NCBI RefSeq assembly: GCF_015482765.1
Contig: NZ_JADMLB010000061.1
Location: 1-64,000 of the forward strand
Direction: 5' to 3'
DNA length: 64,000 nt
Source: Halodesulfovibrio sp.
GTDB taxonomy: Bacteria > Desulfobacterota > Desulfovibrionia > Desulfovibrionales > Desulfovibrionaceae
The position numbers and the translations under genes are program-made. The notes under the pieces are model-generated. The model saw only the letters and a program-made list of their open reading frames with translations. It was not told where the DNA came from and did no database searches. Below are positions 1 to 64,000 of the stretch, in pieces (position 1 is the stretch's first letter; each line of letters opens with the position of its first letter).

Positions 1-77
1 AGCTTTTTTTTTGTGTTATGGGGGTTTCAAACTGTGAATGTTTTTGGAACTATGATTCTTTCTGGCGGATCTGTTCA

Positions 78-1430
78 TTATGGAGCGGTAGGGTTGAACG
101 GCCAGATAAGAGGAACAACCGCAACAATTACAACAAAGCAGATAACCTGAAGTGGCCAGCCTGCTTTTACATACTGACTGAAGGTATATTTACCCGGGCC
201 AAGCACGATGGTGTTAGGCGGGGTAGCTACAGGGGTAAGGAAACAGGCAGAAGCAGACATTGCAATACCCATAACCAAAGGCAGTGGAGAAAGACCACTG
301 TTAACAGCGATTGGAATAGCTAAAGGAGCCATAAGCGCTGCTGTTGCTGTGTTAGACATAAAGTTTGTTACCAAAGCTGTTACAGCGCAGACAACAGCTA
401 GCAGTGCATATGGACTTGTCACATAATGAACGACTGTGTCGGCGATAAGTTGTGCAGCGCCGGATGATTTCATAGCAGTAGACATGGACAACATGCCCGC
501 AAACAGGAAGATGGTTGTCCAGTCAACAGACCTGTAGGCTTCTTCCATTGTAATACAGCCGGTGATGATTACGAGACATGCGCCAAGCATTGCTGCGGTA
601 ACCAGAGGCATAATTTTAGTAGCCATGGCAACAACTACAAAGAAGAAGATGATAAGTGACCACCACATTTTTTCTGGACGGGAAGGCTTCATAATTTCGC
701 CTTCTTCACATTCTGCTGTGTTGTCAGGAAGGAATTTGTGCCCGATGAAAGTATAGTATAAGATGCCTACAACAAACAGGATAGCGCCGATTTTTGCGAA
801 TTCGAAGAAGCCAAATGGCTCGATTCCGGCAGGACCCATTTTTTCAAGTACTGAGTTTACCAGACCGTTCGGCGGAGTACCGACAAGTGTCATGGTACCG
901 CCAAGCGATGCAGCGAATGCAACAGGCATAAGAATTTTACTTGGGCGGATGTTGGCTGATGCACACATGCCCATAATCATCGGGATAGCAACTACTGTTG
1001 TACCTGTGTTGGAAAGAAACGCGGAAAGTACACCAACAGAACACATTGCCAGCACGAGCAGGCGAATTTCGCTGCCCTTGGAAAGTTTTACTGTAGCTTG
1101 GCCAATTTTATCTGCAAAACCGGTAATAAAGGTAGATTCACCGACAATAAACATTGCCATGAAAATAACTACCCACTTGTTACCGAAGTTAGCAAAAGCA
1201 GCGGTTGCAGGAATGATATTAAACATACTTAACGAAACAGGAACAAGCATTGCTGTTACTGGAAGTGGAATAATATCTGAGAAGAAAAGGACTGCGGAAA
1301 CAAGCAGGATGCCAAGAGTAATGTAGGCGTCCATTGATGCACTTTCAGGAGCAGCTGCCGCAAATGCAAGAGAACATCCTAAAAACAGGACAGTTCCGAC
1401 AATAGAGACGAGAAAAGCAAATTTTTTCAT
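78..1430 (-). CDS. DASS (SLC13) family di-/tricarboxylate transporter
   Basis: A 450-residue polytopic inner-membrane protein of the divalent anion:sodium symporter family. Two SNT signatures are visible (SNTGTT near residue 140 and SNTATA near 365), each followed by a TPPN motif (TPPNGL and TPPNTI), which is the internal repeat that forms the carboxylate and sodium sites. The N-terminus has a signal-like hydrophobic stretch ending in an Ala-rich segment. An AGAGG lies 8 bases before the ATG. It is the last gene of the fumarate reductase/fumarase/malic enzyme cluster, so a C4-dicarboxylate such as fumarate, malate or succinate is the likely substrate. That choice rests on context; the sequence alone would also allow sulfate or citrate. 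Confidence 0.88.
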   Translation of the reverse strand: MKKFAFLVSIVGTVLFLGCSLAFAAAAPESASMDAYITLGILLVSAVLFFSDIIPLPVTAMLVPVSLSMFNIIPATAAFANFGNKWVVIFMAMFIVGESTFITGFADKIGQATVKLSKGSEIRLLVLAMCSVGVLSAFLSNTGTTVVAIPMIMGMCASANIRPSKILMPVAFAASLGGTMTLVGTPPNGLVNSVLEKMGPAGIEPFGFFEFAKIGAILFVVGILYYTFIGHKFLPDNTAECEEGEIMKPSRPEKMWWSLIIFFFVVVAMATKIMPLVTAAMLGACLVIITGCITMEEAYRSVDWTTIFLFAGMLSMSTAMKSSGAAQLIADTVVHYVTSPYALLAVVCAVTALVTNFMSNTATAALMAPLAIPIAVNSGLSPLPLVMGIAMSASACFLTPVATPPNTIVLGPGKYTFSQYVKAGWPLQVICFVVIVAVVPLIWPFNPTAP

Positions 1431-1496
1431 GTCGTATCCTCTGTTAAGGGGGAACGATGTGGCGCGAGCCTGATAACCTGTGGTCGCGCTTTCAGG

Positions 1497-1526
1497 AACC
1501 GCCTGCAGTTGCCGCTGCAGGCGGTT
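1497..1526. terminator. Intercistronic hairpin between malic enzyme and DASS transporter
   Basis: A perfect 12-bp inverted repeat (AACCGCCTGCAG and its complement) encloses a 6-base loop. In the direction of the operon it is not followed by a U tract, so it is more likely a partial attenuator or an mRNA-stability hairpin than a full terminator. It would lower transporter expression relative to the enzymes upstream. Confidence 0.5.
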
Positions 1527-1540
1527 TTCTGTGGCATTGA

Positions 1541-2857
1541 TTATTTGTAGTAGCTATCTACGAACGGGGCGATGCGGTCATGAGAAGCTGTAATACGTTT
1601 CTTGAGGTCGTTCTTGTATGCTTCCATGTCTGCGATTGGCATTGTTGCAACACCGGTATCCATAGCAGCCTGGGCTACTGCCGGAACTTCCCATTCAAGG
1701 ACTCGTGGGTCGAGTGGCTTTGGAATAATGTAATCAATACCGAAGGAAAGGGATTCTACGCCGTAGGCTTCACAAATTTCGCTTGGAACCGGCTCTTTTG
1801 CCAGATCTGCGAGAGCATGTGCTGCTGCGACTTTCATTTCTTCGTTAATGATGGTTGCGCCTACATCAAGTGCGCCGCGGAAGATGTATGGGAAGCCGGA
1901 CACGTTGTTAACCTGGTTAGGGTAGTCTGAACGACCTGTACCCATAATGCAGTTCGGGTTGGCTTCTTTAGCATCATCGTAAGTAATTTCAGGATCAGGG
2001 TTCGCCATTGCAAAGATGACAGGACTGTCTGCCATTGAGCGAACCATATCTTTAGTGAGCAGACCTTTCTTGGAGAGACCGAGGAAGCAGTCTGCGCCTT
2101 TAATAACTTCTTCAAGTGAGCCGTAGTCTTTATCCTGTGCAAATTCAGCTTTGTACGGGTTAAGGTCTGTACGGCCTTTATGGATCAGTCCTCGGGAATC
2201 GAACATGAAGATGTTTTTAGGGTCTATGCCCATTTGTGCGTAGAACTTGGTACAAGCGATACCTGCTGCACCTGCGCCTACAACAACAACTTTTAAATCT
2301 TCGATTTTGCGATTGGTGATTTCACATGCGTTGATGAGACCTGCGCCGGAGATAACCGCTGTCCCGTGCTGGTCATCATGGAATACAGGAATATTCATCA
2401 TTTTTTTCAGAGTTTCTTCAATGTAGAAGCACTCCGGAGCTTTGATATCTTCAAGGTTGATACCGCCGAAGGTAGGTTCCATTGCTTTAACAATACGAAC
2501 AAGCTCATCAGAATCGGTAACATCAAGGTTGATGTCGAATACGTCGATGTCTGCAAATGTTTTAAAGAGAACGCCTTTACCTTCCATAACCGGCTTACCG
2601 GCAAGTGGGCCGATGTTGCCGAGACCGAGAACTGCGGTTCCGTTGGAAACAACAGCCACGAGGTTTGATTTGCCTGTGTACATGGCAGCTGCAGCAGGAT
2701 CAGCATGGATTGCTTTACATGCTTCTGCAACACCCGGAGAGTATGCCATGGAAAGATCTTTTTGAGAGCCGCACGGCTTCACAGGTACAACTTCAACTTT
2801 ACCTCTGCGTGGAAGCTTATGATAGTCAAGCGCTTCTTCTTTAGTGAACAATGCCAT
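1541..2857 (-). CDS. Malic enzyme (oxaloacetate-decarboxylating malate dehydrogenase)
   Basis: Converts malate to pyruvate and CO2 with reduction of NAD(P). The 438 residues carry the malic enzyme N-terminal domain ([12 protein letters not shown], then [25 protein letters not shown] split by other residues) and the NAD(P)-binding domain ([13 protein letters not shown] near residue 190). The metal-binding segment FHDDQHGTA is intact. The phosphotransacetylase-like extension of E. coli MaeB is absent, so this is the short bacterial form. AAGGAAA precedes the ATG. It follows fumarase in the operon, giving the route fumarate to malate to pyruvate, as in fumarate- or malate-oxidising sulfate reducers. 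Cofactor preference is not readable with confidence. Confidence 0.95.
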
Positions 2858-2880
2858 TATCTTTTTCCTTTTTTGATGAG

Positions 2881-3426
2881 TTAAAATTCGAAGTTTGGTT
2901 TTGCGTACTGTTCTCCACCATGGCTGTCGTTTACTACGAGCAGTGGAAAGCTTTCTACGGTCAATTCACGAATTGCCTCAGGGCCTAAATCGTCAAACGC
3001 GATTACTTTGGCTGCGGTAATACACTGGGAGAGGAGTGCCCCAGCGCCGCCGGTTGCGCCAAAATATACACCGGTGTGTTCCTGAAGTGCCTTGCGAACT
3101 TCAGGGCTGCGTTTACCTTTACCTACGCTTGCTTTAACCCCGAGGCTGTGCAAACGCGGAGCATATGTATCCATACGGTAGCTGGTGGTGGGGCCAGCGG
3201 AACCGATTGGTCTGCCTTCTGGAGCAGGGCTTGGACCTACGTAGTAGATCACTGCGCCTTGCAGTTCGAAAGGAAGTTTCTCATTGTTATCCAGCATGTC
3301 GCACAGACGTTTATGAGCAGCGTCGCGTGCTGTGTAGATAGTGCCGGAAAGCTTTACCACGTCGCCTGCACGCAGTTTTGCTATGTCTTCATCTTTCAAT
3401 GGTGATGTCATTTCGTAGGTAGGCAT
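2881..3426 (-). CDS. Class I fumarase, beta subunit (Fe-S hydro-lyase C-terminal domain)
   Basis: The 181-residue C-terminal half of an Fe-S dependent fumarate hydratase, encoded separately as in many anaerobes. The family segments AVIYYVGPSPAPEGRPIGSA and GPTTSYRMD are present. The start ATG shares bases with the alpha stop codon (TAATG), and a strong AAGGAGG lies about 10 bases upstream, so alpha and beta are translationally coupled. An internal Met at residue 6 is a less likely start. Two-subunit tartrate dehydratases share this fold; the neighbouring fumarate reductase and malic enzyme favour fumarase. Confidence 0.92.
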   Translation of the reverse strand: MPTYEMTSPLKDEDIAKLRAGDVVKLSGTIYTARDAAHKRLCDMLDNNEKLPFELQGAVIYYVGPSPAPEGRPIGSAGPTTSYRMDTYAPRLHSLGVKASVGKGKRSPEVRKALQEHTGVYFGATGGAGALLSQCITAAKVIAFDDLGPEAIRELTVESFPLLVVNDSHGGEQYAKPNFEF

Positions 3427-4262
3427 TAGAGTGTAACCTCCTTAATTCTGGAAGAGTGACACTGTACGTTTACAGCAAGCGGCAGGCTTGCAATGTGGCA
3501 AGGACGCATGGCGATTTTTACGCCGAGACATGTGGTGTTACCACCAAGTCCCATTGGGCCGATGCCGAGCTGGTTGATTTCGTCAAGAAGCTCTTGCTCC
3601 ATTGCTGCCAGTTCAGGATCAGGGTTTTCAGCAGAAAGAGGACGGAAGAGTGCTTCTTTTGCTAAAGCCGGAGCCAGATCAAACGTACCGCCGATGCCGA
3701 TACCTACGATGGTAGGAGGGCAAGGGTTAGGGCCTGCTTCTGCCATACGGCGCACAACAAACTCTTTAATGCCTTCCCAGCCTTGAGCCGGAGTAAGCAT
3801 GGTGCAGCGGGACATGTTTTCGGAACCGCCGCCTTTAGCCATGTGCTTAATGTTAAGTTTGTCACCGGCAACGTGGGTGAAGTGGATAACAGCAGGACTG
3901 TTGTCCATTGTGTTTTTACGTGTCAGCGGATGACAGGAAGATTTGCGGAGCAGACCTTTTTCGTATCCGTCGATCATTGCTTTGTTGATGATGTCGGTAA
4001 TATTTCCTTCAATCTGTACTTCATCACCGATTTCAACATAGAAAACGCCTAAGCCTGTGTCCTGACAGAGCGGAAGTCCGGACTCTTTGGCAAGATCTGC
4101 GTTTTCTAAAAGCTGGCCGAGAATTTCTTTTGCAGAATCAGAAGTCTCGTTGTTACGTGCAACACGGATGGCGGTTTTGACGTCTTCCGGAAGGTAGCGT
4201 GCAGCCTTTAAAACCAGATCAACAACAGCGTCATGAATCTGTTCAGCCTTAATGACTTTCAT
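3426..4262 (-). CDS. Class I fumarase, alpha subunit ([4Fe-4S] domain)
   Basis: The catalytic iron-sulfur half of the two-subunit fumarate hydratase, interconverting fumarate and malate. The protein begins MKVIKAEQ; this ATG is preceded by AAGGA 8 bases upstream and overlaps the end of frdB by 14 bases. Family features include LPLCQDTG, which holds a cluster cysteine, and RCTMLTPAQG and GGNTTCLG, which contribute others. The length of 278 residues is normal. A longer reading from position 4298 would sit inside frdB and has no ribosome-binding site. The cluster is expected to be oxygen-sensitive, in keeping with an anaerobe. Confidence 0.94.
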   Translation of the reverse strand: MKVIKAEQIHDAVVDLVLKAARYLPEDVKTAIRVARNNETSDSAKEILGQLLENADLAKESGLPLCQDTGLGVFYVEIGDEVQIEGNITDIINKAMIDGYEKGLLRKSSCHPLTRKNTMDNSPAVIHFTHVAGDKLNIKHMAKGGGSENMSRCTMLTPAQGWEGIKEFVVRRMAEAGPNPCPPTIVGIGIGGTFDLAPALAKEALFRPLSAENPDPELAAMEQELLDEINQLGIGPMGLGGNTTCLGVKIAMRPCHIASLPLAVNVQCHSSRIKEVTL

Positions 4263-5037
4263 GGCAGCATCCTTTGTGTTTGAGTTTATCAAGAACACGT
4301 TTTGGAAGAATTCCTTTTACGGAATGAATGGCAAGCATGCGACGCATGATGCCAAGCTGGTCCTGAAGCGGGATATGCTTAGGACAAACATCTTCACAAC
4401 CAAGCAAGCCCATGCAACCGAATACGCCTTGATCATTACCGATGACCTGATAGTAGTTTTCTTCGTTTCGCTCATCGCGAGGGTCAAGGTAGAAGCGGGC
4501 AATACGGGCAATAGATGTGGCCCCGAGGAAGTCTTCGCGCATACGGGCTGTACCGCAGGCAGAAACACAGCAGCCACATTCAATGCAACGATCAAGCTCA
4601 AAGATGTCATTTGCTAAATCGTTTTCCATACGTACTTCTTCAGCGCTTGCATCAAAGTCGTCATGGTCGTTATGAACCCATGCTTCAATGCGTGCGCCTG
4701 CATCGCGGAACCATGTTCCGGTATCAACGGAAAGGTCACCGATGAGTTTGAATACCGGCAGCGGGTGCAGAACAATATGATCTGGCAGGTCTTTTGTCTG
4801 TGTGTGACAGGCAAGCCCCGGTCTGCCGTTAATAACCATGCCGCAGGAACCGCAGATGCCTGCACGGCAGCAGAAGTCAAACTGTACTGTCGGGTCCTGT
4901 TCGTCGCGGATCAGGTTGAGTGCGATGAACAGAGTCATGGAGTCGTATTCATTTACATAAAATGACTGCATGTGCGGTTCGGAATTAGGATCAAGCGGGT
5001 TGTATCTGAATACTTCAATATGTAGACGACGGCTCAT
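4249..5037 (-). CDS. frdB: Fumarate reductase / succinate dehydrogenase iron-sulfur subunit
   Basis: The electron-transfer subunit between flavoprotein and cytochrome b. The 262 residues hold three cluster sites in order: a plant-type [2Fe-2S] site (CCRAGICGSCG plus a later ACHT), a [4Fe-4S] site (CIECGCCVSAC), and a [3Fe-4S]-type site (CMGLLGCEDVCPKHIP). The last has the CP ending typical of the ferredoxin-like half. It lies 11 bases after frdA and overlaps the fumarase alpha start, so the genes are tightly coupled. Whether the complex works mainly as reductase or dehydrogenase cannot be read from this subunit. Confidence 0.96.
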   Translation of the reverse strand: MSRRLHIEVFRYNPLDPNSEPHMQSFYVNEYDSMTLFIALNLIRDEQDPTVQFDFCCRAGICGSCGMVINGRPGLACHTQTKDLPDHIVLHPLPVFKLIGDLSVDTGTWFRDAGARIEAWVHNDHDDFDASAEEVRMENDLANDIFELDRCIECGCCVSACGTARMREDFLGATSIARIARFYLDPRDERNEENYYQVIGNDQGVFGCMGLLGCEDVCPKHIPLQDQLGIMRRMLAIHSVKGILPKRVLDKLKHKGCCHESH

Positions 5038-5048
5038 ACTTTTGCTCC

Positions 5049-6944
5049 TTAGCTGGCTTTTTTGGTCTGTTTTGCTTTCTTTTTATCTGTGCCTTTGCCC
5101 GGCACTTGAAGCTTTTCTTCCGGAATGTCAGCTGCGATAATTTTACCGCCGCCGTAACCGCGTTCGCCCGGAGGAATTTCAAAGTATGGAGTTGTCTCTT
5201 CGTATTTCAGTTCAGGACGGGTCTCGCCATCTTTCCAGTAAGCCAATGTGCGGTTGAGCCATTCTTTGTCGTTACGTTCCGGGAAGTCTTCGCGAGTATG
5301 TGCGCCGCGTGATTCTGTACGCATGAGAGCGCCGTATGCAGTACACTGAGCAAGTTTGAGCATGCCCGGTATTCTGAGAGCCAATGAGATTTCTGGGTTG
5401 AAACCAATTGCAGTGCCTTGAAGTTTGATGCTCTTGGAACGGTCGATCAGTTCATCAAGCTTATCTACTGCAGCTTGCAGGTCTTTGCCGTTACGGAAAA
5501 TACCAACATTATCCATCATGGTGCTGTGCATTTCGTCGCGTAACTGGATAGCGCTTTCCTGTTTGCTGCTGCTTTTGGTCATTTCCATAATGCGTGCTGC
5601 CACTTTAGTGTGGGCATCGTTAATGGCAGACTGTTTGAAATCAACAGTGTGACCCTGCAGGAATTCAACAATTTTCTTACCAACATAGCGACCAGCAACA
5701 ACTGTTTCTGCAAGGGAGTTGCCACCAAGGCGGTTGAAGCCGTGCATATCCCAACAGGCTGATTCACCGGCGGAGAACAGACCTTTAAGGCCGTATGCTG
5801 CGCCGTCTTTGTTGGTGCGGATACCACCCATAGAATAGTGCTGAGTCGGGCGGACTGGGATGAGATCGTGGATCGGGTTAACACCGAGGAAGTTCGTGCA
5901 GATATCGTATACTTCACGGAGCTTGGTGGTAATGTGTTTTTCACCAAGATGGCGGATGTCGAGCCAGAGATGATCGCCATATGGGGATTTAACGCCGAGT
6001 CCTTTGCGAATGTGTTCCTGCATACGGCGGGATACAACGTCACGGGAGGCAAGTTCTGCTTTTTCCGGTTCATAATCCGGCATAAAGCGATATTCGTTCA
6101 CGTCCAGCAGGGTACCGCCGTCACCGCGGCAGCCTTCTGTTACGAGAATGTCGGTAGGTACTGTTCCGGTTGGGTGGAACTGGATAGCTTCCATGTTACC
6201 CATTGGAACGAGTCCGGTATCGAGAGCTGCAATCTGACCGCCGCCGTCACAGATAACTGCGTTTGTTGTAGCACGGTAAATTCGACCGTAACCACCGGTA
6301 GCAATAAGTGTTGCTGTAGCGAGGTATGCTTTTAATTCCCCGGTCTTAAGACAGCGTACGATTGCGCCGAGGCAGTTTTCGCCATCATGGATAAGTGCTT
6401 CAGCCTGAGTACGGTCATGAATACCTACTTCATAGCGAAGGCACATAGAGTCGAGCGTGTTAAGAACAGAGCGTCCTGTACCGTCCGCGGTGTAGCAGGT
6501 ACGCCACTTAGCAGTACCGCCGAATGCACGGGCATGGATAAGACCATGTTTATCACGCTTTTCTTCAGCATCAAATGGCTTACCGCCTTTGTAGTAGGTA
6601 TGAACACCTGCTTCTACACGGTTCCAAGGAACACCCCAGTGAGCAACTTCGCGCATTACGATTGGTGCAGTGTCTGCAAAAATACGGGCTACTTCCTGGT
6701 CACAACCCCAGTCTGAACCTTTTACGGTATCAGCAAAGTGGATGTCAGGACAGTCGCCGTCACCCATGATTGCGTTACCGAGTGCCGCCTGCATGCCACC
6801 CTGAGCAGCAGAAGAGTGAGAACGGCGAGGGGGAACGATTGAAAGACAAGTTACATTAAAACCGGCCTTAGCAGCTTCTACAGCAACGCGTTCCCCGGCA
6901 AGTCCTGCGCCTATACAGAGTAAATCACTATAAATAATTTGCAT
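5049..6944 (-). CDS. frdA: Fumarate reductase / succinate dehydrogenase flavoprotein subunit
   Basis: The catalytic subunit (631 residues) with FAD covalently bound through the His of the RSHSSAAQGG segment near residue 43. The dinucleotide-binding start (GAGLAGERVAVEAAKAG) lies at residues 12-28, and the substrate-site loop with HPTG (residues near 250) and the TESRGAHTREDFPERND segment near 540 are all intact. The C-terminus ends in a Lys-rich tail (GTDKKKAKQTKKAS) that goes beyond the conserved fold. It is between frdC and frdB, the order found in di-haem quinol:fumarate reductases such as that of Wolinella. Confidence 0.97.
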   Translation of the reverse strand: MQIIYSDLLCIGAGLAGERVAVEAAKAGFNVTCLSIVPPRRSHSSAAQGGMQAALGNAIMGDGDCPDIHFADTVKGSDWGCDQEVARIFADTAPIVMREVAHWGVPWNRVEAGVHTYYKGGKPFDAEEKRDKHGLIHARAFGGTAKWRTCYTADGTGRSVLNTLDSMCLRYEVGIHDRTQAEALIHDGENCLGAIVRCLKTGELKAYLATATLIATGGYGRIYRATTNAVICDGGGQIAALDTGLVPMGNMEAIQFHPTGTVPTDILVTEGCRGDGGTLLDVNEYRFMPDYEPEKAELASRDVVSRRMQEHIRKGLGVKSPYGDHLWLDIRHLGEKHITTKLREVYDICTNFLGVNPIHDLIPVRPTQHYSMGGIRTNKDGAAYGLKGLFSAGESACWDMHGFNRLGGNSLAETVVAGRYVGKKIVEFLQGHTVDFKQSAINDAHTKVAARIMEMTKSSSKQESAIQLRDEMHSTMMDNVGIFRNGKDLQAAVDKLDELIDRSKSIKLQGTAIGFNPEISLALRIPGMLKLAQCTAYGALMRTESRGAHTREDFPERNDKEWLNRTLAYWKDGETRPELKYEETTPYFEIPPGERGYGGGKIIAADIPEEKLQVPGKGTDKKKAKQTKKAS

Positions 6945-6972
6945 GAGATAATCCTGTTAATCGAGTTGGCAG

Positions 6973-7626
6973 TTAAACCGTAAGGAACAAAAAGCGGATA
7001 AGGGTAATAAGACCGATAGTGATAAAGCCGCCCATCATGTAGTTTTCAAGACGCTGGTACCACTTACGGTTTGCTTTGGTAATGTATCCGTACTTTACGC
7101 CGATGCGGTAGAAACCGATGCCAACATGGATTTCGGCAAGAGGAAGAAGAACGAGGTAGAATGGAAGCCATGTTCCACTTTGAATACGGGCAGCACTTTT
7201 TACTGCTGTAATTGGGAGGTCTGTAAGAACAACCCACATGTGGATGGAAGCCATAACAAGAATGAGAAGCGCAGTAGCAACCTGAGCAAGCCAGAGCCAG
7301 GTGTCTTTATGGTGCATCATTACGCTATGTTTTACGAAAGCATTTGTTTCTGAAGCGCGCCAAGGCATTTTGCGTGCAGCGAGAAGGAAATGCGTAAAAA
7401 TAAGCAGGCCGATCAGTGGACCCCCGACTTGTGCCATGTAGGTGGCTTCAAAGAACCATGCAATGGCGTCCATAAGTTTAGGGCTGATGAGAACACTTGA
7501 AACAAGCATCAAGTGTGCCCAGAGAAAAACTATAAGCAGAACTCCTGACAACATTTGCATGACATCAAGGCGTCCGACTCCGGCTCCGTTTTTTCTTACA
7601 TGTAGCGTGAGCGTACTAGCATCCAT
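6973..7626 (-). CDS. frdC: Fumarate reductase cytochrome b subunit (di-haem type)
   Basis: A 217-residue membrane anchor with five predicted helices, first gene of the operon. Several helix-embedded His residues (in LWAHLML, FTHFLLAA, ASIHMWVV and EIHVGIG) could supply the axial ligands of two haem b groups, as in the single-anchor di-haem enzymes. It would exchange electrons with menaquinone. AAGGAGA lies 6 bases before the ATG. The operon is preceded by a sigma-54 promoter near 7761-7776 and tandem palindromes near 7848-7889. Confidence 0.93.
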   Translation of the reverse strand: MDASTLTLHVRKNGAGVGRLDVMQMLSGVLLIVFLWAHLMLVSSVLISPKLMDAIAWFFEATYMAQVGGPLIGLLIFTHFLLAARKMPWRASETNAFVKHSVMMHHKDTWLWLAQVATALLILVMASIHMWVVLTDLPITAVKSAARIQSGTWLPFYLVLLPLAEIHVGIGFYRIGVKYGYITKANRKWYQRLENYMMGGFITIGLITLIRFLFLTV

Positions 7627-7760
7627 GGTCTCTCCTTAGCAGGTACTTGTGGTGCAGGGGATAAAAGAATTGTTGATGATAACTTTCAAACAACTCTGCT
7701 TAGTTCTGCACCGTTAGTGTTGAGCGGTGACCCTCAAAGCGGGTCGAGTACTTTGCTAAA

Positions 7761-7776
7761 AGCATGGAATATGCCA
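7761..7776 (-). promoter_or_regulatory. Candidate sigma-54 promoter of the frd-fum operon
   Basis: Reading the minus strand, TGGCATATTCCATGCT has the invariant GG and GC exactly ten bases apart, against the consensus TGGCACG-N4-TTGCW. Transcription would start near 7750, leaving a leader of about 125 bases before frdC. A sigma-54 activator gene is immediately upstream, which supports the call. Confidence 0.6.
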
Positions 7777-7847
7777 AAAGATATAAAACAATAAAGTGCA
7801 TTAAAACAATATGTTAACTTTGTTTGATTGATGAAATATTCCTGTGA

Positions 7848-7889
7848 TTTTCTTGCGTCGCAGGAAAATCCTCTTGTCTCGCAAGAAAA
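7848..7889. promoter_or_regulatory. Tandem 21-bp palindromes, candidate activator sites
   Basis: Two 21-base elements abut at 7848-7868 and 7869-7889 and are identical at 16 of 21 positions. The first is a near-perfect palindrome: TTTTCTTGCG, T, CGCAGGAAAA. The second ends in CGCAAGAAAA, an exact complement of the first arm. They lie about 100-140 bases upstream of the predicted start site, the usual place for a sigma-54 activator. The spacing of 21 bp puts both on the same face of the helix. The remainder of 7627-8056 holds only the promoter and the next terminator. Confidence 0.55.
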
Positions 7890-7957
7890 GAGAAGTGGTT
7901 GATTACACAGTTTTTTTGTGGGGCAGGAATGCCGCGTTTGTTTTTTAGCAAACAGTA

Positions 7958-7999
7958 AAAGAAAGGGCTGTCCTTATGGTTAAGGACAGCCCTTTCTTT
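7958..7999 (-). terminator. Rho-independent terminator of the kinase/regulator operon
   Basis: A perfect 19-bp stem (arms 7958-7976 and 7981-7999) with a 4-base loop lies 57 bases after the regulator stop codon. On the minus strand it ends in a U-rich stretch. It separates the two-component operon from the frd operon promoter. Confidence 0.85.
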
Positions 8000-8056
8000 A
8001 TTGAAATATACGATTGTTTGCCTTGTTAGGGCATTACATCCCGTTGGGTTGGGGAG

Positions 8057-9481
8057 TTATTTAATATGGTGTTTTTTCAACAAGGCGTACAGGCGGGATT
8101 GTGAGAGTCCTGAAAGTTCTACAGCCTGTTTAATTGAGCCTTTTGTAGAGTTCAGCAGGTGAGTCAGATAGCTGTGTTCTGCCTTTTCAATGACTGCGTT
8201 TCTGTGTTCCTGCATTGTCGGGAGACCTTCGTCGCTGGCTTCATATGAGAAGTTGGACGGCAGACCTTCCTTCGGTGTTTCATGCGGAGTGATACGGTTT
8301 TTTGCAAGTCGGGCTCGCAATGCCGGTGGCAGATGTTTTATAAAGATGCGGGATTCATTCTTAGACGTTGAGACCATGAATTCAACAGCATTGACGAGTT
8401 CCCTGATGTTTCCCGGCCAGTCGTAATCTTCAAGCGTTGTAAGAACACTTGGGTTGAATGCTTTTGAATCCAGACAGTTTTTCTTAAAGAAAAGTGTCAT
8501 GTAATGGTCAATAAGCAGGGATATATCGCCCCGTCTTTCTCTAAGCGGCGGAAGAGTGATTTTTGCAGCACAGATGCGGAATGCTAAGTCAGTTCTAAAG
8601 GTGCCTTCTGTCTGCATTGCTTCAAGATCTCTGTTGGTTGCAGAGATGAGTCTGAAGTTACAGGGAACTTCCTTTTTGCTGCCAAGCGGACGCACTGTCC
8701 GTTCCTGTAATACACGAAGAAAGGCTTTCTGTGTGGAAAGGGGGAGTTCACCGATTTCATCCAGAAACAATGTGCCGTTGTTAGCTTGGAGAATAAGTCC
8801 TTCTTTATCCTGCAACGCGCCTGTAAATGTACCTTTTTCATGTCCGAAAAGGATGGTTTCAACAAGATTTTCGGGCAGGGCTGCACAGTCTACAACAATG
8901 AAAGGTCCTTTACTGCGTGCGCTGTTGTTGTGCAATGCGCGCGCAAAAAGTTCTTTGCCTGTTCCTGTTTCACCGGAAAGAAGCACGTTCATGTCGCTGT
9001 CTGCAAGTTTTCCGACCTGTTCAAGGCAGCGTGTGATGGCGTTGCTGTCACCAATAATGTTTTCTCTTCGTAAGGCTTGAATTTGACGAACCTTTCGGGA
9101 GGAGAGTTTATCGGAGCGGTATTCAAGTGCATTTGAGAGAGTATCCATAATGGTATGGATGGAGTCTCCCTTTTCCACGTAATCCCATGCACCATTGGAA
9201 ATAGCCAGTTCAGCGGCGTCGGGGTCGCCGTTACCGGTTATGATGATAAGCTCAGGGTGAGCCGGCTGGTTCATAATGTCGGTGATAATATCCATGCCGT
9301 TTCCGTCCGGCAGCTGGACATCAAGGAACACAGCATCAAATTCCTGCTGTGTCGCTTTAAACAGAGCATCATGAATTGTGGCAGCGGAGTCAGCAGCGTA
9401 TCCGAGATGGCGTGCTGCACGGCTAAGCGCATACGTTACTTCAGGATCATCATCAATTATGAGTATTGCTGGTGTATTCAT
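8057..9481 (-). CDS. Sigma-54-dependent response regulator (NtrC/DctD type)
   Basis: A 474-residue activator with three domains: receiver (residues 1-120, phosphoacceptor D54 in FLDVQLPDG), AAA+ (about 140-370, Walker A GETGTGKE at 170-177 and Walker B TLFLDEIGELP), and a C-terminal Fis-type helix-turn-helix (IKQAVELSGLSQSRLYALL). The sigma-54 contact loop reads GTFTGA (217-222) in place of the usual GAFTGA. Its ATG has AAGGA 6 bases upstream and overlaps the kinase end by 29 bases. Likely target: the adjacent frd-fum operon, whose promoter region has a -24/-12 element and tandem palindromes. That link is inference from position. Confidence 0.93.
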   Translation of the reverse strand: MNTPAILIIDDDPEVTYALSRAARHLGYAADSAATIHDALFKATQQEFDAVFLDVQLPDGNGMDIITDIMNQPAHPELIIITGNGDPDAAELAISNGAWDYVEKGDSIHTIMDTLSNALEYRSDKLSSRKVRQIQALRRENIIGDSNAITRCLEQVGKLADSDMNVLLSGETGTGKELFARALHNNSARSKGPFIVVDCAALPENLVETILFGHEKGTFTGALQDKEGLILQANNGTLFLDEIGELPLSTQKAFLRVLQERTVRPLGSKKEVPCNFRLISATNRDLEAMQTEGTFRTDLAFRICAAKITLPPLRERRGDISLLIDHYMTLFFKKNCLDSKAFNPSVLTTLEDYDWPGNIRELVNAVEFMVSTSKNESRIFIKHLPPALRARLAKNRITPHETPKEGLPSNFSYEASDEGLPTMQEHRNAVIEKAEHSYLTHLLNSTKGSIKQAVELSGLSQSRLYALLKKHHIK

Positions 9482-11372
9482 GAGGTTCCTTGTCTGTTGA
9501 GCAGGATTCGTTCAGTAACTGGCGGACTGCTTCACACAGAAGTGCCGGTTCGAACGGTTTTGAGAAAAATTTAGTGACCCCAAGGTCTTCCCATTCGGAA
9601 GGAGTTTCTGCGCACAGGTCGCTTCCTTCCAACCCGCTGTATAAAATTGTCGGCATATTCGGTTTAACGGAATGAATTTCTTTGATGAGCTCAGTTCCAG
9701 TTAAATGCGGCATCATCTGGTCTGTCAACAGCAGGTCAAAATTCTCCGGAGCAGCTTTAAATGCAGTAAGCGCATCCTGACTGTTGGTGAACAGAGATAC
9801 ATTGTAGCCGTAGTGTGTAAATAGTTTTTGAACAGGGTAGGCAAGGTCTTTGTCATCATCTACGAAGAGGATGGATTCTGTGCCGCCCTGAACTTGTATT
9901 GCGTTGAGCGGTTGCGGTGCAACTTCTTCAGACTTGCCGGCATATGGCAGAAGTACTGTGAATGATGTGCCCACATCCGGTGTGCTGTCAACGCTGATGT
10001 GTCCTTTGTTTTGTTTTATAATAGAGGATATTACTGAGAGTCCGAGCCCTGTGCCTCCCACTTTTTTACGGGTTGTATAGAATGGATCATATATTTGATC
10101 GATTAAGTGTTGTGGAATGCCTGTGCCAGTGTCGCGAACTGTAAGGGCGACATAGTGGTAGGCTGCAATTTTCATATGCTGTGCTTCGGCAATGCCTACT
10201 TCACGGATGGCTAGTTCAATATGCAGGCTGCCTTTTTTTCCGTCCATAGCCTGAACAGCGTTAGTGCAAAGGTTCATCAGTATCTGAAGATATTGATCCG
10301 GATCAGCGTAGATGAGTGCTGAATCACATCTGTTGCGGACAGAAACATCAATGGTAGCAGGGATAAACGATTCAAGAAGGCGCATGCATTCTTGCAACAC
10401 AGTTGAAGGACGCATCAGTTGTACATGCGTGCTGTTACGGGTGCTGAATGCTTTAATTTTACGTACCAGCGCCTTGCCGCGGTTTGCAGCTTGAAGAATA
10501 CGACGTAAATCTTCATGGGCAGACATACTTTTCTTTATGTCCAGTAGCGCCAGTTCACTGCACGATATTATCGCCCCGAGAATGTTGTTAAAATCGTGTG
10601 CTATGCCGCCGGCAAAAATACCGATGGCTTCCATTTTCTGTGCATGGCGCAACTCACGTTCCATTTGCTTCCAAGGTTGAATGATCGTGTTAATCATATA
10701 GAAGCTCGCCGGAACAACCAGGAAGAACAGTACAAAGGTTGTACCCACTGATACGATTATAATCGCCTTTTGGACGTGACTTTCTAATTTCTTAGTCAAA
10801 GCATTTTGTTCTGCATCAATGGTATCGATATAGATACCTGTGGCTATCCACAGGTCAGTACCGGGAATCATTTGAGCATAGGCAAGCTTAGGAAGCGGTG
10901 TTTTATTATCCGGTTTGGAAAACCAATAGGTGGTGTATCCGCCACCGTTTTTCGCGGCTTCAGCGAGATCTGCAATGTAGCGGTGTCCATTTTGATCTTC
11001 ATGGGTGAGACGATTGGTATTGATAAATTCTGGGTGAAGGGGGTGAGCAATGTTAATACCTTTTGTGTTGTACACAAAGTAGTATCCGTCAGAATCATAA
11101 CGCAGTTTTTTTACAGCTTTTTGGATTTGAGCCTGATGCTCACTGGGGGGGGTGTTCTTTAGTTGATTGCCCAACAAGTCCGAAATGGTACGAATGGAGT
11201 AGGCTATGCTGCGCTTGTAGCCTGTAAGCATAGATTTTTGCGATTCTACTATCGCATCCTGCTTAACTTTATTCATGTAATAGATGTACGTAATGCCGAT
11301 GGTCGCAGAGAAAAAGAACATAAAGACCAGCAATAACGTAACTCTGTTGGTGATCGTCGGTTGGTCGGACAC
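9453..11372 (-). CDS. Hybrid sensor histidine kinase with Cache sensor domain
   Basis: A membrane sensor of 639 residues: TM1 (about 10-32), an extracytoplasmic single-Cache domain (about 40-200, including YDSDGYYFVY and IPGTDLWIATGIYID), TM2 (about 202-228), HisKA with the phosphorylated His in GGIAHDFNN, HATPase (NLCTNAVQAM, DTGTGIP, GGTGLGLSVI), and a C-terminal receiver (TDQMMP). Cache domains of this kind often bind carboxylates. I chose the GTG at 11372 (MSDQPTIT) because GGAG lies 8 bases upstream; a TTG 57 bases earlier has none. It forms an operon with the sigma-54 regulator and probably senses a C4-dicarboxylate, which is inferred from the neighbouring operon. Confidence 0.9.
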   Translation of the reverse strand: MSDQPTITNRVTLLLVFMFFFSATIGITYIYYMNKVKQDAIVESQKSMLTGYKRSIAYSIRTISDLLGNQLKNTPPSEHQAQIQKAVKKLRYDSDGYYFVYNTKGINIAHPLHPEFINTNRLTHEDQNGHRYIADLAEAAKNGGGYTTYWFSKPDNKTPLPKLAYAQMIPGTDLWIATGIYIDTIDAEQNALTKKLESHVQKAIIIVSVGTTFVLFFLVVPASFYMINTIIQPWKQMERELRHAQKMEAIGIFAGGIAHDFNNILGAIISCSELALLDIKKSMSAHEDLRRILQAANRGKALVRKIKAFSTRNSTHVQLMRPSTVLQECMRLLESFIPATIDVSVRNRCDSALIYADPDQYLQILMNLCTNAVQAMDGKKGSLHIELAIREVGIAEAQHMKIAAYHYVALTVRDTGTGIPQHLIDQIYDPFYTTRKKVGGTGLGLSVISSIIKQNKGHISVDSTPDVGTSFTVLLPYAGKSEEVAPQPLNAIQVQGGTESILFVDDDKDLAYPVQKLFTHYGYNVSLFTNSQDALTAFKAAPENFDLLLTDQMMPHLTGTELIKEIHSVKPNMPTILYSGLEGSDLCAETPSEWEDLGVTKFFSKPFEPALLCEAVRQLLNESCSTDKEPHEYTSNTHN

Positions 11373-11600
11373 TGCACTTACTCCAAACTTGATGAAAGAA
11401 CACGGGTCGACTGTAGGACAAGCTGACAAAAAGGAAAAGGGAAAGGCGCAACTTTGCAGTTTAGCACCAATTTTGAGTGATTACGTAGGTGTTTTTTATG
11501 CTATCTTTGATTCTAATATACTGTTTTTAAAAGAATATTTGTGTGTTGATTGATTCATCAAAGTGTAAAAAGAAGTATTGTTTTTGGAATAAGCAGTTCT

Positions 11601-11650
11601 AGAAAAAACTAAGGGGCAGCACTGACGAGTGTTGCCCCTTAGTTTTTTCT
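11601..11650 (-). terminator. Terminator of the lipoprotein gene
   Basis: A 23-bp stem with one G-U pair and a GACG loop overlaps the stop codon of the lipoprotein gene. Its foot is an A-run/T-run (ACTAAGGGGCA flanked by six A), so it works for the minus strand and perhaps both ways. Confidence 0.85.
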
Positions 11651-13865
11651 ATTGTGTTTTAAAGGTGAGGTGGCCGGAAGCATAACGCTTTGTGTTTGGG
11701 GCTACATTTAGAGTATAAACAAAGCGGACAATATCTGAAGATGTATACGGCTTAATTTGAAGTCTGCAATCTTTCCAGTCAGGCATGTAGTTCCTAAGTT
11801 CAAGGGTCAGCATTGTGTTGCCTCTGACGATGATGGCAAAGTCAATATTTTTTTCACGTACACATTCACCGTTGTCTTTCACGAAGCCATTTGATGAACT
11901 TTCTTCATTTTCAAAGCGAAGCATCACGGATAGTGGTGTTTCTCCTAAGGGATATTCAGGCTGCTCTTCTTTAGGGATTTCTGCAAGGTCATACCACGAT
12001 AATATCCTGCAATTGAACGTAAAGTCAGGGAGAGTTACAATTGGATCCTCATGGTCTGCGGGGTATGTTTGCACTAGAGAAGGGGAGTCAACAAGTTGCA
12101 TGTCAACGATTTGGTTAAGAGCTATTCTGGAAACAAAGCAGCCTTCAAGGGTGTCCTCTGCAATGACTTCCTTGGTTTCAAGATTAATTACCTGCATAGT
12201 AACTTTTTTCTTTTCAACTGAAACATCTTTTAATGTGACGATCTCAACCCAGGAGGGGAGAGTGAATATAAATGAATCGGCAGTAGTTTCAGGTGGAGTT
12301 GTAATGAGCTTTTCTTCAATTAGTGCATCGTCAATTTTGAATGCTAACCCCTCTGGGAGTTTAAACTTTACGCCAACGGATTTTATTAATTCTTCTGAAG
12401 AGATTGCATTGATATCTGTTGTTACAGTCGCAGCTAGTTGAGATTCCACAAGTGAGCATGACGAATTTTTAACAATAGTCGTGTGGTCGCCTCCGCTAAA
12501 GACAAATAGTTTTTTACTACTAGTTCCATCGATAGACTTGATAACTACAGCATCTTCTTCCTCAGCAATGAACGTAATTGTAGCGGTGATTGTTGGATCG
12601 GAGACTGAAGTAAACGTTATTTGATGCGAAGAGCCAACGATAGCCCCGCTATCTAAAAAAAATGTAAACTCGCTACCATTCTCGAATGGTTGAGACGGTG
12701 CTGAAAGTTGAGTGTCCTGATTGGGTGAAAGAGGACTTCCTTCATTAAGGACACCTAGGGCATTGATTGCAGTAACAACATATTCACCAGAATATACAGG
12801 GGTAGGTTCTTTTGTATTATTAGCGGTTGTCTCAGCTATGCTGTCTTCGTTTCCAAGAAGAGTGATTTTGAAATGAAAAGGAATAGGAGTACTGTTTCGA
12901 GGGAGGGGGATTGTAGGTGGTAGGTTTGAATAAGAGCCATCTTCTTTTACTTTGGTTTTCAGAAAACGAACCGGCACTGCTGTATAATTGAATTCTGAAC
13001 TGACGATCTCATTCATCTCTTTGAGAAAATTGATTCTGGATATTTCTTGTTGCTCAGGATCTGTCTCGCTTTTTGCAAGAAGTGAAGAAGCTCTGCTCGT
13101 AATCTCACTTTGATGAGCGGTTATGTAATCTGGAATTGTGGAAGTAAGGTTTGGATTAATGCTTTTTACTGCACCTAAAAAAGTATCACTCTCCATTTTA
13201 TGTACTATGTCGGTAACAGTTGGGATAAAAGTATCCATTGCAATGGCGTCTGTTTCTAAACCTAATCCTAATGTAACTAAAAATGCTTGCTGGAGTACTT
13301 CATGTTTTGAAAGCCCTTCTTGGGCAGGGTCTGCAAAAGGGTTGAAGTGAGGCAATCCATATGTGTTGTGAACAAGTAGAGTGATTTTGCGTTTAATTTG
13401 CTCTGCAGCTTTTTGAGTTTGTGGCCCTTGTTCAAACATAAGAGCGGCGAGAGTTGTAAGCGGCGTAATGTATGGCGAGTCTTTTTCAGACATCATTATA
13501 CCACGTGGTTTAATGTTCACCTGCGTGCCGTCTGCAAAATGCCCTTTTCTTTGCTGGTTAGCATAGAGAATAACAGGGAATTTACTGATGATACTGAGGT
13601 TGGTGAAGTGAATAATGCCATTTTCAGTATAGCCTATATTTTCTAATTCGCCATTAAGCATAATGTCCACGGATGTATTGTGGACTGGAGCTGTTACAAC
13701 TGCGCCTGAGATCGTTTCTGGTGTAGCTGGAGGCGTAATATTTTTTTCCGACCCATTTGATCCTGAAGACTGCTGAAAGGAGAATCCTTTATCATACAGA
13801 TCACAACCAGGCAAAAGAACTGCAGTGCTAAACAATAGAAGTAAGATATAACGTTGTATTTTCAT
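11649..13865 (-). CDS. Large lipoprotein of unknown function
   Basis: The 738 residues start with a lipoprotein signal peptide (MKIQRYILLLLFSTAVLLPGC), with lipidation expected at Cys21. Next comes a Ser/Gly-rich linker, then a segment resembling the carboxypeptidase-regulatory or Ig-like folds of surface lipoproteins (ISGAVVTAPVHNTSVDIML). Then follow a helical region with a TPLTTLAAL motif near residue 140 and a long beta-rich C-terminal half. I recognise no enzyme motif. GGGGG lies just before the ATG. The gene stands alone between two terminator/AT-rich regions. Asp after the lipidated Cys could favour inner-membrane retention by the E. coli rule, but that rule may not hold here. Confidence 0.75.
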   Translation of the reverse strand: MKIQRYILLLLFSTAVLLPGCDLYDKGFSFQQSSGSNGSEKNITPPATPETISGAVVTAPVHNTSVDIMLNGELENIGYTENGIIHFTNLSIISKFPVILYANQQRKGHFADGTQVNIKPRGIMMSEKDSPYITPLTTLAALMFEQGPQTQKAAEQIKRKITLLVHNTYGLPHFNPFADPAQEGLSKHEVLQQAFLVTLGLGLETDAIAMDTFIPTVTDIVHKMESDTFLGAVKSINPNLTSTIPDYITAHQSEITSRASSLLAKSETDPEQQEISRINFLKEMNEIVSSEFNYTAVPVRFLKTKVKEDGSYSNLPPTIPLPRNSTPIPFHFKITLLGNEDSIAETTANNTKEPTPVYSGEYVVTAINALGVLNEGSPLSPNQDTQLSAPSQPFENGSEFTFFLDSGAIVGSSHQITFTSVSDPTITATITFIAEEEDAVVIKSIDGTSSKKLFVFSGGDHTTIVKNSSCSLVESQLAATVTTDINAISSEELIKSVGVKFKLPEGLAFKIDDALIEEKLITTPPETTADSFIFTLPSWVEIVTLKDVSVEKKKVTMQVINLETKEVIAEDTLEGCFVSRIALNQIVDMQLVDSPSLVQTYPADHEDPIVTLPDFTFNCRILSWYDLAEIPKEEQPEYPLGETPLSVMLRFENEESSSNGFVKDNGECVREKNIDFAIIVRGNTMLTLELRNYMPDWKDCRLQIKPYTSSDIVRFVYTLNVAPNTKRYASGHLTFKTQ

Positions 13866-14218
13866 GTTTTCCCCCTAAGACGTGGGAATGTATTCACATA
13901 GTTCCTCTTTTTTTTATATGTTTTTTTATTTTGCAAGTGTTATGCAAATCAGATTTTCTATTTCAATACGTAAAGGCAAATTGTTTGGTTTGTGAAAAAA
14001 CACGAGAGGATATTGGTATAGTATGCATCTATTGTTTTAAAAATATGAATTGTCAAAATAACAAGTTATGAATGTTTAAAAAAAAAATTTAATGATTGTT
14101 GCATCACTATTAACCGTGTAAAGAAAAAATATTATTGTAATATAACAATGAAAAGAAAATTTAAGCGACTGGTAGCGCTTTTATATAAAATGATAACATG
14201 TTTTTGTAAGTTTAATTT

Positions 14219-14250
14219 TTTTTTGAACATAGGGGTATGTGTTCAAAAAA
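14219..14250. repeat. Inverted repeat TTTTTTGAACA / TGTTCAAAAAA
   Basis: Perfect 11-base arms at 14219-14229 and 14240-14250 with a 10-base spacer. The GAACA/TGTTC core returns in the palindrome at 14331-14348, which suggests a repeated operator or structured RNA ends. Confidence 0.45.
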
Positions 14251-14330
14251 TAGTAGAAGTTTTTTTTTGTTACGAGTTTTCATGTTAAAAAAAGGAAAAG
14301 CTTTTTTGGGATTGATGGTATTTCTTCTTC

Positions 14331-14348
14331 AAAATGTGAACACATTTT
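14331..14348. repeat. Palindrome AAAATGTG-AA-CACATTTT
   Basis: Perfect 8-base arms around AA. The core TGTGAACACA shares GAACA with the inverted repeat about 100 bases to the left. It may be an operator for the lipoprotein promoter or for a small transcript ending at 14434. Confidence 0.4.
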
Positions 14349-14392
14349 TTTGTTTTTATCTATTTAATATAGAATGATATATGTTTATCGTC

Positions 14393-14434
14393 ATGCAAAA
14401 GCCCAGAGGACTAAGGTTCTCTGGGCTTTTGCAT
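14393..14434. terminator. Isolated long hairpin, terminator-like
   Basis: Arms 14393-14408 and 14419-14434 pair perfectly over 16 bases and continue for three more pairs to a TAAG loop. The 3' arm contains GGGCTTTTGC, so the stem can act as a terminator in either direction. No gene ends here: the lipoprotein gene starts leftward at 13865 and the peptide transporter starts at 14899. Confidence 0.6.
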
Positions 14435-14657
14435 CGCTCCTTCTAGAAGAGTGAAGTCAAAGAGTCACTAGCATAGAAGTACATTTTTTAAAGTGCATGG
14501 AAGGAGGAAGAGAGTGGAGACTGTGTTTAATTGTGCAACAAGTGGGAGCGTAGGACGGAGCTGATGCTTTCATCACAATGAAAAAATAAGAAAGTGTGAT
14601 GTAATATAATAAAAAAGTTGAACTTCATTTTATAATAGCAGCGCAGTGGCTTGATGT

Positions 14658-14673
14658 TGGCATTTGATATGCT
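14658..14673 (+). promoter_or_regulatory. Candidate sigma-54 promoter of the peptide transporter operon
   Basis: TGGCATTTGATATGCT has GG and GC ten bases apart and matches the -24/-12 element seen before frdC at most positions (TGGCAT...ATGCT). Transcription would start near 14684, giving a leader of about 215 bases. An overlapping GG-N10-GC match begins 12 bases earlier. No activator gene is adjacent. Confidence 0.4.
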
Positions 14674-14898
14674 GATATGCGCAGAAAATGCTGATTTGGT
14701 GGCACTTCATCAGGGTTTTGTGGTTTGATAATATTGGTTTTTTACATTGTTGTATAGAAAGTTAATGTTGTTGGGTGCTTGCGATAAGGTAAACACTGTG
14801 TCATGAGTTAAACGATTTTATACTGTGTTGTTTACTGCCACTTGTTACTTGTTACCTGTTGAAGCGTCGTTGCACTCTTCGACATTAAGGAGGTTAGG

Positions 14899-16632
14899 GT
14901 GAAACGAATTATATTAGCATTTGCATGTGTGCTTTTGATGGCATCTGCTGCTGTTGCAGCATCCCCGAAAGACACATTTGTATTCGAAAGCTATGGTACT
15001 GTCCGTACTCTTGACCCTGCGTGTGCTTATGATGTTGTGTCGCATCAGCGTATCATGAACATTTATGAATCTCTTATCTTTTTTGATGGTTCAGCTACGG
15101 ATAAATTTGCACCGGTTCTCGCTACAGAGGTTCCTTCTGTTGAGAATGGTGGCATTCGTGACGAAGGTAAGACCTACGAGTTTAAAATTCGTAAGGGTGT
15201 GAAGTTCCATAACGGTAACGATCTTACCGCGGAGGACGTTGCATACTCCCTTAAGCGCCACATGGTTGTCGACCAGGAAGGTGGTCCTATGTGGATGATG
15301 CTTGAGGCCGTTGCAGGTGTTTCTTCTACCCGTAAAGATGGTAAAATTATCGACGGAATTTTTGAAACAATTGATAAGTCCATTGACGTAAAAGGTGATT
15401 CCGTAATTATTCATCTTCCAAAGCCATTCCCTCCTTTGCTCGCTGTACTCGCATACTCCTACGGTGGCGTTATTTTAGATAAGGAATGGACTATGGCCAA
15501 CGGTGGTTGGGATGGTACAGTCAAAAATGCAGCTAAATACAACGGTCCGGCTTTTGGTGCAGAACCATTACAGAAAATTGCGAACGGTACCGGCCCGTAC
15601 AAGATGGTGAAATGGGCTCCTTCAAACGAATTTATTTTCCAGCGTAGCGATAACTACTGGGGCGAGAAGCCACAGCTTAACACCGCAATTATCCGTTACA
15701 ACAAAGAATGGAGTTCCCGTAAGCTTGCATTGCAGAATGGTGACGCAGACCGTGTTACTGTTGATGCACAGTACCTTACTGAAGTGCAGGATATGGACAA
15801 TATTAAATTGTTCTCAGTGCCGCAGCTTTCTGTAACTGGCGCTATGTTCTGTCAGAAAATTAACCCTGAAGCGAACCCGAACATTGGTTCAGGCAAGCTC
15901 GACGGTGAGGGTATTCCTTCCGACTTCTTTGCGGATATTAACGTGCGTAAAGCATTCCTGCATGCATTTGATCGCCAGATGTACATTGAAGATGTATGGA
16001 ACAATAACGTTACTATTCCTACTACTCCAAACGCAAAAGGGCTTCCATACTCAAAAGAAGAGCCTGTGTATGAGTATGATTTGGAAAAAGCTGCTGAGTG
16101 CATGAAAAAAGCATGGGGCGGTAAAGTTTGGGAGAAAGGCTTCAAAATGGTTATTACCCACAATACAGGTAATGCCCAGCGCGAAGCAGCAGCGCTTATG
16201 ATTGCTGAAAACATTATGTCCCTGAACCCTAAGTTCCAGATTGAAGTACGTAACGTTGACTGGAAAGATTACAACGTAGCTTACCGTAAATTCCAGTACC
16301 CGCTTTTCATTATCGGTTGGGGTGCAGACTACCCTGATCCTGACAACTTCCTCACTACCTTTATGGCATCAACCGGTGTGTACGGTAAGTACATGGGATA
16401 CAAAAACGAAGAAGTGGATAAGCTTGCACGCTATGCACGTTTCGAGATTGATCCTGAAAAACGCCGTGATGCGTACTACCGCATGCAAGATCTTTGGTAC
16501 GAAGATGCGCCTGGCGTAATTCTTTACCAGAAGGTTGATCACTTTGCGTACCGTTCAAACATCGACGGATTTATACCGCATCCGATGCTCGATCATGAAT
16601 GGGAAAACCTGAAGCTGCTGAAGAAGAATTAA
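14899..16632 (+). CDS. Dipeptide/oligopeptide ABC transporter, substrate-binding protein
   Basis: A 577-residue periplasmic binding protein of the SBP_bac_5 (OppA/DppA) family. The signal peptide is MKRIILAFACVLLMASAAVAA, likely cleaved after AVA. The family lobe sequences are clear, for example KFAPVLATE, YEFKIRKGVKFHNG and LTAEDVAYSLKR. Translation starts at GTG with AAGGAGG about 6 bases upstream. It heads a complete five-gene ABC operon; a hairpin after it probably keeps its transcript more abundant than those of the membrane and ATPase subunits. Peptide is the default substrate, but relatives carry nickel, sugars or other solutes, so the ligand is open. Confidence 0.92.
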   Translation: MKRIILAFACVLLMASAAVAASPKDTFVFESYGTVRTLDPACAYDVVSHQRIMNIYESLIFFDGSATDKFAPVLATEVPSVENGGIRDEGKTYEFKIRKGVKFHNGNDLTAEDVAYSLKRHMVVDQEGGPMWMMLEAVAGVSSTRKDGKIIDGIFETIDKSIDVKGDSVIIHLPKPFPPLLAVLAYSYGGVILDKEWTMANGGWDGTVKNAAKYNGPAFGAEPLQKIANGTGPYKMVKWAPSNEFIFQRSDNYWGEKPQLNTAIIRYNKEWSSRKLALQNGDADRVTVDAQYLTEVQDMDNIKLFSVPQLSVTGAMFCQKINPEANPNIGSGKLDGEGIPSDFFADINVRKAFLHAFDRQMYIEDVWNNNVTIPTTPNAKGLPYSKEEPVYEYDLEKAAECMKKAWGGKVWEKGFKMVITHNTGNAQREAAALMIAENIMSLNPKFQIEVRNVDWKDYNVAYRKFQYPLFIIGWGADYPDPDNFLTTFMASTGVYGKYMGYKNEEVDKLARYARFEIDPEKRRDAYYRMQDLWYEDAPGVILYQKVDHFAYRSNIDGFIPHPMLDHEWENLKLLKKN

Positions 16633-16650
16633 TTAGATAACTCGAAACGC

Positions 16651-16680
16651 AATGCCCCGAAGGTTTTCCTTCGGGGCATT
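16651..16680 (+). terminator. Intercistronic hairpin after the binding-protein gene
   Basis: Perfect 13-bp stem (AATGCCCCGAAGG) with a TTTT loop, followed by TATGGG rather than a long T run. It fits a partial terminator or 3'-end stabiliser, common between binding-protein and permease genes. Confidence 0.65.
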
Positions 16681-16691
16681 TATGGGATGTC

Positions 16692-17723
16692 ATGACTGCT
16701 TATATTATTCGGCGGCTACTTTTTCTAGTGTTTGTTCTGTTCGGTGTATCAATCCTTATTTTTGGATTGCTCTCTACCTTCAGTCCGGAACGACGCGCAG
16801 CTGCTTATGTGACCACACCTAAGCAAGCAGAAAATATTCCGCTTATTATACAAAAATACGGGCTGGATAAGCCTTTTTATGTTCAGTACGGCAAATGGGT
16901 TGAGCAGGTTGCAGACGGCAATCTTGGCTGGTCCCTTGTTGCTGCCCGTCCGGTTGCTCAGGCTTTCTGGAATTACTTTCCGACCACTCTTGAGCTTAAC
17001 CTTTTTGCGTCACCGCTTGTTATCATAGTAGGGATCTGGCTGGGGACGATGTCGGGAGTTCATCGCGACTCCTTTTTTGACCATTCGACGCGTATTGCCG
17101 CGATTGTCGGATGGTCGTTGCCTACCTTCCTTTTTGCGCTGATTCTTTTGATGGTCTTTTATGGATATCTGGACATGTTTTCTCCGGGGATTCTTTCAAG
17201 CGATCTGTCACTTTGGGTTGCCAATAATCCTGACAAGTTTGTGCGCTACACCGGCATGTATTCTATCGACGGATTATTAAACGGCAGACTTGATATTACT
17301 CTGAATGCACTCAGTCATCTGGTCTTACCTGTTGTAACGCAGGTTATTGTTGTCGTTGCGTTACTGATGCGTGTTATGCGTTCCGGCATGATCGAAGAAA
17401 TGAATAAAGACTATGTCATCACAGCTAAGGCAAAGGGCGCAGATTTTAAAACAATCTATAAGAAACATGCAAAGAAAAATGCCCTTATTCCGGTAATTAC
17501 CGTTGCTGGTCAGCTTGTTGCACTTTCTATGGAAGGCTCCATTGCCGTTGAGGTTGTCTTCAACCGCCAAGGCATGGGGTGGTGGCTTGCAGAATCGGCT
17601 ACACAGCTTGATATGCCGGTTCTTATGAGCGTCTGTATGTTCGTGGGGCTTGTCTTTGTAACTTCAAACCTGATTATCGACATTATGTACGCATATGTTG
17701 ATCCTAGAATCAGGCTCCACTAG
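16692..17723 (+). CDS. Peptide ABC transporter permease (OppB/DppB type)
   Basis: A 343-residue inner-membrane permease with about six helices. It begins with the family start MTAYIIRRLLFLVFVLFGVS and has the FSPERRAAAY extracytoplasmic region. The EAA loop that docks the ATPase is near residues 240-260 (DYVITAKAKGADFKTIYKKH). The ribosome-binding site is weak (GGGAT), so it may depend on read-through and re-initiation after the hairpin. It is followed 10 bases later by the second permease. Confidence 0.93.
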   Translation: MTAYIIRRLLFLVFVLFGVSILIFGLLSTFSPERRAAAYVTTPKQAENIPLIIQKYGLDKPFYVQYGKWVEQVADGNLGWSLVAARPVAQAFWNYFPTTLELNLFASPLVIIVGIWLGTMSGVHRDSFFDHSTRIAAIVGWSLPTFLFALILLMVFYGYLDMFSPGILSSDLSLWVANNPDKFVRYTGMYSIDGLLNGRLDITLNALSHLVLPVVTQVIVVVALLMRVMRSGMIEEMNKDYVITAKAKGADFKTIYKKHAKKNALIPVITVAGQLVALSMEGSIAVEVVFNRQGMGWWLAESATQLDMPVLMSVCMFVGLVFVTSNLIIDIMYAYVDPRIRLH

Positions 17724-17733
17724 GAAGGCGCTT

Positions 17734-18669
17734 ATGGAAACAAGTACAGCTATGACTGCCGTACAGGCTCATGAGCATCCTCGCCTTCGTGAGCTTAAAT
17801 TTACTCTTGCACGTATTTTTCGGAATCCTTCCGCTGTAATTGGTGTGGTTCTATTATCCTTTTTTATCGGCGTTGCTATTGCAGCTCCGTATATTGCACC
17901 GCCTAAATATGCACATGCGCCTTACAAGATGCCGCACAAAGGGTTTTCTCCAACCCCTAAGGCTCCTTCTGAGCGTTTTATTATGGGTACGACCTCTGGT
18001 CAGTATGACATTTTTTACGGTGTAGTATGGGGAACTCGTACTGCATTTAAAATCGGCTTGTTTGTTGTAGGTATTGCCGGTTTTGTGGGTATTACATTAG
18101 GGGTTCTTGCTGGATATTACGGCGGATGGTTTGATGAATTTTTAATGCGATTTGTGGACATAGTGTGGTCGATTCCGCTCCTTGTTCTGGCAATGACGAT
18201 TGTTGTTGCTTTCGGAAGGGGGTTGGAAAACATTATGATTGCCTTGGCTCTTGTTGAGTGGCGGTGGTACGTGCGAGTTATTCGTTCAGAAGTACTGAAG
18301 CTGCGTAACCAAGAGTTTGTTCAAGCTGCAAAGTTGATGGGTGTTTCTGATTGTAAAATTATTCTTCGCCACATTCTCCCGAACTCCATTTATCCTGTAT
18401 TGATTATGGGATCTATGGATATGGGGTCTATGGTAATCAGTGCATCGTTTATGAGCTTCGTCGGGCTCGGTGCTCCGAAAGGGTATGCAGACTGGGGGCA
18501 AATGGTAGCCCTTGCCCGAAACTATATTGTGGGGCCGTCTAACGATCCGCTTCAGTTCTGGTACACAATCTTCTTCCCGGGTATCTGTATTATTCTCTTT
18601 GTGCTGGCTTGGAACCTGCTGGGTGATGCTTTGCGTGATGCCTTTGATCCTAAGTTGAGGAGACGCTAG
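17734..18669 (+). CDS. Peptide ABC transporter permease (OppC/DppC type)
   Basis: A 311-residue permease partner. The start METSTAMTAV has AGGAAGG 6 bases upstream; a longer reading from 17695 would overlap the previous gene without a ribosome-binding site. It has the family N-terminal segment FRNPSAVIGVVLL, a GRDxxSR-like region here read as GTTSGQYDIFYGV, and the EAA loop (FVQAAKLMGVSDCKIILRHILP). The usual Asp-Arg of GTD-x-x-GRD is not visible, a deviation from textbook OppC. It ends one base before the next ATG. Confidence 0.93.
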   Translation: METSTAMTAVQAHEHPRLRELKFTLARIFRNPSAVIGVVLLSFFIGVAIAAPYIAPPKYAHAPYKMPHKGFSPTPKAPSERFIMGTTSGQYDIFYGVVWGTRTAFKIGLFVVGIAGFVGITLGVLAGYYGGWFDEFLMRFVDIVWSIPLLVLAMTIVVAFGRGLENIMIALALVEWRWYVRVIRSEVLKLRNQEFVQAAKLMGVSDCKIILRHILPNSIYPVLIMGSMDMGSMVISASFMSFVGLGAPKGYADWGQMVALARNYIVGPSNDPLQFWYTIFFPGICIILFVLAWNLLGDALRDAFDPKLRRR

Positions 18670-18670
18670 C

Positions 18671-19831
18671 ATGGCTGTTCTACTTAAAGCACAAGATCTT
18701 ACTACGAACTTCTATACATACGAGGGTGCGGTAAAGGCGCTGGATAAGTTTAGCTTGTCTATTGACCATGGATGCACTTTCGGGCTTGTAGGTGAGTCCG
18801 GTTGTGGTAAATCGGTAACTGTTCGTTCAATGCTTCGTGTTATTCAATCTCCGGGAGTTATTGAAGGCGGCAAAGTTTTGTTTTCTGAGAAAGCAGATGC
18901 CGAACCTGTTGATTTACTCGCTTTGACTGAAGAAGAGATGGAGAGTGTCCGCGGTGATTCAATTTCCATGATCTTTCAGGAGCCGAATGCAGCGTTGAAT
19001 CCGGTTATTACAATTGGAGATCAAGTTGCAGAGAGTTTTCTCTTTCACCGCGTAGCGGAGATGAGCCAAAAGATCTGTGATGCAATTGACTCCGGTGAAT
19101 CTTACGGACTTCTTACTCCGTATTATCGAGCAATGCTTGGGGTTGCGGCTAAGAATCCTAAAGCTCCACTTTTGAAGTTCTGTTCTCAGGTGCCATTTTT
19201 AAAATGGTGGGATAAGCCTGTGAAGAAAGAAGCATTGCAGCGTGCTATCAAGATAATCGGCAAACTGGGCATTGCTAACCCTGAAGAGATTGTCACCCGT
19301 TACCCGCATAACCTTTCTGGCGGGATGAAACAGCGAATTGTTATTGCAATCGCTCTTGCATGTCATCCAACGTTGCTTATTGCGGATGAGGCGACATCCA
19401 ACCTTGACGTGACAGTTCAGGCACAGATTCTTCAGTTGTTAAATGATCTGAAGAAAGAAAGCATCTCCTCAATTCTTCTCATTACCCATGACCTTGGTGT
19501 TGTGGCGGAAACATGTGAAAAGGTAGGGGTTATGTATGCAGGAACGTTGTGTGAAACAGGTGATGTGAAGGATGTATTTTCTACTCCATTACACCCTTAC
19601 ACACAGGCTTTGCTTACTTCTGTTCCTAAATTTAATCAGGAAGGTGAGTTGCAGTCTATTGAAGGGAGCGTGCCGAACCTTGTGAATCCACCGTCCGGAT
19701 GTAGATTCCATCCACGTTGTCCGAAAGCAATGGATAAGTGTTCCACTGATAAGCCGGAACTGAAGGAATTGATTCCGGGGCATTTGGTAGCATGTCACCA
19801 TGCAGACAGGGTTATCGGGGGACTCTCATGA
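18671..19831 (+). CDS. Peptide ABC transporter ATPase (OppD/DppD type) with insertion
   Basis: A cytoplasmic ATPase with Walker A GESGCGKS near residue 38, Q-loop FQEPNAALNP, signature LSGGMKQR near 218, Walker B LLIADEATSNLD (A in place of the common P) and the C-terminal oligopeptide-type domain with [12 protein letters not shown]. At 386 residues it is about 55 longer than most OppD. The excess lies between Q-loop and signature, about residues 135-195 (SGESYGLLTPYYRAML to PVKKEALQ). AGGAG precedes the ATG by 8 bases. It overlaps the next gene by four bases (ATGA). Confidence 0.93.
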   Translation: MAVLLKAQDLTTNFYTYEGAVKALDKFSLSIDHGCTFGLVGESGCGKSVTVRSMLRVIQSPGVIEGGKVLFSEKADAEPVDLLALTEEEMESVRGDSISMIFQEPNAALNPVITIGDQVAESFLFHRVAEMSQKICDAIDSGESYGLLTPYYRAMLGVAAKNPKAPLLKFCSQVPFLKWWDKPVKKEALQRAIKIIGKLGIANPEEIVTRYPHNLSGGMKQRIVIAIALACHPTLLIADEATSNLDVTVQAQILQLLNDLKKESISSILLITHDLGVVAETCEKVGVMYAGTLCETGDVKDVFSTPLHPYTQALLTSVPKFNQEGELQSIEGSVPNLVNPPSGCRFHPRCPKAMDKCSTDKPELKELIPGHLVACHHADRVIGGLS

Positions 19832-20865
19832 AAAAGAAGATAATTGAGCTTAAAGGGCTTGAGAAGCATTACCCTGTTTTTGGTGGTGTGTTGAAACGGC
19901 AGGTGAATTCTGTAAAAGCCTTGGATGGCATTGATCTTGATATCTACCGCGGGGAATGCCTCGGGGTGGTTGGCGAGTCTGGTTGCGGTAAAACGACGAC
20001 AGGTAAAGCCATTATCAATTTGCATGCTCCCACAGGTGGCGAAGCCATTTATTATCCTGAAGACGGCGACCCAATGGATCTGGCAAAGATGTCTAATCGC
20101 CAGATGAAGAATGCGGGTATTCGCAGTCGGTTGCAGATGGTGTTTCAGGACCCGACAACGTCCTTGAACCCTCGTATGCTGATTAAGCATATTATTGCTG
20201 AGCCGATTAAAGAACAGGAAAAACTGAGTGCTCGTGAGCTTGAAAAAAAGATTGTTTCCATTTTGGAAATGGTTGGACTTTCTCGCATGCACCTTATGCG
20301 TTATCCGCATGAGTTTTCCGGTGGTCAACGCCAGCGCATTGCTGTTGCCCGTGCAATTGCAGCTTCTCCAGAATTTATCGTTCTTGATGAGCCGACAAGT
20401 GCGTTGGATGTTTCAGTACAGGCACAGATTCTAAATTTGCTTGATAAATTGCGTAAGGAACTGAATCTTACATACTTGTTTGTGACGCACCACTTGTTGG
20501 TTGTTAAATACATTTCTACGCGTATCGCTGTTATGTACTTGGGAAAATGTATTGAGACATGCCCGACGGATGAGTTGTTCAGCAATCCGTTACACCCTTA
20601 TACTCACGCGTTGCTTTCTGGTATTCCGAACCCTGAAGTTGCAGCAGAGCCGAACCGCATTGTTTTGGAAGGAGATGTTCCTAGTCCTTTGAACCCGCCA
20701 AGCGGTTGCCGTTTCCATACGCGTTGTCCATTCTGCATTGATGTGTGTTCCCGTGAGGAACCGGTACTTCTGGATGTAGGGAATGACCACAAAGTTGCTT
20801 GTCATCGTCAAGATGTTGTGAAGGAACTTGTGAAAGAGAAATTCGGTATTGAGGGCTATTTTTAG
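19828..20865 (+). CDS. Peptide ABC transporter ATPase (OppF/DppF type)
   Basis: The second ATPase of the heterodimer (345 residues), starting [10 protein letters not shown] at an ATG that overlaps the previous stop codon. Walker A is [12 protein letters not shown], the Q-loop is [11 protein letters not shown], the signature is FSGGQRQR and Walker B is [12 protein letters not shown]. The C-terminal oligopeptide domain has [14 protein letters not shown], whose Cys residues may bind an Fe-S cluster as suggested for some DppD/F proteins. It is the last gene of the operon, followed by a strong terminator. Confidence 0.94.
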
Positions 20866-20887
20866 CATATATTCCGAGTGTTATTTG

Positions 20888-20932
20888 AAAAAAGGACTAG
20901 TCAACAGCAACTGTTGATTGGTCCTTTTTTTT
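20888..20932 (+). terminator. Terminator of the peptide transporter operon
   Basis: GGACTAGTCAACAG pairs with CTGTTGATTGGTCC (two G-U pairs) around CAA, followed by eight T. It lies about 25 bases after the last stop codon. Confidence 0.88.
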
Positions 20933-21424
20933 CTACGCATGACTTGAAAAAGGTATGTGATGCGAAGGTGTATGACAGAGCCTACTACAGAGGTAAGAGG
21001 GGGAGTATTTTTTTTCATGTCTAAAAATGCATAAAAAAAATTTTTAAAAAACAGACGGTTGAACAACGCTCTCTTTTTTTGGGTAAACACTGTAAAGTGT
21101 GTTTATGTCTTGTAACAACTTGTTTTTACGCGAGAAGAAACTGTTGTAGCAGGTGGAAAAGACTGTAAAATAACAAATATGTGAACTTCATCTATAGCGA
21201 AATGCACTTGATTTACACAAACGCCATGTGTAGGACTTATCTTCGCTAAAGGATTACTGCATTGTTGCAGTGAATTAGTATACAAAATTGTCAAAAAAAT
21301 ATGCACAGCATTTGTTTTGCGTTGTCATAGTTAATGCAATAGACACAGCATTGCAGTAAAGCACATTGCCTTTTGTTCATAGGCTGAGTGGGGTGTGATG
21401 CAGTACTATGAAAAAGGGAGAGGT
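20933..21424. other. Intergenic region upstream of the aromatic permease
   Basis: About 490 bases with no supported gene. It is AT-rich and contains scattered TGTAAA words, one being TGTAAA followed six bases later by TTATGT. These resemble half of a TyrR-type box but do not form a good palindrome. The permease promoter must lie here; I cannot place it with confidence. Confidence 0.4.
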
Positions 21425-22570
21425 ATGCTTTCAAAAAATCTTGGTGCCATCAGCATTGTTGCAGGCACATCCATCGGGGCGGGAATGCTTGGACTTCCAA
21501 TGGCAATCGGAAGTCTAGGGTTTGTTACAGGTTCTTTGGTCTTATTGTTCATGTGGTTTGTAGCAATCTACGTGGCCCTGCTTCTGCTCGAAATTAATAT
21601 TGAATTTGGTAAGGGTGTTAACCTTAACCATATGACTCATAAAATTCTCGGACGTCCAGGACAGGTTTTGGGAACAGGCAGTGTTTTCTTTTTGTTTTAC
21701 TGTCTGCTTGTTGCCTATCTGACAGGGATGGGGGGAATTATTGCCACGAATACAGGTATTGATGCTCGTCTTGGAACATTGATATTTACCGTGATCAGCG
21801 CCGCACTCTTGTTTTCGGGTACAAATTCTGTTGTGACTGCAAATAAGTATTTATTTATCGGAATGCTTGTTGCCATGGTTGTTTGTTTTGCGACTCTTGG
21901 CGGACAGCTTAATGTAGAGAATCTAGCGGTGGGACAGCCGAAGGCAAAAGTTCTGATCATGTCTTTGCCTGTGTTATTTACCTCTTTCGGGTATCATCCG
22001 TGTTTGCCGAGTATTGTAAATTACATTGGTGATGATAAGAAAACGCTTGTTCGTATTCTTATTGTCGGAAGTACTATTCCGTTTATCTGCTACTTTACTT
22101 GGTTGACCCTTGCTCTTGGCAGCGCAACTCCGGATCAACTTGCGACAATGGCAAACGTAGATGTGCTTATTAACCAGATGAGTGGTGGCTCTACTTGGGT
22201 TTCCACTATTTTGTCTCTGTTTGCTTCACTTGCACTCATTACTTCTTTTATCGGTGTTTCATTTGCTTTGTTTGATCTTGTAGCAGAAACCTTCCGTCGT
22301 ACTGATGACAAAGCAAGTCGCGCAGGAACCACTGCAATGGTATTTGTACCACCGCTTGCCGCATCTCTTCTTGCCCCTAATGGCTTTATTGCCGCGTTGG
22401 GACATGCCGGTGCTGCATTCACCATCATCGCAATCTTTATCCCTTGCGTGATGGTATGGAAAATGCGCTCAGCCGGACAAAACCAAGCGTACAGAGCCTT
22501 TGGTGGTAAGCCGGCAATTGTTATCAGCTTTCTGTGCGGCATTGTTATTGTCACAGCAAGCTACCTGTAA
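21425..22570 (+). CDS. Aromatic amino acid permease (TyrP/Mtr/TnaB type)
   Basis: An 11-helix inner-membrane transporter of the hydroxy/aromatic amino acid permease family. The start segment MLSKNLGAISIVAGTSIGAG matches the beginning of TyrP and Mtr, including the IGAGMLGLP substrate motif. I therefore prefer the ATG at 21425, which has GGGAG nearby, over ATG/GTG codons 27-30 bases earlier. Further family segments include FTSFGYHPCLPSIVNY and FDLVAETFRR. It would import tryptophan or tyrosine by proton symport. It is monocistronic, ended by a strong terminator. Confidence 0.9.
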   Translation: MLSKNLGAISIVAGTSIGAGMLGLPMAIGSLGFVTGSLVLLFMWFVAIYVALLLLEINIEFGKGVNLNHMTHKILGRPGQVLGTGSVFFLFYCLLVAYLTGMGGIIATNTGIDARLGTLIFTVISAALLFSGTNSVVTANKYLFIGMLVAMVVCFATLGGQLNVENLAVGQPKAKVLIMSLPVLFTSFGYHPCLPSIVNYIGDDKKTLVRILIVGSTIPFICYFTWLTLALGSATPDQLATMANVDVLINQMSGGSTWVSTILSLFASLALITSFIGVSFALFDLVAETFRRTDDKASRAGTTAMVFVPPLAASLLAPNGFIAALGHAGAAFTIIAIFIPCVMVWKMRSAGQNQAYRAFGGKPAIVISFLCGIVIVTASYL

Positions 22571-22597
22571 TTTTCAGTTACAGAAATAGGATATGAG

Positions 22598-22628
22598 AAA
22601 GCTCCCTTTGTTTAAAGGGAGCTTTTTT
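22598..22628 (+). terminator. Terminator of the aromatic permease gene
   Basis: AAAGCTCCCTTT, loop GTTT, AAAGGGAGCTTTTTT. It sits 28 bases after the stop codon, with a T run on the plus strand. Confidence 0.9.
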
Positions 22629-22733
22629 GTGTCTTATTAGGAGAGTGCAGTGCGGTAAACAAGGCAGAATGAAATATCCCGTGCGTATTGTTTTTTTGAA
22701 TCAAAGAAGCAGTGCAATGACTTGATGGAGAGG

Positions 22734-23564
22734 CTATTTTTCTTTCTTTTTTGCCTTAGGAGTTTTGCTTTTCTCATCCGATTTAGCAGGCTTTTTTTTC
22801 TTATCTTCGCTTTTTTCTTTAGCGACACGTTCTTTTTTTGCACTGTCTTTTTTCTTGTGACTATCTTTCATCTCAGCCGATTCCAGATCTTCACCATAAT
22901 TGTGTTCTGCACAACATCCAGCATGTGGAGTGTGTGTTTTGCCTTCGCAACACCCTCTATATCCATGAACGTGGTTGCCATGGTGATCGTTTGTGTCTGT
23001 TGGGTCTGCCTGTTCTGATGAAGCAGTCGCGCCGTAGTGATGCTCTGCACAGCATCCGTCATGAGGCTCATGATCTTTTCCCTGACAACAGCCGTGATGC
23101 ATATCATGATGGCCTTCTGCATGTTCGTGAGTATGGCAGAGCTGGTGTTCATCTTTTCCGTGACAGTGGTAGTGAGAGTGGAAGCCTTCGGGATGTTCGG
23201 AGTGATGATCGCCGTGATGCCCGTCGTAGAGCTCATCATGGTGTCCGGGGCCATGCGAGTGGGCATGTTTTATAAAGTTACCGCTGCGGTGTGATTTATG
23301 CTTTCCGTGGGAATGGTGGGGAGAATGGGTATGGGAAGCACCCTGTGTTGTCCATTCTAGTGAAATGACAAGACGTTGTTTTTCGTACTTGGTTTTTGCC
23401 TCAATATTCATTTCAATTTCGGCATCGGGATGCAGGACTATTTTTTCATGCCCTTCTTCAATAACAACACTGCCGCTGCGTATTCCATCAAGAAAACATT
23501 CGATATGCGATACTGCGAGATCGCAAGGCATTTTTCCTGATATGTGAATTTTCTTTTTTTCCAT
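22734..23564 (-). CDS. Amphi-Trp domain protein with His/Cys-rich metal-binding region
   Basis: A 276-residue modular protein, last gene of the GAK cassette. Residues 1-73 fit the amphi-Trp domain, a short beta-alpha module known alongside GAK genes: a helix with LDGIRSGSVVI, then VLHPDAEIEMNIEAKTK and the closing LEW. Residues 75-202 are extremely His-rich. Two 21-residue repeats at 158-178 and 204-224 share GCC-x-GK-x-H-x-PH-x-GCCAEH-x-YG, so Cys pairs and His are conserved between copies. Residues 233-276 form a Lys/Glu tail. No signal peptide is seen. The central region probably binds or stores a metal such as nickel, zinc or copper; this is inference. GAGGAG lies upstream of the ATG. Confidence 0.8.
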   Translation of the reverse strand: MEKKKIHISGKMPCDLAVSHIECFLDGIRSGSVVIEEGHEKIVLHPDAEIEMNIEAKTKYEKQRLVISLEWTTQGASHTHSPHHSHGKHKSHRSGNFIKHAHSHGPGHHDELYDGHHGDHHSEHPEGFHSHYHCHGKDEHQLCHTHEHAEGHHDMHHGCCQGKDHEPHDGCCAEHHYGATASSEQADPTDTNDHHGNHVHGYRGCCEGKTHTPHAGCCAEHNYGEDLESAEMKDSHKKKDSAKKERVAKEKSEDKKKKPAKSDEKSKTPKAKKKEK

Positions 23565-23588
23565 GTGTCTCTCCTCATGCCGGCACTG

Positions 23589-24782
23589 CTAGCAAAGAGA
23601 TAAGAGAACCTTGTTTAGCACTGCGGCATCTATGTATGGTGAGCTGTTTTTTGTAATTACGTTGCAGGATACCACATCAATGCCTTCTCGTGACAGCATA
23701 TCATTGTTGAGGGAGCCATTATATCGCGTAGAATCAGAATCAACGACGATCAGGTTCAGCACATCTTTGGTGGAAATTGTATTTGGAGAGTCTTTTTTCA
23801 AATGATGTAGCAGTGTTTCTATCTGCTCGGATAGAGTATGTCCTGCAAGTTCTACATCAGTTCCTGTATTAGGAATAAAGATTTTCGGGCAGTTTGTTTG
23901 TGCAATGCTAGTTCCTACACCTTTAGGCAGCAGGTTGGCGATGACACTGGAGTAAAAGCTTCCCATTGGGTAGCAGATAAGCTCTGCACTGTGGATAAGT
24001 TCCTGTGTGCGTTGAGGAATGCTTACAGTGATCGGTGTCGGGTCATGTTGTGATGCTGCAAGCCATATGTTGTTAATTTTTGAGTGTAACGGTGCAGCTT
24101 CCTTCCCTGTAATGAGATGCTGCCCGACAATAGTTGTTCCATCAGTAAGAGAAACAGCCAGTTGAGCAGTAACATTGGCGATAGGCCGGACAAGCCCCCG
24201 CACTTCAGCCAGTTTGGAGAAAAGGTAAATGACCGGAGAAAGGTGTCTGCCGTGATCAAGGTATTCAGCTGCAAGAACAAGGTTACCAAGACTTGCACCG
24301 CGAAGATCAAAAGATTCAGATGCAGATCTTCTAAAAGACACCATACTTGCTTGAATGAAGCTGCGCATGGGATATGGAACAGCCAACATAAGGGGGTGTG
24401 TGCCGTCACAAAGGTGAGACAGTTCAGAACGCAGTTCTTGTTGGGATGCTTCCTTATCAAGCCTGTGAGCGAAAAAGGAATACATATCCGGATTTCCATG
24501 AATGGAACTGTCAGCAAGTGACATAAGGCGATTACGGATATCACCGACGGCAGGCATTGAAAATTCTTTACGTAATACCGCTGAACTGCCACCGGAATCA
24601 AACGGGGTAATCAGGTGGATAGAATTATGTGTGTATTGGATAATATCCCGTGAAACACCCTGTAATGCAGTTCCGCCACTGAAAAAGAGAATGCGTGGTC
24701 CGTTCTGCGGAGCAGAGCGGTAGCGTTCAATTTTTCGAGGGTCTGGAATGGAAACCATTCTGGTTATTTCTACATGCTGCAT
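23589..24782 (-). CDS. GAK system CofD-related protein
   Basis: The 397 residues are related to CofD/YvcK (2-phospho-L-lactate transferase-like) proteins. Visible motifs are SGGTAL (35-40), PFDSGGSS (60-67), GDIRNR (80-85), RGASLGN (161-167) and the C-terminal YPMGSFYSSVIANLLPKGV, all part of the family's nucleotide or substrate pocket. The product is longer than a typical CofD (about 310 residues), with an extended N-terminus. I recall a dedicated protein family for the GAK-associated form; no substrate is known. It overlaps the kinase gene by 13 bases, indicating coupled translation. It probably transfers or binds a phosphorylated metabolite. Confidence 0.85.
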   Translation of the reverse strand: MQHVEITRMVSIPDPRKIERYRSAPQNGPRILFFSGGTALQGVSRDIIQYTHNSIHLITPFDSGGSSAVLRKEFSMPAVGDIRNRLMSLADSSIHGNPDMYSFFAHRLDKEASQQELRSELSHLCDGTHPLMLAVPYPMRSFIQASMVSFRRSASESFDLRGASLGNLVLAAEYLDHGRHLSPVIYLFSKLAEVRGLVRPIANVTAQLAVSLTDGTTIVGQHLITGKEAAPLHSKINNIWLAASQHDPTPITVSIPQRTQELIHSAELICYPMGSFYSSVIANLLPKGVGTSIAQTNCPKIFIPNTGTDVELAGHTLSEQIETLLHHLKKDSPNTISTKDVLNLIVVDSDSTRYNGSLNNDMLSREGIDVVSCNVITKNSSPYIDAAVLNKVLLSLC

Positions 24783-25882
24783 TGTTTATTATTAAGCTGT
24801 GTTTCAAGTTTCAGGGTTGATAGTAAGGCTTGTGTAGCGTCAGCAAAATTAACGCCGCCTTGCAAAATAAATATCGGGATATCGCGAAGCGCCTGTATAT
24901 AATCTGGTAACGTCGGGTCTGTATAGTTTTTATTTTCTGGGAGAAAAAGCAGGTCGTTTTTCTTCATTAAATACTTAATAAAATAGGATGCATTTTGAGC
25001 TGAAAGTTGTTTAATTTGCACCGGTACATCAATTCGTTCCCAGTCCATAATGACAACACCACTGAGGGGAGCATGGGGGATAAACCTGTTTGCTCCATAG
25101 TAGGTTGGAATAAGCGCGTCATACTTTATTTCTGTCGTCCACAGTTGTTCTGAAGGCAAGCTTTCGAACTTATGGTGTTCCTGTTCTGAAAGTATACTGT
25201 CCAGACAAGGGTTGTTCAATGCTGTTCCCGGATTTATGCGTGGTTGCTGTGCTGTTCCGAAAAATAAACCTGTCCCGTCTTTATTGATGAGCACTCTGTC
25301 ATTACTGACAAAGTTTGCTCCTGCTGTAACCATATGGAGCGCCAGAGTAGATTTTCCTGCACCGGAATCTCCACTGATAATCATACCATGTCCATCAAGT
25401 TCTACTGCCGAGGCATGTCCCAGCAGATAGCCTTCATCAACTTTGTTTTTAATAAAGCGGCTGTTAATGAAGTTCACAACTTGATTTTTCATTGTAAGGC
25501 AGGGACCAGCCATACAGTTTTGTTCGTTCCCTATGAAGTAGTGCATGTCAGTGATGCGGTGGTGAACTATTCTTCCTCCAGAAAGATCAATCCACTCATG
25601 CTTGCATGGTTTATGCGGAGCTGAGGGCGTTGCCAGTTTGTAGGAATAGGGAAAGCTTATGGAAGAAGCGTCGTGCACCGTTACAGTGCTGTGTACATCA
25701 GCCTGTGGGGTTTCGACAATGAATTCATGAAAGTAGGCGGTTAGAATTTGTTTAAGAGGAAGACTGTTTGTGAATACATCAATATAGAAACCATTGAAGG
25801 TTATTTGCAGACGGAACGTCGCTGGGTAGCGACTGCGCACGGCATCAATGACTGATGTGAAATCTGAAAAATCTATGTCCAT
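24770..25882 (-). CDS. GAK system HprK-related kinase
   Basis: A 370-residue P-loop kinase related to HPr kinase/phosphorylase (HprK-related, probably the B form). The core is at residues 155-200: GHASAVEL with a conserved His156, then Walker A GDSGAGKST (171-179), then FVSNDRVLI (192-199), in the same order as in HprK. The N-terminal 150 residues differ from HprK and carry no DRTGG-like regulatory domain. No HPr gene is near, so its target is unknown; the XXXCH or amphi-Trp proteins of the cassette are possible substrates. Its start overlaps the ATP-grasp gene by 10 bases. Confidence 0.85.
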   Translation of the reverse strand: MDIDFSDFTSVIDAVRSRYPATFRLQITFNGFYIDVFTNSLPLKQILTAYFHEFIVETPQADVHSTVTVHDASSISFPYSYKLATPSAPHKPCKHEWIDLSGGRIVHHRITDMHYFIGNEQNCMAGPCLTMKNQVVNFINSRFIKNKVDEGYLLGHASAVELDGHGMIISGDSGAGKSTLALHMVTAGANFVSNDRVLINKDGTGLFFGTAQQPRINPGTALNNPCLDSILSEQEHHKFESLPSEQLWTTEIKYDALIPTYYGANRFIPHAPLSGVVIMDWERIDVPVQIKQLSAQNASYFIKYLMKKNDLLFLPENKNYTDPTLPDYIQALRDIPIFILQGGVNFADATQALLSTLKLETQLNNKQCSM

Positions 25883-26748
25883 GACAGTTCCTTAACTACA
25901 GAATCTACATAGAGTTTTGCTGCATTGATACCGCTGGACTTAAGGATACCTTTGAAGCCGCCAAATGCTGAAACCTCAAAGACAACTGGTCCGTCTGAAG
26001 TAATGGCGACATCAACGCAGGTAAAATCGAGATCAAACAGCTCCTGTGCCTTGCGTGCCAATTCAATGATCTCAAGAGAAGGTGTATAGCTTGCATAGTG
26101 CCCGCCTGAAGCTGTTGTTGTGTTCCAAGAGTTTCCTTTACAGCGGGCGTAGGTGGTTAAGTATTTTCCCTTAATGAAGACAACGCCAAGATCTTTATCT
26201 TCCTCTAAATCAACAACCTTTTGTATGTACATGAGAGGGAAATGTTCTGCGTATTCAACAATGGTTGAGTATGCTTCTGTGTTGTTCTCCACCACAATCA
26301 TTCCCCGTCCTTTAGAAGAGTAGAGAGGCTTGAACACAGCTTTTCCGTATTCTTTTACGGTTGCCAGAGCTTCTTCGACATTTTCTGTCAACGTTGTTGG
26401 CGGCATTGGGATACCGGCAAGTTTGAGAGAGGCTGTGCACGATAGTCTGTTCAGTACAGATATGATGCTTGAAGGTTTTGAAAAAACGGGCAGCCCGTTT
26501 TCATTGAGGAACCGGAGCATCTCTAAACGATCAAGTAAGGCGGGAGAGTACCATGCTCCGACTTTTTTGATCATAAGACCGTTTAAGGTATTCAGGTTTA
26601 CGCCATTGAACCAGCAGGTATTGTTATGCAGATCTAGGCGGATGTCCTTCATATCAATCAGTAATCTGTATCCAGTTTTTTCAGCAACCGTGTCGGCTAA
26701 CAGCTCGGAAGACCATCCGCCGGGGGTGCCGATTACACCAATTTTCAT
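25873..26748 (-). CDS. GAK system ATP-grasp enzyme (RimK-like)
   Basis: A 291-residue ATP-grasp ligase close to RimK/LysX. Sequence in order: N-terminal MKIGVIGTPGGW, ATP-binding VFKPLYSSKGRGM (138-150), YIQKVV hinge (174-179), the NTTTASGGH loop (209-217) that corresponds to the RimK NWRTN-GG region, and the metal site around D246 and FEVSAFGGFKGI (257-268). The metal-site motif has Ser where RimK has Asn (EVN). Such enzymes join a carboxylate to an amine through an acyl phosphate, often adding amino acids to a peptide or protein end. I start at 26748 because AGGA lies 8 bases before; the ATG nine bases earlier has no ribosome-binding site. Confidence 0.85.
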   Translation of the reverse strand: MKIGVIGTPGGWSSELLADTVAEKTGYRLLIDMKDIRLDLHNNTCWFNGVNLNTLNGLMIKKVGAWYSPALLDRLEMLRFLNENGLPVFSKPSSIISVLNRLSCTASLKLAGIPMPPTTLTENVEEALATVKEYGKAVFKPLYSSKGRGMIVVENNTEAYSTIVEYAEHFPLMYIQKVVDLEEDKDLGVVFIKGKYLTTYARCKGNSWNTTTASGGHYASYTPSLEIIELARKAQELFDLDFTCVDVAITSDGPVVFEVSAFGGFKGILKSSGINAAKLYVDSVVKELSWT

Positions 26749-26815
26749 GTGACCCATCCTGAGTTTAGTTGCTTCTTTGTTTTTTCCGGTGGCAGGTTAC
26801 GTGCCGCACGCCAAC

Positions 26816-28456
26816 TCAGTAGTATAAAATATCCTCTGGAAGCTTAAAGGCACTCCACTTCCCCGTGTGGCTTAGAAGTTTTTCCATAAGATAATGTGCC
26901 CGTAGGTACATTCGTTTTGCAAAGCTCTGGTTTAGTTCGAATCGGGTTGATGTGTAAAAGGAACGAGCTAGTGCAAACGTAAGTCTGGTTTCGAATGTGG
27001 AATCAGCGTGAGTTTTGGAGAATTCTTGAACAAACGAGTAGAAAGTCTCTGTGGTTCTATTGAGCTTGTCTCGAAGTTCAGGTTCAAAAATTGGCAGGCG
27101 AAAGAGTGAGATAAGAAATACGGAGGCATCCTGCACGTAGTCAAAGTCTCTTGAGCGGTAAAGATCAATATAGCGAACTGTTTGTTGCTGATTGTTGTAT
27201 ACGATGTTGTTCATATTAAAATCGCCATGAATCAGAACGGAAAAGGGAGCTGTCAGACCTTTTTCTAAGAGAGAGCACTGGGCAAGGAGTTCACGAGTTG
27301 AAAATGCTTTTATTCCGCCGATGGAAAGAGAATCCCGTGCGGATGCGGGGTGAACTTTCAGTACAGGAGACAGTCTGCTTGCAAGCTGTTGGATATAGTT
27401 TGTGGGAACTGGATGTACATTCTTGGTTGTTTCCCAGACACTTTGTACGGTTGTTGTTAGTGCAGTAAGAGCCCGGTCTGTTACATATTGATCTGCCTGA
27501 AGAATTATTTCATCTAATGTACAGCCGTGCAGCAACTCAATGAGTAGGGCGGCATTATCTGTTCCTTCATGGTAACCGTAGATGTGCGGCACTAGCGCAG
27601 GAAACAGGTTTTGCCAACGCTCAAGGTTTTCCTTTTCCTTCTTAATTTTATTAATCGACCCTTCTTTGTATATTGAGCCGTGTGGGGCATGTTCTGCTTG
27701 ATCTGCTGTTTCTACAACTCCGACACAACAGCCGGAACGACTTCCAAGGATTGCTCGATAGTCGACTTCATTCATTGACCCTGTGAAGCCTGATTGTGTC
27801 AGGGTTTCTTGCAGTGCATCAAATTGTGATATTTTTAAGGTATTACCTATAGTTATACAGATGAGCGCTTCACCTATGCGTAGGAGAGAATCTCCGATGC
27901 GTTCCAGATAGCGGTAGATGAAAATAGCAGTAACATGTCCTGATGCTTGTTTGCCTGAATCTATTTCAGTTATGAGTTTAGAGAACACCTGTTCGTATTT
28001 TTCATCAAGTGTGTGCTCATACTGGCATATTTGGAGTGCTGTAGAGAGATCGCCTGTATCAATAGTGGGGCGGATAAGCTTCAATGCTTCTTGGATGTCA
28101 GTAAAAAACGGTGTGAATTCGTGAGGATTCAGTTTGCTGTAGCGGGTCAGGTAACGCATTTGTCCTGTTATGTTTACGCAAAATTCAGCGATAAGATGTA
28201 AGTGCGTAGCCATCTTCTGCAATGCGCGTAATTTATTAACCTCGGCTTGAGTTAATTTATGCGTTGAGTGGAGTTCGGAATAACATTTCGTTTCAACCAC
28301 GGTTTGTATGTTGGCAGTACGATCACAACGAAGAGCGATTTCCTGCCGCAAACTTTTAGTTGGCCGCAGCAAAAATTGCAGGGTGGCATCTATTTGCCCC
28401 TGAACTTCGAGTAAGAGGAATGTAAAATGTTCGTGCAGTGCTTCAAACATCAGCAT
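26816..28456 (-). CDS. PhoU-like / aminoglycoside phosphotransferase-like fusion
   Basis: A two-part protein of 546 residues. Residues 1-220 form a helical PhoU-like bundle, with the PhoU metal-cluster motif RYLERIGDS at 182-190. Residues 235-546 are an APH/choline-kinase-like kinase: an ATP-site Lys in YKEGS (264), the catalytic loop HGDFNMNN (410-417), and the metal-binding Asp in YIDLYRSRD (431). I do not know this exact fusion by name. It probably phosphorylates a small molecule or protein, with the PhoU part tuning it to phosphate or metal. The start codon has no clear ribosome-binding site, and an ATG six bases later is equally possible. Confidence 0.75.
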   Translation of the reverse strand: MLMFEALHEHFTFLLLEVQGQIDATLQFLLRPTKSLRQEIALRCDRTANIQTVVETKCYSELHSTHKLTQAEVNKLRALQKMATHLHLIAEFCVNITGQMRYLTRYSKLNPHEFTPFFTDIQEALKLIRPTIDTGDLSTALQICQYEHTLDEKYEQVFSKLITEIDSGKQASGHVTAIFIYRYLERIGDSLLRIGEALICITIGNTLKISQFDALQETLTQSGFTGSMNEVDYRAILGSRSGCCVGVVETADQAEHAPHGSIYKEGSINKIKKEKENLERWQNLFPALVPHIYGYHEGTDNAALLIELLHGCTLDEIILQADQYVTDRALTALTTTVQSVWETTKNVHPVPTNYIQQLASRLSPVLKVHPASARDSLSIGGIKAFSTRELLAQCSLLEKGLTAPFSVLIHGDFNMNNIVYNNQQQTVRYIDLYRSRDFDYVQDASVFLISLFRLPIFEPELRDKLNRTTETFYSFVQEFSKTHADSTFETRLTFALARSFYTSTRFELNQSFAKRMYLRAHYLMEKLLSHTGKWSAFKLPEDILYY

Positions 28457-28513
28457 AGTGTTTCTACCAATTCCAAGATAACGTTGCCGTAAATATCCAT
28501 TTGTCGGGGAAAA

Positions 28514-28549
28514 GTCAGGATTTTCGTAAAAAACGAGATCTATCCTGAC
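28514..28549 (-). terminator. Possible attenuator inside the GAK cassette
   Basis: GTCAGGAT (28514-28521) pairs with ATCCTGAC (28542-28549), with an inner 5-bp stem. On the minus strand the hairpin overlaps the stop codon of the PHP-like gene and is followed by TTTTCCCC. It could lower expression of the five genes below it. Confidence 0.4.
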
Positions 28550-29709
28550 AGACGGTTTCGATACTCTTCAATAACATTCTTTCGAGTAACGCCGCCGCGG
28601 ATGAGTTTTTTTTGTATACAAAGGTCATCCCACGCTGGTTGCAGTCCTATTTCTCGTACGGTTTTTTCTGGGTCCTGCTCTTCTTTTCTGCGTGTTTTTT
28701 CACCTTGGTGGCAGTCATCGCCCATAAGAATGAGAAGTTCTCTACAAACGCCTTTGCGGGGCTTGTTGTGTTCGTTTACGACATCGATAAGAAACTCTGT
28801 GTAGCGGTGGGATTGTGGATTCCAGACTTCGTATCCATCAACATCATATCGGCCAAGAAGGATCGGCCAAAATTGTTCTGGATGAGGAATAACGATACAG
28901 CCGCCTATACCTCGCGTTTCTTCTATAATTTCAGATGCCCGATAGAAATATTCTAGAGGAAAGCTCGCTTTTACGAGATTTTTTACTTCCTGAACAAAGG
29001 TTTGGACGCGGTCGATGAATTGATGTCCGAACTGTGGACGCATGGCGTCAAAGTAGTTTCGGATAAGTTTATTACGTATGGAAAATTCGGGAACATTCTC
29101 CCAGTGTTCGTTCAGGAGGCGTTCGATTTTTCCGACAACTGTACAGGCAAATTTTACGGCAACCGGATCAACACCTGTTTTGCGGGAAGCTTTATGCAGG
29201 CGATCTTCTACAGGTTTGGTAAATGAATGAATGAAGTCGAAGAGTTGACTTGATCTGTACTTACGTGTGTGCGCAAGCATCGCACGAAGCATGGTGTCAT
29301 TCCCTTCAAGTTTGCTTGTCTCAAAGTGAATAAGCAGTTGAACTTTTTCTTGAAAGCCGCTGGCATAACAATCTACTTCCGTCCCTGTATAAGCGCCATA
29401 TGCAAGTAACTCATTATGCTGGGTGGGGATAATGAGTTCGTCCTTACGGTTGGGGAACATTTTCTCAATACGTTCTTTATTAAGCTCCATTGGAACAAAT
29501 TCTGGGTGCCAATGGGTAGCCAAGACGTGTTGCTGCCTCGGATAAAGAGTATCCGGAGCAATAATTTGCTGAGCCTGCCAGTCTTCAAGCGTTGTAGAAA
29601 TTATGGTTAAAAAGATTTTATGGTCTCTTTCTGTAACTTCTTCTGAGTAGTTACGCAGTGTATCAAGAAGTCTGGCATTATCTTTTTCCTGTTCGGCAGT
29701 GAACTTCAT
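28540..29709 (-). CDS. PHP-like metal-dependent hydrolase, GAK cassette
   Basis: A 389-residue protein that I read as PHP-like (polymerase and histidinol phosphatase fold). Metal-ligand motifs appear in the right order: HWHPE at 66-70 (HxH), IPHPEQF at 274-280, the YEVWNPQS strand at 293-300, and DDCHQG at 331-336 (DxH). Between them lies a long helical insertion (about 140-260) rich in charged residues. The active form would be a metal-dependent phosphoesterase or an inactive metal-binding relative. The start ATG (MKFTAEQ) has GGGGGA just upstream. It is preceded by the XXXCH gene with 24 bases between. Confidence 0.6.
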   Translation of the reverse strand: MKFTAEQEKDNARLLDTLRNYSEEVTERDHKIFLTIISTTLEDWQAQQIIAPDTLYPRQQHVLATHWHPEFVPMELNKERIEKMFPNRKDELIIPTQHNELLAYGAYTGTEVDCYASGFQEKVQLLIHFETSKLEGNDTMLRAMLAHTRKYRSSQLFDFIHSFTKPVEDRLHKASRKTGVDPVAVKFACTVVGKIERLLNEHWENVPEFSIRNKLIRNYFDAMRPQFGHQFIDRVQTFVQEVKNLVKASFPLEYFYRASEIIEETRGIGGCIVIPHPEQFWPILLGRYDVDGYEVWNPQSHRYTEFLIDVVNEHNKPRKGVCRELLILMGDDCHQGEKTRRKEEQDPEKTVREIGLQPAWDDLCIQKKLIRGGVTRKNVIEEYRNRLSG

Positions 29710-29733
29710 GTGTCCCCCCAACCGCAAGACACG

Positions 29734-30264
29734 TTATTTATACTTATGATGACATTCTGTTTTCATGTGGTTCATTGCATCTACGGTTTCATGGAATTTC
29801 TGTAAGTTTTTATTCTGCCATGCTTCTTCGAGTATATCTGTGAGTTTGTCGTATTCAGCATACAGCGGGTCACCTTTACCCGGATATTTTGTCATTAATC
29901 TGGAGTCCGTAATGAAGTCCTGCACAGCCTCTTCAGGCGGTGTAATATTTTGGTGTAGAGATTTAAATATGACTTTAAAACTTGAAGCCATGCGTTTTTT
30001 TAAGCGCTTGTAGCGTGGAAGACCATCAGGACGTCTGCCACCGCATTCACAGTCTTCACAAATTTCACATTCATCTATGTAGGCGCTCAGTTTCAATTTG
30101 ACAGTAAGTTGGCCATATTCATCTTTGATTCCAAGACGTATTTTTTTTGCGTTTGTGCAATCTGGAAACCCTTCAGCCGGCGTAGATTCGCATGCGTCTG
30201 CAAGCTTGCGGAAGAAAGCGGGCAGATCTTCCCGTGTGATTGTCTGTGTGTATTTTTCAGCCAT
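29734..30264 (-). CDS. GAK system XXXCH protein
   Basis: A 176-residue protein, first gene of the cassette. Its C-terminus (AMNHMKTECHHKYK) has the Cys171-His172 pair of the XXXCH family, which resembles the end of a haem c-binding site without its first Cys. A second Cys cluster, CEICEDCEC, is at 66-74. The segment KKIRLGIKDEYGQLTVKLKL (40-59) recalls the beta hairpin of the amphi-Trp domain, so both ends of the cassette may share a fold. No signal peptide is seen. AGGAG lies upstream of the ATG. A weak promoter-like pair (TTGATA and TATCAA, 19 bases apart) lies upstream at 30354-30324, beside the rpoBC terminator. Confidence 0.75.
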   Translation of the reverse strand: MAEKYTQTITREDLPAFFRKLADACESTPAEGFPDCTNAKKIRLGIKDEYGQLTVKLKLSAYIDECEICEDCECGGRRPDGLPRYKRLKKRMASSFKVIFKSLHQNITPPEEAVQDFITDSRLMTKYPGKGDPLYAEYDKLTDILEEAWQNKNLQKFHETVDAMNHMKTECHHKYK

Positions 30265-30359
30265 GTGGTCTCCTGTGAGTCGTAGTAAAATGAGAGTGTA
30301 TGATGAGAAGAGCATGACTTTAATTGATAGTCAAATGGCAGCCGGTATTATCAACAAAA

Positions 30360-30391
30360 AAAGCCCCCGCATCTGTTGATGCGGGGGCTTT
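30360..30391 (-). terminator. Terminator of the rpoBC operon
   Basis: AAAGCCCCCGCATC and its complement form a perfect 14-bp stem around a TGTT/AACA loop, followed on the minus strand by six T. It separates rpoC from the GAK cassette. Confidence 0.92.
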
Positions 30392-30407
30392 GAGTGCGAA
30401 TAGCGTA

Positions 30408-33400
30408 TTAAACGCCTGCAGAGTAAACCGGCTCGTCGAGTTCGTCGAGGAACTTGTCGGCACGTTCTTCCTGCTGAGGTACTTCGATGTTTGCGGAAAC
30501 GAAGTCGCGGTAACCGGAACCAGCCGGAATGAGGCGACCCACAATAACGTTCTCTTTGAGACCGCGCAGTCTGTCGCGTTTGCCGCGCAGAGAAGCTTCG
30601 GTAAGAACTTTTGTGGTTTCCTGGAAGGAAGCCGCAGAGATGAAGGAAGATGTTGTGAGGGAAGCCTGTGTAATACCGAGAACCAATGGCTCAGCATTCG
30701 CAGGTTTGCGACCTTCAGCAACAGCTTTTCTGTTTTCATCACGGAATTCCTGCTTGTCGACCTGTTCACCAACGAGGAAGCTGGTTTCACCTGGATCAAG
30801 CACGGATACCTTCTTAAGCATCTGGCGAACGATAATCTCAATGTGCTTATCGTCAATACCTACGCCCTGGAAGCGGTAAACTTCCTGAATCTCTTCACAC
30901 AAGTAGTTAGCGAGGAATTTCTCGCCTTTAATGCGGAGGATATCGTGAAGTTCTGGCTGACCTTCAGTAAGCTGTTCGCCTGCTTCAACGAAGTCACCTT
31001 CGGTAACAGTGATGTGCTTACCTTTTGGTACGAGGTATTCTTTAGGTTCGCCAACCTCAGGTGTAACCATAAGCTTACGCTTACCTTTTGTTTCACCTGC
31101 GTAGGATACGATACCGTCGATTTCTGTAACAACAGCGAGGTCTTTAGGTTTGCGAACCTCGAAGAGTTCCGCAACTCGTGGAAGACCACCAACGATATCT
31201 TTAGTTTTGGATGTTTCACGCGGCTTACGAGCGATAACATCACCCGCTTCAAGCTGCTGGCCATCCTGAATCATGATAATCGCGCCAACTGGGAGCTGGT
31301 AAACCGCAGGGATGGAAGAATCACCACGGAACTTAGGCTCGCCGTCTTCATCACAAATAGAGATGGAAGGCTTCAAGTTGGTTGTACGGTACTCAATAAT
31401 GGTACGTGTTGCCATCTGAGTAGCGAGGTCAGTAGTTTCCTGGAAGGTTTTGCCATCGATAATATCGGTGAACTTAACAGTACCAGGAACTTCAGATACG
31501 AATGGTTCGTTAAACGGATCCCATTCTGCGATTACCTGACCTTTTTCAACTTCCTGACCTTCGGTTACGTTCAAACGGGAACCGTTAGGCAGGATGTATT
31601 TTTCACGCTCACGACCCTGTTCGTCAACAATGGAAACCTGACCGGATTTACCAAGAACAAGGTGGTAACCTTCTTTGTTGGTAACAGCTTTAACACGGGA
31701 GGTCACAATGCGACCAGCGTGCTGAGCTTCGATGCTGGATTTCTCAATCTGAGTAGATGCAGTACCACCAATGTGGAATGTACGCATTGTCAGCTGAGTA
31801 CCTGGTTCACCAATTGACTGAGCAGCAATAATACCAACAGTTTCACCGCAGTTTACGAGACGACCGCGAGCGAGGTCACGACCGTAACACAGTGCACAAA
31901 TACCGTGTTCGGAAGAACAGGTGAGTGCAGAGCGGATGGTGATGGAGTTAATGCCACGATCGTCGAGCAGCTGTGCGCGTACTTCGTCGATCAGGCCATT
32001 TGCAGGAATGATTTCTTCTTTAGTAACCGGATCAATAACCGGGTACAGAACAACACGACCGATTGCACGCTCGGAGAGGCGCATTTTGATCTCACCACCG
32101 ATAATGAGGTGACCGAGTTCAAGGCCGTCAACAGTACCACAATCGTGTTCGCCGATGATAACGTCCTGTACAACGTCAACAAGACGACGGGTAAGGTAAC
32201 CGGAGTTCGCGGTTTTAAGCGCGGTATCCGCAAGACCTTTACGAGCACCGTGAGTAGAGGTGAAGTACTGAAGCACGGAAAGACCTTCACGGAAGGAAGA
32301 TGTAATTGGTGTTTCAATAATTTCACCGGACGGTTTCGCCATCAGACCACGCATACCTGCGAGCTGACGCATCTGGTCCTGGTTACCACGAGCACCGGAG
32401 TTGGACATCATGAAGATGGAGTTGAAGGAGAGGTTAGCCTCTTCTTTACCAGTCTTCTCGTCTTTGATGATATCACGGGAGATGTGTTTCATCATTTCGT
32501 TGGACACGTCCTGAGTGGTCTTAGTCCAAACATCAACGATTTTGTTGTATTTCTCGGTACGGGTAATGATACCTTCGCGGTACTGGCGTTCAATTTCGTC
32601 AACTTCTGCCTGAGATTTTTCCAGAATGCCTTTTTTGCTGTCCGGAATCTCAAGGTCTTTAACCGCAATGGTAACACCAGCGCGGGTACCGTACTCGTAA
32701 CCTAAGTTTTTGAGACGGTCACAAAGAAGAACAGAAGCTTTGATGCCGCATTCGCGGTATGCGGAGCTTACGAGTTTACCAATGTTTTTCTTGGTCATAA
32801 CTTCGTTAGCACGATCGAAGCTCATGCCTTTTGGCAGAATCTGAGAAACGATAACTCGACCCGGGGTGGTTTCTACGATGCGGCCGCTATCGAGGCGAAC
32901 CTTGATGCGTGCATGCAGGGATACCTGACCATGGTCGTATGCTGTAATAACTTCCCAGCGTCCGCAGAATTCCATGCCTTCGCCTTTCTCGAAAGAACGC
33001 TCAACAGTCATGTAGTACAGACCGAGAACGATATCCTGAGAAGGAACGATAACAGGAGAACCGTTAGCTGGTGAAAGAATGTTGTTTGTAGACATCATAA
33101 GTACGCGTGCTTCAATCTGCGCTTCCACAGAAAGAGGTACGTGTACAGCCATCTGGTCACCATCGAAGTCAGCGTTGTACGCGGAACATACGAGAGGGTG
33201 CAGGCGAATAGCCTTACCTTCAACGAGGGTAGGTTCGAATGCCTGAATACCGAGACGGTGAAGTGTCGGCGCACGGTTAAGGAGAATTGGGTATTCGCGA
33301 ACAACCTCTTCGAGGATATCCCAAACTACCAGCTCTTCTCGTTCAACCATTTTCTTCGCACTCTTAATAGTAGAGGCGAGGTTTCTTTCTTCGAGCTTGG

Positions 33401-34565
33401 AGTAGATGAACGGCTTAAACAGCTCAAGAGCCATCTTCTTAGGAAGACCGCACTGGTGCAGTTTAAGGTTTGGACCTACTACAATTACGGAACGACCGGA
33501 GTAGTCAACACGTTTACCGAGAAGGTTCTGACGGAAACGACCCTGTTTACCTTTGATCATGTCTGACAAAGATTTCAGTGGGCGACCGTTAGTACCGGTA
33601 ATTGCGCGACCGCGGCGACCGTTGTCGAAGAGTGCGTCAACGGATTCCTGAAGCATACGTTTTTCGTTACGGATGATGATCTCAGGAGCACCAAGTTCCA
33701 TCAAACGCTTCAGGCGGTTGTTACGGTTAATTACACGACGGTAAAGGTCGTTGAGGTCGGATGTTGCGAAACGTCCGCCATCCAGAGGTACGAGTGGACG
33801 AAGTTCTGGTGGAATTACCGGAACAACTTCCATAATCATCCATTCTGGACGGTTGTTGGACTCAAGGAAAGCCTCAACAATCTTCAGTCGTTTTGTAAGC
33901 TTTTTCTTTTTAGTCTGAGAACGGGTAGTCTGAGATTCTTCACGCAGCTCATGACGAAGTGTCTCAAGATTGAGCTCTTCGATGAGGCCGCGGATAGCTT
34001 CTGCACCCATGCCAACTACGATTGCGTCTTCGCCGTAGTGGTCGATTACCTGGAAGTAATGGTCTTCGGAGATAACCTGATTCTTGGCAAGGGATGTCTG
34101 ACCCGGATCAAGAACAACAAAAGAGTCGAAGTACAATACTTTCTCAAGATCAGACATGGTCATGTCGAGCAGTGTACCGATCTTGGAAGGCAGAGTTTTA
34201 AGGAACCAGATATGTGCAACAGGAGCTGCAAGCTCAATGTGACCCATACGTTCACGACGAACTTTGGAAGCAATTACTTCTACGCCACACTTTTCGCAGA
34301 CGATGCCGCGGTGCTTCATGCGCTTGTATTTTCCGCAGTTACACTCGTAATCTTTTACTGGGCCGAAGATCTTTGCACAGAAAAGGCCGTCGCGTTCTGG
34401 TTTGAACGTACGGTAGTTGATGGTTTCTGGCTTTTTAACTTCACCGAAAGACCACTCACGAATTGCTTCCGGAGCTGCAATTGAGATCTGAATAGCCTTC
34501 AGGTTGTGAATATCTGCAGCCTGAGCTGTATTGCTTCGTGCAGAGAAAAGATCATCTAAAGTCAT
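30408..34565 (-). CDS. rpoC: DNA-directed RNA polymerase subunit beta'
   Basis: The catalytic beta' subunit (1385 residues) of RNA polymerase. Visible landmarks are the N-terminal zinc ribbon ([20 protein letters not shown]), the catalytic NADFDGDQM with its three Asp ligands for magnesium, the second zinc site region ([19 protein letters not shown]) and the trigger-loop region [17 protein letters not shown] start at MTLDDLF (34565), which has GGTGGGG about 8 bases upstream; an extension of 10 residues upstream is less likely. It ends in EPVYSAGV. It is the last gene of the ribosomal/RNA polymerase block. Confidence 0.98.
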
Positions 34566-34629
34566 AGTTGTTACCCCACCCATAAAGGTTGTCATGCGGG
34601 TTTTGGGAACTGTAACAGTATCCTAAAAT

Positions 34630-34660
34630 CGGGTTTGCCTTGGCCTGCAAGGCAAACCCG
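34630..34660 (-). promoter_or_regulatory. Hairpin in the rpoB-rpoC gap
   Basis: CGGGTTTGCCTTG and its exact complement form a 13-bp stem around a 5-base loop in the 101-base gap. On the minus strand it is followed by ATTTTAGG, so it is a weak terminator or a processing site. It begins just after the rpoC leader and 7 bases below the rpoB stop area. Confidence 0.5.
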
Positions 34661-34666
34661 TTCTAT

Positions 34667-38770
<4,104 letters not shown>

Positions 38771-38983
38771 ATTTACACCTCAAAAGAGACGGTTTGCCAA
38801 AGATGATGCCACTGCGGCTAAGAAGCATCGGAAAATGGCGCGTTTGCTTAACCAAAGTCGGCGGATTATCTCCGAAACGGATACATAAGCATGCGAAAAA
38901 GGGTGCCCGGTGGACTTAGCAGTCCGGGAAGACTGGGCAAAGGGTAGGTGCTGCTTGAAGCATGCAAATTCAGCAGCAGAAAG

Positions 38984-39011
38984 CAGAACATGTCCGCTCG
39001 GTCATGTTCTG
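38984..39011 (-). promoter_or_regulatory. Hairpin in the rpoB leader
   Basis: CAGAACATG and its complement CATGTTCTG pair, with an inner CCG/CGG helix, about 215 bases before rpoB. A second, bulged hairpin lies at 38906-38928. They may be RNA processing sites in the long rplL-rpoB spacer (38771-39246), which otherwise has no supported gene. Confidence 0.4.
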
Positions 39012-39187
39012 TATTAAATGAAAAAATTCGGGATGGTAAACGTTCGGAAATGGTCAGCAACGTGTCGCCCAATTGTTAATTAGCGTTACGTAACAAAGAC
39101 AAGTCGACCAAATGCGTAATCTAGTTCACTACTAGAATATATGCAAGCTTTTTTTTGATCTACCCCTGTACATCAGAGCTAATAAAA

Positions 39188-39215
39188 CGCGGACAGGAAT
39201 AAATTCCCACCCGCG
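39188..39215 (-). terminator. Attenuator-like terminator between rplL and rpoB
   Basis: On the minus strand CGCGGGTGGGAAT pairs with ATTCCTGTCCGCG over 13 positions (three G-U pairs) around a 2-base loop, followed by TTTTATT. It lies 32 bases after the rplL stop codon. Its place matches the E. coli rplL-rpoB attenuator, which lowers polymerase subunit synthesis relative to L7/L12. Confidence 0.65.
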
Positions 39216-39246
39216 CCTGAATTCGCTTCAGCAGTAAAAAGTAGAA

Positions 39247-39624
39247 TTACTTAACTTCTACTTCTGCGCCTGCTTCTTCGAGAGCTTTCTTAGCAGCTTC
39301 AGCATCTTCTTTAGATACAGCTTCTTTGAGAGCTTTAGGAGCGCCGTCTACAGCTTCTTTAGCTTCTTTGAGGCCAAGACCTGTGAGAGCACGAACTGCT
39401 TTAATAACAGCAATTTTGTTGCCGCCAGCAGCTTTGAGGATAACATCAAACTCAGTTTTTTCTTCAGCTGCTGCGCCACCTTCTGCAGGTGCTGCTGCTA
39501 CTGCTGCTACTGGAGCTGCAGCGGAAACGCCGAAAGTTTCTTCGAGTTCTTTGATGAATTCGGAAAGTTCGAGTACGGTCATGCTAGAGATAAATTCTAC
39601 AACCTGTTCTTTGGTCACGGACAT
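39247..39624 (-). CDS. rplL: 50S ribosomal protein L7/L12
   Basis: The acidic stalk protein (125 residues) that recruits translation factors. The N-terminal dimerisation domain ([15 protein letters not shown]), the Ala/Pro/Gly-rich hinge (residues 33-53) and the C-terminal domain ([20 protein letters not shown]) are complete. AAGGAGA lies 8 bases before the ATG. It follows rplJ with 55 bases between. Confidence 0.98.
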
Positions 39625-39679
39625 GGTAGTCTCCTTAAAATAAATTTTGGCTTAATATTTTAGTTAATACACGTTCTGC

Positions 39680-40201
39680 TTATGCAGCTTCTTTCTGGTC
39701 TCTGATAGCGTTCAGAGCGTAGAGGAAGTTGCGCAGAATGTTGGCGAAAAGGCCAACGAAGTTTGTTGGAACGGCGTTCATTGTGCCAAGCGCCATGCCA
39801 AGCAACTGCTGCTTGCCAGGGAGCTTTGCGAGTTCACCAAGCTGAGCTTCGGTGAGAAGCTTGCCTTCAAGAGAAGCATGCTTAACAACGAGGTGTTTGC
39901 TCTTTTTAGCGAAGTCAACGACAGCCTTAGCAACTGCAACGGGATCTTCGAAACCAAGGGCGATCGCGGTGTTCTCTTTGAATGTATCAGCGAGAATTTC
40001 ATGATCACCACCGGTGACTGCGATGCGAGCCAGAGTGTTCTTCACAACATGGTATTCACCATCTGCTTTACGAAGGTCACTTCTAAGCACAGTCATCTCT
40101 TCCACCGGCAAGCCCTTGAAGTCAGTCACAACCGCAATAGAAGCACCTTCAGCTTTTTCTTTCAGGCGCTCAATAATGGCGGCTTTTTCAGACCTGTTCA
40201 C
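39680..40201 (-). CDS. rplJ: 50S ribosomal protein L10
   Basis: Anchors L7/L12 to 23S rRNA (173 residues). The start is a GTG ([10 protein letters not shown]) with AAGGAG upstream; GTG may help the autoregulation that L10-L7/L12 exerts through the leader in front of it. Family segments include [19 protein letters not shown] and [11 protein letters not shown]. The C-terminal helix ([20 protein letters not shown]) that carries L7/L12 dimers is present. Confidence 0.97.
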
Positions 40202-40369
40202 GTTCAGTCTCCTTAGACTAAGGGGGATTTGCCAATGGAAAACTAAGCCAAATTGTCTCGGTAGGACTTATAATGCCTACTGTCTTGGACTCAGAATTCC
40301 AGTCCTCTGCCAAAAAGCAGGAGCGAAACGAGGTGTAACGCTCCTACCTAAATATGATTTCTCGAAAGA
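40202..40369 (-). promoter_or_regulatory. L10 leader (autoregulatory mRNA structure)
   Basis: The 168-base gap between rplA and rplJ, read on the minus strand, has the expected leader elements: GGTAGGAGCG at the 5' side, GGACTGG...GTCC helices, and GACAATTTGG near the start of rplJ. In bacteria the L10-L7/L12 complex binds such a leader to repress rplJL translation. Assigned by position and partial pattern. Confidence 0.65.
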
Positions 40370-41077
40370 CTAGCCTTCGAGGAACTTGCGAATAAGTGTA
40401 GTGTCTACTTTGTAGCCAGGACCCATAGTGCTGGAGAGGGACATAGCCTTCATGTAAGCACCTTTAGCGGATGATGGCTTAAGACGGTTCACGTTATCCA
40501 GAACGGTTTTAAGGTTGTCCATGAGCTTTTCAGCACCGAAGGAAACTTTACCGATTGGAGCGTGAAGAACACCAGCTTTGTCTACTTTAAATTCAACGCG
40601 GCCAGCTTTCATTTCTTTAACAGCATTTGCAACGTCGAAAGTTACAGTGCCGGTTTTTGCGTTAGGCATAAGACCACGAGGGCCGAGTACGCGACCGATC
40701 TGACCTACGAGTGCCATAACGTCTGGAGTTGCAACAGCTTTGTCAAAGTCGAGCTTGCCTTCTTTAACTTCTGCTACGAGATCTTCTGCACCAACGATTT
40801 CAGCACCAGCTTCACGAGCTTCAGCCTGTTTTTCGCCTTTACAGAATACTGCTACGCGCACATCTTTACCAAGACCGTGTGGAAGGGAGCATGCGCCACG
40901 AACCATCTGGTCAGAGTATTTAGGGTCAACGCCGAGGTTGATAGCAACGTCAACAGTTTCATCAAATTTTGCAAAAGCAGAATCAACTACTTTAGCCATC
41001 GCTTCTTCAACTGCAAAACGTGCGTTGATCTCAAGACCTTCTGCAGCCTTGCGGTATTTTTTCCCATGCTTAGGCAT
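40370..41077 (-). CDS. rplA: 50S ribosomal protein L1
   Basis: The L1-stalk protein (235 residues). The segments [33 protein letters not shown] and [10 protein letters not shown] are typical. AAGGAT lies upstream of the ATG. In many bacteria L1 represses its own operon by binding near the rplK start; I did not find an evident copy of that site. It is 107 bases after rplK. Confidence 0.98.
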
Positions 41078-41184
41078 AGTAATATCCTTTTTATTCTCTG
41101 TGTTAATCTCCTGCCGTTCGATCTAAGATAAAAATAGCCGTGGTTAGTTCACGGCGAACGGCAGTCCAACTGATTTACAGAATG

Positions 41185-41607
41185 CTATTTAACTTCAATG
41201 CCCATGGAACGAGCAGTGCCAGCGATGATCTTCTTAGCTGCGTCCATGTCTGCAGCATTGAGGTCAGGCATTTTAAGTGTAGCAATTTCTTCGATCTGTG
41301 CATCGGTAACGGAACCAACTTTGTTACGGTTAGGCTCACCGGAACCTTTAGCAACTTTCGCAGCTTTAATGAGCAGCACAGATGCAGGTGGAGTTTTGGT
41401 GATGAAAGTGAATGAACGATCCTGGAATACTGTAATGATTACAGGAATGATCATGCCTTTCTGATCCATGGTCTTAGCGTTGAACGCCTTACAGAATTCC
41501 ATGATGTTCAGGCCGTGCTGACCAAGAGCAGGACCTACTGGAGGAGATGGGTTCGCAGAACCAGCAGGAATCTGAAGCTTAATTTTTGCAATTTCTTTTT
41601 TAGCCAT
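41185..41607 (-). CDS. rplK: 50S ribosomal protein L11
   Basis: Binds 23S rRNA at the GTPase-associated centre (140 residues). The N-terminal domain has the Pro-rich [19 protein letters not shown] that contacts thiostrepton-type antibiotics and L10/L7; the C-terminal rRNA-binding domain has [11 protein letters not shown]. The GAGG precedes the ATG. It is 60 bases after nusG. Confidence 0.98.
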
Positions 41608-41667
41608 ACCACTATACCTCTATAGCAAACGCCACTTACGTGGCGATAGGTGCTTTATTGTGCTTGT

Positions 41668-42222
41668 TTATCCCTTATCTACCTGAACAAAGTCCAGCTC
41701 GACAGGTGTTTGTCTGCCGAAAATAGATACGGATACTCTGAGCTTACCCTTGTCGTAGTTTACATCTTCCACGACGCCGTTGAAACCGCCGAACGGTCCA
41801 TCAATAACGCGTACTTCGTCACCACGCTCAAAGTTGAACTTAGGACGAGGCTGTTCCTGACGAGCTTCCATCATAGAGAGGATACGTGCTGCTTCTGAAT
41901 CCCGCATCGGGGTAGGGCGGTTTTTGCCGCCGATAAAGCCGGTTACCCGCTGAATGTTGGAAATAAGATGCCAAGAGAGGTCTGTCATGATCATTTTGAC
42001 CATAACATAACCCGGGTAAAACTTACGTGTAGAGGTGCGTTTTTCACCTTTTACCAGTTCTACCACTTTCTCAGTAGGTACAACAACTTCCTCAATTTCG
42101 CCTTGCGCTTCACCGGTGCGGATCATCTGTGAGATGGTCTGCTCTACACGCTGCTCAAAACCTGAGTAGGTGTGGATAATGTACCAGCGAGCTTTTCTTA
42201 CGGGTGCTTGTTCCTCGGTCAT
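41668..42222 (-). CDS. nusG: Transcription termination/antitermination factor NusG
   Basis: A 184-residue protein with the NGN domain (WYIIHTYSGFEQRVEQTI, residues 13-30; later FYPGYVMVKM) and the C-terminal KOW domain (FERGDEVRVIDGPFGGFNG). It links RNA polymerase to Rho or the ribosome. GGATATTCCT precedes the ATG, with 12 bases between secE and nusG. Confidence 0.98.
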   Translation of the reverse strand: MTEEQAPVRKARWYIIHTYSGFEQRVEQTISQMIRTGEAQGEIEEVVVPTEKVVELVKGEKRTSTRKFYPGYVMVKMIMTDLSWHLISNIQRVTGFIGGKNRPTPMRDSEAARILSMMEARQEQPRPKFNFERGDEVRVIDGPFGGFNGVVEDVNYDKGKLRVSVSIFGRQTPVELDFVQVDKG

Positions 42223-42234
42223 AGGAATATCCGT

Positions 42235-42471
42235 TTAGGAAAGAATGTATTCTACGAGCTTTGTAAGACCTAAGTCTACAAAGCCAAGAAATAGAGACAT
42301 AACAACAACAAGAGCCAGCACTGCGATGCTGGTTGTCACTGTCTCTTTTCGGGAGGGCCAGACTACTTTTTTAATTTCGACCTGGGACTCTTCGAAGAAC
42401 TCTTTAAGCTGAGTTACTTTATTTGCTTCAGAAGCTTTCACTTCAGCCTTTTTTGAGTGCTTTTTTGCCAT
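42235..42471 (-). CDS. secE: Preprotein translocase subunit SecE
   Basis: A short SecE of 78 residues with one membrane helix. The amphipathic motif QVEIKKVVWPSRKE (residues 30-43) is followed by TTSIAVLALVVVMSLFLGF. The cytosolic start is Lys-rich. GAGG lies upstream of the ATG. It is between tRNA-Trp and nusG, the usual arrangement. Confidence 0.97.
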   Translation of the reverse strand: MAKKHSKKAEVKASEANKVTQLKEFFEESQVEIKKVVWPSRKETVTTSIAVLALVVVMSLFLGFVDLGLTKLVEYILS

Positions 42472-42502
42472 TGTCGCCTCGCCGTGTAAGAAGGAAGAAA
42501 AA

Positions 42503-42579
42503 TGGCAGGGGTGGAGGGATTCGAACCCGCAACATCCGGTTTTGGAGACCGGCGCTCTAGCCGTTGGAGCTACACCCCT
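42503..42579 (-). tRNA. tRNA-Trp (CCA)
   Basis: On the minus strand the acceptor arm AGGGGTG/CACCCCT closes a cloverleaf with anticodon CCA in the loop CTCCAAA, the T-loop GTTCGAATC, discriminator G and an encoded CCA end. It lies between rpmG and secE. Confidence 0.97.
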
Positions 42580-42594
42580 GCGTTTTTATAACAC

Positions 42595-42744
42595 TTACTT
42601 AGTTTCGCGATGAAGAGTGTGTTTCTTGTCCCAAGGACAATACTTCTTCAACTCAACGCGAGCAGTAGTGTTTTTCTTGTTCTTTACGGTCGCGTAATTG
42701 CGTCGTTTGCACTCAGTGCAAGCGAGCTGGATGTTAACGCGCAT
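42595..42744 (-). CDS. rpmG: 50S ribosomal protein L33
   Basis: A 49-residue ribosomal protein ([20 protein letters not shown] at the start and HTLHRETK at the end). It has Cys9-x-x-Cys12 and a third Cys in YCPWD, where the zinc-binding form usually has a fourth ligand; here Asp takes that place. GGAG lies 8 bases before the ATG, inside the end of tuf, and only 3 bases separate the genes. It is too short for many gene callers. Confidence 0.95.
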
Positions 42745-42747
42745 GAA

Positions 42748-43941
42748 TTACTCCACGATTTCAGAAACAACACCTGCACCTACGGTACGGCCACCTTCGC
42801 GGATAGCGAAGCGGAGACCATTTTCCATAGCGATTGGGTTGATCAGTTCTACGTTGAATACAGCGTTATCGCCTGGCATTACCATTTCAACGCCTTCGTC
42901 AAGTGCGATTACGCCAGTGATGTCAGTTGTACGGAAGTAGAACTGAGGGCGGTAACCGGAGAAGAATGGAGTGTGACGTCCACCTTCGTCTTTGGAAAGT
43001 ACGTATACTTCAGCTTTAAACTTGGTGTGAGGAGTGATGGAACCTGGTTTACAAAGAACCTGGCCACGCTCAACCTCGTCACGTTTAACACCGCGAAGGA
43101 GGAGGCCAACGTTATCGCCAGCTTCACCGCGATCGAGAAGTTTACGGAACATTTCAACGCCGGTACAAGTAGTTTTCTGAGTTTCTTTGATACCAACGAT
43201 TTCTACTTCTTCACCAACAGTGATTACGCCACGCTCAACACGGCCAGTTACTACTGTACCACGACCAGAGATGGAGAACACGTCTTCAACTGGGAGAAGG
43301 AAAGGTTTGTCGATATCGCGCTCTGGCTCAGGAATGTAAGAGTCACAAGCATCGAGGAGTTCGAGGATTGGAGCAGCAGCAGCGTCTTCAGCAGAATCAG
43401 CTTCGAGAGCTTTAAGTGCAGAACCACGGATAACAGGAATGTCATCACCTGGGAAATCGTAAGAAGAAAGAAGTTCACGAACTTCCATTTCAACGAGTTC
43501 GAGGAGTTCTTCGTCGTCAACCATGTCGCATTTGTTCATGAATACAACGAGGGAAGGTACACCAACCTGACGAGCGAGCAGGATGTGCTCACGAGTCTGA
43601 GGCATAGGACCGTCAGTCGCTGCAACAACGAGGATACCACCGTCCATCTGTGCTGCACCGGTGATCATGTTTTTGATGTAGTCTGCGTGACCTGGGCAGT
43701 CAACGTGAGCGTAGTGACGTGCGTCAGTTTCGTACTCAACGTGTGCAGTCGCGATAGTAATACCGCGCTCTTTTTCTTCAGGAGCTTTATCGATTTCATC
43801 GAATGCTACTGCGGTACCGCCCTGTTTGAGAGCTGCAACTTTAGTGATAGCTGCGGTAAGAGTGGTTTTACCGTGGTCAATGTGACCAACGGTGCCGATG
43901 TTTACATGCGGCTTACTGCGTTCAAATTTTTCTTTACCCAT
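42748..43941 (-). CDS. tuf: Elongation factor Tu
   Basis: A 397-residue GTPase that delivers aminoacyl-tRNA. The G-motifs are complete: GHIDHGKTT (P-loop, residues about 19-27), [12 protein letters not shown] (switch I), DCPGH (82-86), NKCD (138-141) and GSALK. The start is [19 protein letters not shown], with GGAG upstream of the ATG. It is the tufB-type copy, linked to tRNA genes upstream and rpmG/secE downstream. No second tuf is in the window. Confidence 0.99.
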
Positions 43942-43992
43942 GAGTAAATCTCCCTGGCAATGAATTTTTCTCGGTTATCCGAAAATAATTAA

Positions 43993-44068
<76 letters not shown>

Positions 44069-44108
44069 TTCTCTTATTCAAAAAGCTATAGGGAGAACTC
44101 AGGCTAGT

Positions 44109-44184
44109 TGGAGCGGGAAACGAGACTCGAACTCGCAACCCTCAGCTTGGAAGGCTGATGCTCTACCAATTGAGCTATTCCCGC
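44109..44184 (-). tRNA. tRNA-Gly (TCC)
   Basis: Acceptor GCGGGAA/TTCCCGC, anticodon TCC between CAGCC and GGCTG-like arms, T-loop GTTCGAGTC, encoded CCA. Confidence 0.96.
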
Positions 44185-44239
44185 TTATAAGCGCCGTAGT
44201 TCTCCGACTTGAGTCTCCTACAGCCTGCTACTTAGCAAC

Positions 44240-44325
44240 TGGTGGTGGGGGGAGGATTTGAACCTCCGAAGGCATACGCCGACAGATTTACAGTCTGTTC
44301 CCTTTGGCCACTCGGGAACCCCACC
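44240..44325 (-). tRNA. tRNA-Tyr (GTA)
   Basis: Acceptor GGTGGGG/CCCCACC, anticodon GTA in GACTGTAAATC, and a long variable arm as expected for a class II tRNA. The CCA is encoded. Confidence 0.96.
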
Positions 44326-44330
44326 TGTTC

Positions 44331-44406
44331 TGGAGCTGGCGATGGGACTTGAACCCGCAACCTGCTGATTACAAATCAGCTGCTCTACCAATTGAGCTAC
44401 GCCAGC
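44331..44406 (-). tRNA. tRNA-Thr (TGT)
   Basis: Acceptor GCTGGCG/CGCCAGC, anticodon TGT in GATTTGTAATC, T-loop GTTCAAGTC, encoded CCA. First in transcription order; only five bases separate it from tRNA-Tyr. Confidence 0.96.
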
Positions 44407-44421
44407 AACGAGAAGAGTGTT

Positions 44422-44450
44422 TATATAGCCCCCAAAGTTTTGGCAAGCAA
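44422..44450 (-). promoter_or_regulatory. Sigma-70-type promoter of the tRNA-tuf operon
   Basis: On the minus strand TTGCTT (44450-44445) and TATATA (44427-44422) are separated by 17 bases. Transcription would begin near 44415, about 9 bases before the first tRNA. The -10 match is good and the -35 match moderate, as in stable-RNA promoters. Confidence 0.6.
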
Positions 44451-44847
44451 AAAAACACTTTTTTCCATGTTTTTTTTGCCCTTTTTTAAAAGAGCAGTAA
44501 AAACAGATAGTTGAAAAAGAGCTTAGACTGAGGTTATTCTCTTGATTTTAGTTGGTTAGGCAGTGTTTGCCTAGACAACAAGTGTACACACTCTTTCTTT
44601 TTGCGGCATTTGTCCACTATAATTTAGATAAACAGCAGGCTAACGCTGCAAAACTTACCATCACCTTTTGATGCGCACACACTATAGTAAAATATCACTT
44701 GCGCGTGTTTTATATATTACCGCTCTTAAACATGAATATAATGTCTTGAATTTTGACGCTCAGCAGGGAGATTTTCTGTGTTTGCGGGTGATGGGGGTGC
44801 CGATCTTTTGTTACGAGGGTATCTATATATATAGAAGGGAATAAAAA
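44451..44847. other. Intergenic region upstream of the tRNA-tuf operon
   Basis: About 400 bases with no supported gene. It has a run of T/A-rich sequence just above the promoter (an UP-element candidate, TTTTTTGC... with several T tracts at 44450-44480), but I see no clear operator. It ends at the lpxC terminator. Confidence 0.45.
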
Positions 44848-44869
44848 AGACCGCCCAACAGGGCGGTCT
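44848..44869 (-). terminator. Terminator after lpxC
   Basis: AGACCGCCC pairs with GGGCGGTCT around a 4-base loop; on the minus strand it runs into TTTTTTATT. It lies about 30 bases below the lpxC stop codon. Confidence 0.9.
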
Positions 44870-44899
44870 GAAATAACGAAAGAAGAGGGAGGAAGAGAA

Positions 44900-45814
44900 T
44901 TAAGCAACAGCCGGTGCTGCAGATGCTGCAACTTCCGGTGCTTGAGCGGCTGCTGGAATTTCAGCAGTAACGCTTTCGAGGTAGATGTCAGAATTTTCGT
45001 CAATGGCACGCAGGAACTGGTTGTTCAGTGCGTGACCGGAGCAGTATACTTCAAAGTGGCCTTCGAGAGGAGCGCCGAGCATTGTCATGTCGCCGATAAA
45101 GTCGAGGATTTTATGGCGCACGAACTCGTCTGGGAAGCGCAGTCCGTCTTCGTTGAGAACATTGTAGTCATCAAGCACGATCGCGTTCTCAAGAGAGCCG
45201 CCAAGTGCAAGCTTTTTGGAGCGCAGGTATTCTACTTCACGGAAGAAGCCGAAAGTACGCGCTTTAGCGATGTCGTTTGCAAATGTTTCAGGAGTGATCT
45301 CGAGAGACATTGTTTGAACACCGATAAGTGGGTGGTCGAAATCGATGGTGTATTCGATGGAGAGACCGTTGTGCGGCTTTGCAGTGATGCGTTTGCCGTC
45401 ACGTTCGAAGTTGATTTCTTTCTTGATGCGTTTGACTGTGCGCGGGCGAGCCTGTTCGCGTAGTCCGGCATCTTTAAGCAGGAAGATGAAAGATGCAGCA
45501 GAGCCGTCCATAATTGGAACTTCGCCGCCTTGGATTTCAATGCGAATATTGTCGATCTGCATGCCGTGCACAGCTGCGAGAAGGTGTTCAACTGTGGCAG
45601 CTGAGTTGTTACCTACGCCAAGAACTGTGGCAAGCTGGGTTGCAGTTACAATTTGTGGAGTTGGTGCGATGACCTTAACGCCGTCTTCGCCATGTATATG
45701 AAAGATGATGCCAGTGTCTTCGGCAGCAGGGTGAAGTGTAAGTTTTACAATTTTACCGCTGTGTACGCCTACACCTGAGCATCCGATGGATTTACTGATT
45801 GTTTTCTGTAGCAT
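44900..45814 (-). CDS. lpxC: UDP-3-O-acyl-N-acetylglucosamine deacetylase
   Basis: The committed step of lipid A synthesis: zinc-dependent removal of the acetyl group. The zinc ligands are in place: His77 (TVEHLLAA), His234 and Asp238 (FVRHKILDFIGD), with His261 (SGHALNN) as the catalytic acid. The 304 residues end in an Ala/Pro-rich tail of about 20 (IPAAAQAPEVAASAAPAVA) beyond the conserved fold. It shows that the organism makes lipopolysaccharide. It follows prmC by 144 bases and is the last gene before the terminator. Confidence 0.97.
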   Translation of the reverse strand: MLQKTISKSIGCSGVGVHSGKIVKLTLHPAAEDTGIIFHIHGEDGVKVIAPTPQIVTATQLATVLGVGNNSAATVEHLLAAVHGMQIDNIRIEIQGGEVPIMDGSAASFIFLLKDAGLREQARPRTVKRIKKEINFERDGKRITAKPHNGLSIEYTIDFDHPLIGVQTMSLEITPETFANDIAKARTFGFFREVEYLRSKKLALGGSLENAIVLDDYNVLNEDGLRFPDEFVRHKILDFIGDMTMLGAPLEGHFEVYCSGHALNNQFLRAIDENSDIYLESVTAEIPAAAQAPEVAASAAPAVA

Positions 45815-45958
45815 TAATATTCCCTCCAGCCACTATTAAGCAAAGAGTGTGCCAGAGGTTTTGTTTTTAGCATTGTATTGAATTTTCAGTATTTTTTATA
45901 CAAAGGCGAGTGAGGCTAACTGTGTGTTTTTAGCACAATGTGACTTTTTAGCACCATT

Positions 45959-46837
45959 CTATGCTTTATAACCACATACAAAACGGTCATGACCTGAGAG
46001 ATCTTTAATGATTGCCGTGTCGCGCCACATAGAAGCGTTTTTGCTGAATTCATTCATAAAATCAGGTCCTTGCCAGAATCCCATTTCCATGATGAAAAAT
46101 CCTGATGGCTTAAGCCAGAGCGCTGCAAGCTCAATCAAACGTATACCGTGCTCAAGTCCGCTTGAATCAGGGACGAGCGCAGATTTAGGTTCAAATTGCT
46201 GAACTTCAGGGTCAAGTGTTATATATTCTGATTGGCTGACATATGGCGGGTTTGTGGCAATTAGGTCAAATGTGTTGTTTTTGAACAACGGTGTGGTGAA
46301 ATCGGCACGGATGCATTGAACACGTTGAGCCACATCATTTGTTTCTAAATTACGTTTTGCAGTTGCCAGTGCTCCGGCGGAAAGGTCAACCGCAACGCCA
46401 TGGGCGTGTGGAAGTTCTGCAGCAATCGTTGTGGCAATACAGCCGCTGCCGGTTCCGAGATCTGCGAATAAGAAACGATCCTTATCTCCAAAGCGTTCAA
46501 CAACAGCTTCGATGAGGTGTTCAGTCTCCGGTCTCGGGATCAGCGTATGGGGATTAACCTGAAACGGGCGGCCAAAAAATTCACGTTCACCCATGATGTA
46601 GGCAGCAGGTTCACCTGTACCTCTCCGAAGAATAAGTGGAAGCATGGCTGTGTATGCTTCTTCTGATACTTCGTTGTTTGAATTAACGAGAATGTCGAGA
46701 CGTGTAATGCCGAGGATTTTGCGAAGCACCATTTCAGCAGAAAGTCTTGGAGAATCAACAGCCTTCCCGGAAAGGTATTCCGAGAAGGCTGTGAGTGTAG
46801 TCTGAATGGTGAGCTTTGCGGGTTTGTTAACCGCCAT
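45959..46837 (-). CDS. prmC: Release factor glutamine methyltransferase
   Basis: A 292-residue enzyme that methylates the Gln of the GGQ motif in release factors. The N-terminal helical domain (residues 1-95) is followed by a Rossmann methyltransferase: the AdoMet motif ADLGTGSGCIATT, and NPPYV, which holds the Gln side chain. It follows prfA, its substrate's gene, by 14 bases. GAGGG lies upstream of the ATG. Confidence 0.96.
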   Translation of the reverse strand: MAVNKPAKLTIQTTLTAFSEYLSGKAVDSPRLSAEMVLRKILGITRLDILVNSNNEVSEEAYTAMLPLILRRGTGEPAAYIMGEREFFGRPFQVNPHTLIPRPETEHLIEAVVERFGDKDRFLFADLGTGSGCIATTIAAELPHAHGVAVDLSAGALATAKRNLETNDVAQRVQCIRADFTTPLFKNNTFDLIATNPPYVSQSEYITLDPEVQQFEPKSALVPDSSGLEHGIRLIELAALWLKPSGFFIMEMGFWQGPDFMNEFSKNASMWRDTAIIKDLSGHDRFVCGYKA

Positions 46838-46851
46838 AATGCCCTCTTTGT

Positions 46852-47922
46852 TTATGCGTCAGCCTGAGCTTTAAGCTTTTCAGTCTGGTCAGCAGTAATA
46901 AGAGCGTCGATAAGCTCGTTGATGTCGCCGTCCATGATGGCGTCGAGTTTGTAGAGAGTCAGGTTAATGCGGTGGTCGGTACAACGACCCTGTCCGAAGT
47001 TGTATGTACGGATACGGCCAGAACGGTCACCGGAGCCAACCTGTGATTTACGCTGCTCTGCAAGTTCATCATGCTGTTGCTGCTGTACTTGCTGTAACAG
47101 ACGTGATGAGAGAATTTTAAGAGCTTTCGCTTTGTTTTTGTGCTGAGACTTTTCATCCTGACAGGAAACAACGAGGCCGGTCGGGATGTGAGTTACACGG
47201 ATTGCGGAGTCTGTGGTGTTAACAGACTGTCCGCCAGGGCCGGATGCACGGAAAACATCAAAGCGAAGGTCTTCGTTACGGATGTTGAGATCAACTTCCT
47301 CGGCTTCAGGCATAATTGCCACTGTAGCAGCTGAAGTGTGAACACGACCCTGAGTTTCAGTTGCCGGAACACGCTGTACACGGTGGATACCGGACTCAAA
47401 CTTCAGGCGGCTGTAAACTTTGTCGCCTTTAACGAGAGCGATAACTTCTTTAAGTCCGCCAGTTCCGGTTTCACTTGAACTGAGGAGCTCAATTTTCCAG
47501 CCGATACGTTCAGCGTAGCGGGTGTACATGCGGAAAAGGTCGCCAGCAAAAAGTGCTGCTTCATCGCCGCCTGTACCGGCACGGATTTCAAGAATGGTGT
47601 TCTTTTCATCCATTGGATCTTTAGGAAGAAGGAGGATGGTGAGCTCGCCTTCCATTTCTGGAATCTGACGCTCAAGTTCTTTCACTTCTTCTTTTGCCAT
47701 TTCAGCAAGTTCCGGATCGCTGTCATTCATGAGCTCACGGTTTTCTTCGAGAGACTCCTGCATGGTGCGGTATTTACGGAATGCATCAACAACTTCTTTC
47801 AGATCTGAATGAGCCTTGGTCAACTTGCGGTAGCGTTCCTGATCGCCAAAGACTTCAGGAGAGCTGAGCTGTTGTTCAAGGTCTTCGAATTTGCGCTCAA
47901 GATGTTCTAACTTGGCTAACAT
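46852..47922 (-). CDS. prfA: Peptide chain release factor 1
   Basis: Recognises UAA and UAG stop codons (356 residues). The GPGGQSVNTTDSAIR segment holds the GGQ that triggers peptide release. The recognition loop with the PxT tripeptide reads VPATETQGR. It starts at an ATG overlapping the stop codon of the DUF1385 gene (TAATG), with GGAG upstream, so translation is coupled. Confidence 0.97.
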   Translation of the reverse strand: MLAKLEHLERKFEDLEQQLSSPEVFGDQERYRKLTKAHSDLKEVVDAFRKYRTMQESLEENRELMNDSDPELAEMAKEEVKELERQIPEMEGELTILLLPKDPMDEKNTILEIRAGTGGDEAALFAGDLFRMYTRYAERIGWKIELLSSSETGTGGLKEVIALVKGDKVYSRLKFESGIHRVQRVPATETQGRVHTSAATVAIMPEAEEVDLNIRNEDLRFDVFRASGPGGQSVNTTDSAIRVTHIPTGLVVSCQDEKSQHKNKAKALKILSSRLLQQVQQQQHDELAEQRKSQVGSGDRSGRIRTYNFGQGRCTDHRINLTLYKLDAIMDGDINELIDALITADQTEKLKAQADA

Positions 47923-48932
47923 TATTCTTTCTCCGCTACTGTATACTCAGTGGTATAAATATCGTCGGGAGCCTCGTCGCCGAGTGCTTCCTTAAGTGCA
48001 ACAATGGCAACCTCAAGCTGCTTGGAATCAGGTTCATGGGTGGTGAGCATTTGCAGCATCATACCCGGTGCGCTGAGAAGTTTGCCTAAAAAGGTATCAT
48101 TAATCTTGGCGCTGTACTTAATAAGTTCATATGCAAAAGCACTGATAGGTGCCATAAGCAGCAGCTTGAAGAAAATGATGAAACTGTGTTTTACGACTGC
48201 GGATTCAGGTGTCCAGATCATAAGCATTGCCGGAACGAGAATCGTATGCAGGATAATGGCTACAGAAAGCACAAACAGCATGAAGGTAGTACCGCAACGA
48301 GGGTGGAGTCTGCTGTATAAAATGGCAGAACCCGGGCTGACAGCTTTGCCTTCTTCATATGCCCAGATGGTTTTGTGCTCTGCTCCATGGTATTGGAAAA
48401 CACGCTTGATATCAGGAATAAATGAGATACTGATTATGTACCCCAAGAAGATACTGAATTTAAAGAAGCCGTCCCAAATCTGGAAAGAAAGCCCGTTTAC
48501 GTCACCGCCAAGTCCTAAGTAGTTCATCCCGATGGAGAACAGGTGTGGAAGCACAACAAAAAGCAGAAGTGCAATACCCACAGAGCAGATAAGGGTGAGC
48601 GTAAGATGCCACGGTTTAAGTTCTTCTTCCTCTTCTCCATCTACAGCTTGTGTTGCGGAGAAGTTGAGAGCTTTAATGCCGTTGACGAGCGTTTCTATAA
48701 GGATAGGAAAGCCGCGTACGAAAGGACGCTTGAAGAATTCAGCCTTGGAAAAGGTGAACCAGGGGCGTTGATCCACAACGATTGAACCGTCAGTTTTGCG
48801 TACGGCAATAGCCAGACGGTCTTTGTTGCGCATCATAACGCCTTCCATAACTGCCTGACCACCGACGTTGCATCGGGCTGCAGAAAGTATGGTTGATAAT
48901 AACTTGTGGAAATTTTTGCGGAGAGTAGTCAT
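47922..48932 (-). CDS. DUF1385 family membrane protein
   Basis: A 336-residue protein of the conserved DUF1385 (YqhQ-like) family, function not established. The family start GGQAVMEGVMMRN is at residues 24-36, with RGFPILIETLVNGIKALN, the motif YHGAEHKTIWAYEEG and LHPRCGTTFM. About four membrane helices are predicted. In many bacteria it is next to prfA and rpmE, as here; the reason is unknown. GAGGAACAG precedes the ATG. Confidence 0.9.
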   Translation of the reverse strand: MTTLRKNFHKLLSTILSAARCNVGGQAVMEGVMMRNKDRLAIAVRKTDGSIVVDQRPWFTFSKAEFFKRPFVRGFPILIETLVNGIKALNFSATQAVDGEEEEELKPWHLTLTLICSVGIALLLFVVLPHLFSIGMNYLGLGGDVNGLSFQIWDGFFKFSIFLGYIISISFIPDIKRVFQYHGAEHKTIWAYEEGKAVSPGSAILYSRLHPRCGTTFMLFVLSVAIILHTILVPAMLMIWTPESAVVKHSFIIFFKLLLMAPISAFAYELIKYSAKINDTFLGKLLSAPGMMLQMLTTHEPDSKQLEVAIVALKEALGDEAPDDIYTTEYTVAEKE

Positions 48933-49042
48933 CTGTTCCTCGCAGTCGAGCTAAAGAATACTCCTCCCCAAAAAGGAAATCTTTAAGGGGAGGAAGATTC
49001 GCCGCCGGTCTGGCGACGGCCTCAAAAAATGCGAGAAAAGTG

Positions 49043-49252
49043 CTATTTCTGGAATTTGGCGTATTTCTTGCGGAAACGATCGATACGACCTGCGGTATCA
49101 ACAAAGCGCTGTTTACCAGTGTAGAATGGGTGGCACTGAGAGCAAATCTCAACTGCTACTGCTTCACCTTTGGTAGAACGTGCTTCGGATTCGTAACCAC
49201 ATGCACAAGAAATTTTTGCCTTAAACACTTTAGGATGGGTATCTTTTTTCAT
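49043..49252 (-). CDS. rpmE: 50S ribosomal protein L31 (zinc-binding form)
   Basis: A 69-residue protein, [19 protein letters not shown] at the start. The zinc ligands Cys16, Cys18, Cys37 and Cys40 are present, so this is the C+ form, which can release zinc and be replaced by a C- paralogue under zinc shortage. TAGGAG is upstream of the ATG. The 110 bases after it contain two hairpins (TCCTCCCC/GGGGAGGA at 48962-48994 and a GC-rich one), but no convincing T run. Confidence 0.97.
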
Positions 49253-49381
49253 ATTTAACTCCTACGAAGATGCAGAACGGATTTTCTTACGTCAGTTGCG
49301 TTTGGAAGGCAAGAAAAATATATTGAGTCTCCACAAACGATGATGTAGTTGACAGTTCGCTTAAGTTTATAAGCGCTGGCA

Positions 49382-49586
49382 TCATAAAATGCATTTAACT
49401 AGTCTGCATGCCTCAGGGTGAATGAAGTATTTTCGTACATGCCGAGGTGCAAAGAAATTTTTACCGAGTCGTGTGCCTATGGTTTTATACATAGCCGACT
49501 CGTCGCAGTCTAAGATGTCCTGCGCCATCTTGTAATTATAACCGGCAAGGAGTGCGTATGCTTCCCTTGCTTCAATGTCAAGGCAA
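49382..49586 (-). CDS. Possible small protein opposite the tlyA leader
   Basis: A reading frame ending at 49382 reads like real protein at its C-terminal 65 residues (LDIEAREAYALLAGYNYK, MAQDILDCDESAMYK, TRLGKNFFAPRHVRKYF). No start codon with a ribosome-binding site is visible; the internal ATG of MAQDIL has none, and the frame continues under tlyA. It may be a remnant, a protein with an unusual start, or chance. The rest of the gap 49253-49591 holds the promoters of rpmE and tlyA, which I cannot place. Confidence 0.25.
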
Positions 49587-49591
49587 ATAAC

Positions 49592-50335
49592 ATGGCAAAA
49601 AAAGAACGAGCCGATCAACTTGTTTTTGATGCGGGTCTGGCAGATAGCCGCGAGAAGGCGAAACGCCTGATTATGGCGGGTCAAGTGTACGTTATACGAA
49701 ACGGAAATCCTGAGCCGGTTATAAAGCCGGGACAGAAGATGGATTTAGAATCACTTTTCGAAGTTAAAGGTGTTGAACGATTTGTTAGCCGTGGGGCGTA
49801 CAAGTTGCTCACCGCGATCGAACATTTCGGGATAGATCCTTCCGGAAAGGTTGCTTTGGATGCCGGTGCTTCCACGGGCGGTTTTTCGGATTGTCTCCTC
49901 CAGCATGGCACGAAGAAAGTTTATGCTGTTGATGTCGGCTACGGCCAGCTGCATGAAAAGCTTCGTCAGGATGATCGTGTCATTAACCTTGAGCGAACTA
50001 ACCTTCGAAATATTGATGAAACTGTGATTCCAGAACCACTTGATCTTGTTGTGGGCGACGTTTCATTTATTTCTCTTAAACTGATCCTTCCTCCGTGCGT
50101 TGCGTTGCTGCGTGATGGCGGTGAGTTGGCAATGCTTATTAAGCCTCAGTTTGAGCTTGGTCCGGGCATGACTGAAAAGGGCGTTGTGCGTGATCCTGCT
50201 CTTCATCAGCAGGCGATTGATGACGTTACAGGCTTTGCAATAAATGAACTTAAATTGACTCTGCTTGGCGTTGTTCCTTCAAGCATTAAAGGGCCAAAGG
50301 GTAATCAGGAATTTATCGCTTACTTTAAGAAGTAG
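49592..50335 (+). CDS. tlyA: TlyA family rRNA methyltransferase / hemolysin
   Basis: A 247-residue RNA methyltransferase: an N-terminal S4 RNA-binding domain (residues 1-60, ADQLVFDAGLADSREKAKR) joined to an FtsJ-type domain with AdoMet motif ALDAGASTGGFSDCLLQHG. It has the K-D-K-E-like residues of 2'-O-methyltransferases (SRGAYKLL, GDVSF, IKPQFE). TlyA methylates riboses in 16S and 23S rRNA, and loss can give capreomycin resistance. AAGGC lies about 9 bases before the ATG. It is transcribed away from rpmE. Confidence 0.93.
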   Translation: MAKKERADQLVFDAGLADSREKAKRLIMAGQVYVIRNGNPEPVIKPGQKMDLESLFEVKGVERFVSRGAYKLLTAIEHFGIDPSGKVALDAGASTGGFSDCLLQHGTKKVYAVDVGYGQLHEKLRQDDRVINLERTNLRNIDETVIPEPLDLVVGDVSFISLKLILPPCVALLRDGGELAMLIKPQFELGPGMTEKGVVRDPALHQQAIDDVTGFAINELKLTLLGVVPSSIKGPKGNQEFIAYFKK

Positions 50336-50611
50336 GAGTTAAAATCTTCTAACATACAGTATGTATTCACTTTTATTGCGTAAAGTTTTACTCCCCTTGT
50401 CCGATAAGAACTCGATACGCTTCTCTAGCTGAATAACTAAATATGAGAGTGCTGCTTCATAATGCTGACTTCCCGCATGGTGCGGAATAGCAAAATAAGG
50501 CAGCAATTGCTGCAACTTCTCATATTGATTGAATGTTCCGGATTCTAAGTATTCAGAGAGAGTCGACTATGTTGGGGTTTCAAGTCTTATTGGCTAAAAT
50601 AGGGGTTTGAT

Positions 50612-52924
50612 GTGCGCATAAAAAGTATTGCTACTGAACTTGTTGCTACAGTTTTACTCATCGTTTCTGTCTCGATTCTGTGCATTGTTCTGTATGTTTC
50701 CTCTTCAACTAAAGAGATAGTTGAAGAGATTCAGCTGGAGGCAATGGATAGAGAAACGGTGCTGGCAGATACCTCTTTAATGCAGTTTACTGCTAACATT
50801 CATTCACTTGTTACATACCTTTCCGGTCATGAAGATGTTATTAACAGCGCATGGGTTGAAGGAGAGGAAGGGCGCAAGCTTTTAGAAAATATTCTCAAGT
50901 TGAATAAGGATGTTGAGGCTGTCTTTGTTTTTAACCAGAAGGGTGAAATTACCTCCGGGGTCACCCGCAGTGGTCCTTCTTTAAATGGAGATGCTGAACG
51001 TGCAGCGTTATGGAAAGCAAAGCTGTTAGATGGCAGTGCTGAACAGTACGTAACGCAAAAGGTTATGTCTGATGACGTTATTGGGGAACGTCTTATTGGT
51101 ATGGGCGCCCGCCTGTATGATTTTGTTGACGATTCTCTTATTGGTGGAGTCGTTGTTTTTGCAGACATAGGCAACTTTAGTGAGCGGTATATTGATTCAG
51201 TTTCTTTCGGGAAATCCGGCTATGCATATTTAATTGATGCCACGGGTACTATCGTTGCTCATCCGAACCCTAAAGTTATTTTTAAACGTTCTTCTGTTTT
51301 TGATCGAATTGTAGCCACAGAAGCTGGCGGAAAGAATTTCTTCACGTACTTGTATAAAGGGGTGGAAAAATCGCAACGGTTTGTCAAAAACAAGGAGACC
51401 GGCTGGTATATTAGTACCACTGTTCCTCGTGAAGAGCTTGTTACTACTGCGAATATGCAACGTAACATCATTATAGGTATCGGTGCGGCGACCCTTTTGG
51501 CGGCTGCGCTTATTTTACTGATTAATATCCGAAAGTTCTTTGCAATTCCGTTAGGTTCTCTGGGTGTTTATTCTCAGAAAATTGCTTCCGGTGATTTTGA
51601 GGCTCAACTGGAAGGTTCATTCCGCCATGAGTTGAATTTGCTGGCTGAGCATCTTCAAAAGATGTCTGTTGATTTAAAGGAACAGCTTGGCATGTCGCAA
51701 GGTGTTCTTCAGGGCATCAACTTCCCATGTGGAGTTGTTGATACTGAAAACCGCTTCACGTTCATGAATAAAGAGCTTCTTGAGCTGTTCGGTAGAAACG
51801 GTGAACCGGAGGACTATCTTGGTAAAACTTCCGGTGATGTATTCTTTGGTGATGATAATGTAGATACGCGGCTACTTCAGGCTGTCCGAGAAGGAAGAGA
51901 GACCCGTGAGGAGGGTTCCCTTTCAAGGCTTGATGGTAGTAAGCTTGTTACTTATTACACTGTTACACCGATTTATGATATGTCCGGTAAGTCATTGGGT
52001 GCTTTTGGATTATATTACGATCTGACTGAAATTCGTAATGCTGAAGCGCGTATTTCTGAGCAGCATACAGCGACACTTGAAGTTGCGGATAGAGTTGACG
52101 CAGTGGCAGTGTCGCTGGAAGCAGCAGCGGGTAATTTGCTTTCCCGTATCTCTGAAACAACGAGCGGTGCTCATGTTCAGCAGGAGCGTGCCTCAGAGAC
52201 GGCTGTTGCTGTTGAAGAAATGAATGCTACTGTTTTAGAAGTTGCTAAGAATGCAAGCAACGCAGCATCCAGTACTGGGCTTTGCAACGAACGTGTGGAT
52301 GAAGGCTCCGCAGTTGTTACTGAAACTATTCATGCTATTGGCAAAGTGAACAGTGAAGCTGAGGAATTGAATGCACAGATGGCCGGTCTTGGGAAACATG
52401 CTGATGACATCGGAAACGTTATCAGTGTAATTTCGGATATTGCAGATCAGACTAACCTGCTTGCTCTTAACGCAGCTATTGAAGCGGCGCGTGCCGGCGA
52501 GGCTGGTAAGGGGTTTGCTGTTGTTGCGGATGAGGTTCGCAAACTTGCCGAAAAAACAACGACGGCGACCCGTGAAGTCGGCGAGGCTGTCAGCAGTATT
52601 CAAAGTTCTACCCTTAGCGTTGCTGAAGGTGTGGAAAAAGCTGTAGCGGCTGTAAGTGAAGGCACTGCCAAGGCTGAAGCATCCGGTGAGCTGCTTGTAT
52701 CTATTAAACATATGATGGATGAAGCGTTAAGCGAAATAACCGCGATTGCGACAGCTACTGAGGAGCAGTCTGCAACTTCGGAACAGATTAGCAAAGCCTC
52801 TTCAGAAATCAGCACAATCACTGATGAGGGTGTTCATACTCTCGGGGCAGCGAATGCAGCTGTTGAAGATTTGCAGGAAATGGTTCTGGAGCTTCGTTCG
52901 CTTACAGAAGAAATGAAGCAATAG
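50612..52924 (+). CDS. Methyl-accepting chemotaxis protein with Cache and PAS domains
   Basis: A 770-residue chemoreceptor. TM1 is at about 8-30, a periplasmic dCache-type sensor at 35-290 ([36 protein letters not shown]), TM2 at 290-308, HAMP at 310-360, PAS at 365-485 ([21 protein letters not shown]), then the signalling domain. The tip is [20 protein letters not shown], the universal hairpin. The end (EMKQ) has no CheR-binding pentapeptide. GTG start with AGGGG 7 bases upstream. Ligand unknown; a small metabolite such as an amino or organic acid is likely. Confidence 0.94.
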
Positions 52925-52963
52925 CGGTATAGCGCTGTGGTCTTCTTGCTTACTATAAAGATA

Positions 52964-52999
52964 AAAAAAGCCGGCCTTTTTATAAAGGTCGGCTTTTTT
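52964..52999 (+). terminator. Terminator between the chemoreceptor and mntP
   Basis: AAAAAAGCCGGCCTTT, loop TTAT, AAAGGTCGGCTTTTTT. Symmetric A and T runs make it bidirectional, serving the convergent chemoreceptor and mntP transcripts. Confidence 0.92.
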
Positions 53000-53048
53000 G
53001 TACTTATCGTTCTAGTCTGTACTGCAATAGTACCGGCTGGGAAGTGTC

Positions 53049-53609
53049 TTAAAATACGACTCTTAGTCCGAGGAGTATAAGGACAACTCCTCCACAAATC
53101 TCAGCATATTTACCGAGAGTTGAAGTAGCGCCGATAAGTTTTCCAATCTGTAATCCTGCGAGTGTGAACAATGCTGCAGTTCCGCCGATAACGAAGGCTG
53201 GGAACCATACAACATGGTTTAAAACGGAAAGTGATAAGCCGACTGCCAGCGCATCAAGCGATGTTGCTATTGCAAGCATGATGAGTGAAGCGCCTTTTGT
53301 CGGATCATAGCGCTCTGCTACTTTTTGGTGTGCAGGGTGCTTTACTGCTCCGATAATCATTTTGACACCGACCCATGTAAGAAGCCCGAAAGCGACCCAA
53401 TGAGTATATGTTGCCAGATAAGATTTAAGTGAATCACCGGCAAGCCAGCCGATGATAAGCATGGCGGCCTGAAAGAACCCGAATTGCCCAGCCAGAGTTA
53501 GAGTCTGACCTATTCCTGCGTCTTTTAGACGAACACCCGCGGCAATCGCAACAGCGAAAGCATCAACAGATAGTGCAACAGCAATGGCAACGAGTTCAGC
53601 CCAGTGCAT
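53049..53609 (-). CDS. mntP: Manganese efflux pump MntP
   Basis: A 186-residue membrane protein with six helices in two repeats. Acidic membrane residues of the family are seen in ALSVDAFAVAIAAG (about residue 16) and TSLDALAVGLSL. The start MHWAELVAIAVAL overlaps the MarR stop codon (TAATG), and a longer reading upstream would lie inside marR. MntP usually exports manganese; here it shares an operon with a MarR regulator and a His-rich NicO-like protein, so the metal may differ. Confidence 0.9.
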   Translation of the reverse strand: MHWAELVAIAVALSVDAFAVAIAAGVRLKDAGIGQTLTLAGQFGFFQAAMLIIGWLAGDSLKSYLATYTHWVAFGLLTWVGVKMIIGAVKHPAHQKVAERYDPTKGASLIMLAIATSLDALAVGLSLSVLNHVVWFPAFVIGGTAALFTLAGLQIGKLIGATSTLGKYAEICGGVVLILLGLRVVF

Positions 53610-54022
53610 TAAAACGCCTTGTTCATTTTCTCCAGACAGCGGTGCAGGCACTGACGTTCTTCCTGAGAAAGATCAGATACCATGGTTTCAGTTAATTGCA
53701 TGTGCAGCTTATCATGCTCAAGAAACATTTGTCTGCCTGTATCAGTAAGCTCAATAATGATGGAGCGACGGTCGGTTTTGTGCGGACAACGGCGAACGTA
53801 GTCTTTCTTTTCCAGGCGGTCGATCAACACAGTGAGAGTGCCGGTTGTGGTGCCCATCCAGTTTGCGAGTTCTTTCATTCGCATGGATTCGTGAATGCCG
53901 AGAATCTCCAGTGCATGAATTTGCGGAAGGGTAAGCCCTTTTTCGCGTACAACATCATGCTCCCAAGAGGATAATTTTTCGTAGAACTCCACTATGGCGT
54001 GATTCAACTCATCAAGTTCCAT
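53609..54022 (-). CDS. MarR family transcriptional regulator
   Basis: A 137-residue winged-helix regulator. The DNA-binding part is ESMRMKELANWMGTTTGTLTVLIDRLEKKDYVRRCPHKTDRRS (read in pieces), including the DRR wing motif; N- and C-terminal helices form the dimer. GGAG lies 7 bases before the ATG at 54022. It lies between the NicO-like gene and mntP in one operon, so it probably controls these transporters. Palindromes at 55031-55052 upstream are plausible operators. Several His and Cys residues in the C-terminal helix could sense metal. Confidence 0.88.
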   Translation of the reverse strand: MELDELNHAIVEFYEKLSSWEHDVVREKGLTLPQIHALEILGIHESMRMKELANWMGTTTGTLTVLIDRLEKKDYVRRCPHKTDRRSIIIELTDTGRQMFLEHDKLHMQLTETMVSDLSQEERQCLHRCLEKMNKAF

Positions 54023-54034
54023 CACTGATCTCCT

Positions 54035-54991
54035 TTAGATCATATTTGTGTCAGCTAAATATGAATATACAGCAAACACTATTGTCAGCACTCCCGCAGT
54101 TCGCATAACAAGCGGTTCAATCCACGGTTTATTGAGTGCATTCAGTGCGTTTGTTGCTTTATAAATTGCGAAAATGACAGCGGAAAGTGTTAATCCTGTG
54201 CCAAGAGCGTAACTTAAAAATACAAGTGTGCTTTTCAGGATGCTACCTGAATCCAAACCGTAGCTGTACATAATTGCTACTGTTGGACAAGGGACAATCA
54301 TATTGAGGAAGCCAAAAACTGTCAGCCCCCAAAATGTAACTTTTGTAATTTTACTACTGGAAGAGCACCCGCAACCATGATGGTGGTTATGTGTATGCTC
54401 TTTTTTTGTTGTGCTTACCTTCTGTCCCAGCACAAAGGCACTTTGGTTTGTTGTGGCAGCGCTTACAGGTTGCCCCAGAGCGAAAGCAGGCGCGGCAGTC
54501 ATTGCAGTGTTTCCTGCTATGATGGGCTGTAGCTCTTCATGGTGATGTGAGCTGCAACAGGCAGGATCACCGGGAGCGTGATTACCGCAGCATTTGCTGC
54601 CATGCGTGTGATGAGCGTGATCATCATGGTGATGACTGTGATCATGATCATGATCATGATCGTGGTCATGGCTGTGTAAGAGATGCGGCTTAATAATGAG
54701 GATTAGCCCTAAAACAATGAGGATTGCTACTGTAGCTAGATCGACAATAGTTTTAAATGATGCAGGAATTGCCAATGAAATAGAGCCGAGAGAAAAACCA
54801 ATGGCAAGGCAGGCGAGTGTGGTGCCTAGAATAAAACCTGAAGTAATAGAAAAGACGTGTTTTCCACTTTTTGCGCCATACGTAAAAGGAGCAAGCACCA
54901 GCCATGAATGGCCGCATGGGTTGATGCCGTGGATGAAACCAAGAGCAAGCGCACTTTGTAGCGCCATAATAAATACAGAATCAAACAGCAT
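54035..54991 (-). CDS. NicO/UreH-like metal transporter with His-rich loop
   Basis: A 318-residue membrane protein of about six helices. Helix 1 has HGINPCGHSWLVLAPF and a later helix has IVPCPTVAIMYSYGLDSGS; the paired Pro-Cys motifs fit the NicO/UreH/TauE-SafE group. The central cytoplasmic or periplasmic loop is rich in His and Cys (HSHDHDHDHDHDHSHHHDD, then SKCCGNHAPGDPACCSSHH, and HNHHHGCGC), a likely nickel/cobalt/zinc chelator. I place the start at 54991 (MLFDSVF) with AAAGGA upstream. It probably exports a divalent metal, in line with MntP downstream. Confidence 0.8.
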   Translation of the reverse strand: MLFDSVFIMALQSALALGFIHGINPCGHSWLVLAPFTYGAKSGKHVFSITSGFILGTTLACLAIGFSLGSISLAIPASFKTIVDLATVAILIVLGLILIIKPHLLHSHDHDHDHDHDHSHHHDDHAHHTHGSKCCGNHAPGDPACCSSHHHEELQPIIAGNTAMTAAPAFALGQPVSAATTNQSAFVLGQKVSTTKKEHTHNHHHGCGCSSSSKITKVTFWGLTVFGFLNMIVPCPTVAIMYSYGLDSGSILKSTLVFLSYALGTGLTLSAVIFAIYKATNALNALNKPWIEPLVMRTAGVLTIVFAVYSYLADTNMI

Positions 54992-55030
54992 AAAAAGTCC
55001 TTTAATTTTTTTTGGTAAAAAAGGACTACG

Positions 55031-55052
55031 CTCATAATATTTGAGTGTCAAA
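55031..55052. promoter_or_regulatory. Palindromes upstream of the NicO-marR-mntP operon
   Basis: CTCATAATATTTGAG (55031-55045) is an imperfect 15-bp palindrome, and TTTGA-GTG-TCAAA (55040-55052) is a perfect one that overlaps it. They lie 40-60 bases before the first start codon. On the minus strand TTGACA and TATTAT are nearby, though badly spaced for a promoter. MarR proteins commonly bind such sites. Confidence 0.4.
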
Positions 55053-55148
55053 TAAAAAATAGATCAAAATAGTTTTAACTCAAATAAAACGTGCTCCAAA
55101 TAAGTAAGGACTTTGATAAAACAGGCAGTTGATAAAAAAAAGCTCAAA

Positions 55149-55874
55149 TTACATTTGCATCAAAATAAAGGGCGCTGTTGCAGCAATAGTAAGGAAAAGA
55201 AAAATTATAACGTCATGCAGACGAAGCGGGAAAGAGACGTTCCATGCTTCAGGAGTGTCCAGCTTCCGTGCGGCAACAGCAATGGTTTGTGTCCAGGTTT
55301 TTTGGGCGCAAATTCGCAGCACCGCTTGAGGAATAAGGAGAAAGCGTTGCCACTTGGAGCGTGGAGGATTGCGTAGTTCCATCGCCTGCAATACTTGGGA
55401 GAAAGTTTTTTGGATGAGCGGGATAAAGTGGATCATAAGAGCAAGGCTGAGCGCCGGTTCCCAACTACGTTTTCCGAGAACTGGACGCAGAAACCATGAG
55501 AGTGCCAGACCTAGCTGTCGTGCTGAGCTGGTAGTCGCTAACAACATGCCGATACCAATGAGGATACTCAACCGCAAAGCAAGTATGCCGGCGGCTTGTA
55601 ACGCTTCGGAATAATTGGGAGTGATGCCTTTAAGCAACGGTGTACAGTCCAGTGCAAACTTGATTCCCGCCCAGAGCAGAATGAAATAGCAGTAGGTCGC
55701 TATGGCGCGCCACCCCATGGTTACATGTGCTTTACTGGTAATGCCGAGTAAAAGAACGCAGAATGCATATGCAGAAAGAGCGTAGACAGGTACGTGCCAT
55801 GTAAGCACCCCGACGGTGGCAGCTAGAATGATTTTTAAACGGGGATCGAAAGAAGCAATAGATAAATTTTTCAT
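55149..55874 (-). CDS. CbiQ/EcfT-type energy-coupling factor transmembrane protein, orphan
   Basis: A 241-residue membrane protein with about five helices. The start MKNLSIASFDPRLKIILA matches the family start (DPRxKl). The coupling motif region reads QAMELRNPPRSKWQ, where CbiQ has ELRG and EcfT has ARG, so the usual Gly is missing. It would join an S-component (cobalt CbiM, biotin BioY or other) to ATPases, but no such genes are adjacent. No ribosome-binding site is evident before the ATG. The leader may be shared with divergent umuD. Confidence 0.7.
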   Translation of the reverse strand: MKNLSIASFDPRLKIILAATVGVLTWHVPVYALSAYAFCVLLLGITSKAHVTMGWRAIATYCYFILLWAGIKFALDCTPLLKGITPNYSEALQAAGILALRLSILIGIGMLLATTSSARQLGLALSWFLRPVLGKRSWEPALSLALMIHFIPLIQKTFSQVLQAMELRNPPRSKWQRFLLIPQAVLRICAQKTWTQTIAVAARKLDTPEAWNVSFPLRLHDVIIFLFLTIAATAPFILMQM

Positions 55875-55896
55875 AAGTACGGTTGTGTAAAAGTGA

Positions 55897-56001
55897 ATAT
55901 GTACATATGCCCTCGTTGCACTCGCATGCACGGTAACACTTGCGTATTCTACGGTACATAGAGTCAGGCTGCAATTGCAGCGTGTGAAGAGAGGTACATA
56001 T
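55897..56001. promoter_or_regulatory. Palindromes and GTACATA repeats in the cbiQ-umuD gap
   Basis: The palindrome ATATGTACATAT (55897-55908) and CTGCAATTGCAG (55969-55980) flank three copies of GTACATA at 55901, 55954 and 55994. The last touches the umuD start codon. These could be SOS-type operators for umuDC; I do not see the E. coli LexA box CTG-N10-CAG with ACAG spacing. Confidence 0.35.
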
Positions 56002-56442
56002 ATGAGAAGAAAAACAGATTTTCCAGAAAATAGCGCTACACCTGAAGGATACGGGCAGATGCACACTTCTTGTGCTCATGCTGGATTCCCTTCCCCTGCG
56101 GACGACTATTTGGACGGTGCATTGGATTTAAACAAACTGCTTGTAAATAACGCTCCGGCAACATTTTTTTTACGGGTGAAAGGTGATTCAATGACGGGCG
56201 CGGGAATTCATTCAAACGATATTCTTGTTGTTGATCGTTCGGTATCCGCCAGTCATAATTCAATAGTTGTTGCTGTGCTTAATGGCGCTTTGACGGTTAA
56301 GCGGTTGTGGCAGCGAAATGGTAGAGTTGCCCTGATGCCGGATAATCCGCAGTACAAGCCCGTTGAAGTAACACACAATGAAGAATTTGAAGTGTGGGGT
56401 GTTGCAACGTCAGTTATTCATTCTCTCAGGAAACAAAAGTGA
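56002..56442 (+). CDS. umuD: UmuD-type SOS mutagenesis protein
   Basis: A 146-residue LexA-like protein. The self-cleavage site is Ala27-Gly28 (CAHAGFPSPADD), with Ser63 (GDSMTGAG) and Lys100 (LTVKRL) as the catalytic pair. It lacks a DNA-binding domain, so it is UmuD rather than LexA. After RecA-stimulated cleavage UmuD' joins UmuC as polymerase V. The ATG at 56002 has AGAGG 8 bases upstream. Its stop codon overlaps the umuC start (GTGA). Confidence 0.93.
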   Translation: MRRKTDFPENSATPEGYGQMHTSCAHAGFPSPADDYLDGALDLNKLLVNNAPATFFLRVKGDSMTGAGIHSNDILVVDRSVSASHNSIVVAVLNGALTVKRLWQRNGRVALMPDNPQYKPVEVTHNEEFEVWGVATSVIHSLRKQK

Positions 56443-57737
56443 GTAAGGCCGTTTACGCACTGGTAGACTGCAATAATTTCTACTGTTCTTGCGAGCGGGT
56501 CTTTCGTCCTGACTTGAAAGGAAAGCCGATTGTTGTGCTTTCCAATAATGATGGCTGCATTATTTCGCGTTCGAACGAGGCGAAAGTTCTCGGAGTGAAA
56601 ATGGCAGCGCCGTATTTTAAGCAAAAAAGTTTTCTTCTTCGCAATAATGTTACTGTATTTTCTTCAAACTATGCGCTCTACGGCGATCTTTCAAATAGAG
56701 TTATGAATACTCTCCGGACGTTTTGTCCCGATATGGAGGTGTATTCTATTGATGAAGCATTTTTAAGGCTGGACGGATTTTCCACATATAATCTTACAGA
56801 GTATGCAAGGCATATAAGACAGACGGTGTATCAGTGGACAGGAATTCCTGTTTCTATAGGTATTGCGCCTACCAAAACGTTGGCGAAGATTGCGAGTCAT
56901 TTTTGTAAGACGATTTCTGACTCTTCAGGAGTATTTAGTATTTCCGATATATGGGAGAAGCCGGAGCAGGTTGATAGATTACTTGAAACAGTTCCGGTAA
57001 CGGATATTTGGGGGATTGGAAGAAAGTCTGCTGAAAAATTGAACCGTTATGGAATTACCACCGCTCGGCAACTTCGGGACAGAGAGAATAAGTGGTTGCA
57101 AAAAATGCTGACAGTTACCGGATTGTACACGGGGCTGGAGCTTCGGGGGATATCGTCCATAGCTTTGGATGATGCTCCTGCATCGCGACGGAGTATCCGT
57201 TCATCACGGTCATTCGGAAAGCCTGTTACCGAGAAGAGCCATGCGCAGGAGGCGACTGTTGCTTATACTGTCCGTGCAGCGGAAAAGTTACGTCGTGATG
57301 GATTATTAGCAACAACAATTTCAGTATTCATCAAAACCAGTAAACATCGTCCCGGCGATCTGCATGCTGAGTATTGTTCTTACACATTAGATAAGCCGAC
57401 GGATTACACACCGCTTCTGGTACATCATGCCTCTGAAATGTTGCGGAAAATGTTTCGGGAAGGACATCAATATCAGAAGGTAGGAGTATTGCTTTCCGGA
57501 TTGGAATCACCGCATAATCAGCAGGGCTCGTTGTTGGAAGTTACTTCCCCGCAAGCTCAGAAGCAGAACGAATTTGAAGCAAAGTTGATGCACGTTACAG
57601 ATGCCATTAACAAAAAATTTGGACGCGGGACGGTGCAGTTAGCTGCCGAGGGGCTTGGGCAGCCGTGGAAGATGAAGCAGGAGAACTTGTCCCCTAAGTA
57701 TACTACAGATTGGAGTAAGCTTCAGGAAGTGGAGTAG
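56439..57737 (+). CDS. umuC: UmuC-type translesion DNA polymerase (Y family)
   Basis: The 432-residue catalytic part of polymerase V. Metal-binding Asp is in VYALVDCNNFYCSCERVF (residue about 8), and the catalytic DE is in EVYSIDEAFLRLD. The steric-gate region reads FYCSCE, and the thumb/helix-hairpin-helix is WGIGRKSAEKLN. Start GTG at 56439 with AGGA 7 bases upstream. The little finger domain and C-terminal tail are complete, ending about 12 bases before a terminator. Confidence 0.95.
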   Translation: MSKAVYALVDCNNFYCSCERVFRPDLKGKPIVVLSNNDGCIISRSNEAKVLGVKMAAPYFKQKSFLLRNNVTVFSSNYALYGDLSNRVMNTLRTFCPDMEVYSIDEAFLRLDGFSTYNLTEYARHIRQTVYQWTGIPVSIGIAPTKTLAKIASHFCKTISDSSGVFSISDIWEKPEQVDRLLETVPVTDIWGIGRKSAEKLNRYGITTARQLRDRENKWLQKMLTVTGLYTGLELRGISSIALDDAPASRRSIRSSRSFGKPVTEKSHAQEATVAYTVRAAEKLRRDGLLATTISVFIKTSKHRPGDLHAEYCSYTLDKPTDYTPLLVHHASEMLRKMFREGHQYQKVGVLLSGLESPHNQQGSLLEVTSPQAQKQNEFEAKLMHVTDAINKKFGRGTVQLAAEGLGQPWKMKQENLSPKYTTDWSKLQEVE

Positions 57738-57748
57738 GAAATATAGAG

Positions 57749-57785
57749 AAAAAGGCTGCCGTGAAGAAACACGGCAGCCTTTTTT
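57749..57785. terminator. Bidirectional terminator between umuC and cbiL
   Basis: AAAAAGGCTGCCGTG, loop AAGAAA, CACGGCAGCCTTTTTT. It lies between convergent genes and has A and T runs on both sides. Confidence 0.92.
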
Positions 57786-57814
57786 AGGAAATACATACGG
57801 TGCGAAGAGTACTG

Positions 57815-58528
57815 TTACTTTTCGACCGGAATAAGCATGTGAGAAAAGTAGTGTGGTTTTTCTGGGGCATCATCAATATTACGAGCGATGATTTCTCCAT
57901 CCATTCCAAGGCGTGATATGAAGATTGCAGCATCTTTTCTGTTTGTTTCCTGAAGAAGACTTTTGAGTTCTGCAAAGTTTTTATATGTCTTCAGGATAAC
58001 AGCGTTGTCCACATGGCGGAGCAGTTCTTTTGTATCTTCAGTTGCACGTACGCCGGAAGCAAGCAGTAAGTTTTCCCCAGATTCGCAAAGAATGGTTCCG
58101 GTTCGGGCTGCTGATGCCTGATATGATGTGATCCCCGGAATAACAGAAATTTCAAACGAGGTATCAATGGCTTCAAGAGTTCGTTTGAGGTAGCCGAATG
58201 TTGAATAGATAAGAGGATCGCCAAGGGTAAGAAATGCGCAGTTTTTTCCCTGTTTCAGCAGGTCAGCAACAACTTTCGCATTGTGTTCCCACGCCTTGAG
58301 TAAAACCTTTTCATCACGAGTCATCGGGAAGCCTAGGTGTACTACTTCTACATCATTCTGCATATGCGGTTGCGCAATTGAGAGAGCCGTAGAGTAGTCG
58401 TTTTTTGTGGATGACGCAGCAAGAACAATATCAACATCAGCCAAAACTTTAGTGGCTTTTATGGTGAGCAGATCTGGATCACCGGGGCCGACCCCGATGC
58501 CGTAAAGTGTGCCAAAAGAAGCGGGCAT
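57815..58528 (-). CDS. cbiL: Cobalt-precorrin-2 C(20)-methyltransferase
   Basis: A 237-residue tetrapyrrole methyltransferase of anaerobic cobalamin synthesis. The start has GIGVGPGDPDLLTIKA, the family P-loop-like motif; FLTLGDPLIYSTFGYL and IPGITSYQASAA follow. The last gene of the riboswitch operon, it starts at an ATG overlapping the stop codon of the binding-protein gene (TAATG). CbiK earlier in the operon makes the substrate cobalt-sirohydrochlorin, so they act in sequence. Confidence 0.92.
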   Translation of the reverse strand: MPASFGTLYGIGVGPGDPDLLTIKATKVLADVDIVLAASSTKNDYSTALSIAQPHMQNDVEVVHLGFPMTRDEKVLLKAWEHNAKVVADLLKQGKNCAFLTLGDPLIYSTFGYLKRTLEAIDTSFEISVIPGITSYQASAARTGTILCESGENLLLASGVRATEDTKELLRHVDNAVILKTYKNFAELKSLLQETNRKDAAIFISRLGMDGEIIARNIDDAPEKPHYFSHMLIPVEK

Positions 58529-59508
58529 TACATGTCTCCTGAACTATGGGAAGCCGGTTGCATTCGTGTCGGGTGCAGCAGCGTAGCCAGCTCTTCTACC
58601 GCGGTAACCGCACGTGGGCCGGGGCGGGAGTAGCTGGATTCATCAATAACGTAGACGCGGTTGTTTTTCACAGCAGAGATGGTGCGAAAATGGTTGCGGC
58701 TTTGTATTGGCTGAGGATTCGGATTCATGGCACCTTTTTGAATAAGGTACACTTCCGGATTACGCTTGATGACTTCCTCTTCGTTTATGCGAACCAATTT
58801 TACAGAGGCATCCATACTGTTGATGCCACCTGCATGGTTGATAATATCATTAACAATAGAGGCGGTTCCTGCACCGAGTAGGTTTGGATACCGTACCTCA
58901 AAGAAAACAGATGGCTTGTGTTCAACGACTAAAAGTTGCTGTTGAACATGATCAAGCCGTGCTTGCAGGGTGTTGCAGACACGTTCTGCCTGTTTTTCGG
59001 CATGGGTAAGCGTGCCGAGGCGCTTGATTACAGAAAAAAGTTCTTCAAAGGTTGTGATGGAGAAGAAAGCAACCGGTATATCAAGCTGTTCAAGCATGGT
59101 GACAGATTCCAGAGCCTTTTTCCTTCCTCCCATTTGAAGGACAATGTCCGGCTTTAGCCCCGCCACAAGTTCCGGATTGGGACGCATGTGAGTGCCGATA
59201 GACGGCTTGGCAAGAATAGAAGGCGGCAACGTATCTGCCTTAGTACGGGCAATGATGACATCTTCTTTTCCCAGCTCGGACAACATTTCGTTAAAAGCTC
59301 CATACAACGCGATGATTCGAGTTGCAGGGCGTTGCAACTCAATCGTCCTGCCAAGATCGTCTACGATTTTGACAGGTGCGGGGCGGGGTTCCGATGAGTT
59401 TTTATTCGCCAGTGCTGTGCCTGTTAAAAGCAGCAGCAGAACCGGGAGTAAAAAAAGCTTGAGGCGCATGGGTAACCGGATGCTTGAATGTATGGATTGG
59501 TGTGTCAT
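58528..59508 (-). CDS. Cobalamin/iron-type ABC transporter substrate-binding protein
   Basis: A 326-residue periplasmic binding protein of the FepB/BtuF class III group. The mature part starts near PVKIVDDLGRTIELQRPATRI, the usual opening strand, and has GLKPDIVLQMGG and NPEVYLIQKG. The signal peptide is MRLKLFLLPVLLLLLTGTALA, which begins 13 residues inside this reading at 59469; that ATG is the alternative start. Neither has a good ribosome-binding site. The gene overlaps the ATPase end by 107 bases from the first ATG or 68 from the second. Substrate: corrinoid, haem or a chelate; not decided. Confidence 0.85.
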   Translation of the reverse strand: MTHQSIHSSIRLPMRLKLFLLPVLLLLLTGTALANKNSSEPRPAPVKIVDDLGRTIELQRPATRIIALYGAFNEMLSELGKEDVIIARTKADTLPPSILAKPSIGTHMRPNPELVAGLKPDIVLQMGGRKKALESVTMLEQLDIPVAFFSITTFEELFSVIKRLGTLTHAEKQAERVCNTLQARLDHVQQQLLVVEHKPSVFFEVRYPNLLGAGTASIVNDIINHAGGINSMDASVKLVRINEEEVIKRNPEVYLIQKGAMNPNPQPIQSRNHFRTISAVKNNRVYVIDESSYSRPGPRAVTAVEELATLLHPTRMQPASHSSGDM

Positions 59509-60217
59509 AAATTGTTGTTAAGTTTTCGTCGGTAAAAACATCGTCGACAGTACCGTCAAGAATGACATGCCCCTGCTTGAGGAACACAAGGCGGGTGCAG
59601 TACAGAGCGGCAAGGTTGATGTCATGTATGGCTGCAACAACGGTAGTACCATTGTTATGGCGTTGTTTCAGCAGGTCAAAAATTTCAATTGTTCTGGCAA
59701 TATCCAGACCGGATGTTGCTTCGTCCAGCAGTATAGTCTTTGCCTGTTGTGCAAGCGCACGGGCGATAAGTACTCGTTGAAATTCTCCGCCAGAAAGATC
59801 CCGCGCTGATCTGTACGCAAAATCATATGTAGCTGTTTCCTGCATACAGGAAAGGGCAATCTTCTTGTCATGATCACTGTAGCCACCAAGCGCAGAAATA
59901 TATGGGTAACGTCCCATAAGTACCAACGAAAGAGCTTCAATATCAGGTGTTTCTCCTGTATATTGGGGAACAGAAGCTACCTGTGCCGCCCTTTTTTTGG
60001 GCGGAATTTGCAGCAAGTTTGTACCGTTCAGAGATACTGAACCTTCAAGTGGTTTACGCACACCGGACAGTGACATAAGAAGCGTTGTTTTTCCGCTTCC
60101 GTTTGGCCCGAGCAGCCCTACCATTTCACCCTTGGAAATCGACAAAGAGACATTGTGCAGGACTGGTGTTTTTCCGTATCCGGCAGAAAGATTTTCTATG
60201 GCAATGCGTGCAGACAT
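59402..60217 (-). CDS. Cobalamin/iron-type ABC transporter ATPase
   Basis: A 271-residue ATPase of the FecE/BtuD family. Walker A is GPNGSGKTT (about 38-46), the Q-loop is VPQYTGETPD, the signature is LSGGEFQRV, Walker B is TILLDEATSGLD, and the switch His is in AAIHDINLA. About 20 C-terminal residues (THAPQAFFTPGSAAAFNRHSTGE, read in part) exceed the typical end and cause the long overlap with the next gene. The start overlaps the permease stop codon (TAATG). Confidence 0.93.
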   Translation of the reverse strand: MSARIAIENLSAGYGKTPVLHNVSLSISKGEMVGLLGPNGSGKTTLLMSLSGVRKPLEGSVSLNGTNLLQIPPKKRAAQVASVPQYTGETPDIEALSLVLMGRYPYISALGGYSDHDKKIALSCMQETATYDFAYRSARDLSGGEFQRVLIARALAQQAKTILLDEATSGLDIARTIEIFDLLKQRHNNGTTVVAAIHDINLAALYCTRLVFLKQGHVILDGTVDDVFTDENLTTIYDTPIHTFKHPVTHAPQAFFTPGSAAAFNRHSTGE

Positions 60218-61284
60218 TATCTGCTGCTCCGTTTCATTGTTCGATGGAGAAGCAGGCAGAAGAAAGGTCCCCCGAGAAGTGCGGTAACAACTCCTACGGG
60301 AAGCTCTGCACCTTCCGGTAAAATTGTGCGCGCAAGTACATCAGACCAGAGAAGGAGCAAGCCTCCGATAAAAGCAGAACTGACAAGCAGAGGACGGTGT
60401 TCTCCGCCTTGAACAAGTCGGACAAGGTGCGGCACGACAAGACCTACAAAGCCGATAACGCCGGACACTGCGACTGATGCGCCGGTAATCATACTGGCTC
60501 CCACAAGTAACCAGAGTCGGACACGGCTTGCGTTCATGCCCAATTGTTGTGCCTGTGTTTCTCCAAGAGACAGGATGTCCAATTCTCTCGAGAATCGCCA
60601 GATGATAGCCATTCCGATTGCGTACCAAGGAAGGATAAGTTGAACGTGCTGCCAAGTTCGACCTTGCAGGCTTCCCATGATCCAGAAAACAATTGATGCG
60701 ACAGAATCTTCATCAAGAGATTTTACCAGAGAAATAAGAGCTGCGAGGAAGGTAGCCACAACAACACCGGCAAGTACCAGTGCGTCACGTTTTAACTGTC
60801 CGCCCATACTACCCAGAGTTATGACTGCTCCAAGGGCGAGCAGCGCTCCGGTTAGAGCTGCAAAAGGTACAATGCCTAGTCCGGCAAGGTAGGGCACTGT
60901 ACCGGAAAATCCAAAAAATATTGCGACAGAAGCTCCGAAGGCAGCTCCACTGGAAACACCTATGGTGAACGGATCAGCCAAGGGGTTTCGCAAGATTCCT
61001 TGAAAAACGGTTCCGGCAACTGCTAGTCCGCTGCCGATAAGCAAGGACAGAATAATCCGGCTGAATCGAATTTCCCACACAACAATAGAGTTAGTCGTTT
61101 CAACGCCCTGAATTCCGGTAAAAATATGGTGAACCAGTGTATCGAGTGTTTGTTGTAGCGAAATATCGAGCGGCCCGTATGCTGAAGCCAGAACAGCAGA
61201 CACCACACAGGCAACAGCTGTGATGCCTGCAAAGAAGACGCTGCGTTTGAAGCGGCGCTGAGCGATGTCTGCTGTTCCAGTCAT
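60217..61284 (-). CDS. FecCD family ABC transporter permease
   Basis: A 355-residue permease with about ten helices. Family segments are clear: GSGLAVAGTVFQGILRNPLADPFTIG (read in pieces), VSSGAAFGAS, LGETQAQQLG and GVIGFVGLVVPHLVR. One permease gene is present, so it would act as a homodimer, as with BtuC. It starts two bases after the cbiK stop codon. Corrinoid, haem and siderophore transporters share this type. Confidence 0.94.
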   Translation of the reverse strand: MTGTADIAQRRFKRSVFFAGITAVACVVSAVLASAYGPLDISLQQTLDTLVHHIFTGIQGVETTNSIVVWEIRFSRIILSLLIGSGLAVAGTVFQGILRNPLADPFTIGVSSGAAFGASVAIFFGFSGTVPYLAGLGIVPFAALTGALLALGAVITLGSMGGQLKRDALVLAGVVVATFLAALISLVKSLDEDSVASIVFWIMGSLQGRTWQHVQLILPWYAIGMAIIWRFSRELDILSLGETQAQQLGMNASRVRLWLLVGASMITGASVAVSGVIGFVGLVVPHLVRLVQGGEHRPLLVSSAFIGGLLLLWSDVLARTILPEGAELPVGVVTALLGGPFFCLLLHRTMKRSSR

Positions 61285-61286
61285 AA

Positions 61287-62180
61287 TTACATTGAGTCCA
61301 GAGCCTTAAAGGCCTCTTTAAGGTGTGCTACCCATTGGGCAACAACAGTATCATATTCCCCTGTACCCTTGAGGACAGTTTTAACGTTGAAGCCTTCTTT
61401 TGTGAGAATAGACTTCCAGCTGTCGTCTTCAGGGCCAGCCATATCGTTGCGTGCGTGGTCGCCGGCAACAGACATCAGAGGCATAAGCCAAACTTTTTTA
61501 ATTCCTTTGGCTTTCAGCTTAGGGATGATGTTATCGAGAGCAGGGTATCCTTCAACAGTACCAACGTAGATGTTGGAGTCTTCTTCCTGAAGGTAGGTTG
61601 CAAGTCCCGGGTAGTAGATATTGCCCGGATCGTGAGTGCCATGCCCCATAAAGATTACTGCTTCGTTTTTCTTACGATCAGCTGGAACAGTCGCAGGCAG
61701 AACTTTTGCCATTGCAGCTAAGTCGTGCGGAGACGTGAGCAGCGGAGTGCCAATAGAAATGTGGCTTATGCTTTTAGGGATACCGTCAAACGCTTTTGCA
61801 GTCTTAGTAAGATCTGAAAATTCTTGTCCTGGAATGGTGTGCAGGGACTGTACTGCAACATGAGTGAATCCGTCATCGCCCATCTGTGCAAGGGCGGCAG
61901 CAGGGGAAGGAACGTTCATGTTTTCAGTGCGCTTAATTTTATTACGGATGATTGCTGCGGAGTATGCCCAGCGAATTTCAGTGTCCGGAAATGCTTTGGC
62001 AACTTTTTCACCAATGTTCTCTAAAGAGACACGGGCTTCAGGTACGGATGTACCGAATGCTACAAGCAGAATACCTTTTTTAGGGGATTCTACTTCTCCG
62101 TGACCTGCAAAGGCAGGACAGATAATAGTAAGAGTAAGCGCAGCAGCGAGTATGAGTCGTAAGGAACGACTGCGGATCAT
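61287..62180 (-). CDS. cbiK: Sirohydrochlorin cobaltochelatase, periplasmic type
   Basis: A 297-residue class II chelatase inserting cobalt into sirohydrochlorin. A clear signal peptide (MIRSRSLRLILAAALTLTI, cleaved near AFA-GHG) indicates export. Metal and catalytic positions are visible: His114 (VQSLHTIPG), His180 in FMGHGTHDPG, Glu210 in VEGYP and His242 in GDHARNDMAG. D. vulgaris is known to have a cytoplasmic and a periplasmic CbiK, the latter next to an ABC transporter; this one matches the latter. GGAGG lies 8 bases before the ATG. A periplasmic chelatase with no cytoplasmic substrate access suggests haem or metal handling. Confidence 0.93.
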   Translation of the reverse strand: MIRSRSLRLILAAALTLTIICPAFAGHGEVESPKKGILLVAFGTSVPEARVSLENIGEKVAKAFPDTEIRWAYSAAIIRNKIKRTENMNVPSPAAALAQMGDDGFTHVAVQSLHTIPGQEFSDLTKTAKAFDGIPKSISHISIGTPLLTSPHDLAAMAKVLPATVPADRKKNEAVIFMGHGTHDPGNIYYPGLATYLQEEDSNIYVGTVEGYPALDNIIPKLKAKGIKKVWLMPLMSVAGDHARNDMAGPEDDSWKSILTKEGFNVKTVLKGTGEYDTVVAQWVAHLKEAFKALDSM

Positions 62181-62363
62181 GGCAAAAGCCTCCAATGTTT
62201 TGGGGCGGGGATATGGCGCATGGACGGTGCACAGTGCGCACCGGTAGCGAAGTGTGTTTTGCAAGACAAGGCCCCGTGTCTGCTAAAACGTGCCTGATAT
62301 CCACGTCTGCCGAAAGGAAAGGGGTTAGAATTCGAAGGCAGGTATGGTGTGGATATCTACAAT

Positions 62364-62520
62364 GTTTCAGGCAGGTCTTCCGGCTTGTTCCTCTTTCTCC
62401 ACCTTCCCGGTAACCCAGTGGTATATTGAAGAAAGATTGAATAGAACTTACGGCGGCGGGACCGCTCCCGACTTTAACGGGATTCCCTATTAGGCTTTAT
62501 GAGCACCTGAAGTGAGGCAC
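62364..62520 (-). promoter_or_regulatory. Cobalamin riboswitch
   Basis: Read on the minus strand, the aptamer has the AGGTGCTC start, then AAAGCCTAATAGGGAAT, the GGTGAAAxxC region here as AAAGTCGGG, the core GCGGTCCCGCCGCCG, and the B12-box like end CCGGAAGACCTGCC near 62377. It lies 180-340 bases before cbiK. Bound cobalamin should lower expression of the operon. The 180-base stretch from 62181 to 62363 is the expression platform; it has a near-palindrome (CGGTGC/GCACCG at 62225-62243) but no evident T-run terminator, so control may be at translation. Confidence 0.88.
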
Positions 62521-62560
62521 TGTACACGCAATAAAATTGAGCGGTCAAGGAGTGATATTG

Positions 62561-63640
62561 CTAACCTGCAAACCAAAGATACAGGGCTGTTACCAGAATA
62601 AGACTGCTGATGCGTAATGCTTGACTGGTAAGTAGCATTGGGAAGCCGATTTTAAAGGAGAAAACCCCAGTCTGTGATGGTAGTTGATGACGAAGTGCTC
62701 GAATAGGGGTGGCAACAATAGTACCCAGAACGAGTGCAAGAACAAGTTGGGAGGTCGTGAGCGCACCGCCGTCCAGCAAGGCACCTGCGGCTGCTATACC
62801 TGTTGTGAACTCTGCTGCTACGGCAAAGACAACAACGCTGACTGCTTCTACAGGAAGGTAGGCCGAGGTAACCCATCCGGCTGCAGCTGTGCGCAGGTAT
62901 TCAAACATTCCAGCTTGATTGAGAGCATAAATTAAAAAGTAGACTGGAGCGGTGATGGTACAGATGCGTGTGAATCTTTTTTTGAAGGCACGCATAATTT
63001 TTGCCGCAGAGGTGGTTCGGTTGGCGCGGGCTTCTTCCGTTTGAGTTACTTTGGCTTGGGGGGCTAATGTTATTCGCGTCCAGATGAGTAACAGCAGAGT
63101 GCGCAGCAGCGCAGCAGCACCGTTTAATGACAGATAAATAATGCCCGCGGTACGTGTCATGGGGACGATAATAAAAAAAGTTGTGGGGAGATGCAGAAGA
63201 AATACCGGAAGCCCTGTATTAATGAGGTAGCTTAGCTTCATTTCCTGTAAGGAGATTTTTTCTTCTTTCCAGAACGTCATCAGCATAGTGTTGGCTGCAG
63301 TTCCAGAAAAAAAAGCAGTGGTGAATGCTGCGCCGGATTCGTCTTTTAAGTTACCGAACTTCATGACAGGGCGAACTAATGTCGCAAGAAGGGGAGCCCA
63401 GCCCATACCTTCAACTGCAATACCAACGATAAGACCTATTCCGAGAAATCCGAGCATCCGTAAGAGAGGACGGATGAGTCCGGGCCACGCTTTGTTCCAT
63501 GACAGTAATGTTGGGTCATTGGATAAAATGACAGCAAGCGCTGTTAAGCAGCAGAGTGCTGCGATGACAAGTGCTTTAACTGGGCTTTTCGGCTTTCGCT
63601 TGCGTGGGGCGCAAGTGGTGGTTGCAGGTTTTTGTGACAT
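62561..63640 (-). CDS. Gate (nucleoside-recognition) domain membrane protein
   Basis: A 359-residue inner-membrane protein with about eight helices. It has two Gate-type (nucleoside recognition) repeats: residues 55-190 (LLRMLGFLGIGLIVG, GAAFTTAFFSGTAANT) and 220-350 (AAEFTTGIAAAGALLDGG). Such proteins include spore-maturation and nucleoside transport relatives; the substrate is unknown. The start has AAGGAG upstream. It lies upstream of the cobalamin riboswitch with 40 bases between and no clear terminator, so cbiK may also receive read-through. It is preceded by the terminator at 63762-63785. Confidence 0.75.
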   Translation of the reverse strand: MSQKPATTTCAPRKRKPKSPVKALVIAALCCLTALAVILSNDPTLLSWNKAWPGLIRPLLRMLGFLGIGLIVGIAVEGMGWAPLLATLVRPVMKFGNLKDESGAAFTTAFFSGTAANTMLMTFWKEEKISLQEMKLSYLINTGLPVFLLHLPTTFFIIVPMTRTAGIIYLSLNGAAALLRTLLLLIWTRITLAPQAKVTQTEEARANRTTSAAKIMRAFKKRFTRICTITAPVYFLIYALNQAGMFEYLRTAAAGWVTSAYLPVEAVSVVVFAVAAEFTTGIAAAGALLDGGALTTSQLVLALVLGTIVATPIRALRHQLPSQTGVFSFKIGFPMLLTSQALRISSLILVTALYLWFAG

Positions 63641-63761
63641 GGAATCTCCTTGAGGAGGTGGTACGCCACACGAATAGGAATTTCAAGTAAGCATGTTGAT
63701 AAGGCTGGATGTGTGTGGTTGGGAATAAAGTCTTTTCAGATGAAATGCTGTTAAAAAAAAT

Positions 63762-63785
63762 CGCGCTACAGCATGCTGTAGCGCG
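63762..63785 (-). terminator. Strong palindromic terminator before the Gate-protein gene
   Basis: A perfect 24-base palindrome (CGCGCTACAGCA and its complement) followed on the minus strand by ATTTTTTTT. It lies about 120 bases before the Gate-protein start codon, at the end of a hairpin-rich stretch. Confidence 0.85.
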
Positions 63786-63938
63786 CATTTTTCAATCGAC
63801 AAAGCGATCAAGTAACCGGATAGCTTTCGCCGGTTCGAAAAAAGAAGTTCCCCCTAACTTTGTCCTACACACGGGGGAAAACCTTTTCAGGAGCAGACCA
63901 TTTCTCCTGCACTGCCCTTCTCTATACCAAGAAGCGTG
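63762..63938 (-). ncRNA. Structured leader or small RNA, unidentified
   Basis: On the minus strand this stretch folds into several hairpins in a row: CAGGAG/CTCCTG (63877-63899 region), TTCCCCC/GGGGGAA, AACCGG/CCGGTT, a 7-bp TTGATCG/CGATTGA, then the terminator. Upstream, TTTACT (63973-63968) and TATACA (63950-63945) are 17 bases apart, a plausible sigma-70 promoter giving an RNA of about 175 bases. It matches no riboswitch class I can recall. It may be a riboswitch for the Gate-protein gene or a stand-alone small RNA. The surrounding 63641-64000 holds no protein gene. Confidence 0.4.
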
Positions 63939-64000
63939 CCATTGTGTATAGTGTGCTGATATTAAACAGTAAAATATGATTTTGTGCTAAGTGATAATTG

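Follow-up and report, generated by a model that had tools for sequence, protein, structure and literature searches.

A GAK gene cassette of Halodesulfovibrio and its candidate place in the phosphate-starvation response of sulfate reducers

The GAK system is represented in NCBIfam by five named families (TIGR04354-TIGR04358), and we found no paper on these families in the collection of open-access full texts that was searched. For the phosphate-starvation (Pho) regulon of Desulfovibrio, the text available from PMC5193443 indicates that D. alaskensis depends on Pst, PhoR, Agt and OlsF under phosphate limitation, and that from PMC3333781 gives YGTNAC as the half-site of D. vulgaris PhoB, with a spacer of 4 bp between the 6-bp repeats. 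No GAK gene was seen named in the available parts of these two papers. Many of the GAK loci described here have neighbors of the Pst, PhoB/R, Agt and OlsF kind or carry PhoB-type boxes.

We analyzed a stretch of 64,000 nucleotides from Halodesulfovibrio sp. (contig NZ_JADMLB010000061.1), referred to as the window, in which seven open reading frames form a cassette on the minus strand, at the positions that a first-pass annotation had given.

30264-29734, minus strand: XXXCH protein, 176 residues, amphi-Trp-like domain plus four-helix bundle (TIGR04358, 95.9 bits, cut-off 40; model pLDDT 87.6)
30085..30258, minus strand: residues 3-60 of XXXCH, an N-terminal domain with predicted beta-alpha-beta-beta secondary structure, related to amphi-Trp by profile (TIGR04354, matches in homologues)
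29737..30012, minus strand: C-terminal cytochrome c'/b562-like four-helix bundle of XXXCH, ending C171-H172-xx-Y175-K176-COOH
29709-28540, minus strand: PHP-like protein, 389 residues from the ATG, PHP-fold metal-dependent phosphoesterase with a helical insert (predicted structure)
28456-26816, minus strand: PhoU-kinase, 546 residues, PhoU domain fused to an APH-like kinase (PF01895, PF02958, weak PF01636)
26757-25873, minus strand: GAK ATP-grasp (TIGR04356, grasp_GAK, 424 bits, cut-off 300)
25882-24770, minus strand: HprK-related kinase B (TIGR04355, HprK_rel_B, 357 bits, cut-off 200)
24782-23589, minus strand: GAK CofD-like (YvcK-like) protein (TIGR04357, CofD_rel_GAK, 529 bits, cut-off 340)
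23564-22734, minus strand: amphi-Trp B with a genus-specific His-rich tail (TIGR04354, 38 bits, cut-off 31)
30355..30391, minus strand: intrinsic-terminator-like stem of 14 pairs (30391-30360) with a T run, located after rpoC and ahead of XXXCH
30311..30335, minus strand: promoter-like element TTTGAC...AAGTCATG, from by-eye comparison of upstream regions

The close packing that the first-pass annotation described is borne out by the coordinates, which give gaps, in gene order, of 24 nt (6 if the PHP-like gene starts at the alternative TTG at 29727 instead of the ATG at 29709), 83, 58, -10, -13 and 24 nt. Five of the seven proteins exceed their NCBIfam cut-offs; these are all five named families, clustered, and by these profile matches the cassette is a GAK system, as had been proposed. 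The proposal that it stands behind rpoBC holds for position, the rpoC stop lying upstream at 30408, but a terminator-like stem lies between the two (one found in the scan, 0.6 expected in shuffles), and the cassette is therefore probably transcribed on its own. Elements similar to TTTGAC...AAGTCATG were seen by eye upstream of XXXCH in three loci (L111, L112, L113); the element is not among the results of the promoter scan of the window. As a neighbor of the cassette, rpoC was seen in this genus only.

Because GAK loci were collected with the ATP-grasp and CofD proteins as baits and had to hold two of the four other enzymes, the counts that follow are biased upward: among 113 complete unique loci, all five enzymes are present in 93, and the order PHP, PhoU-kinase, ATP-grasp, HprK, CofD is kept in 87. 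The first-pass annotation had made its reading depend on such retention across genomes, which is what we observe. The PHP-like gene occurs in 106 of these loci, the PhoU-APH kinase in 111 and the ATP-grasp bait in all 113. The PHP-like and PhoU-kinase genes do belong to the cassette, as had been suggested; they are core members of the system and not extras, a difference from the five-family definition. In its fullest form the cassette has eight genes (41/113), and a second amphi-Trp gene, amphi-Trp A, lies between the PHP and PhoU-kinase genes in 94/113. The window differs in lacking amphi-Trp A, with an 83-nt gap at that place, and a search of its whole genome with TIGR04354 at E<=1 gave no match besides the last gene of the cassette. 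The GAK system is common in the window's class, with scores over the cut-off in 143 of 348 genomes; in a phylum sample the number is 20 of 297.

The PHP-like protein gave no NCBIfam hit at E<=0.01 and no Pfam hit at E<=0.1. Its AF2 model (pLDDT 92.7) matches 3e0f, 9etk and 2yb1 in Foldseek with probability 1.00 and aligns with 3o0f in VIA at Z 15.6 (rmsd 3.5, 245 residues aligned). The candidate metal ligands are conserved across 38 sequences, so that both features of the PHP superfamily, the fold and the metal-site residues, are found, and the protein is predicted to have a PHP phosphoesterase fold. It shares this fold with BAD_1165, RNase AM and 2yb1 (Z 13.9-15.6), but has a helical insert and no Pfam PHP hit. 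The PhoU-kinase scores 52 bits with PhoU (PF01895), and its C-terminal half 25 bits with EcKL (cut-off 22) and 19 bits, below the cut-off, with APH. Putative catalytic residues, a second point on which the first-pass annotation had staked its reading, are conserved: E147xxxD151, ERxGD, K264, HGDxNxxN and D431 in the PhoU-kinase, and H156, the Walker A motif and SNDR in the HprK-related kinase. The motif EVSAFGGF is conserved in the ATP-grasp family. The HprK-related kinase falls below the curated cut-off for HPr(Ser) kinase (HprK) (43 bits against 240), and the ATP-grasp protein below those for characterized RimK/MptN glutamate ligases (RimK family, 109 bits against 143; MptN, 147 against 350).

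Apart from the GAK models themselves, the ATP-grasp protein scores best with MptN, and the CofD-like protein with the YvcK-type model of CofD-related proteins (120 bits, cut-off 196). Both matches are in line with a small-molecule pathway in which the HprK-like kinase would make a phospho-acid, the CofD-like protein would transfer it and the MptN-like ATP-grasp would add an amino-acid tail. The product would be a cofactor resembling F420 or methanopterin, or else a metabolite that spares phosphate, and amphi-Trp and XXXCH proteins would carry or use it. We regard this as a tentative and somewhat unlikely explanation: by inspection, no CofC-like nucleotidyltransferase was noticed among the recurrent neighbors, and the YvcK type binds UDP-GlcNAc in known cases (NCBI model name). 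In some genomes, moreover, CofD or HprK is absent or lies elsewhere (CofD not found in 2 of 16 searched, HprK in 4 of 11). Together with the many Desulfovibrio loci that have CofD without GAK, this also counts against the preferred reading given below, since there is no fixed seven-step pathway everywhere.

The two small proteins had been described as Cys/His-rich, perhaps serving in metal handling, a description that these data do not support. In amphi-Trp B of the window the His fraction of the tail is 0.20, but only 5 of 103 tailed amphi-Trp proteins have a His-rich tail (the window, L111, L112, and L113 and L025, which are one contig); the tail is genus-specific. XXXCH has a single conserved Cys-His pair, in a helical bundle that matches cytochrome c'/b562 profiles. 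Modification of small Cys/His-rich metal carriers by the ATP-grasp and the kinases would find some footing in that tail, in metal-type residues of the PHP protein and of the PhoU half, and in ORFs that by eye resemble P-type ATPases near a few cassettes; with 98 of the 103 tails not His-rich, one Cys-His pair in XXXCH, and an enriched linkage to phosphate genes, the set compared with controls (below), we consider it very unlikely.

With TIGR04354, 19 of 26 XXXCH proteins give a match at E<=0.1; the best has 4.2e-11, and the window copy is not among them. At E<=1, 36 of 70 XXXCH homologues match Pfam Cytochrom_C_2 (PF01322 and PF07361 being the c'/b562 profiles; best 5.3e-7) and 31 match Cytochrom_B562 (best 2e-5), about half matching both profiles; the next-best Pfam family is matched by 6 of 70, and the window's own XXXCH matches neither of the two at E<=1. 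XXXCH also matches natural cytochromes c' (E 5e-4 to 8e-4), with CHxxYR in register. The CH pair lies at -6/-5 from the C-terminus in 97 of 99 sequences, and most homologues keep CHxx[YF]K there. In Foldseek nothing reached E<=0.001 (2j9b, a cytochrome c', had E 0.41 and probability 0.99), and the VIA Z of about 10 with cytochrome c' is equaled by designed bundles and fusion partners. XXXCH looks like a fusion of an amphi-Trp domain with a cytochrome c'/b562-like bundle in which the haem His and one Cys are kept. It differs from these cytochromes in lacking the first haem Cys of CXXCH, in the fusion itself, and in having no strongly hydrophobic N-terminal stretch (0/96 XXXCH proteins). As CH alone is conserved of the CXXCH attachment motif, XXXCH is not classed as a c-type cytochrome; the Cys-His pair of the bundle may still serve to bind haem or a metal.

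The neighborhoods in relatives point to phosphate. Compared with 39 CofD-only controls, some of which are contigs that stop close to CofD and could be truncated GAK loci, 133 GAK loci have pst/phoU within 5 kb in 12 cases (controls 0), a GT4 glycosyltransferase with a PHP-like N-terminal half near the cassette in 25 (controls 0), and an OlsF-like gene near it in 11, or 10 without a duplicate (controls 0). The remaining 121 loci have no recognized pst/phoU gene within 5 kb. Nine of the 12 linked loci have these genes on the same strand, eight of them within about 350 nt upstream; XXXCH follows pstS-C-A-B-phoU in L040, and the cassette follows phoB-phoR-pstB-phoU in L154, L155, L156, L168 and L186. 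Genome-wide, within 10 kb of grasp_GAK in 80 genomes, we found the glycosyltransferase in 15 (0.32 expected), pstB in 6 (0.47) and OlsF in 7 (0.29); at least one of the three occurs in 22/80 genomes and 11/34 genera (about 1 expected). Of 10 places that hold displaced GAK genes, 6 have a gene of these kinds within 5 kb: pstB-phoU-HprK-CofD in L201-L203 (three genomes, one genus), HprK adjoining OlsF in L204, a gene 4.4 kb before pstA-pstB in L206, and, in L180, one that follows pstS-pstC-pstA on the same strand at a distance of 233 nt. The other four (L207, L208, L209, L210) have none of these genes within 5 kb. In the window no phosphate gene was seen beside the cassette, where rpoC is the neighbor. 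The first-pass annotation made no mention of a phosphate link.

The linkage to the lipid-type glycosyltransferase and OlsF, together with the YvcK-type match, would also suit a regulator in which the YvcK-like and HprK-like proteins steer UDP-sugar toward glycolipids under phosphate starvation, with no covalent product. This leaves the conserved ATP-grasp (113/113 loci, as bait) and PHP enzyme (106/113) unexplained, and we judge it unlikely.

Upstream regions were scanned for the PhoB box YGTNAC-N5-YGTNAC, exact or with up to one mismatch. Exact boxes occur in 13 of 120 regions (0.0 in shuffles) and boxes with at most one mismatch in 40 (2.0 in shuffles); with duplicates removed the numbers are 13 and 38 of 114, in 15 of 36 genera. 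In controls, at most one mismatch was found for 9 of 461 inner cassette genes (Fisher 5e-22) and 49 of 671 other ORFs (Fisher 4e-13). The enrichment is at spacer 5 (11-bp period), whereas the spacer given in the available text of PMC3333781 is 4 bp, at which only 2 loci have an exact box and 11 a box with one mismatch. For some boxes the target may instead be a divergent neighbor, namely a glycosyltransferase (L170-L174) or an ArsC-like gene (L138, L140). The window cassette has no box at spacer 5 with up to one mismatch; its upstream region has an E. coli-type PhoB match of 11/14, and 8 of 120 loci score that high (1.4 expected).

Our preferred reading, to which we assign a probability of roughly 60%, is that in sulfate reducers and their relatives the GAK system belongs to the Pho response, where it would act on amphi-Trp proteins by phosphorylation and ligation, a chemistry we infer. 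It draws on gene content and order, the predicted PHP fold, conserved putative catalytic residues, linkage to pst, phoU, phoB, the lipid-type glycosyltransferase and OlsF, and the upstream boxes of PhoB type that many genera carry, all read from sequence. As phosphate falls, PhoB would turn the operon on. The PhoU half of the PhoU-kinase could read phosphate or the state of the transporter and signal by phosphorylation; a phosphate would be added by the HprK-like kinase and taken off by the PHP phosphoesterase, the ATP-grasp enzyme would join an amino acid or similar group to a carboxylate, and the YvcK/CofD-like protein would bind a nucleotide-sugar-type ligand or transfer a phospho-group. 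Amphi-Trp proteins, XXXCH included, are the likely acceptors or effectors, and the outcome would help to turn envelope or cofactor metabolism away from phosphate, beside glycolipid-type and ornithine-lipid enzymes. In a more specific and decidedly doubtful version, XXXCH would descend from the cytochrome b562/c' family, with the first haem Cys lost and an amphi-Trp domain fused on, and would carry haem, or a haem-like metal, in the cytoplasm. It would sense redox state or gases for, or be the modified effector of, a Pho-regulon signaling system whose PhoU-fused kinase, HprK-like kinase, PHP phosphatase and ATP-grasp ligase write and erase amphi-Trp modifications, tying phosphate starvation to redox state.

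The tie to phosphate starvation is a new lead to the function of a "system" whose name carries none, and gives a condition for a phenotype search; the homology of XXXCH offers a biochemical handle in haem or metal binding. If the preferred reading is true, the Pho response of sulfate reducers includes an entire phosphorylation/ligation module, which would be relevant to anoxic sediments poor in phosphate; according to the available text of PMC5193443, lipids without phosphorus are common there.

The interval 30264-22734 is occupied by seven ORFs on the minus strand, spaced by -13 to 83 nt, just as the first-pass annotation had described. Its assignment of the cassette to the GAK system is borne out by five of the seven proteins, which score above the NCBIfam cut-offs for GAK families; the PHP-like protein had no family match in NCBIfam or Pfam. 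The widest gap (83 nt) separates the PHP and PhoU-kinase genes, and at the same place Halodesulfovibrio spirochaetisodalis (locus L025), the closest named relative (CofD identity 77%), carries a 90-aa amphi-Trp gene; this kinship places the window in or close to Halodesulfovibrio. We call the gene at this position amphi-Trp A and the last cassette gene amphi-Trp B; the window genome has a single amphi-Trp match. Other features located in the window are as follows.

30391-30360, terminator-like 14-pair stem plus T run, between rpoC (end 30408) and the cassette
42503-44406, minus strand, five tRNA genes (Trp, Thr, Gly, Tyr, Thr)
62353-62525, minus strand, Cobalamin riboswitch RF00174, 99 bits

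For comparison, six-frame ORFs from 173 loci, together with those of the window, were scored by profiles grown from the window proteins, gene presence being decided by bit-score thresholds of our own and not by curated cut-offs. At least two of PHP, PhoU-kinase, ATP-grasp and HprK were found in 133 loci, 127 of them unique by sequence and 113 with sufficient flank. Among these 113, with ATP-grasp and CofD as the baits for locus collection, PHP is present in 106, PhoU-kinase in 111, ATP-grasp in 113, HprK in 102 and CofD in 103, so that the PHP-like and PhoU-kinase genes, which had been proposed to extend the core, indeed belong to the cassette. Small-protein genes are more variable: XXXCH in 86, any amphi-Trp in 110, amphi-Trp A in 94 and amphi-Trp B in 65. 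The five-enzyme set is complete in 93/113 loci and keeps the order PHP-PhoU-kinase-ATP-grasp-HprK-CofD in 87/113; all eight gene kinds occur together in 41/113, and a seven-gene set like that of the window (B without A) in 7/113, the window counted. Adjacency to rpoC was rejected as a functional clue, being found in 9/133 loci, all from the window's genus (L025 and L113 represent a single contig).

Within the window's class, 143 of 348 genomes have an ATP-grasp above the family cut-off, as do 20 of 297 in a phylum sample. CofD with at least two other GAK enzymes also occurs in loci labelled Zixibacteriota (L032, L034, L067), Coatesbacteria (L062), Nitrospirae (L072), Lambdaproteobacteria (L085) and Geothermincola (L083), all of them metagenome bins. 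Several isolated observations may be recorded here. Three genomes of one genus, g3 (G076, G109, G190), have CofD above cut-off and no grasp_GAK match at E≤1e-40. In Desulfovibrio loci L088-L104, CofD_rel_GAK relatives without GAK genes adjoin yidC-, jag- and mnmE-like ORFs (by eye), and L002 (G000:C50:34372-35232) is a second ATP-grasp of its genome, at 92 bits to grasp_GAK, below cut-off. An ORF of about 800 aa lies near GAK genes in 9 loci (one shorter; e.g., L072:14564-16966), and the one scanned had no Pfam or NCBIfam match at E≤0.001. A PIN/PhoH-type-looking ORF (by eye) is found near GAK genes in 14/133 loci (e.g., L053:19439-20767).

The neighbourhoods of these loci point to phosphate. 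Genes for pst or phoU lie within 5 kb in 12/133 GAK loci versus 0/39 CofD-only control loci; the names pst, phoB, ArsC and the like were assigned by BLAST with one or two query proteins, a few being checked by family models, and the phoR, yidC, PhoH-like and P-type ATPase labels were given by eye or BLAST only. An ArsC-like protein is encoded in 10/133 loci versus 1/39 controls, the lone control, L044, being on a contig that starts within CofD and perhaps a truncated GAK locus; the one ArsC-like protein scanned matched arsC_pI258 below cut-off. In 25/133 loci a GT4 glycosyltransferase (about 800 aa) is encoded at a distance of up to 9 kb, and in 11/133 (10 without a duplicate) an OlsF-like protein; the controls have neither (0/39 each). 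The N-terminal half of the glycosyltransferase has a PHP-like look (PF02811 below cut-off in three of four scanned, absent in the fourth), and its best named NCBIfam matches, also below cut-off, are lipid-type glycosyltransferases. Both halves of OlsF are represented in the OlsF-like proteins, which scored 412 and 415 bits (cut-off 620). Pst, PhoR, Agt (Dde_3613) and OlsF matter at low phosphate in D. alaskensis (PMC5193443); the words ATP-grasp and HPr are absent from the main text of that paper, and full-text searches of an open-access paper collection returned nothing on the GAK system or its families.

Across whole genomes, pstB, the GT4 glycosyltransferase or OlsF lies within 10 kb of ATP-grasp in 22/80 genomes and 11/34 genera, a count that typed only places able to share a contig with ATP-grasp (pstB 41/93, OlsF 26/58). 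The linkage test assumed a 4.0 Mb genome, and its list includes two dummy ATP-grasp places; since its Poisson values ignore kinship, genus counts are given as well. GAK genes displaced from the main cassette show the same association, 6 of 10 places being within 5 kb of such phosphate or lipid genes.

L201-L203 (one genus), pstB-phoU-HprK-CofD, the main cassette of these genomes holding another HprK
L204, HprK adjoining OlsF
L206, HprK 4.4 kb before pstA-pstB
L180, HprK 233 nt behind pstS-pstC-pstA

The displaced places L207, L208, L209 and L210 had no such gene within 5 kb, L207 being about 17 kb from pstB. In the L180 genome (G334) the main cassette is without HprK, and an additional incomplete cassette (PhoU-kinase, ATP-grasp, amphi-Trp), with HprK on the other strand, lies beside a GT4 glycosyltransferase.

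Upstream regions were searched with the half-site (c/t)GT(n)AC described for D. vulgaris PhoB (PMC3333781). Two half-sites with an 11-bp period were found exactly in 13/120 regions versus 0.0 in shuffles, and with at most one mismatch in 40/120 versus 2.0. Other spacers gave 0 to 2 exact matches, and 3 to 11 with one mismatch versus 1.4 to 3.8 in shuffles. Without duplicates the counts are 13/114 and 38/114, from 15 of the 36 genera having a usable upstream region. At the same tolerance, boxes precede 9/461 inner cassette genes and 49/671 other ORFs; the latter set includes spurious ORFs and may include phosphate genes that went unrecognised. The GT4 glycosyltransferase (5/22) and OlsF (6/11) behave as positives. 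An E. coli-type box, CTGTCAT-N4-CTGTCAT, was rejected as the main signal: it gave a weak excess (8/120 at 11 of 14 matches versus 1.4 expected, the window among the 8), whereas the Desulfovibrio half-site gave a clear one. For the window cassette we infer Pho control from its relatives, because its upstream region has no PhoB box at up to one mismatch and its genus has a different promoter-like element there (by eye).

The cassette enzymes look active, since their putative catalytic residues are conserved. Conserved residues of PhoU-kinase (40 sequences) include ExxxD and ERxGD on the PhoU side and K264, HGDxNxxN and D431 on the kinase side; HprK (32 sequences) keeps Walker A, H156 and SNDR. 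RimK-type enzymes carry ExN, at the position of which ATP-grasp (42 sequences) has EVSAFGGF. The enzymes nevertheless appear to lie outside the known families, because none reached the curated cut-offs of the MptN, RimK, HPr kinase and YvcK models. The predicted PHP structure (pLDDT 92.7) matched PHP phosphoesterases in Foldseek (3e0f, E 3.8e-5; RNase AM, 3.5e-4; 2yb1, 4.3e-3) and in VIA (3o0f, Z 15.6, rmsd 3.5, 245 aligned), with EndoQ (Z 8.9) and then phosphotriesterase (Z 6.0) lower. Absence of a family from the match lists of this model or that of XXXCH was not counted as exclusion. Conservation among 38 sequences is complete or at least 90% at His66, His68, His98, Glu111, Asp113, His128, His276, Asp332 and His334, which we take as candidate metal ligands by analogy with known PHP proteins.

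In the predicted XXXCH structure (pLDDT 87.6) the N-terminal part folds as a beta-alpha-beta-beta domain and the C-terminal part as a four-helix bundle. At E≤0.1 the amphi-Trp model TIGR04354 matches 19/26 XXXCH proteins (the window copy not among them), with a best value of 4.2e-11; we base this kinship on the NCBIfam model alone because our own amphi-Trp profile also picked up some XXXCH proteins. The top Foldseek row for the N-terminal part was yiiS. At E≤1 the bundle matches Pfam Cytochrom_C_2 in 36/70 and Cytochrom_B562 in 31/70, neither of them in the window copy, and a third family in 6/70. Searched against PDB sequences, the XXXCH profile found natural cytochromes c' (1cgn, E 5.1e-4; 1e83, 7.6e-4) in alignments that run through CHxxYR. 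The best-scoring cytochrome (3.2e-4) was an engineered R124K variant, and it was outscored by a designed porphyrin-binding protein (1.5e-4), a reminder that helical repeats inflate such scores. Foldseek gave no match at E≤0.001 (cytochrome c' at E 0.41, prob 0.99), and in VIA cytochrome c' and designed bundles scored alike, with Z about 10; designed bundles and fusion partners were not accepted as relatives. In 97/99 proteins CH occupies positions -6/-5 counted from the C-terminus.

Taking the TIGR04354 matches, the cytochrome profiles and the CH position together, XXXCH reads as CXXCH minus its first Cys, in a putative cytochrome c'/b562-like domain fused to an amphi-Trp domain. The small proteins had been described as Cys/His-rich, which finds no support in this single CH. 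The protein is probably cytoplasmic, since 0/96 had an N-terminal hydrophobic stretch above our cut of 1.8. Its fixed CHxxYK C-terminus, considered as a RimK-type recognition tag, was dropped as evidence for ligation because the cytochrome c' alignment, which shares that register, can account for the conservation. A b562-like Met/His haem ligand pair was considered but not adopted: Met92 hardly varies across 26 sequences, but the helix-1 Met falls outside the nearly invariant columns of 70.

That the enzymes attach an amino acid or phosphate to the small proteins, as first proposed, is best treated as a tentative and rather doubtful idea. The phosphate context, which the first-pass annotation missed, is well supported at the level of the system, weaker for the window locus: the GAK system is probably, at roughly 0.75, part of the Pho regulon.
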